Positions 1 through 26,239 of a stretch of 26,239 nt of DNA are shown here, one piece after another. Numbering within the stretch: position 1 is the first letter of the stretch; every line of letters starts with the position of its first letter. The notes below the pieces were generated by a model. It did no database searches. It was not told the origin of the DNA and worked only from the letters and a program-made list of their open reading frames with translations. The DNA comes from a virus, in the IMG/VR virus record IMGVR_UViG_3300021961_000547, positions 1 through 26,239 of that record. One strand, 5' to 3'. The translations under genes were made by a program, and so were the position numbers.

Positions 1-2
1 GA

Positions 3-1988
3 ATAAAGGACGGTGAGAGTGAGCTTCAATCAGTGCGCTTCGATGCTGAAGTATTTAGCGAAGGCGAAGCTAGAGAATGGCTGGAGGAACATGACTTGGA
101 ACCGATAGAATTTGAACCAGCGATGGAACAGCAGCCGGAAGAAGAAGAGCGCTTTGATCGTTCTGATTTGCAACAGCGTTCATTCCATTTCGAGCCAGGT
201 GTGATCGACGAAGAACGTCGCACAGTTCGTCTTGGTGTTTCTAGTGAAGAACCTGTCGAGCGCAGCTTTGGTTTAGAAGTAATCGACCATCGCGCTGGAT
301 CAATGGATCTTAAATTTTTGAATAGTGGCCGTGCGCCGCTCCTGTTAAATCACGACATGGAGCGCCAAATCGGTGTTGTGGAATCTGTTCAGCTAGATGA
401 GGATGCTCGCCGTCTACGGGCATTGGTTCGGTTCTCTCGATCCGAGCCTGGCGAATCTATCTGGAGGGATGTCGTCGATGGTATTAGGCAGAATATTTCA
501 GTCGGATACCGCATCGACGGGCGTATCGAGGAGAAAGACGATTCCGAGGAGATCTATCGGGTTCGCACAACTCCAATGGAGATTTCAATCGTTTCAATTC
601 CAGCAGATCAGTCAAGTCTGGTGGGTGTTGGGCGAGCGGCTCCGCAACCCTTAAACCAAACCATCGAAGTGAAGGAGGCCAAAATGGCTGACGAAGTAAA
701 TCTCGATGAGGTACGGGCTGAGGCTGCTCAGGTCGCTCATCGCAACGCAAGCGAGATAATGAAACTCGCTCGCCGTCATAACAAAGCTGATCTTGGTGAC
801 AAAGCTCTGGAGCGCGGCATTTCTGTCGAGCAATTCCGAGGTGAGTTGTTGGACGCACTTGAGAGCAAACCTCTCGACGTAAATCCAGCAGCAGTCGAAG
901 CCAAACCAGCCGAGCGTCGTCAATACTCTTTGGGTCGGATGATCCAAGCTCAAGTTCGCGGCGATTTCTCAAAAGCTGGCTTCGAGCGCGAAATGCACCA
1001 GGAAATCGAGCGTCGCACAGGCAAAGCATCACAGGGCTTCTACGTTCCTGATTTTGCTTGGCGTTCCGGCATCATGACAACCGCTGCAACTGGCGCAATC
1101 TCTGGTGAGAATGTTTCTGACAGCTTCGTTCCAACCATCCATCGCTCGGACCTTTTCATCGAAGCTCTTCGCGCGAAACAAGTCATGGCTGCTTTAGGTG
1201 TGACTTATATGGGTGGCCTGACAAATCGCATCTCCATCCCGAAAATTGCAACGGGTGCTGCTGCTGGCTTTGTTGAGGAATCAGGCTCTGTTGCAGATCA
1301 GTCTCCAACTGATGCGGCTGTTACACTTCAGCCACGCACACTTGGCGCTTATGCTCAAGTATCGCGTTTGTTGGCCCTTGAGAGCATCCCTAGCATCGAG
1401 CAAATCGTGCAGGACGACCTTCTCCGGTCCATCGCCGATAAGATCGAATACTATGCGATCCAGGGTTCCGGCTCATCAGGACAGCCAACAGGCATCTTGA
1501 ACAACGGTAGCGTCGGCAATGTCGATATATCGGCTGGCACTGACGTTGATGCGCTAACTTGGGCTGACATCACAACGCTCGTTCAGACTGTTGAGCAAGC
1601 AAATGGCGTCGTAAACCAAGCTGCTCTTGGCTGGTTATCCAACCCGAAAGTGAAAGCTAAATTGGCTAACACTGCTCGCGTTGGTTCTACCGATAGCGTC
1701 ATGCTTCTGAACGATCCTTGGAACAACCTCTATGGTTATCGCGCTGAGTTCACAAGCAACGTGCCTTCCACACTTGATCCAGGTGACGGTGGCAACGACG
1801 CATCTGCGCTTATATTCGGGGACTTTAGTCAGCTTATGGTTGGCCTTTTTGGATCCCCGTCCATAATCGTGGACCCATACACCAACAGCAAATCAGGTGA
1901 CGTGGTTATCTCGATCATGCAAGAAGTTGACGTTGCTCTTCGCAACCCAGTTTCTTTCGCGATCACAGATGAAGTATCCACTGCTTGA
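3..1988 (+). CDS. Fused prohead protease (S78/HK97 type) and HK97-fold major capsid protein, 5' end outside window
   Basis: The frame is open to the window edge, with readable sequence (KDGESELQSVRFDAEVF) before the first possible start, GTG at 33. The true start is therefore probably upstream; residues below count from GTG33. Residues about 55-205 match the HK97-family S78 prohead protease: LLLNHD carries the likely catalytic His107 and ISVGY the likely Ser156, with MEISIV further on. A charged linker (about 218-320) resembles a delta or scaffold domain. The rest, from about residue 330, is an HK97-fold capsid protein. The family role is to build the procapsid, then cleave the scaffold region. 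The fusion means protease and capsid share one message, but an internal ATG at 684 with a strong Shine-Dalgarno should also yield capsid alone (434 aa). Portal and terminase genes are expected just upstream. The fused assignment is firm; the exact start is unknown. Confidence 0.9.
   Translation: MKDGESELQSVRFDAEVFSEGEAREWLEEHDLEPIEFEPAMEQQPEEEERFDRSDLQQRSFHFEPGVIDEERRTVRLGVSSEEPVERSFGLEVIDHRAGSMDLKFLNSGRAPLLLNHDMERQIGVVESVQLDEDARRLRALVRFSRSEPGESIWRDVVDGIRQNISVGYRIDGRIEEKDDSEEIYRVRTTPMEISIVSIPADQSSLVGVGRAAPQPLNQTIEVKEAKMADEVNLDEVRAEAAQVAHRNASEIMKLARRHNKADLGDKALERGISVEQFRGELLDALESKPLDVNPAAVEAKPAERRQYSLGRMIQAQVRGDFSKAGFEREMHQEIERRTGKASQGFYVPDFAWRSGIMTTAATGAISGENVSDSFVPTIHRSDLFIEALRAKQVMAALGVTYMGGLTNRISIPKIATGAAAGFVEESGSVADQSPTDAAVTLQPRTLGAYAQVSRLLALESIPSIEQIVQDDLLRSIADKIEYYAIQGSGSSGQPTGILNNGSVGNVDISAGTDVDALTWADITTLVQTVEQANGVVNQAALGWLSNPKVKAKLANTARVGSTDSVMLLNDPWNNLYGYRAEFTSNVPSTLDPGDGGNDASALIFGDFSQLMVGLFGSPSIIVDPYTNSKSGDVVISIMQEVDVALRNPVSFAITDEVSTA
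672..686 (+). promoter_or_regulatory. Internal ribosome binding site and in-frame start for free major capsid protein
   Basis: AAGGAGG at 672-678 lies five bases before an in-frame ATG at 684, inside the fused protease/capsid gene and exactly where the protease domain ends. Translation from here would give a 434-residue protein beginning MADEVNLDEV, made of scaffold-like linker plus capsid. This is the best Shine-Dalgarno match I see in the structural region. Inference: it lets capsid subunits outnumber protease subunits. Confidence 0.7.
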
Positions 1989-2003
1989 TCTGATTAACGG
2001 AAC

Positions 2004-2029
2004 GGGGTGGTGGTTTCGATTGCCACCCC
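2004..2029 (+). promoter_or_regulatory. RNA hairpin after the major capsid gene
   Basis: GGGGTGG (2004-2010) pairs perfectly with CCACCCC (2023-2029); two G-U pairs can extend the stem inward. It lies in the 60-base gap between the capsid stop and the next ATG. No U tract follows, so it is not a standard intrinsic terminator. It could stabilise the capsid mRNA or dampen downstream expression. Confidence 0.45.
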
Positions 2030-2048
2030 AATCCACCTTGGAGCAAAT

Positions 2049-2264
2049 ATGAAGCTAGTTATTTCCAAAAAAACCTTCTCTGCAATTCATGGTCGCAATC
2101 TATGGCCTGGTGATAGTGTCGAGCTTCCAGATCATATTGCTGAAAAAATGGTCGCTCGCGGGGAAGCAGAACAAGTTAAAGAAGCAAAGCGCGGTCGCTC
2201 TCGCGGGGTGACGCTATCAAATCGCGCTGTTGATGCTGACGAAATAGAAACACCAGAAGGCTAA
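2049..2264 (+). CDS. Small head-region protein, 71 aa
   Basis: I start this at ATG 2049, preceded by TTGGAG, rather than at in-frame GTGs near 2007, because those fall inside the capsid-gene hairpin. The 71-residue product begins MKLVISKKTF, has the segment DSVELPDHIAEKMVARGEAE, and ends in a lysine/arginine-rich then acidic tail. Short proteins of this pattern occur between capsid and head-tail connector genes in many siphophages; their role is not established. The 50-residue protein at 3022 has a comparable layout (GIEISEDRLDLYESRGW), so the two may be distant paralogues. It is followed after three bases by the head-tail joining gene. Confidence 0.7.
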   Translation: MKLVISKKTFSAIHGRNLWPGDSVELPDHIAEKMVARGEAEQVKEAKRGRSRGVTLSNRAVDADEIETPEG

Positions 2265-2267
2265 CCA

Positions 2268-2582
2268 ATGGCTGTCGAAACTGCCGACGATCTAGCTGTA
2301 TTTTTCTCAATCGATGACTTTGGTCTCGCTGGGAGTTACACGCTCAATGGTGGTGCAACCAGCACAATCAATGGCATTTACGACAATGAATTTCTCGAAG
2401 TTGATCCGCAAAGCGGCGTTGGCATTGTTTCAGCGGAGCCACGTTTTATGTGCCGATCCTCTGATGTGCCTGGTTCTGCTGCTCCTGGCGATGCGCTCGT
2501 CGTCAATTCAATAAATTACACTGTTCGCGTTATTCAGCCGGATGGCACTGGCGTCACTACCTTGGTTCTGGAGCGCGACTAA
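2268..2582 (+). CDS. Head-tail joining protein, 104 aa
   Basis: This 104-residue beta-rich protein starts at ATG 2268 and overlaps the next start by one base (TAATG). Length, predicted strands (GDALVVNSINYTVRVIQPDG) and position between the capsid gene and a tail-terminator-like gene fit the lambda FII-like head-tail joining family, which sits at the connector and offers a surface for tail docking. The assignment rests on context and a general family resemblance, not on a catalytic motif. It is transcribed with the surrounding head genes. Confidence 0.6.
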   Translation: MAVETADDLAVFFSIDDFGLAGSYTLNGGATSTINGIYDNEFLEVDPQSGVGIVSAEPRFMCRSSDVPGSAAPGDALVVNSINYTVRVIQPDGTGVTTLVLERD

Positions 2583-3025
2583 TGGCACATCTTAGAAAGC
2601 AGCTTCGAGATCGAGCAATCACTGATTTGACCGGATTAACGACCACTGGATCTAATGTTTACGCAAGTCGCGTTTATCCAATGGCTTCTGGCAATCTTCC
2701 TGGGCTTTGTGTTTATACACGCGATGAAAGCATCGAGGTTTCGACGATTGTGCCACCTCGAACACAAATGCGCGAATTAAGCCTGGTGATCGAAGGTTAT
2801 GCAGTATCGACTACAGTTTTAGATGATACGCTCGATCAGATTGCGCTCGAAGTCGAAGAGGCGATGGCTGGCGACATAACGATGAATGGCCTTGCTAAAA
2901 CAATTAGGCTACAATCTGTCGAGGCTGATTACAGTGATGAAGGTGAGAGGCCAGCAGGCATGGTTCGCCTCATTTATGTGATAGAATATGCAGCAGTCGA
3001 GAATGATCTGGAGAATGCAGCATGA
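2582..3025 (+). CDS. Tail terminator protein, gpU-like
   Basis: This 147-residue protein has the layout of lambda gpU-type tail terminators: an N-terminal helix (LRKQLRDRAITDLTGL), a strand region SNVYASRVYPM, a central PGLCVYT, and a C-terminal strand MVRLIYVIEYAA. In this family the protein forms a hexamer that caps the finished tail tube and provides the head-binding surface. It lies between the joining protein and the tail tube gene, as in other siphophages. Start and stop overlap both neighbours by a few bases, suggesting coupled translation. Confidence 0.65.
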   Translation: MAHLRKQLRDRAITDLTGLTTTGSNVYASRVYPMASGNLPGLCVYTRDESIEVSTIVPPRTQMRELSLVIEGYAVSTTVLDDTLDQIALEVEEAMAGDITMNGLAKTIRLQSVEADYSDEGERPAGMVRLIYVIEYAAVENDLENAA

Positions 3026-3174
3026 AACGTGTGATGGTCTTCCCTCCCAACGGTGGTGAGGGTATAGAGATTTCTGAAGATCGTTTAGATCTTTATGAAA
3101 GCCGGGGTTGGACTTCTGACCGCCCTAAATCCGAGCCGATCTTGGCTCAAATCGAAGAAAGCCAGGAGGATTAA
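3022..3174 (+). CDS. Small protein between tail terminator and tail tube genes, 50 aa
   Basis: ATG at 3022 overlaps the stop of the tail terminator gene (ATGA), and the frame runs 50 codons to TAA at 3172. The next gene's ATG follows three bases later, so it fits the operon exactly. The product starts MKRVMVFPPNGGEG and ends in an acidic stretch, with GIEISEDRLDLYESRGW in the middle. Function is unknown; the middle part is loosely like the 71-residue protein at 2049. Tight packing between two coupled genes is the main evidence that it is real. Confidence 0.65.
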   Translation: MKRVMVFPPNGGEGIEISEDRLDLYESRGWTSDRPKSEPILAQIEESQED

Positions 3175-3177
3175 GAT

Positions 3178-3567
3178 ATGGCGACTTTTGTAGGCTCCGG
3201 CGGCACTGTTCTCGTCGGCTCTGATGTAGTGGGTGAGATCCGTTCATGGACTGTAGATGAGACGATGGACCCCATCGAGACCAGTACTATTGGCGACTCA
3301 TACAGAACCTTTTCCGTTGGAATGAAGGGCTGGAGCGGAACAATGGAAGTGTACTTCGATGACACTGACACCGCTCAACAGGCAATGACTGTCGATAGCT
3401 CGATCACTGTTTCTTTCCAGATGGAAGGTAATACAACTGGCGATCATAAATTATCAGGCACTGCTCTGGTAACGGGTCGCTCAGTTACAGCCAGCTTTGA
3501 CGGCATGACTGAAGCAACTTTAACGGTTCAAGGTACAGGCGCTTTAACTGAAGGCACTGTTGCCTAA
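3178..3567 (+). CDS. Major tail tube protein, 129 aa
   Basis: This 129-residue protein begins MATFVGSGGTVLVGSDVVG and contains EIRSWTVDETMDPIETSTIGDS and GWSGTMEVYFDD, typical of the small siphophage tail tube proteins that stack as hexamer rings around the tape measure. Alternating beta strands fill most of the length. It comes just before the tail assembly chaperone pair, the canonical position. A hairpin follows in the intergenic gap, as after the capsid gene, and fits a need for abundant product. Confidence 0.8.
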   Translation: MATFVGSGGTVLVGSDVVGEIRSWTVDETMDPIETSTIGDSYRTFSVGMKGWSGTMEVYFDDTDTAQQAMTVDSSITVSFQMEGNTTGDHKLSGTALVTGRSVTASFDGMTEATLTVQGTGALTEGTVA

Positions 3568-3582
3568 TCAAAAACGGCAATG

Positions 3583-3606
3583 GGTGGGGGTGAAATATCT
3601 CCCACC
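3583..3606 (+). promoter_or_regulatory. RNA hairpin after the tail tube gene
   Basis: GGTGGG (3583-3588) can pair with CCCACC (3601-3606), within a G-rich run (GGGTGGGGG). It lies between the tail tube stop and the ribosome binding site of the chaperone gene. As with the hairpin at 2004, no U tract follows. Its GGTGG core and its place after an abundant structural gene match the other hairpin. Confidence 0.4.
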
Positions 3607-3633
3607 TAACGTCAATTTAACGGGAGAAAAATT

Positions 3634-3993
3634 ATGGCTCAAAAGAAAGAGCAAACAAGTGTCGTCGATAGGATCAAAGCTCATTATGATGCTCAAGGCT
3701 TACGCGAAATCCGCGTTCCAGAATGGGGTGACGATGATGGGCCGCTTATTATCTTCTCTGCGCCTTTTACTTTGCGCGACCAAGCTAGGATTGATTTTGC
3801 TAGTCGCAACAGTGAAAGCCAAATTGATGCGCTTTGCGAAGTTCTTGTTCAAAAGGCATTAGCTGAAGATGGTTCTAAAATGTTCAATGCGGGTGATAAG
3901 AAAACATTAAGAGAACACGCTGACATCGAGGTCATTTCGAGAATTTGTACAGAGATAATGGGTTCAAAGACTGAGGAACTGGAAAAAAACTAA
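3634..3993 (+). CDS. Tail assembly chaperone G
   Basis: This 119-residue protein starts at ATG 3634 behind AACGGGAGAAA. It has the standard position (tail tube, then G/T, then tape measure) and an acidic, helical composition typical of gpG-like chaperones, which bind the tape measure protein during tail assembly. The last sense codons are GAA AAA AAC before TAA at 3991, so the gene ends on an A AAA AAC slippery heptamer, the hallmark of G/GT frameshifting. Confidence 0.85.
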   Translation: MAQKKEQTSVVDRIKAHYDAQGLREIRVPEWGDDDGPLIIFSAPFTLRDQARIDFASRNSESQIDALCEVLVQKALAEDGSKMFNAGDKKTLREHADIEVISRICTEIMGSKTEELEKN

Positions 3994-4181
3994 GAGAAGA
4001 CGATCAACGTCAGTTTTTATTTTATATGGCTGATCGTCTGCATAAAACGGTTTCTGAGTTAGAAAGAGAAATGACGTTAACAGAGTTTATTGAGTGGAGC
4101 GTTTTTGTTAAACTAGAAGACGAACGCAGCAAAGGTCGAGGCGATGGCGGATCAACAGCTAAAGATAGACTTAACCGCTAA
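3634..4181 (+). CDS. Tail assembly chaperone GT, -1 frameshift product
   Basis: Slipping back one base at A AAA AAC (3984-3990) continues translation at CTA 3990-3992 and runs 63 more codons to TAA at 4179-4181, giving a product of about 182 residues. The extension contains FLFYMADRLHKTVSELE and TLTEFIEWSVFVKLEDE, the typical character of gpT parts, and overlaps the tape measure start by 38 bases. In lambda-like phages G and GT coat the tape measure at a fixed ratio set by the slip. Site, frame and downstream protein all agree, so I am confident of the frameshift although its rate cannot be read here. Confidence 0.85.
3984..3990 (+). promoter_or_regulatory. -1 ribosomal frameshift site, A AAA AAC
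   Basis: The heptamer is in the correct phase (gaA AAA AAC) and is followed directly by the zero-frame stop TAA. It has the X XXY YYZ pattern used in tail chaperone genes of many siphophages. I see no strong hairpin just downstream; the adjoining stop codon may itself promote pausing. Confidence 0.85.
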
Positions 4182-6072
4182 AGATAAAACCGCTGCTGCG
4201 TTTCGCGCCCTCAATAATAGGTTAGCGGCTACCAGAAGCGCTGCAATGGCTGTCGGCGGTGCAATCGGGAAAGTCACTTTAGCAGCTAGTGCGCTTGGCG
4301 CTGGTTTTGCTGTTGCTACTAAAAAAGCTCTTTCTTTCGCTGATAACATTGCAAAGACTGCCGATAAGGTTGGTATTTCCACTACAGCGCTTCAAAAATA
4401 TAGATTTGCCGCTGATCTTGCTGGCGTATCGAGCCAAGAATTAGACAACGCTCTTAGGAAACTTCAACAATCGGCTGGTGAGGCCACAACTAAAGGCACT
4501 GGCGCTGCTTATGATGCCTTCAATCAATTAGGACTTGGAGCGGATCTTGCAGCAGGTAAGCTCGAAGATGGTGAAGTAAGGTTTAGAGCGGTTGTTCAAG
4601 CCTTAGAAAAAGTAGAGAACCAATCACAAAAAGCTGCATTAGCTGCTGCTGTATTTGGTGGACGAATGGGTCCTCAACTTGTCAATTTATTGAACCAAGG
4701 CATTGCTGGACTTGATAAAACAGGCAAGAGAGCCGAGGAACTAGGTCTCATAATAAGCGAAGAATTAACGCGAAACAGTGAAAAAGCCATCGACACCATC
4801 GCTGAATTGCAAACAACGCTCAAAACAAAATTAGTTGCAACGCTTGTTGAAGCGGCTCCGGCCATAAATGAATTTGGTCAAGAATTATTAAACAACCTTC
4901 CGAATATCATTTCAAAGATGCGTGAATTAGCTCAAGTGTTTGGGCTGATTGGTGTTACTGCGACTGATAAAATAAATGCTCTAAATGAGGAAATAGGAAA
5001 ATTTCAAAAGAGTTTAGATAACCTGTACGCAAAGGCTTCTAGAGGAAAGCGTGATTTAACACCTAAAGAATTGGTCGAGCAAGACCGACTCCTGGCACAG
5101 ATTGAAAAAAGACAGCTTGCCATCAACGCACTGACAGTGGCTAGAGATAAAGCATTAAGTGATGCGGGGGTTGGTCCAAAGACAGGTGGCGATACTAAAA
5201 CTACTGGCAAAGATGGCAACATAGCATCTCAAATTGAAGAGGATTTAAGAAATAGAATTATACAAAGCCAACTCCGCTCAAGGCAAATTGCTGAAACTCA
5301 AGTCGAGTATATGTATGCCAGCAATCTTCAGAGGGAAAGAGCTCTTAAATTAGAACAAATCATGGCTCAGTTAGATCAGGCCAAAGTGCAATTAAGCGCA
5401 TCTCAGATGAAGTTGTTGATGGAAGATTTGGACCGAGAGTTTGAATTAAAAGCCATTCTCGAAGAAAAATTAAAAGTAGACGAAGAGCGCAACAAAGCAG
5501 CAGAGCGTCAGAAAGAATTGCAACAACAAATCGCTGATATTATGCAAGATGGCATCAGAACAGCCAATGAAGCGATCAGCGGCTTAATTTCTGGCACAAT
5601 GAAGTGGAAAGATGCCCTTGGATTAGTGCTTAACAAGGTTCTCGATATTGTCACTCAAATGGGTAAAACCAAAAGCGGTGGATTTAGCTTCGATCAATTA
5701 TTCAAATTAGGAGGCTCTTTCCTAACAAGTATGTTTGGCGCTCCAGCAAATCCAAGCGCAAACATGAGCGGTCCAGAATTGTATTATCACAATGGCGGTA
5801 TGGTTAATCGCAGATCTGGAATGGGTTTCCGCTCTGATGAGCGTATGATCGTTGCTCGAACAGGCGAGCGTGTATTGAACAGAGGCCAAGCAATGATGGG
5901 TGGCGCTGATGGTGGAGTTACACTAAATCAAACGATCAATCTCACAACTGGCATCCAGCAAACGGTTAGAGCAGAGGTTATGTCGTTGGCTCCTCAAATT
6001 GCAGCACAAGCAAAAGCAGCAGTGCTAGACGCTAAGAGAAGGGGTGGCGGGTTCTCCGCTGCATTCGCATAA
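4144..6072 (+). CDS. Tail tape measure protein, 642 aa
   Basis: This 642-residue protein follows the G/GT chaperones. It has an alanine-rich hydrophobic N-terminus (about 35-70), long helical and coiled-coil stretches (about 150-480, rich in Q, E, K and L), and a glycine-rich C-terminal part with YYHNGGMVNRRSGMG and ARTGERVLNRGQAMM, seen in many lambda-family tape measures. It sets tail length and is ejected ahead of the DNA. By the usual rule of about 0.15 nm per residue, the tail would be near 95-100 nm (inference). No lysozyme or peptidase domain is visible in it. Confidence 0.88.
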   Translation: MADQQLKIDLTAKDKTAAAFRALNNRLAATRSAAMAVGGAIGKVTLAASALGAGFAVATKKALSFADNIAKTADKVGISTTALQKYRFAADLAGVSSQELDNALRKLQQSAGEATTKGTGAAYDAFNQLGLGADLAAGKLEDGEVRFRAVVQALEKVENQSQKAALAAAVFGGRMGPQLVNLLNQGIAGLDKTGKRAEELGLIISEELTRNSEKAIDTIAELQTTLKTKLVATLVEAAPAINEFGQELLNNLPNIISKMRELAQVFGLIGVTATDKINALNEEIGKFQKSLDNLYAKASRGKRDLTPKELVEQDRLLAQIEKRQLAINALTVARDKALSDAGVGPKTGGDTKTTGKDGNIASQIEEDLRNRIIQSQLRSRQIAETQVEYMYASNLQRERALKLEQIMAQLDQAKVQLSASQMKLLMEDLDREFELKAILEEKLKVDEERNKAAERQKELQQQIADIMQDGIRTANEAISGLISGTMKWKDALGLVLNKVLDIVTQMGKTKSGGFSFDQLFKLGGSFLTSMFGAPANPSANMSGPELYYHNGGMVNRRSGMGFRSDERMIVARTGERVLNRGQAMMGGADGGVTLNQTINLTTGIQQTVRAEVMSLAPQIAAQAKAAVLDAKRRGGGFSAAFA

Positions 6073-6695
6073 TGGCAATAAGTTATCCATTAGCTCTACC
6101 GAGCCACACAGGCATCGCTAAGATCGATCTTAGAGCGGTTCAAGTCACTGCAATGACGATGAGCCCATTCACCTATAAGCAGCAAGTTGTCGTGCATCCA
6201 GGGCAAAGATGGGAAGCAGAGATCAGCCTGCCACCAATGAAGAGAAGCGACGCTGAAGCCTGGGTTGGTTGGTTGCTTTCGTTGCGCGGTCGATCTGGAA
6301 CTTTCTTGCTCGGTGATCCATTAGCAACCTCACCAATCGGCAATGGTGGTGGAACGCCAGTGGTAACGGGTGCAAGTCAAACCGGAGCCACTCTAAACAT
6401 CGATGGCTGCACTGCTAACCAAGGAACCTGGCTTGCGGCGGGTGATTATATTCAGCTTGGAAGCGGATCGAGCAGCCAGCTTTACAAAGTCACTCAAACA
6501 GCTTCGAGTGATAGTTTAGGTAACGCAACCCTTGAGATATGGCCTGAGCTTCGATCATCGCCTGCTGATGGAGCTACAGTCACGGTTGATGCTCCAAAAG
6601 GTTTATTTCGACTTTCTACAAACGAAGTGAATTGGTCGATCAACGAAGCCTCGGTTTTTGGCGTTACATTCCCAGCGGTTGAGGTGATAACGTGA
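6072..6695 (+). CDS. Distal tail protein, gp12-like of the GTA-type tail module
   Basis: This 207-residue protein has ATG overlapping the tape measure stop. It begins MAISYPLALPSHTGIAKI, contains GQRWEAEISLPPMKRSDAEAW and a beta-rich glycine/serine insert, and ends SVFGVTFPAVEVIT. It is first in the series that follows the tape measure in rhodobacterial gene transfer agents and related siphophages, where such proteins form the ring joining tube and baseplate hub. The stop overlaps the next start by four bases. Family resemblance is general; position carries most of the weight. Confidence 0.6.
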   Translation: MAISYPLALPSHTGIAKIDLRAVQVTAMTMSPFTYKQQVVVHPGQRWEAEISLPPMKRSDAEAWVGWLLSLRGRSGTFLLGDPLATSPIGNGGGTPVVTGASQTGATLNIDGCTANQGTWLAAGDYIQLGSGSSSQLYKVTQTASSDSLGNATLEIWPELRSSPADGATVTVDAPKGLFRLSTNEVNWSINEASVFGVTFPAVEVIT

Positions 6696-7327
6696 GTCGT
6701 TCTCTTGATGGGATAATGCTGCAAGCTATTGCTGAAGGCACAGTTTATCCATTCTACACTGTGGATCTTATGTTCGACAGCGTTACTGGCGTAAGCTCTC
6801 CGTTATATCTTTGGACTGGCAGCGGCACTGTAACGATTGAGGGAAATTCTTACATCGGAACCGGGCAATTTTTAGAGCTATCAGCGTTCGAGGAAACCAC
6901 TGATATTTCTGCAAGGAATGCCACCTTAACTCTATCAGGTATCCCATCAGATTTGCTCTCCCTGGCATTGCAGATTCCCTATCAGGGCCGCAAGTGCATC
7001 ATTCAATTTGGCGTCTTCACAACTGGCAACATCCTCAAGGAAGATGGCGCTTATCTACTAAAAGAAGATGGCGGTAAGTTTATCCTCGAAGCTACAGAGA
7101 AAAGCAGATCCATCGTGTTCTCCGGTTTTATGGATCAAATGAAAATCACTGAGGCTGGAGATACAAGCCAAATCTCTCTGATTGTTGAAAGCAGATTGGT
7201 TGATTTGGAGCGAGTCAGGGTTCGTCGATATACATCAGAGGATCAAAAATCTAGGTTTACCAATGACTTGGGCTTCGATTTTGTGAATGACCTTCAAGAC
7301 AAGGAAATCTTCTGGGGGCGCAGATGA
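6692..7327 (+). CDS. Tail hub protein, DUF2163-like
   Basis: This 211-residue protein begins MSRSLDGIMLQAIAEGTVYP. It has VDLMFDS...LYLWTGSGTVTIEGNSYIGTGQFL and SARNATLTLSGIPSDLL, a signature of the small hub proteins found second after the tape measure in GTA-like tail modules. It is mostly beta sheet. It is coupled to both neighbours by overlapping stop and start codons. Its likely place is the baseplate hub between the distal tail ring and the J-like protein. Confidence 0.6.
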   Translation: MSRSLDGIMLQAIAEGTVYPFYTVDLMFDSVTGVSSPLYLWTGSGTVTIEGNSYIGTGQFLELSAFEETTDISARNATLTLSGIPSDLLSLALQIPYQGRKCIIQFGVFTTGNILKEDGAYLLKEDGGKFILEATEKSRSIVFSGFMDQMKITEAGDTSQISLIVESRLVDLERVRVRRYTSEDQKSRFTNDLGFDFVNDLQDKEIFWGRR

Positions 7328-7764
7328 GGCGACCTAATGCTGATCTCATCCTCTCGGAATATATCGATGAATGTAGAGATCGACCATTTGCATGGGGCAA
7401 GTTTGATTGCTTAACCTTCGCAAATAACTGCATCAAAGCTCAAACTGACAGCGGTGCGCTTGATGATTTGATTGGTGGTTATAATTGTCCTGTAAGCGCT
7501 TTATATAGGCTCAGGAAGCGCGCTAAGGAATTAGGGTATAGCGCAACAGCTACAATCGTCGATGCACTCAGTGATCGCTTAAAGCGCATTGAAACAGACT
7601 ATCCTCCAAGGGGCAGCATTACGGCTAAAAAGTCTGATGGCGAAGAAATGGTGATGGGTTGGATGCTAGGTGTCGTTATGCGTCGGCATTCGGCTTTCGT
7701 TGGACCGGAAGGACTGTTATTTATAGATCGTCAACCTGATGATTTATACTGGAGCGTTCAATGA
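7324..7764 (+). CDS. NlpC/P60-like tail peptidase, DUF6950 type
   Basis: This 146-residue protein has FAWGKFDCLTFANN near the N-terminus (likely catalytic Cys29) and RRHSAFVGPEGL (likely catalytic His122), the Cys/His pattern of NlpC/P60-like cysteine peptidases. In tail modules this enzyme is thought to cut peptidoglycan cross-links as the tail penetrates the wall. It comes third after the tape measure and overlaps both neighbours, as in GTA tail operons. It is compact and has no extra domain. Confidence 0.7.
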   Translation: MRRPNADLILSEYIDECRDRPFAWGKFDCLTFANNCIKAQTDSGALDDLIGGYNCPVSALYRLRKRAKELGYSATATIVDALSDRLKRIETDYPPRGSITAKKSDGEEMVMGWMLGVVMRRHSAFVGPEGLLFIDRQPDDLYWSVQ

Positions 7765-10436
7765 AGTGGCGTTTGCTTGCGACAACTGCTCTGACTGCTG
7801 GTTTGTTAGTTGCCTCCGCTCCAGAGGGTGCTTCCGCTGATCCTGTAACGGTAACGGTTCTAGCAACAGCATTAGCATCTGGCGCTGGTGCTGGCATCGC
7901 TGCTGGTACATTTACCGCATTTTTCACGGCATTTGCTGTTTCGGCTGCAATGGGTTTTGTCTCAGTAGCTCTAACCCCTAAGCCAAAGAAGCCGCGAGTA
8001 ACAGAAGGCGGATTCGTCCAAAACAATGTCGGTTCTGCTTTAGATCACGCTATTGTTTATGGCGAAACAAAAGTTGGTGGCGTGGTTTTCTATGCAGCTA
8101 CAAGCAACGATGAAACCATATTGCATCGAATGATTGCTGTCGCTGGACATGAGATCGATAGTTATGTCAGCTTTTATCTGAACGATGAAGAAATCACCAT
8201 TGGCGATGATGGTGTTTGCACTGCGCCAGCAAGGTTTGCAGATAAGGTTTACATCGAAACTAGGCTTGGAACTGACGATCAAGAAGCGGTTGATTTGTTT
8301 GCGTTTTATAGGACTGTTAATGGGACAGAAGAGCCAGTCGATGTGGTTTTAGACGAAGATGCCGATAACTGGACCGACCAGCATCGAGCGCGTGGTGTTG
8401 CTTATATTTACTCGGCGCTAAAGTTCGATCAAGCAGCGTTCCCTAATGGCGTTCCAACGCTAACTGCTGTCGTTAAGGGGAAGAAGGTTTACGATCCTCG
8501 CACTGCAACAACGGCTTGGAGCGACAATTCTGCTCTTTGCATCCGTGATTATCTTACTTCTGATTATGGTCTCTCATGCGATAGCTCTGAGATTGATGAT
8601 GTTTCTTTTGCTGATGCAGCTAACGATTGCGATGAAAATATTGGTTTAAGTGGTGGTGGTACGGAAAAGCGCTACACGGCAAGTGGTACTTTCACGACCG
8701 CATCAAACCCATCAGATGCTATCACTCAAATGCTAACCTCGATGGCTGGAATTATCTGGTATTCCCAAGGTCGATTCGGTGTTCGGGCTGGAACGTGGGA
8801 CGCACCAACTTTATCATTTAATGAGGATGATCTGATTGGACCGATTGAAGTCGTGACTAGGATGTCGCGTAGGGATCAGATCAACGAGGTTCATGGCATA
8901 TTTCGAGGTGCTGAATCCAATTATCAGCAAACTGACTATCCACCAATCAAATCAAGTGTCTTTTTAGCTGATGATAACAATCAAAAATCAGTCCTCGATC
9001 TAGCTCTTCCATTTACCAGCACATCAAGCCGAGCCCAACGCATTGCTAAAATTGCCCTCTATCGTCAACGTGAACAGCTTCGCGTCAACGTCACGATGGG
9101 CTTGTCAGGGTTTAAGGCAAAGATTGGTGACATTATCCAGCTAACAAACACTCGCATGGGTTGGACGAATAAAACGTTCGAAGTCACTGATTGGAGCTTT
9201 GCACTTGGCGACGATATGGGTTTTGAGACCAATCTAGCTCTAAGTGAAATCTCAGAAGGCGTGTTTGAGTGGGACGCTGAAGAGCAAGCATTTCTTCAAA
9301 ATAATACAGTCTTACCATCACCATATAATGTTGCATCGGTTGGATTAACCATATCAAACGAGCTTCGCAAAACCAGACAGTCGGTCGTTGGTATTCTGCT
9401 TGCCAACATTACCTCCAGCACTCCAACGCGCGTGGCATCGGTTGAGTTGCAATTTAAGTTATCAAGCGAAGATGATACTTCTTGGAGAACATCATCAACA
9501 GGAGCATTGGGACGACTTGAAATCGTCAACCTTATCGATGGCGAAGAATATGACTTTAGAGCTAGGGCTATTTCGCCGCTTGGTCTCTATGGTGATTACA
9601 CGACTGTCACTAATCAAACATTCACGCCATTTGCTGCACCGCCAGAGGATGTCACTAATTTCCAATATTCATTCTCTCGCGGTAATTTAATTATATCATG
9701 GACACCTGTTCCTGATCTTGATGCGTCTCACTATGAAATCAGACATTCAACTGCAACCACTGGAGCAACTTTTGATGCTTCTGGCGTCATAGCAACGAGT
9801 ATTGCTCATCCGACATCCACTTTCGTTTACACAGCTCGCGCTGGAACCTATTATATCGCAGCGGTGGATCGAAGCGGTAACAGATGCGTAAACCATGCTC
9901 ACTTTGTCATTCTTGGTTCTGATCTGCCTACGCTAGGATTTTCATTTGCACAAACAGAAGATCCAACATTCGCTGGCACTAAGACAAATATGCAGGTCGT
10001 TTCCAGTGAATTGCTGATGACTAGCTACGCATCTTCTGGATCGACTGGAACTTATGAGTTCTCCAATTACATCGATCTTGGTGCAGAAGAAACCGCTCGC
10101 GTCGATATGGTGTTTACAGAAACCAGGCATCATGCAAATGCAACAGCGGGTGAAGTAAATTGGGACGATATTTCTTCGTCATTTACCTGGGATAACTGGA
10201 TCGGCAACTTTGATGATTGGACTGATGAAAACGTCGCGTGGAATGATTATGATTATACGTTCTATGTTAGAACCACTCCCGATGCACCAGGCGGATCACC
10301 AACATGGTCGAGTTGGTCGATTGTTTCGGGTGGCGACTTAACAGGACGAGGCTTTCAGTTTAAGTTAGAAGTGTCTAATAGTGCTAATAACGTCAGCCCA
10401 GCTTTCTCAGAAATTGAAGCACAAGTGAGCTACTAA
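7761..10436 (+). CDS. Large tail hub / host specificity protein, J-like, with signal-like N-terminus
   Basis: This 891-residue protein overlaps the peptidase gene by four bases. Residues 1-26 look like a classic Sec signal peptide: MKWR, a hydrophobic core, then ASA before DP. A second hydrophobic stretch rich in Ala and Gly ends with TPKPKKPRV, common in J-like hub proteins. Domains after this fit the hub family (AIVYGETKVGGVVFYAA; then strand-rich receptor hub), with fibronectin type III-like sequence at about 520-720 and a tryptophan-rich region near 800-850. The protein should form the tail tip trimer. A cleavable-looking leader on a virion protein is odd; it may instead act as a membrane-active segment at ejection. 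Confidence 0.75.
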   Translation: MKWRLLATTALTAGLLVASAPEGASADPVTVTVLATALASGAGAGIAAGTFTAFFTAFAVSAAMGFVSVALTPKPKKPRVTEGGFVQNNVGSALDHAIVYGETKVGGVVFYAATSNDETILHRMIAVAGHEIDSYVSFYLNDEEITIGDDGVCTAPARFADKVYIETRLGTDDQEAVDLFAFYRTVNGTEEPVDVVLDEDADNWTDQHRARGVAYIYSALKFDQAAFPNGVPTLTAVVKGKKVYDPRTATTAWSDNSALCIRDYLTSDYGLSCDSSEIDDVSFADAANDCDENIGLSGGGTEKRYTASGTFTTASNPSDAITQMLTSMAGIIWYSQGRFGVRAGTWDAPTLSFNEDDLIGPIEVVTRMSRRDQINEVHGIFRGAESNYQQTDYPPIKSSVFLADDNNQKSVLDLALPFTSTSSRAQRIAKIALYRQREQLRVNVTMGLSGFKAKIGDIIQLTNTRMGWTNKTFEVTDWSFALGDDMGFETNLALSEISEGVFEWDAEEQAFLQNNTVLPSPYNVASVGLTISNELRKTRQSVVGILLANITSSTPTRVASVELQFKLSSEDDTSWRTSSTGALGRLEIVNLIDGEEYDFRARAISPLGLYGDYTTVTNQTFTPFAAPPEDVTNFQYSFSRGNLIISWTPVPDLDASHYEIRHSTATTGATFDASGVIATSIAHPTSTFVYTARAGTYYIAAVDRSGNRCVNHAHFVILGSDLPTLGFSFAQTEDPTFAGTKTNMQVVSSELLMTSYASSGSTGTYEFSNYIDLGAEETARVDMVFTETRHHANATAGEVNWDDISSSFTWDNWIGNFDDWTDENVAWNDYDYTFYVRTTPDAPGGSPTWSSWSIVSGGDLTGRGFQFKLEVSNSANNVSPAFSEIEAQVSY

Positions 10437-10437
10437 A

Positions 10438-11028
10438 ATGAGCCAAAACGACTTTGTAATCGCTAATCAGACAGCCTCATCGGCTAGAGCAGACATCAAC
10501 TCTGCACTCCAAGCGCTTGCCAGTAATTCATTGGGATCGAGCGCACCATCGACGACATATGCGGGTCAATTCTGGTTTGACTCAGCAAACGACAAGCTGA
10601 AAATCAGAAATGAAGGTAATTCAGCATGGTTGGATTTTGCTGATGTTGGAAGTTCAGTAACTCCCGCACCTGGTTATGCATCACAAGCTGAAGCACAAGC
10701 TGGAACCAATAATACCAAACTGATGACGCCACTGAGAACTGTTCAAGGTGCTTTCCCAGCTTATTCAAATTCGGCTAATGGCTATACAAAGCTCGCTAGT
10801 GGTCTAATTATCCAATGGGGGTACATACCTCAAAACGGTGGCAGTAGTGTAACTTTTCCAATATCTTTCTCGTCTGCTTGTTACAATGTACACGTCCAAC
10901 CTCATCGCCCAACTGGTAATGATTACGATCAAATTTCGGTAGAAGGACCAACTATCTCAACAAGTGGTTTTTCGTTTAATTGGTCTAATGATACGACTGG
11001 CATTCACTGGTTCGCATTGGGGGTCTAA
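10438..11028 (+). CDS. Tail fibre protein, 196 aa
   Basis: This 196-residue protein begins MSQNDFVIANQTASSARADI. It has a middle segment STTYAGQFWFDSANDKLKIR, then AEAQAGTNNTKLMTPLRTV, a linker motif common just before receptor-binding tips of phage fibres. The C-terminal part, with YTKLASGLIIQWGYI and VTFPISFSSACYNV, resembles gp53-like fibre tips. It starts two bases after the J-like gene. Its likely role is a short trimeric fibre contacting the host surface. Confidence 0.65.
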   Translation: MSQNDFVIANQTASSARADINSALQALASNSLGSSAPSTTYAGQFWFDSANDKLKIRNEGNSAWLDFADVGSSVTPAPGYASQAEAQAGTNNTKLMTPLRTVQGAFPAYSNSANGYTKLASGLIIQWGYIPQNGGSSVTFPISFSSACYNVHVQPHRPTGNDYDQISVEGPTISTSGFSFNWSNDTTGIHWFALGV

Positions 11029-11031
11029 AAT

Positions 11032-13239
11032 ATGGCTGACACAAAAATCTCAGATCTTACGGCTCTCACTGGTGCTAATGTCGCTGATGATGATGAGTTT
11101 GTTATCGTTGATACGTCAGCCGCGCAAAGTAAGAGGATAACTAAAACTGAACTGGCTGTTGCGCTTGGTACTAATGACACGCTTGCAGATGTTTTAGGCA
11201 AAGGCAATACGACTGGTGGTACGGATATATCGGTATCGTCTGGCGATGACATTACCTTTGCAGATAACTCTAAAGCCATCTTCGGCACTGGGTCTGATCT
11301 ACAGATTTACCATAATGCTAGTAATTCTTACATTGAAGATACAGGCACTGGTAATTTAAATTTAAGAACAAACGGAACAAGTGTTAGAATTGATAGTACA
11401 GGTTCAGCACAGTTAGCGGCAACATTTGTTCCTACTGGAGCGCAAACTTTCTATTATAACAATAGCCAGAAACTTGCCACAACCACCAGCGGCATCGACG
11501 TCACCGGCACTGTCACGGCTGATGGGCTGACTGTGGACACTAACACGCTGTACGTGGATAGCGCGAATAATCGGGTTGGGATTGGCACAGTATCGCCCGG
11601 CTCTAATCTGCATGTTTCCTCGTCTGGAGATACTATTGCTCGGGTTACATCTGGTGACGGATTTGGTGCATTTCTTGATTTGGGGGATGCTTCTGATCCT
11701 GATGGTGGCCGCATTGTGTATGACAGTGGCAGTAACCTAACTTTCAACACCGCTAGCACAGAACGCCTCCGCATCGACAGCAGTGGGGGCGTCCATGTAG
11801 GTGGCACTTCTGAAGCTGGGACTTCTCAAGTATCCCTAAACCCATCGGGGTATATCAAAGCACGCAAGAATGACGTGTCTGGCATATTTGATCGTATTAC
11901 TAGTGATGGCGACATCGTTCAGTTCCGCAAAGACGGCACAACGGTGGGGATTATTGGGGGCCACACTTCAAGTGTTGTTGGCCTTTCCGTTCGTGGTAAT
12001 GCATCCTATGGCGGCATCGGTTTACCTAATGATAGAAACACACTTTGGCCTGTTGGTGCTACTGGAAATCCTGCTGATAACTTTATGGATATGGGTAGTA
12101 GTTCAGTTCGTTGGAAAGACCTCTACCTCTCCGGCACAATCCAGATCGAAAAAGGCACTGGAAATGTTGGTGTAGGGCGTGATGCATTGTATGCTAACAC
12201 AACCGGAACCAATCTATCTGCCTTTGGGCTGGGTGCTGCAAAATTAAATACAACAGGTAGCAACAACACTGCCATCGGCCATCTTGCGCTACTCAACAAC
12301 ACCACAGCAAGTAACAATACTGCCGTTGGTTATCAGGCTGGGTATAGTAATACTACTGGCGCTAATTCAGTGTACATAGGTTATCAGGCTGGTGATCTTG
12401 TTACGACAGGTAATAGTAACACTGTTGTGGGATCAGTAGCTGGAACAAACAATAATTTTGGAGAATGTACCTTTTTAGGTCAGGTATCTGGCTTTAGTAA
12501 CGCTGGAAACAAAAATACGTTTATTGGTCAGCAAGCAGGTTATTATGTAACAACGGGCGCAAGCAACACCATTCTTGGACGTTTCAACGGCAATTCTGGC
12601 GGCCTCGACATCCGCACCAGCAGCAACAACATCGTGCTGTCTGATGGGGATGGGAATCCAAGAGTTCATGTTGATGCTTCTGGTAGAGCATACATAGGTC
12701 CAGAAAACACTGGGAACGCTCGATTTAATGTTCATAGTGAGGGCGGCTCACTGTGGTCTGGAACGTTTTATCAACTATCAAACTCAGATATTACTAACTT
12801 AAATTGTCGGCACGAATACGCTAGATCAGGACAAAATGCTACACAGATAAATTTCCAAGACTATCAAGGCATTGATCGCGGTAGCATTAAGACAAACAAT
12901 TCCTCAACTTCATATAATACTTCGTCAGACTATCGTCTAAAAGAAAACGTAGTTGAGATAACCGGAGCGACTGATCGCTTAAAACAACTTAAACCATCAC
13001 GTTTTAATTTTATAAACGATCCAGACAGAACCGTTGATGGTTTCTTGGCTCACGAAGTTTCGGATATTGTACCAGAAGCAATCAGTGGCGAAAAAGATGC
13101 TGTTGATGCAGACAACAATCCAAAATACCAGCAAATTGACCAAAGCAAACTTGTGCCACTGTTGACCGCAGCGTTACAAGAAGCGCTCACAAAAATAGAA
13201 AGCCTTGAAGCTCGTATAGCTCAACTGGAGACAAACTAA
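11032..13239 (+). CDS. Long tail fibre with YadA-like repeats and C-terminal S74 auto-cleaving chaperone
   Basis: The protein is 735 residues. The N-terminal 60 resemble marine-phage fibre anchors (ADTKISDLTALTGANVADDD). Several blocks of shaft sequence follow, such as NNRVGIGTVSPGSNLHVSS. Residues about 380-520 carry degenerate repeats of roughly 23 residues with SNNTAVGYQAG-like units, as in heads of trimeric adhesins. The C-terminus has SDYRLKENV followed by FLAHEVSDIVPEAISG, the mark of S74 intramolecular chaperones. Ser632 and Lys637 are the likely catalytic dyad, so cleavage before Ser632 would release about 104 residues after the trimer folds. This is probably the main host-range determinant. 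Confidence 0.8.
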   Translation: MADTKISDLTALTGANVADDDEFVIVDTSAAQSKRITKTELAVALGTNDTLADVLGKGNTTGGTDISVSSGDDITFADNSKAIFGTGSDLQIYHNASNSYIEDTGTGNLNLRTNGTSVRIDSTGSAQLAATFVPTGAQTFYYNNSQKLATTTSGIDVTGTVTADGLTVDTNTLYVDSANNRVGIGTVSPGSNLHVSSSGDTIARVTSGDGFGAFLDLGDASDPDGGRIVYDSGSNLTFNTASTERLRIDSSGGVHVGGTSEAGTSQVSLNPSGYIKARKNDVSGIFDRITSDGDIVQFRKDGTTVGIIGGHTSSVVGLSVRGNASYGGIGLPNDRNTLWPVGATGNPADNFMDMGSSSVRWKDLYLSGTIQIEKGTGNVGVGRDALYANTTGTNLSAFGLGAAKLNTTGSNNTAIGHLALLNNTTASNNTAVGYQAGYSNTTGANSVYIGYQAGDLVTTGNSNTVVGSVAGTNNNFGECTFLGQVSGFSNAGNKNTFIGQQAGYYVTTGASNTILGRFNGNSGGLDIRTSSNNIVLSDGDGNPRVHVDASGRAYIGPENTGNARFNVHSEGGSLWSGTFYQLSNSDITNLNCRHEYARSGQNATQINFQDYQGIDRGSIKTNNSSTSYNTSSDYRLKENVVEITGATDRLKQLKPSRFNFINDPDRTVDGFLAHEVSDIVPEAISGEKDAVDADNNPKYQQIDQSKLVPLLTAALQEALTKIESLEARIAQLETN

Positions 13240-13460
13240 TGGACGAAATAACCGCAGAACAAATTGCTCAACACTACACCGCAATGGGTCACTCCGTTGA
13301 TCTTTTAAACGCTGGTCAACCCGCAGACATGGACGATGCAGAATGGGCGGATTGCGTGCAGCGCAACGTCGATCATCTCAAGATCATGGTTGCTAAAGAC
13401 TTCTGGACTACAGAAGATATGTCTGCTGCAAATGCGGCTATAGCTGCTAACGAAGTTTAA
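13239..13460 (+). CDS. Small protein after tail fibre, 73 aa, function unknown
   Basis: ATG overlaps the fibre stop (TAATG), so it is translationally coupled. The 73-residue acidic protein, beginning MDEITAEQIAQHYTAMG, is predicted to be helical, with no membrane segment. Its place directly behind a fibre gene suggests a fibre assembly factor or accessory protein. I know of no diagnostic motif in it. Confidence 0.55.
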   Translation: MDEITAEQIAQHYTAMGHSVDLLNAGQPADMDDAEWADCVQRNVDHLKIMVAKDFWTTEDMSAANAAIAANEV

Positions 13461-13478
13461 TCAAAGAGGATCAATCTA

Positions 13479-13793
13479 ATGTCAGTAACTTGGTCAGTTG
13501 TTCAAATGGAATATGCACTCGCACAGGACGATAAAACAAATGTCGTCAATAACGTACATTGGCAGTGCATCGTTGCGGAGAATGAGCATTTTGCTCGTGC
13601 TTATGGAACCATCGGTATATCAACCGAGGATCTTAGCAATTTCACAGAGTTTGCTGATTTAACCGAAGCTCAGGTTGTTGAGTGGGTTAAGGCAGCACTT
13701 GGCGATGAACAAGTCGCAAACATTGAAGCAGCGCTTGCAGCTAATGTTGCGGAAATCATCAACCCAACTCGCGGTCAAGGACTTCCTTGGTAA
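13479..13793 (+). CDS. Small DUF7936-like protein, 104 aa
   Basis: ATG 13479 follows AAAGAGGATC. This 104-residue protein begins MSVTWSVVQMEYALAQ and contains NVVNNVHWQCIVAENEHFARAYGTIGI, a pattern I associate with a small phage family found behind tail fibre genes (DUF7936-like). It ends with RGQGLPW. Function is not known; a virion-associated or fibre-related role fits the context. Confidence 0.55.
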   Translation: MSVTWSVVQMEYALAQDDKTNVVNNVHWQCIVAENEHFARAYGTIGISTEDLSNFTEFADLTEAQVVEWVKAALGDEQVANIEAALAANVAEIINPTRGQGLPW

Positions 13794-13810
13794 TGCCGCC
13801 GGGAGTACAT

Positions 13811-13885
13811 ATGTTCACGACAAGTGAGGTATGTATTCTTGCTGGTATTGTGCTATTGATCGTCTTGATTTTGAGGAAAAGCTGA
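13811..13885 (+). CDS. Tiny membrane peptide, 24 aa
   Basis: ATG at 13811 follows GGGAGTACAT. The 24-codon frame ends in a TGA that overlaps the next ATG (TGATG). The product is almost entirely one membrane segment (VCILAGIVLLIVLIL) with a short basic end (RKS). The ribosome binding site, hydrophobicity and coupled stop/start support a real gene in the lysis region. It could be a minimal holin partner or antiholin, but no family can be named. Confidence 0.5.
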   Translation: MFTTSEVCILAGIVLLIVLILRKS

Positions 13886-14055
13886 TGAACCAAGACGACA
13901 TTCGCATATTTGATTTGAGCGCCCTTGGTATCACCATCGGAACCGTGGCTGAGATATTGCCTAGTATCGCAGCCCTACTTTCAATCGTGTGGATGTCGAT
14001 CCGCATCTATCAAACCTTAAAAGAACTCCGCAATGGCAGCGGCAAAGATAAATGA
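13885..14055 (+). CDS. Small single-pass membrane protein, 56 aa
   Basis: I choose ATG 13885, preceded by GAGGAAAAGC and coupled to the peptide before it, over in-frame codons from 13831 that overlap that peptide. The 56-residue product MNQDDIRIFDLSALG has one membrane segment (about 12-40, with AEILPSIAALLSIVW) and a positively charged tail (KELRNGSGKDK). It overlaps the next gene by 23 bases. The layout fits a small phage lysis or envelope protein. Confidence 0.6.
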   Translation: MNQDDIRIFDLSALGITIGTVAEILPSIAALLSIVWMSIRIYQTLKELRNGSGKDK

Positions 14056-14476
14056 TGCCACTCAAGTAGCACTGCCAATTCGCAATCTGATTTCGCTGAT
14101 TGCGGCTGCTGCTTTAGCAACATGGGCATATTTCGGCATCGTCGAGCGTCTCAATAAGATCGAGACCAATCAGCATTTGATGCAAAACGATCTGAATATG
14201 AACACAGAATTTCGGATCAAATGGCCTCGCGGAGAAATGGGTAATCTCCCTGCTGACTCAGAGCAATTTATGTTGATTGAGCATCTCACGGGTGAGCTAG
14301 AAAAGCTAACGAAAGAGATAGAGAGTGGTCAGGCTCCATTCGACCAACAGCAAAAGCTAACGCTGGATTTTTACGAGAAGCGGATTGCTAACCTTGAGGC
14401 TCAAATGGAGAAGCTCAAGGACAGCCAAATGGAAATGTACCATAAAAACAACGGAGCGAAAGGAGATGGGCATTGA
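14033..14476 (+). CDS. Membrane-anchored coiled-coil protein, 147 aa
   Basis: ATG 14033 lies inside the end of the previous gene. The protein has an N-terminal membrane helix (NLISLIAAAALATWAYFGIV, about 18-37) and then a charged helical domain likely to form a coiled coil (about 40-140). This layout is that of an inner-membrane-anchored periplasmic rod, like an i-spanin, though similar proteins of unknown role are common in marine phage lysis regions. A strong AGGAG near its 3' end serves the next gene. Confidence 0.6.
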   Translation: MAAAKINDATQVALPIRNLISLIAAAALATWAYFGIVERLNKIETNQHLMQNDLNMNTEFRIKWPRGEMGNLPADSEQFMLIEHLTGELEKLTKEIESGQAPFDQQQKLTLDFYEKRIANLEAQMEKLKDSQMEMYHKNNGAKGDGH

Positions 14477-14709
14477 TAACTGCTATGTCGTTCGTCCTCT
14501 TGCTCTTCTCCGGTGGTGCATTAGAGGGCTTCAAACATCACGAAAACTTATCTGATTGTCTTGCTGTAAAACGTAAGATCAAACGCTATAATGGCATGGC
14601 GCATGGCTTTGAGGATCGCTGGGTCTGTCAGCGTATGAAGGTTGAAATGACACAAGGTCCAGACGGAACTTGGAATATTAGGCGGCTATTAGATGGAGTT
14701 AAGAAATGA
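14473..14709 (+). CDS. Small exported two-cysteine protein, 78 aa, TTG start
   Basis: TTG 14473 is placed well after AGGAG (14460-14464); the in-frame ATG at 14485 would be too far from it. The N-terminus MITAMSFVLLLFSGGA is hydrophobic and looks like an export signal or anchor. The rest is basic, with two cysteines (LSDCLAVK and WVCQRM) spaced as in small periplasmic proteins found in lysis regions of marine phages. A disulfide-stabilised periplasmic role is inferred. It overlaps both neighbours by four bases. Confidence 0.6.
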   Translation: MITAMSFVLLLFSGGALEGFKHHENLSDCLAVKRKIKRYNGMAHGFEDRWVCQRMKVEMTQGPDGTWNIRRLLDGVKK

Positions 14710-14930
14710 CTGATGCCATTGATAACGTCCCTGACAAACGTGCTTATCAAGTAAATAGAAGGCTTATGTGTTGGGCTGCTCTAGGAATGATGATGGCGGT
14801 TGTGATCTGCTTTCTCATTGATCCGCAGAAATATGGCGGCTCGGAGCTTGGACCGATTTTTTATGGCCTCAGTGGGCTTGTCGCTGTATATTTCGGTAGC
14901 ACTTCAATACAGCAGGCAGTTAAAAAATGA
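14706..14930 (+). CDS. Two-pass membrane protein, holin candidate, 74 aa
   Basis: This 74-residue protein has a short polar N-terminus and two membrane helices (about 20-40, with AALGMMMAVVICFLI, and about 48-68, with PIFYGLSGLVAVYFG), ending in AVKK. That size and topology match small class II holins. It overlaps the GTA-holin-like gene that follows, so it could be a holin, an antiholin or a partner. It sits in the lysis block ahead of the lysozyme. Confidence 0.6.
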   Translation: MTDAIDNVPDKRAYQVNRRLMCWAALGMMMAVVICFLIDPQKYGGSELGPIFYGLSGLVAVYFGSTSIQQAVKK

Positions 14931-15334
14931 TTGGTGGATTGGTAAGCAGTTTGGTCGGTCCCGTAACAGGGCTTCTCGATAAATTTATTGAGGATAAGGA
15001 TCAGAAAGCAAGGCTTGCTCATGAGATAGCTACACTTGCATCAAAACAGGCTCATGAAGCAAACATGGGTCAATTAGAAATCAACAAAGCAGAGGCGCAA
15101 CATAGATCAATATTTGTTGCTGGATGGCGACCGTTTTTGGGTTGGGGTCTTTCTTTTGCGATGATCTGGCATTTTGTTTTAGTGCCTATGGCGACTTTTG
15201 GGTTTGCTTATTCAGGCATTCCCGTTCCAGAACTACCTGTTTTTGATATGGATAGTTTGATGACTGTTTTGCTTGGAATGCTCGGACTTGGTGGTCTTCG
15301 TACATATGAAAAGGCGAAGGGATTAACTAAATAA
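14927..15334 (+). CDS. 3TM holin of the gene-transfer-agent type
   Basis: This 135-residue protein begins MIGGLVSSLVGPVTGLLDKFIEDKDQ, followed by a charged helix (ARLAHEIATLASKQAHEANMG) and ARSIF-like AQHRSIFVAGWRPFLGWGLSF, then two or three membrane segments and GLGGLRTYEKAKG. This is the pattern of the GTA_holin_3TM family, which opens the inner membrane for the endolysin. The WRPF motif and the C-terminal Tyr-Glu-Lys stretch are strong family marks. It is coupled to genes on either side. Confidence 0.8.
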   Translation: MIGGLVSSLVGPVTGLLDKFIEDKDQKARLAHEIATLASKQAHEANMGQLEINKAEAQHRSIFVAGWRPFLGWGLSFAMIWHFVLVPMATFGFAYSGIPVPELPVFDMDSLMTVLLGMLGLGGLRTYEKAKGLTK

Positions 15335-15477
15335 TGGCAAAAGCGAAAACAGTAGGTCAAACCTGGCGACCCATTCCCGTTGCTAAGAAGACCAGCATAG
15401 GATCATCTCCATTAACCAAATTGAATCCATCAAAGCGAGGCAAATTACGATCCAAATATCGAGGCCAGGGCAGATGA
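15334..15477 (+). CDS. Small basic protein, 47 aa
   Basis: ATG 15334 overlaps the holin stop (TAATG). The 47-codon frame ends in TGA overlapping the lysozyme start (ATGATGA). The product is very basic (MAKAKTVGQTWRPIPVAKK at the start, KYRGQGR at the end) and lacks a membrane segment. Small arginine/lysine-rich proteins of this kind occur in front of the lysozyme in other marine phages. Role unknown; nucleic acid or membrane-lipid binding is possible from charge alone. Confidence 0.6.
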   Translation: MAKAKTVGQTWRPIPVAKKTSIGSSPLTKLNPSKRGKLRSKYRGQGR

Positions 15478-15920
15478 TGGAGCGTTTAAGGCAACTCCTC
15501 GAACATGACGAGGGTTGTGTTTATGAGGTCTATAAGTGCAGCGAAAAAGCAATGACGCTGGGAATAGGGCATCGGATCGTCCCATTCGACAAAGAGTTTG
15601 GATGGCCTGTTGGAGCTCCGGTCAGTGAAGAGCGCGTAAATGAGCTATTCAACAAAGATGTGACGATTGCCATCAGTGACGCAAAGTGGCTGATTGATGA
15701 TTTCGATGATTTGCCAGAAGAGGCACAAATCACAGTTGCATCGCTTTGCTTTCAATTAGGTCGATCACGTTACTCTAAATTCGTCAAACATCTGGCTGCG
15801 ATAAAGGCTAGAAATTGGACCGCAGCAGCAAATCAATTGAGGGATAGCAAATTATACCAGCAAGCCACCAATCGCACTGAACGTCACGCAAAAAGACTTG
15901 AGGCTCTTGATAACTGCTAA
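15474..15920 (+). CDS. Endolysin, GH24 lysozyme (T4-like muramidase)
   Basis: The 148-residue protein aligns by eye with T4 lysozyme: LLEHDEGCVYEVYKCSEKAM then TLGIGH. Glu13 matches the catalytic acid, Thr28 the catalytic Thr, and Cys22 sits where T4 has Asp20. The family allows Asp or Cys there (E-8-D/C-5-T), so the enzyme is probably active. It cuts the glycan strands of peptidoglycan. There is no signal peptide, so it should depend on the holins directly upstream for export. Confidence 0.85.
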   Translation: MMERLRQLLEHDEGCVYEVYKCSEKAMTLGIGHRIVPFDKEFGWPVGAPVSEERVNELFNKDVTIAISDAKWLIDDFDDLPEEAQITVASLCFQLGRSRYSKFVKHLAAIKARNWTAAANQLRDSKLYQQATNRTERHAKRLEALDNC

Positions 15921-16314
15921 ACACATTGGGACCGCTGGTGAGCACCTGGCGTGTAGTGTCCTATTCGGATTTGGTTGGTCTCCAGCAATCATCGATGCAG
16001 AAGGCATGGATATTTTAGCAGTCAGAAATCAGGACGTTATCAGGCTTCAAGTTAAATCAACGCTAAAACCGCTCGATGAATGGTCGTATCAGTGGCAAGT
16101 CAGCAAGAGTAATCCCAAGCAACCTTTAACCATTAACGATTGCGATATTGTTGCTTGTGTCGCTCTCGATATGCGTAAAATCGTGTTTTTCTCTATCGAC
16201 ATCATCAGCAAACAAATCACACGACGCATGGCTCGATCTAAAATGATTGCTGACGACATCGAGCAAAGAACATGGGAAGAGGCGCTTTCGTCTACTAACC
16301 TTCAACAGCCTTAA
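15898..16314 (+). CDS. PD-(D/E)XK-type nuclease-like protein, 138 aa
   Basis: The frame starts at TTG 15898 or TTG 15907, both inside the end of the lysozyme gene; no ATG fits and I cannot settle the choice. The product has HIGTAGEHLACSVL (Glu15), GMDILAV (Asp38) and RLQVKST (Gln51, Lys53), the order of a PD-(D/E)XK nuclease fold, with Gln in place of the second acid as in some active members. It ends MIADDIEQRTWEEALSSTNL. A decayed second copy of its 3' part lies at 17182-17321. Resolvase, restriction-like or homing roles are all possible; the sequence does not decide. Confidence 0.6.
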   Translation: MRLLITAKHIGTAGEHLACSVLFGFGWSPAIIDAEGMDILAVRNQDVIRLQVKSTLKPLDEWSYQWQVSKSNPKQPLTINDCDIVACVALDMRKIVFFSIDIISKQITRRMARSKMIADDIEQRTWEEALSSTNLQQP

Positions 16315-16345
16315 AACTAATGGTCGCTTGTCGGATTGTTCTGGC
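16295..16345 (-). pseudogene. Remnant: last 17 or so codons of a YqaJ-type exonuclease gene
   Basis: On the minus strand this stretch reads RTIRQATISFKAVEG and then a stop. The intact exonuclease ends RMVRQSTISFKAVEE and stop at the matching place. Fourteen bases (16302-16315 against 17812-17825) are identical, and most further differences are at third codon positions. Homology stops near 16345. It overlaps the 3' end of the nuclease gene. This is a real gene end separated from its gene, marking one edge of the methyltransferase insertion. Confidence 0.75.
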
Positions 16346-16353
16346 TAACTGAA

Positions 16354-16378
16354 ATACAAGTAGAAGCGGATACAAGTA
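16354..16378 (+). repeat. Tandem 9-bp direct repeat upstream of methyltransferase
   Basis: ATACAAGTA occurs at 16354-16362 and again at 16370-16378, a 16-base period, ending 21 bases before the TTG start of the methyltransferase. The position would suit a regulator binding site. No known operator consensus is recognised. Confidence 0.4.
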
Positions 16379-16399
16379 CGGATTTAAACGGAGACTAAA

Positions 16400-17179
16400 T
16401 TGAGACTCAATACAATAAAAAAAGGGGATGCTGTTTCTGAATTAAAGAAACTAAAAGATGAGTCAATTGATTTAATTGTAACTTCGCCACCTTACAACCT
16501 AAAAAACAGTACTGGTAATGGTATGAAAGATGGACGTGGGGGTAAGTGGAGCAAGGCGGCTTTGATAAACGGCTACAAAGATTATGATGACAATATGCCA
16601 CATCATTTATATGTTGAGTGGCAACGTGAATGTCTTACTGAAATGTACAGAGTGTTAAAAGATGATGGTGCAATTTTCTACAATCATAAATGGAGAGTGC
16701 AAGGTGGCTTGTTGCAAGATAGACAAGACATTGTTGAAGGATTTCCAGTTAGACAAATAATAATTTGGCGTCGAAACGGGGGTATAAATTTTAACAAAGG
16801 TTATTTTTTGCCAACATATGAAGTTATATATCTAATAGCAAAAAAGAAGTTTGTGTTAGCGAAGGGTGCTAACAGTTTTGGAGATATATGGGAGTTTGGA
16901 CAAGAAATGAAAAACGAACATCCAGCACCATTTCCAGTTGCGTTAATTGAAAGAGTGATTCTTTCAACAAATGCTAAAACAGTAATGGATCCGTTTATGG
17001 GTTCTGGTACTACTGCCGTTGCGGCAAAGACGTTAGGAAGAGATTATTTTGGCATTGAACTGTCTGAAGAATATTGCAAGTTAGCAAGAAAGAGACTTTC
17101 TGAAACTGACAGAAACGAATTTACTACGCTTGAAATGTTTAAAGAAGATAACGAAAAGAAAGTATCAAAAAAAAGATAG
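16400..17179 (+). CDS. Beta-class DNA methyltransferase (N6-adenine or N4-cytosine), 259 aa
   Basis: TTG 16400 follows ACGGAGAC at good spacing. Motif IV comes first (TSPPYNL, residues 28-34) and motif I late (DPFMGSGTT, 197-205), the circularly permuted order of beta-class amino-methyltransferases; FGIELSEEYCKLARKR follows. It should methylate an exocyclic amine in a short target; TSPPY alone does not separate adenine from cytosine N4. The gene is visibly AT-richer than its neighbours and contains one GATC in 780 bases by my count, against nine in the 423-base resolvase gene. Remnants of phage genes on both sides show it was inserted. It may protect phage DNA from host restriction. Confidence 0.85.
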   Translation: MRLNTIKKGDAVSELKKLKDESIDLIVTSPPYNLKNSTGNGMKDGRGGKWSKAALINGYKDYDDNMPHHLYVEWQRECLTEMYRVLKDDGAIFYNHKWRVQGGLLQDRQDIVEGFPVRQIIIWRRNGGINFNKGYFLPTYEVIYLIAKKKFVLAKGANSFGDIWEFGQEMKNEHPAPFPVALIERVILSTNAKTVMDPFMGSGTTAVAAKTLGRDYFGIELSEEYCKLARKRLSETDRNEFTTLEMFKEDNEKKVSKKR

Positions 17180-17181
17180 AC

Positions 17182-17321
17182 GATAAAAATCAGGACATTT
17201 TACGAATACAGGTTAAATCAACAAACAAATCACTCGACGATTATCGGTTTCAAAAATCAATGCTGATGATATCGAAGATCGAACATGGAAAGAAGCGCTA
17301 TCTGAAACTAATCTGGCCTAG
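17182..17321 (+). pseudogene. Decayed second copy of the PD-(D/E)XK nuclease gene
   Basis: Just after the methyltransferase stop the sequence reads DKNQDILRIQVKST, matching AVRNQDVIRLQVKST of the intact gene, and then LDDYRF. After an internal loss of about 50 codons and a frame change it reads NADDIEDRTWKEALSETNLA and stop, matching ADDIEQRTWEEALSSTNL. The 5' part, including the first two active-site acids, is absent. The copy is diverged rather than identical, so it came from a relative or is old. Its end overlaps the end of the minus-strand methyltransferase by 14 bases. Confidence 0.8.
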
Positions 17322-17805
17322 TCCATACCTCGTATAAAGTGTGATCGGAGTGAGGTCGATCCCAAATCGATATAGCCAAAGCTCGATCTGGTGATCCACC
17401 TTTCTGTAAATAATCTTCTCGCCAGGTTAGGTTTATGAACCTCGATGGATTATGCCTCTGTTTTTGCTCATATCCTTTTTGACAAGCCCACAAACGCTCT
17501 GGGCAAATCAAAGCCATTCTTTTCACGCCAATCTTAAAGGCATGGTCAATGAAAGGTCTTATCTGTTTGAATGGTGGATTGGTTATAACGTCAGGTCGCA
17601 AAGCTCGTTGCCATGCGAAGAAATCGTGACCAGTGCTTATATCGTGGCTCAGAACATCGACATCGAAGCACTGTTCAATCGAGTTAGAAAACCGATTATC
17701 GCCAGCGCAAGGCTCCCAGGGATTAAGGTTATCCCAGTTTAGATTATGCAAAAGCGATGCAATTATCGAGTGAGGAGTTGGATAAAAATCAGTAGGATGC
17801 CGCAT
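17308..17805 (-). CDS. Small class I DNA methyltransferase, probably N6-adenine, 165 aa
   Basis: The protein begins MRHPTDFYPTPHSIIASLL, a start seen in many small phage methyltransferases. It has WEPCAGD (residues 30-36) as the SAM-binding motif I and VITNPPF (73-79) as catalytic motif IV, in the alpha/gamma-like order opposite to the enzyme at 16400. It is short, with little room for a target recognition domain. The start overlaps the stop of the exonuclease (TAATG), so the two are one minus-strand operon. A role in protecting phage DNA or marking it for the recombination system is inferred. Confidence 0.75.
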   Translation of the reverse strand: MRHPTDFYPTPHSIIASLLHNLNWDNLNPWEPCAGDNRFSNSIEQCFDVDVLSHDISTGHDFFAWQRALRPDVITNPPFKQIRPFIDHAFKIGVKRMALICPERLWACQKGYEQKQRHNPSRFINLTWREDYLQKGGSPDRALAISIWDRPHSDHTLYEVWTRPD

Positions 17806-18761
17806 TATTCCTCAACAGCCTTAAAGCTGATCGTTGATTGGCGCACCATTCTTTCTGGTTTTGCTGGCGTGACCTTTTCTGGTGTCGCTTTATATTTTCT
17901 CATTCCCCACTTCAATCGATAGCGAGTGTTATCAATCAAACCGTGCGCTGTTTCGTGCATACCCATAAGGTTCATCAGGATTGCTTGCGCTTCATCGATC
18001 TCAGCTTCTGCAATTTTCTTTCGGTCAGTAGCATCGACAAGCTGCTTTAGTGCATCAGCGTGAAGACCACTTTTCGGAATCATCACTTCTGGAGCATCTG
18101 GTTCTGCTTTAGGAAATGCAGTTACTCCATCCCTAGATTCCATAATCGGGAAATTGCCACCCTCTTCCAGACGGTTATAAAAATCCTTCAGCCTAAACTT
18201 GATTTGATTGATGATTTCTTCATCGCGTTCGTACAAAGCCAACCGCAGATCGATCCCTCGATAAAGAGTAGCGACGCAACCCCAGGTCCAGCCAGTGCAA
18301 AGCAATTGAGCTTGCAGCTGCAATGGTCCTCTCCAGGCTGGTGGAAACATCTCTGGAGCGTATGAAGTCAATTTAGCTTCAATAACACCAGGGCCATTAA
18401 GGATCATCTGATCGCCACCTTGCGGGAAAACAGCGACATCATTCTTAATCGTTATATTGTCGGCATAAGCACTTGCATCGAGGCTTGCAGCTAAATCTAC
18501 ACCGTCAGCAAAAAATGGCTCAGTGTGCATCGTTTCTAAATCACGCACCCTCAAACGCTCTGCTGCTTTTATTAAAATATGCGGCTCGAAGGTATTTCCC
18601 CACTCCGCAGCTTCTCCAGCTTCATATTCATCAGGAATGCCGTCTCGCCAATTTCTAACTGAGCGAAGCAAACCATTTGGAGTGGTGTAGGGACTAACGC
18701 CGAAAAGGCTTGGCATTTGAGACGCAGAAACTTTGTCGTTTGGCGTAATTTTGCCAACCAT
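17805..18761 (-). CDS. YqaJ/lambda-exonuclease-type recombination nuclease, 318 aa
   Basis: The 318-residue protein has the YqaJ signature: SASQMPSLFGVSPYTT near the N-terminus, EWGNTFEP (Glu59), LDASAY (Asp95), VIEAKLTS (Glu128, Lys130) and GPLQLQAQ (Gln148, Gln152). Those residues form the metal centre of lambda-exo-like 5'-3' exonucleases, which resect ends for single-strand annealing. The C-terminal 100 residues are helical, then basic. No RecT/Red-beta gene is visible; the SSB-like protein at 19231 could serve instead. The start follows CGGGAGAAAAGTT. Its last codons have a homologous remnant at 16295. Confidence 0.85.
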   Translation of the reverse strand: MVGKITPNDKVSASQMPSLFGVSPYTTPNGLLRSVRNWRDGIPDEYEAGEAAEWGNTFEPHILIKAAERLRVRDLETMHTEPFFADGVDLAASLDASAYADNITIKNDVAVFPQGGDQMILNGPGVIEAKLTSYAPEMFPPAWRGPLQLQAQLLCTGWTWGCVATLYRGIDLRLALYERDEEIINQIKFRLKDFYNRLEEGGNFPIMESRDGVTAFPKAEPDAPEVMIPKSGLHADALKQLVDATDRKKIAEAEIDEAQAILMNLMGMHETAHGLIDNTRYRLKWGMRKYKATPEKVTPAKPERMVRQSTISFKAVEE

Positions 18762-18824
18762 AACTTTTCTCCCGATTTTTGGTTCAAAGAGTATATACTA
18801 AAAGAAAGTAAGCGGGAGAAAAAA
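18762..18824. promoter_or_regulatory. Divergent control region between exonuclease and resolvase operons
   Basis: These 63 bases separate two head-to-head genes. At the centre is a perfect 10-base palindrome AGTATATACT (18790-18799), which could be a shared -10 region or an operator. Outside it the two ribosome binding sites form an inverted repeat, TTTTCTCCCG (18765-18774) and CGGGAGAAAA (18813-18822). I cannot assign a -35 with normal spacing on either strand, so the promoters may be non-canonical. Confidence 0.5.
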
Positions 18825-19247
18825 ATGAAGCCTGGTAATGGTCGATTAAAGGGTGCAGCGTTCGAGCGTGAAATTGCATCGATCTTACATGGATTGACGG
18901 GCGTTGGATTCAAGCGCGATCTCGAACAATATCGATCATCATCGAGAGGCGATCTAGTTGCTGATGATCCTGATTTTCCATTTGTGATCGAGTGCAAGCG
19001 ATATGCTTCTGGAACCACTGCAAGATCGGGATGGTGGGAGCAGGCTTGCAATGCTGCTAGAGCTCAGTCTAAATGGCCAGCTCTCATCTATCGTTTTGAT
19101 CGATGCGAGACAATTGTGCGGGTTCCCATCAATATTTTCTTGACAAAAGACGATGGATGGCGATCCTGGGTAGAGATGCCACTTCCAACTTTCGCAATGG
19201 TGGCATCAGACTTAATGGGAGAAGTACCAAATGGCTTTGATGCTTGA
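18825..19247 (+). CDS. Holliday-junction-resolvase-like PD-(D/E)XK nuclease, 140 aa
   Basis: I start at ATG 18825, six bases after CGGGAGAA, rather than at an in-frame codon within the exonuclease gene at 18717. The 140-residue protein has KGAAFEREIASIL (Glu16), RGDLVADD (Asp43) and FVIECKRY (Glu56, Lys58), the Hjc-like resolvase pattern of a PD-(D/E)XK fold. It probably cuts branched recombination or replication intermediates before packaging. It heads the plus-strand replication operon and overlaps the next gene by 17 bases. Confidence 0.7.
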   Translation: MKPGNGRLKGAAFEREIASILHGLTGVGFKRDLEQYRSSSRGDLVADDPDFPFVIECKRYASGTTARSGWWEQACNAARAQSKWPALIYRFDRCETIVRVPINIFLTKDDGWRSWVEMPLPTFAMVASDLMGEVPNGFDA

Positions 19248-19878
19248 TGAACCTCGCTCGGGCGGGCGTGGCGATTTTTTGCCAATTATTACCTTCGCAG
19301 CTACAACCGGAGAATGGTTAGCTCACAACTCTGTAAATGATGGATCGGGCTGGGTTAGAAGCAGATCAGAAATCGACGTTCCAACAAAAGTAGTAATGGA
19401 TCTCGATAACATCGAGGAAGGCTGGATCTTAATCGGTCAAGGTCATGTTGATATGGCTATGGCGAAACATGGTGAAGGCGTTCCTGATCGACCTAGCGTT
19501 GAACACAAGGCTGGTTTCAGAATCACTCTTGGAAATAAAGCTCTAGGTGTTAGGCAATTCAGTCACACCGCAAAAACAGTTCGAGGAGCGATTAGTAAAC
19601 TTCACGATCAATGGATTAGAGAAAGAGCAGATAATCCAGGCAAGTTGCCAGTCGTTGAAATTGCAAAATCAGAGACAATCGAGATGGAGGGTCGGAATGG
19701 AATATTGCGCTTTAAAGCTCCATCGTTTTCGATTGTGGGCTGGACTGCGAATACGGCGCTTCAAAAGCTGGGCAATGATGGAGGTCAATCTGTTTCGGCC
19801 CCGACTCCGCCTCCTCCTCCTCCGCCTCGCGTCGAAACTGTAAAACCGCTGGTCGAAGATGATGATGAGTTGTTTTAA
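19231..19878 (+). CDS. SSB-like protein with proline linker and acidic tip, 215 aa
   Basis: The 215-residue protein has a folded body of about 180 residues, then a run of eight prolines in a linker, then EDDDELF at the very end. A body, flexible linker and acidic tip ending in Phe is the layout of bacterial SSB proteins, whose tip binds partner enzymes. The body is not an evident bacterial SSB by eye. The gene lies between the resolvase and the primase-helicase, which suits an ssDNA-binding or annealing role with the YqaJ exonuclease. A terminator follows. Confidence 0.55.
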   Translation: MALMLDEPRSGGRGDFLPIITFAATTGEWLAHNSVNDGSGWVRSRSEIDVPTKVVMDLDNIEEGWILIGQGHVDMAMAKHGEGVPDRPSVEHKAGFRITLGNKALGVRQFSHTAKTVRGAISKLHDQWIRERADNPGKLPVVEIAKSETIEMEGRNGILRFKAPSFSIVGWTANTALQKLGNDGGQSVSAPTPPPPPPPRVETVKPLVEDDDELF

Positions 19879-19887
19879 TTGCTAATG

Positions 19888-19928
19888 GAGAGCGGGGTCG
19901 ATAGAAGGGTCGGCTCCGCTTTCTTTTT
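19888..19928 (+). terminator. Intrinsic terminator after the SSB-like gene
   Basis: A stem of about 13 pairs (19888-19900 with 19911-19923), rich in G-C with a few G-U pairs, has a 10-base loop and runs into TTTTT (19924-19928). The core is AGCGGGGTCG against CGGCTCCGCT. This is a classical rho-independent terminator placed between the SSB-like gene and the primase-helicase, so the latter is reached by read-through or has its own start signal. Confidence 0.8.
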
Positions 19929-19943
19929 AACGGGAGAAATGGA

Positions 19944-21746
19944 ATGGAAGAAAACATTGGTCAGATAATGACCGAGGTGGCGGTTCATTATTGGGGAGAG
20001 CCGCAATCAAAAAGAGGTGCTGAGTGGCGTTGGGGAACGCATGGATCTCGCACAATCGATCTAAAGCGAGGATGTTTTTTTGATTTTGAATTGAAAGAGG
20101 GTGGCGGAGTCGTCGATCTTATAAGGCGTGAAGAGGGTGCTGATGCACTCGTTGGAAGAATCCTGGAAGAAAAGTTTGGCGTTGAAGGCGGTAATGCTGA
20201 CAGAGTAAAGCCTAATCAGTGGCTTGCTTCTGCTTACGACTATATCGATGAAAATGGCGAAGTTCGTTATCAGGTGCTTCGATACGAACCAAAAACATTT
20301 CGACAAAGATCGCGCGGTTCCGATGGTCAATGGCGAAACTCGATGGAAGGGATCGAGGCGCTACCATATCATTTGCCGGATATACTTGCTCGAACTGATG
20401 AGCCGATTTTTATCGTTGAAGGCGAAAAGGCTTGCGATGCACTACGCAAAACAGGATTGCTAGTCACAACTTCGCATGGTGGCGCTGGAAATTGGAAGCC
20501 AGAACTAGATCGATGGTTTTCTGGTCGCCGAATAATTATCTTACCTGATAATGATGATGCTGGTTCTAATCATGCTCAAAAGATTGCTCGACGATTACAT
20601 GGATCGGCGGAAGCGCTGAAGATTGTTCGATTGCCTAATCTTGCTCCAAAGGGAGATATAGTTGATTGGCTCGATGCGGGTAACACAATCCAACAATTAA
20701 GGCTTCTGGTTAAAACGACTGATCTTTATGAACCTGGCGACGAAGAGCCGGAGATCGATATCATCGAGGAAGAGCAAGAATCGACGTTCGAGCTATTCAC
20801 TGCTGAAGATGCGATGACGATGCCACCAATCAGCTTTTTGATCGATGGTTATCTTCCAAAGAAATCCTTTTCAATGCTCTACGGGCCACCAGGATCAGGC
20901 AAGTCGTTTCTTGCGTTAGAAATGGCGCTATCCATCGCTCATGGTCGCCAATGGCGCTCTAGGGATGTAGTGAAATCAGGCGTAATCTACTTAGCTTCAG
21001 AAGGCTTCTTAGGCCAAGGTCAACGACTTCGAGGGTGGTACGCTCATAATCAGGTTTCGGATCACTGCGATTTGAGATTTATTCGCGTTCCTGTGGATTT
21101 TCTGCAAACCGAGGAAGTCGAGAAACTTATTCGAACCATTAACCTGGCAAACCTAAATGTTTCTTTGATTATCGTTGATACGGTTGCTCGATCATTTAGC
21201 GGCGATGAAAACTCGGCTCAGGAAATGGGTGCTTTCATTAAGGCTTGTAGCGCTTTAAGTGCTGCAACTGATGCAGCGGTTATGGGAGTGCATCACTCTT
21301 CAAAAACTCGCGAAAGAGGCCTAAGGGGCAGTTCGGCTCTTTTGGGTGCCGTGGATACTGTTATCGGCGTTGATAAGGATGAGAACGGAATTATCGACGT
21401 AAAGATCGAGAAACAGAAAGATGCCATCGAAGCTGAACCAATAAAACTAGCGTTGCAGCAAGTGTCGATAAACGGTGGATCGAGCGCTGTTTTGATCGAT
21501 GTTGATTCTGAAGCGGAACCAGATCGAAGACCAAATCTCAGTGCAAGAGAAATTATTGCGCTCGATGCTTTAACTAACCTTCTTAATGACTTGAGATTGC
21601 AGGAAGTTTCTGTTGCTCAGTGGCATGATGCACATAAAGAAAAAGCACCAGATACAACTCGACCAAATCGCAGCAAAGCTCGTGACGCGCTGCAACTAAA
21701 AGGCTATATTGCAATCGATGGCGGCAAGGTTTGGCTTCGTCGCTAA
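19944..21746 (+). CDS. Primase-helicase: TOPRIM domain plus RepA/DnaB-like ATPase, 600 aa
   Basis: ATG 19944 follows AACGGGAGAAATGGA. N-terminal residues 1-90 resemble the DNA-binding part of phage primases (GCFFDFELKEGGGVVDLI) but lack clear zinc cysteines. A TOPRIM domain follows, with FIVEGEKACDAL (Glu159) and ILPDNDDAG (202-207). Then comes an AAA/RecA-type helicase with Walker A GPPGSGKS (314-321), LIIVDTVARSF as Walker B, and VMGVHHSSK. The C-terminal part is helical. It should prime and unwind at the phage fork. No DNA polymerase gene is in the window, so the host enzyme is probably used. Confidence 0.88.
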   Translation: MEENIGQIMTEVAVHYWGEPQSKRGAEWRWGTHGSRTIDLKRGCFFDFELKEGGGVVDLIRREEGADALVGRILEEKFGVEGGNADRVKPNQWLASAYDYIDENGEVRYQVLRYEPKTFRQRSRGSDGQWRNSMEGIEALPYHLPDILARTDEPIFIVEGEKACDALRKTGLLVTTSHGGAGNWKPELDRWFSGRRIIILPDNDDAGSNHAQKIARRLHGSAEALKIVRLPNLAPKGDIVDWLDAGNTIQQLRLLVKTTDLYEPGDEEPEIDIIEEEQESTFELFTAEDAMTMPPISFLIDGYLPKKSFSMLYGPPGSGKSFLALEMALSIAHGRQWRSRDVVKSGVIYLASEGFLGQGQRLRGWYAHNQVSDHCDLRFIRVPVDFLQTEEVEKLIRTINLANLNVSLIIVDTVARSFSGDENSAQEMGAFIKACSALSAATDAAVMGVHHSSKTRERGLRGSSALLGAVDTVIGVDKDENGIIDVKIEKQKDAIEAEPIKLALQQVSINGGSSAVLIDVDSEAEPDRRPNLSAREIIALDALTNLLNDLRLQEVSVAQWHDAHKEKAPDTTRPNRSKARDALQLKGYIAIDGGKVWLRR

Positions 21747-22063
21747 TGTAATCGGCTGACGCTTCCTTCCCTGGCGTTATGCTGATCGCGCCCGTCCCTT
21801 GGCTGTTCCTCTCCCGTGAGCCTTGGGGCGGGCTGCTTGTTTTTCTTCTGCGGAACATAGCCACGATGCTTAAATACAAGCTCGAAGTAATTCGACTCTT
21901 GGTGGCCAATTCGTTTATGGCATAACCAGATCAAACCAGCTTTTTCTTCAAAAAAATAACCATTGATAATGGATTTGGAAGCATCGGCAGATTTGCCAGG
22001 GACAATCCAATGATTGCCAGTTTTAGGGCTTCGATAGGCGATTGTTGTCCAAGTGCTTTTCAC
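21743..22063 (-). CDS. Small hypothetical protein on minus strand, 106 aa
   Basis: GTG at 22063-22061 follows AGGAGAGAAAAA, a good ribosome binding site. Residues 1-75 (MKSTWTTIAYRSPKTGNHW at the start, IWLCHKRIGHQESNYFELVFKHRGYVP later) look like a folded basic domain. The last 30 residues are low-complexity and charged, and the same DNA can form a hairpin on the plus strand. The stop overlaps that of the primase-helicase by a few bases. I do not recognise the family. The GTG start and strand switch leave some doubt. Confidence 0.5.
   Translation of the reverse strand: MKSTWTTIAYRSPKTGNHWIVPGKSADASKSIINGYFFEEKAGLIWLCHKRIGHQESNYFELVFKHRGYVPQKKNKQPAPRLTGEEQPRDGRDQHNAREGSVSRLH
21791..21846 (+). 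terminator. Possible terminator after the primase-helicase gene
   Basis: CCCGTCCCTTGGC (21791-21803) pairs with GCCTTGGGGCGGG (21820-21832), with one G-U and two T-T mismatches. After seven bases a T-rich run (GTTTTTCTT) follows. The gap before the T run is long for an intrinsic terminator, and the site lies inside a minus-strand reading frame, so this is only a candidate. Confidence 0.35.
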
Positions 22064-22096
22064 TTTTTCTCTCCTGTTTTTTACACAATATCAAAC

Positions 22097-22109
22097 CATC
22101 AAATTGATG
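22097..22109. repeat. 13-base palindrome in divergent gap
   Basis: CATCAAATTGATG is a perfect inverted repeat (six-base arms about one central A) in the AT-rich space between the minus-strand gene and the early plus operon. It could be an operator. No known consensus is recognised. Confidence 0.4.
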
Positions 22110-22145
22110 CAGGAAAAATATTTTCTAAAAAGTGCAATTTTTTTG

Positions 22146-22175
22146 TTGACGGCATAAATGTTAATTTTGTATTAA
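22146..22175 (+). promoter_or_regulatory. Sigma-70-like promoter of the small early operon
   Basis: TTGACG (22146-22151) and TATTAA (22170-22175) are separated by 18 bases and lie 28 bases before the ATG of the 90-residue protein. This is the best promoter match I found in the window. It should drive the genes from 22203 onward. Confidence 0.7.
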
Positions 22176-22176
22176 C
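22160..22176. promoter_or_regulatory. CtrA-type box overlapping the -10 of the early promoter
   Basis: GTTAAT (22160-22165), a five-base spacer, then ATTAAC (22171-22176) form a perfect palindrome. Read linearly it is TTAA-N7-TTAAC, the full consensus bound by the alphaproteobacterial cell-cycle regulator CtrA, and it reads the same way on both strands. It covers the -10 hexamer, so a bound protein should repress. Binding itself is an inference. Confidence 0.6.
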
Positions 22177-22202
22177 AATTATCGATAACGGGAGAAATCG
22201 AA

Positions 22203-22475
22203 ATGAATAAAAACTTAATCAATCACGGTTTGGTTGACGACAAGCAAACCTTCACCATTGAGATGTTGAATGATGCCGCTGATGCAGTGTGGGAAACATA
22301 CAAGGCAACGGTTGTTCGGGGTCATTACACTGACGGCTCGGATGATTGGATGGTCTTTGTCAAAGTAGATAAGGCCAACGGCAAAAGTCACTGGCGTTGG
22401 CTTTGCCAAAACAAACAATGGAGACGCATCCATCGAGTAGTGAGCGCAATTGAAAAACAACAGGTGGCGGCCTAA
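22203..22475 (+). CDS. Early hypothetical protein, 90 aa
   Basis: ATG 22203 follows AACGGGAGAAATCGAA and is the first gene after the CtrA-boxed promoter. The 90-residue product starts MNKNLINHGLVDDKQTFTIEM and contains DDWMVFVKVDKANG and HWRWLCQNKQWRR, rich in tryptophan and basic residues at the end. Being first in an early operon, it may be a host-takeover protein. No family recognised. Confidence 0.6.
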   Translation: MNKNLINHGLVDDKQTFTIEMLNDAADAVWETYKATVVRGHYTDGSDDWMVFVKVDKANGKSHWRWLCQNKQWRRIHRVVSAIEKQQVAA

Positions 22476-22501
22476 CGGCCCCATCTATCGGGAGAGATAA
22501 A

Positions 22502-23050
22502 ATGATTATCGATGAATATCTCTACAATCGCGGCAAAGAGCGTCGGATCATGGCGAACGCCAGTAAAGGTCGTTTCAATCGCATGATGGCAACTGAGGTT
22601 GGCAAAGAGGCTCACGATATTCTGCTTGGCGAAAGATGGATGGAAGGCAACTTTGCTGAAAAGATGCGGGAAGTGCTGCACAACTATGGTGGCTTAACTG
22701 AAAACCAATCTGCTGCGGTTGTTCGCATTTACAATGAAACCGAGTCCAAACGCGAGGAGCGCAAAGCTGCAAGATTAGCAGAAGACGCTCTGTCTCAGCA
22801 CATTGGTGAAGTTGGGCAACGCATCGAAATGACGCTCGAAGTTAGGAAGGTTATTGCGCTTGATGGTTACTACGGGCCAATCAACATCAACATTTGTCGA
22901 TGCGGTTCTGATGTTGTGATCTACAAAGGTTCAAATCGTTTAGACGTATTTTGCGATGGCCCCACAGTGACAGTCAAAGCCACAATCAAAGCCCATGAAG
23001 TGCGAGAGGGCATAAACCAAACCATCATTAGCAGGCCAACTGTGCAATGA
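22502..23050 (+). CDS. Early protein with OB-like C-terminal domain, 182 aa
   Basis: ATG 22502 follows CGGGAGAGATAA. Residues about 1-95 are helical and charged (NRMMATEVGKEAHDILLGERW and more). Residues about 100-182 (IEMTLEVRKVIALDGYYGPI, DGPTVTVKATIKAHE, INQTIISRPTVQ) resemble a small beta-barrel, OB-like domain found in many phage early proteins that end in similar K-x-H-E/Q-T motifs. Nucleic acid binding is likely but not shown. The stop overlaps the next tiny gene (ATGA). Confidence 0.6.
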   Translation: MIIDEYLYNRGKERRIMANASKGRFNRMMATEVGKEAHDILLGERWMEGNFAEKMREVLHNYGGLTENQSAAVVRIYNETESKREERKAARLAEDALSQHIGEVGQRIEMTLEVRKVIALDGYYGPININICRCGSDVVIYKGSNRLDVFCDGPTVTVKATIKAHEVREGINQTIISRPTVQ

Positions 23051-23124
23051 ATAATGTTCTTGCATGGATCGAAGTAATCGTTAGTCTTTTTGCAGCACAA
23101 TCCAATAAATACGGGAGAGATTAA
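23047..23124 (+). CDS. Tiny hydrophobic peptide, 25 aa
   Basis: ATG 23047 overlaps the stop of the previous gene (ATGA). The 25-codon frame ends one base before the next ATG. The product has a hydrophobic core (VLAWIEVIVSLFAA) and a charged tail (NKYGRD). The last codons contain the GGGAGAGA ribosome binding site of the next gene. It may be a real membrane micropeptide or merely a coupling frame. Confidence 0.4.
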   Translation: MNNVLAWIEVIVSLFAAQSNKYGRD

Positions 23125-23508
23125 ATGTTGGAAGCAGCTTTTGTTTGTTATGCTCTTGCGGTTTATTTTGAGGGCCGCTCAGAGCCAGAAGAGGCACAAC
23201 GCCAAATCGTTCATGTCATTAAGAACCGGGTAAACCATAGCGCTTTTCCTAATGATGCTTGCTCGGTCGTAAAACAGAAAAATCAATTTAGTTTTTATTG
23301 GGATGGCAAGAGTGATCGACCAAGGGAGCGCAAAGCCTGGGAGCGCTCAGTAAGGGTGGTCGAGGAAGCATTTCAAGCTCCTTGGGAAAATCTTGGCGCA
23401 ACTCATTATCACGCAGAGTGGACGCAACCAAGCTGGGCATCATCACCAAAGATGCAGAAGATCGAACAAATCGGGACACATATTTTCTATTTGGAGGAAC
23501 GTAGATGA
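23125..23508 (+). CDS. SleB-like cell wall hydrolase (Hydrolase_2 family), 127 aa
   Basis: The 127-residue protein has the SleB pattern: AVYFEGRSEPEEAQRQIVHV (likely catalytic Glu16), VIKNRVNHSAFPNDACSVV, QFSFYWDG, GATHYHAEW, PSWASS and IGTHIFY. The family cuts peptidoglycan, probably as a lytic transglycosylase or amidase. There is no clear signal peptide. It sits in the early operon, far from the lysis block with its GH24 lysozyme, so it may act at another stage or be an extra endolysin. It overlaps the next gene by four bases. Confidence 0.8.
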   Translation: MLEAAFVCYALAVYFEGRSEPEEAQRQIVHVIKNRVNHSAFPNDACSVVKQKNQFSFYWDGKSDRPRERKAWERSVRVVEEAFQAPWENLGATHYHAEWTQPSWASSPKMQKIEQIGTHIFYLEERR

Positions 23509-23756
23509 CTACGGATATTGAAAAGATCGATGATCTAATAACTCAGGGCTATCACCCAAAAGACGTAGCTCTGATGATCGGCACTAACGAAGCAACTGTT
23601 CGAGTCCAGGCTTGCAGACGTGGATCCCTAAGGCGGCTCATACCAGTAAGGATTGCTTTGTCACTTCAAGCCTATAACCGCGCTGAAGAGATGGCTGAAG
23701 AGCAAGGCGTTTGCGTAGAAACATGGTTGCAGCAAAAGTTGGAGAGGGAGGAGTAA
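23505..23756 (+). CDS. Small helix-turn-helix protein, 83 aa
   Basis: The 83-residue protein has a likely HTH at about 8-40: IDDLITQGYHPKDVALMIG, then TNEATVRVQACRRGSLRR, with helix, turn and basic recognition helix. The C-terminal half is helical and acidic. It may regulate phage transcription; the boxes at 22160 and 22097 are possible targets. The stop overlaps the next ATG (TAATG). Confidence 0.6.
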   Translation: MTTDIEKIDDLITQGYHPKDVALMIGTNEATVRVQACRRGSLRRLIPVRIALSLQAYNRAEEMAEEQGVCVETWLQQKLEREE

Positions 23757-23971
23757 TGCAAAGCCGGAGAATGAGCTTCATTGAAGCTAAAAGCAATGCA
23801 ATTGTCGGATTGCTGGTTTCTTGGCTGTTCACTTATCTATGCTTGCCTTTATTTGGTCTCGAACCATCGATGATCGAAGCAACCTGGATAACGGCTTGTT
23901 ATTTCGTTTTATCAATGGCTCGGTCGTATGTTTTGCGCCGGGTCTTTGTATCGCTCGAAGGGAGAGAATAG
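23756..23971 (+). CDS. DUF7220-like two-pass membrane protein, 71 aa
   Basis: I start at ATG 23756, which overlaps the previous stop, instead of in-frame ATGs from 23711 within the HTH gene. The product MQSRRMSFIEAKSNAIVGL has two membrane segments (about 12-33 and 43-60) and ends SMARSYVLRRVFVSLEGRE. This is the standard form of DUF7220, common in phages of alphaproteobacteria. Function unknown. Confidence 0.75.
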   Translation: MQSRRMSFIEAKSNAIVGLLVSWLFTYLCLPLFGLEPSMIEATWITACYFVLSMARSYVLRRVFVSLEGRE

Positions 23972-23974
23972 AGC

Positions 23975-24367
23975 ATGATCTATAAATTAGAGTTGCAAGG
24001 TAACGTTCATGAGCTTTGCTGGTTTCCAACCATCGATGATGCGGTGGATGATTTGATCCATCGAAATGAGTCGGCTGGGAGGAAGATTACAATCAACGAA
24101 GCATCGAAAGGTGCGATTCAATTCTCGCTCATCTATCCATCACTCAATCGCAAAATCGATGGCACGATCAGTAGATATGGGCTTGGTGGAAGGTTGCCAA
24201 TAGATCCAAGCGACGTTTTAGATGATGTCGAAAAGATGATGAATCAAAGAATGAAACGGAACGAGATTTGCCGAATTTTGAGCATCTCGACAGCTACTTA
24301 TTTGAATGCAAAACGCATCATTCAGATACGAAAAAAGACCAAAAATCGGCGAAACGGGATGAAGTGA
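23975..24367 (+). CDS. Hypothetical protein with HTH-like C-terminus, 130 aa
   Basis: ATG 23975 lies three bases after the DUF7220 stop, behind GGGAGAGAATAGAGC. The 130-residue protein has an N-terminal alpha/beta part (YKLELQGNVHELCWFPTI) and a basic C-terminus. QRMKRNEICRILSISTATYLN in the latter part looks like a helix-turn-helix, followed by many Lys and Arg. DNA binding is plausible; no family is recognised. Confidence 0.55.
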   Translation: MIYKLELQGNVHELCWFPTIDDAVDDLIHRNESAGRKITINEASKGAIQFSLIYPSLNRKIDGTISRYGLGGRLPIDPSDVLDDVEKMMNQRMKRNEICRILSISTATYLNAKRIIQIRKKTKNRRNGMK

Positions 24368-24568
24368 ATGTTTCATGGTGTTGCGGAACGTTGCCTAAGC
24401 CATTTGGAAACGCTATTTCTTAATGAGATCAATGGGTTATCAAGATGCTTGGAAACGTTGTGCAACGCTATGGAAACGCTTTCGATCCAATTCCAAGATG
24501 TTGCCAAAATCGTTACCCCCCCCCTTAAGGGGGGGGGAACGTTTGCAACGGTTGGATGCAACGGGTAA
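24368..24568 (+). CDS. Doubtful 66-aa frame across the repeat region
   Basis: ATG 24368 follows the previous stop directly. The protein has repeated LETL-like units (HLETLFLNE, RCLETLCNA, METLSIQ) that simply mirror the DNA repeats, and PPLKGGG from the poly-C/poly-G palindrome. The frame may be open by chance over a non-coding control region. Coupling to the previous gene is the only positive sign. Confidence 0.3.
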   Translation: MFHGVAERCLSHLETLFLNEINGLSRCLETLCNAMETLSIQFQDVAKIVTPPLKGGGTFATVGCNG

Positions 24569-24571
24569 CGG
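24384..24571. repeat. Iteron-like repeat region, candidate origin or control region
   Basis: TGGAAACG(C/T)T occurs three times (24405-24414, 24450-24459, 24471-24480). TGCAACG(G/C) occurs three times (24461, 24544, 24557), with related AACG motifs between (24384, 24538, 24565). A C9-TTAA-G9 palindrome lies among them. Clustered short repeats plus a strong palindrome next to replication-type genes resemble phage origins, but no DnaA box or known initiator site is recognised. Confidence 0.45.
24511..24541. repeat. Perfect C9-TTAA-G9 palindrome with CGTT/AACG outer arms
   Basis: CGTT, an unpaired A, nine C, TTAA, nine G, then AACG. The arms can pair fully, giving a very stable hairpin in DNA or RNA. 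The nine-base homopolymers are unlike anything else in the window and are also prone to length error in sequencing. Confidence 0.85.
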
Positions 24572-24583
24572 AAAGAGGGAAAA

Positions 24584-25174
24584 ATGAAGAAACCAAATCG
24601 ACAAACTAAACGGGCTCCAGAAGCACCAGGATCGATCTGGAGAGAGTTCAATGGATCAGATCGAGATGCTGATCGCATCAGAGCCGCAATCGCAGAGCAT
24701 GATCGAGTTTGTTCTAAGTTCGAGGCTGAGTGGGGTGTGGGAAGATTGCCAGAGATTGCTGGTCCTGATCTTGCGCTGAAGTATTTGCAGCAGATGGATC
24801 GACTAACAACGGCAATGGCAGAGCGTAGTGTGGATCGCATCGAGAAAGCCTGCGCGGGTTTATGTCGAGCCTATGCTGCTCTTGCTGATGCAGCGATAGC
24901 GAATGGCGAAGAACCGATTAGCGGTGATTGCTTCGAGGCTCCAATGCCAGATGGATCGGTAATCGCCATATGCCGCACAGATGCAGAAGCTGGTGCTTAT
25001 GGCAAAAAACATGGAGTTCGCAGCTTTAGCGTCAGGGAAATTGGTGTTATCGTTGCTGCTGATGACGCTGGTCGCTGGATTGGAGAGGTGAAGGATGCGA
25101 TGCCAGATGCGTCGATCTCAGCAATTTCTGAAAAAGGCCATAGAGCGTCGCTGAATGATGATGTGCCGTTCTAA
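24584..25174 (+). CDS. Hypothetical protein with SSB-like acidic tip, 196 aa
   Basis: ATG 24584 follows AAAGAGGGAAAA. The 196-residue protein has a basic N-terminus (MKKPNRQTKRAPEAPGS), a helical middle (about 25-105) and an alpha/beta part (about 110-170). It ends ASLNDDVPF. The last six residues match the acidic, Pro-Phe-ending tip of bacterial SSB proteins (DDDIPF type), which recruits host repair and replication enzymes. The body is not an OB fold by eye. It may mimic the SSB tip or act in replication. Confidence 0.6.
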   Translation: MKKPNRQTKRAPEAPGSIWREFNGSDRDADRIRAAIAEHDRVCSKFEAEWGVGRLPEIAGPDLALKYLQQMDRLTTAMAERSVDRIEKACAGLCRAYAALADAAIANGEEPISGDCFEAPMPDGSVIAICRTDAEAGAYGKKHGVRSFSVREIGVIVAADDAGRWIGEVKDAMPDASISAISEKGHRASLNDDVPF

Positions 25175-25244
25175 GGTAGATGGGTAGCCGACAACTAAGA
25201 GATGGCCATCACAGGCCGCTTAAAATCGATTTGAGAGGGGTTTT

Positions 25245-25553
25245 ATGTCGAAAGAAAGGTTTGTTTTACTAACTGACGCGATGAACGCTGTTTCTGAACG
25301 TGGTTCGAGCTATGGCACTGTCGAGGAGAATTTTGACAGGATCGCTAGGTTATGGACAGTATTGCTTGGGAAGGACGTGACACCAGGAGAAGTTGCGTTA
25401 TGCTTGGCAGCACTTAAAATGGCTCGATTGATCCAAACACCAGATCATCGAGATAGCTGGGTGGATCTTGCAGGGTATGCTGCTTGTGGCGGAGAAGTAA
25501 CGCATGGAGATCAGGTTACTGGACAACGTGAGCACTTTGACGAAAGCGATTGA
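25245..25553 (+). CDS. DUF6378-like protein, 102 aa
   Basis: ATG 25245 follows GAGAGGGG. The 102-residue protein has SERGSSYGTVEENFDRIARLW, DVTPGEVALCLAALKMARL and HRDSWVDLAGYAACG, which together mark the DUF6378 family of phages. Its function is not known; the helical composition loosely recalls MazG-like nucleotide hydrolases. It overlaps the next gene by 50 bases. Confidence 0.75.
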   Translation: MSKERFVLLTDAMNAVSERGSSYGTVEENFDRIARLWTVLLGKDVTPGEVALCLAALKMARLIQTPDHRDSWVDLAGYAACGGEVTHGDQVTGQREHFDESD

Positions 25554-26157
25554 TGCGTTTGGGAAAAATCAAATCCCATTTGCTGCAATGAGAACGCTTA
25601 ATGAAGTTGCCAAACAAACCCGCGCCAGAGTTATTGATCGAACCTGGCCGAGTGATGTTACTGTTCGTAATACTCGATTCATGCGCGCATCGATGATGAC
25701 TATCAGTCGTAAGTCAAACAATATGGCGACAAAGACTAATCTTAGCGTTACTATCGGCAATCATCCGCCTGGTAATAAAATGCATAGAGATTATTTGCAG
25801 CGGCTTGCTATTGGCGGAACTAAGAGGCCAAGAGGTCGAACATTAGCTATCCCTGGTCGAGATGGACATCTAAGAACTAGAACCAGCGGTGGCGTAACCA
25901 AAGCAGATAGACCTCGCCAAATATTAAACAGAAAGAATGTGTTTAGAATTGACACACACAAAGGACGCGATCTGATTGTGCGTCGAGCAACTAAGGCTCG
26001 CTATCCATTGCAGATTTTATATCTGATGGAACCTGACGCGACTGTTCGCAAACAGTTTGATTTTTATTACGACGCTAATTTAACCGCGCGAAGGGCAATG
26101 AAGACTGAGTTCGAGAAGCAGTTTAAATCCGCGAAAAGATCATCGAAGAGGAGGTAA
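25504..26157 (+). CDS. Minor tail protein, gpZ-like, 217 aa
   Basis: ATG 25504 starts inside the DUF6378 gene, behind GGAG. The 217-residue, very basic protein has PFAAMRTLNEVAKQTRARVID near the N-terminus, YPLQILYLME later and a lysine/arginine-rich end (KSAKRSSKRR). This resembles lambda gpZ-type minor tail or tail completion proteins. It lies apart from the main tail genes, just before the putative cos site, so it may open the late region that would continue with terminase outside the window. Confidence 0.55.
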   Translation: MEIRLLDNVSTLTKAIDAFGKNQIPFAAMRTLNEVAKQTRARVIDRTWPSDVTVRNTRFMRASMMTISRKSNNMATKTNLSVTIGNHPPGNKMHRDYLQRLAIGGTKRPRGRTLAIPGRDGHLRTRTSGGVTKADRPRQILNRKNVFRIDTHKGRDLIVRRATKARYPLQILYLMEPDATVRKQFDFYYDANLTARRAMKTEFEKQFKSAKRSSKRR

Positions 26158-26197
26158 TTTTGAAATATTATTTCAATAATGATGCTTTTTTGGCTTC

Positions 26198-26239
26198 ACG
26201 GGTCCTTCCTGGCCGCTCTCTATACGGGTAACGCGCGAC
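26198..26239 (+). other. Putative cos site (cosQ-like then cosN-like), at window end
   Basis: ACGGGTCCTTCCTGG (26198-26212) closely resembles the lambda cosQ region as I remember it (GGGTCCTTTCCGG). GGTAACGCGCGAC (26227-26239) resembles lambda sequence across cosN (GGTTACGGGGCGGCGACC), at similar spacing (27 against about 23 bases). Gene order supports it: terminase and portal genes are missing from the window and the window opens with the capsid gene. The comparison is from memory, without a database. Confidence 0.5.

Follow-up and report, generated by a model that had tools for sequence, protein, structure and literature searches.

Is the palindrome in front of a small phage gene in this DNA a binding site for CtrA, a cell-state regulator of the bacterial host? 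The window, i.e., the whole stretch of 26,239 nucleotides that was analysed, is a 26-kb virus fragment. The original prediction placed a TTAA-N7-TTAAC palindrome at positions 22160-22176 and read it as a CtrA-type operator that overlaps the -10 of the strongest promoter seen, the promoter being early. The palindrome, GTTAATTTTGTATTAAC, was found exactly there. The gap that contains it, 139 nt long, separates a gene on the minus strand from one on the plus strand (Table 1), and the palindrome is the sole TTAA-N7-TTAA in the whole window.

The sequence around the box has the layout of a promoter. TTGACG is followed after 18 nt by TATTAA, then by GGGAG and by the ATG at 22203, and these elements may reasonably be taken as a promoter with a ribosome-binding site. 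The overlap of the box with the -10 is plausible, as TATTAA falls into the right half of the box. A consensus promoter scan of the window did not include the box promoter in its output, because TATTAA lacks the final T; the rank of strongest promoter is therefore unsupported. The window's site is a near-perfect dyad within a wider inverted repeat, of which the relatives keep the GTTAA/TTAAC core only.

Table 1. Positions of the box, the putative promoter elements and the neighbouring genes in the window.
Feature	Position	Strand	Remarks
GTTAA-N7-TTAAC box, GTTAATTTTGTATTAAC	22160-22176	.	proposed CtrA site; kept in L004, L005, L006
-35 element TTGACG	22146-22151	+	TTGAC in L004, L005, L006
Putative -10 TATTAA	22170-22175	+	read from sequence; within the right half of the box; relatives have TATTAA or GATTAA
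Imperfect inverted repeat (one mismatch between its 12-nt arms)	22154-22182	.	read from sequence
Shine-Dalgarno GGGAG	22190-22194	+	in leader CGATAAC-GGGAGAAATCGAAATG common to relatives
First gene of the unit behind the box, 90 aa	22203-22475	+	no assigned function
Second gene, 182 aa	22502-23050	+	phage protein without assigned function; phrog_27218, 1.7e-26
Cell-wall hydrolase (Hydrolase_2, SleB-like)	23125-23508	+	87-88% identical in all box-bearing relatives
83-aa protein	23505-23756	+	helix-turn-helix DNA-binding look; candidate autorepressor
130-aa protein	23975-24367	+	C-terminal helical helix-turn-helix-like region; second candidate regulator
Divergent gene, 106 aa	21743-22063	-	no assigned function; other side of the promoter region

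In shuffled versions of the window TTAA-N7-TTAA occurs 0.46 times on average and is present in 37 of 100 shuffles. The stricter GTTAA-N7-TTAAC is rare, with 0.018 expected in the window. Taken from the window alone the evidence for the box is weak, and it is far beyond chance once the relatives are counted. The neighbouring primase is found at 71-88% identity in four viral contigs, one of which stops short of the promoter. The three others (L004, L005 and L006) belong to the same lineage, and all of them carry GTTAA-N7-TTAAC at the same place. The spacer reads TCCGATA in L004 and AGTAAGA in L005; L006 has TTTTGTA as in the window, and its whole box is identical to the window's. The first gene behind the promoter differs in all four phages. 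Common to the relatives is a leader composed of TTGAC, the box, CGATAA and GGGAGAAATCGAAA. L006 departs from this in that its TTGAC is shifted 8-9 nt upstream, the -35 place being taken by TTTACA. Another promoter follows in this phage 544 nt downstream of the first, and it too carries a box (spacer TATTAGA). Each of the two box promoters of L006 (G003), at 7212 and 7756, comes with a separate GGGAGAAATC leader, and their small genes differ.

Over the 79 kb of lineage contigs five GTTAA-N7-TTAAC sites were observed versus 0.064 expected, all of them in promoters and none in genes, and no further TTAA-N7-TTAA occurs in these 79 kb, the 32-kb G003 included. The Poisson value for the five sites, 8.5e-9, overstates independence, since homology links four of the five positions, and two of these four share one and the same box; the stronger argument is given by L004 and L005, where the halves persist although the spacers have diverged. 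Part of the conservation may reflect constraint on the promoter, since the right half of the box coincides with the -10. Another contig, L272, shares tail and lysis genes at 25-47% identity and has one TTAA-N7-TTAA in 9 kb; this site also lies in a TTGAC promoter before a small gene, in a contig that had been picked out by a search for this very motif. Conservation of the box in related phages, proposed originally as a check, thus holds for all close relatives that have the region, but not for the five more distant cultured relatives checked (CRP-831, 821, 823, 406 and 811), from which TTAA-N7-TTAA is absent. We also scanned IMG/VR for the whole architecture (TTGAC, 8-11 nt, GTTAA-N7-TTAAC), with N8 spacing as the control. 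No wide enrichment was seen: among the matches listed, 2 of 74 were promoter-like under a strict filter, versus 1 of 72 in the N8 control. A tighter pattern with GGGAGAAA downstream returned the known relatives and otherwise matches without that promoter context.

This marine phage belongs, by its gene content, with the CRP-822-type roseophages. Its capsid protein is 62-66% identical, over most of the length, to those of Roseobacter phages CRP-831, 821, 822, 823 and 406, and many other genes of the window match CRP phages at lower identity. Like these phages it has a homologous capsid, a similar gene order and replication module, and no integrase; unlike the window, the five isolates checked are devoid of any TTAA-N7-TTAA. 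Terminase and portal genes are missing from the window fragment, and their place is filled in G003. Members of the CRP-822-type family almost always lack an integrase and are thought to be strictly lytic, and their predicted hosts are roseobacters, SAR11 and the gammaproteobacterial SAR86 and KI89A (PMC12629253). The isolates closest to the window phage infect Roseobacter; gammaproteobacteria are predicted as hosts for some subgroups of the family. A roseobacter, CtrA-bearing host is likely for the window phage.

The same motif was then looked at in 12 Rhodobacteraceae genomes. GTTAA-N7-TTAAC is present there at 59 sites, compared with 16 at N8 and 17 at N6, and with 24 for the reversed-pattern control of the symmetric form. 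The asymmetric HTTAA-N7-TTAAC is unenriched in these genomes (118 versus 161 in the reversed control), and the symmetric form is enriched relative to it with an odds ratio of 3.4 (p = 5e-6). The N7 sites avoid coding sequence: 11 of the 58 read in context lie in long ORFs, versus 512 of 600 random positions (85%). Two similar three-copy arrays of GTTAACAGCTGTTAAC-like palindromes account for six of the N6 sites; as these look like centromere sites of plasmids, the preference for N7 spacing is, if anything, understated. Perfect or near-perfect GTTAACAGCTGTTAAC palindromes occur at 40394, 41941 and 42715 of G009:C3 and at 18526, 20071 and 20845 of G016:C19, i.e., in two Rhodobacteraceae, with nearly identical spacings of about 1546 and 774 nt. 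Both arrays are probably parS sites of RepABC plasmids.

Among the genes adjoining the host sites are those for a LuxR-type autoinducer (quorum-sensing) regulator and a PAS-histidine kinase, as well as for RTX proteins and for glycosyltransferases that have MshEN domains. The LuxR-type regulator and the kinase agree with what is known of the Dinoroseobacter CtrA regulon (luxR2, divL), where TTAA-N7-TTAAC CtrA sites were described before luxR2, divL, cckA, ctrA and flagellar genes (PMC4046655). Upstream of ctrA itself full N7 sites were found 3 times in 80 loci, too few for a logo. Scored on the spacer and flank columns, the phage sites rank from the 53rd to the 72nd percentile among host sites; next to the TTAA arms, on their inner side, the host sites favour C/G (54%), whereas the phage sites have mostly T/A. 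Judged by its distribution, GTTAA-N7-TTAAC is a genuine regulatory motif of Rhodobacteraceae, and it is probably their CtrA box, given the match to the published consensus and the few neighbouring genes. One Rhodobacteraceae genome has GTTAA-N7-TTAAC (L147, G011:C2 53858-53874) about 390 nt upstream of a terminase-like gene, so the box may also occur there within a prophage or a gene transfer agent region.

The box stands in front of an operon whose first genes are exchanged between phages. In L004, L005 and L006 other, unrelated small genes stand in place of the gene at 22203, and no homologues of the latter were found. The 182-aa gene is absent from G001-G003 and recurs in another setting in L028/L060. 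As the genes there are swapped between close relatives, positions 22203-23050 mark a hypervariable accessory-gene slot behind the box. The operon runs on towards the terminase/portal region (as seen in the CRP phages, and in G003 by position), which places it between the replication genes and the packaging genes. The early timing that was originally claimed was not confirmed.

On the whole we consider it rather probable that the box is a site for host CtrA, selected in this roseophage lineage, and that phosphorylated CtrA (CtrA~P) represses the operon. CtrA~P on GTTAA-N7-TTAAC would cover about -22 to -6 of the TTGAC promoter and would block RNA polymerase. Repression is favoured because the box covers the -10: CtrA repression sites overlap the -10 and activating sites lie near the -35 (PMC6180460). 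Expression would then be low while CtrA~P is high and would be released as CtrA~P falls, similarly to DELTA_120 of phage vB_BsubS-Delta (PMC9437464). The unit so controlled would comprise the variable small gene, the cell-wall hydrolase, two possible DNA-binding proteins and genes towards packaging, and it could serve as a host-adaptation operon. The original reading of a CtrA-type operator is partly supported: it gains from the conserved box and from its identity in form with the non-coding motif of Rhodobacteraceae, but loses from the lack of the box in the five distant cultured relatives.

An autorepressor made by the phage is the strongest competitor, and still rather unlikely. The box would be the operator of a phage-encoded dimeric protein, likeliest the 83-aa or the 130-aa protein, that shuts off its own operon, and the likeness to a CtrA box would be coincidence or mimicry. 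Both genes are present in the operon of all four box-bearing phages, the 83-aa protein is found in no other viral contig searched, and comparison with the CRP isolates at E<=1e-6 matched neither protein; the near-perfect dyad of the window is, moreover, a common form of phage operator. However, the core equals the Rhodobacteraceae motif in all ten letters and in the spacing, and it is GTTAA-N7-TTAAC alone that is kept throughout, the wider dyad being lost in some relatives. The predicted fold of the 83-aa protein (pLDDT 82) has no PDB match at E<=0.001, and co-presence in the same four genomes fits control by CtrA and autorepression alike.

Activation of the operon by CtrA at the box, as known for phiCbK gp005 and gp018, is improbable; it would take place in, for example, predivisional, motile or stationary cells. 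CtrA is mainly an activator in Phaeobacter (PMC12363192), and it activates phage promoters of phiCbK and Cp1R7A-A1 (PMC9437464). Activating sites, however, are found near the -35 (PMC6180460), while here it is the likely -10 that is covered and the TTGAC -35 that is free upstream; if the -10 were instead sought downstream of the box, it would coincide with or abut the Shine-Dalgarno sequence. We give a similarly low probability to an operator shared by host and phage regulators, at which the phage's own small DNA-binding protein competes for a single-site CtrA roadblock. That the box is an AT-rich sequence matching by chance around a -10, for which the frequency of a single TTAA-N7-TTAA in the shuffles (37%) speaks, is very improbable, as neither the halves nor their exact spacing have changed in spite of diverged spacers and flanks, and as all five lineage sites lie in promoters.

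Control of phage promoters by CtrA has already been published: shift and reporter assays demonstrated it in three phages (Mascolo et al. 2022, PMC9437464), and the window phage would be a further candidate, by virtue of its sequence. The set described as 'lytic deferment' consists of DELTA_120 of vB_BsubS-Delta, gp005 and gp018 of phiCbK, and Mesorhizobium phage Cp1R7A-A1, and at the DELTA_120 promoter CtrA represses (PMC9437464). Those phages and the window have in common a full TTAA-N7-TTAA in the promoter of a small phage gene without assigned function, and the phage group to which the window belongs likewise includes members with alphaproteobacterial hosts. They differ in that the published phages have a dense cluster of sites in a terminal repeat or gap, whereas the window lineage has one or two sites per phage. 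The lineage is, in addition, of a small 30-kb CRP-822-type siphovirus without integrase, with a putative site known from sequence. By the low positional entropy used by Mascolo et al. 2022, many sites, more than five, are needed in one region; the window has one and the 32-kb G003 has two. As for promoter position, also considered by these authors, 5/5 lineage sites are in promoters.

Two other systems are comparable in part. Infection by the Rhodobacter capsulatus phage Jorvik needs ctrA (PMC10589892). Jorvik resembles the window phage in being a phage of Rhodobacteraceae (the likely host group of the latter) that has a putative CtrA site between genes, in a regulatory region, but it is membrane-containing and temperate, with the site near divergent operons that include a phage repressor, whereas the window phage is tailed and integrase-less. 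In Bacillus phage phi29, with its Spo0A sites (as reviewed in PMC9437464), a developmental regulator of the host holds back a virulent phage, as proposed here, although regulator, host and promoters are different. If true, control of phage genes by host CtrA would extend to a family of small, apparently strictly lytic phages that is common in the sea. A natural comparison lies at hand: in this lineage the first genes are exchanged behind a constant box, and cultured cousins with the same structural genes lack it.

Two further elements of the window were noted. An N6/N4 DNA methyltransferase is encoded at 16400-17179 and has no match in the relatives G001-G003; its best PDB match is a cytosine-N4 methyltransferase. 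It was considered as a CcrM and rejected, as the cytosine-N4 enzymes match best and the CcrM match is shorter and scores lower. Directly behind the stop codon of the primase gene, at 21746-21842 on the plus strand, there is a strongly folded two-hairpin RNA (z = -6.0), found at the same place in L003, L004, L005 and L006, with five compensatory pairs in the five sequences. An Rfam search of the region gave no family match. The second loop of this RNA contains CTCCCGTG, of which about 7-9 nt are complementary to the Shine-Dalgarno context of the box-controlled gene, ACGGGAGA; the structure may be a terminator or a small phage RNA with an anti-SD loop.
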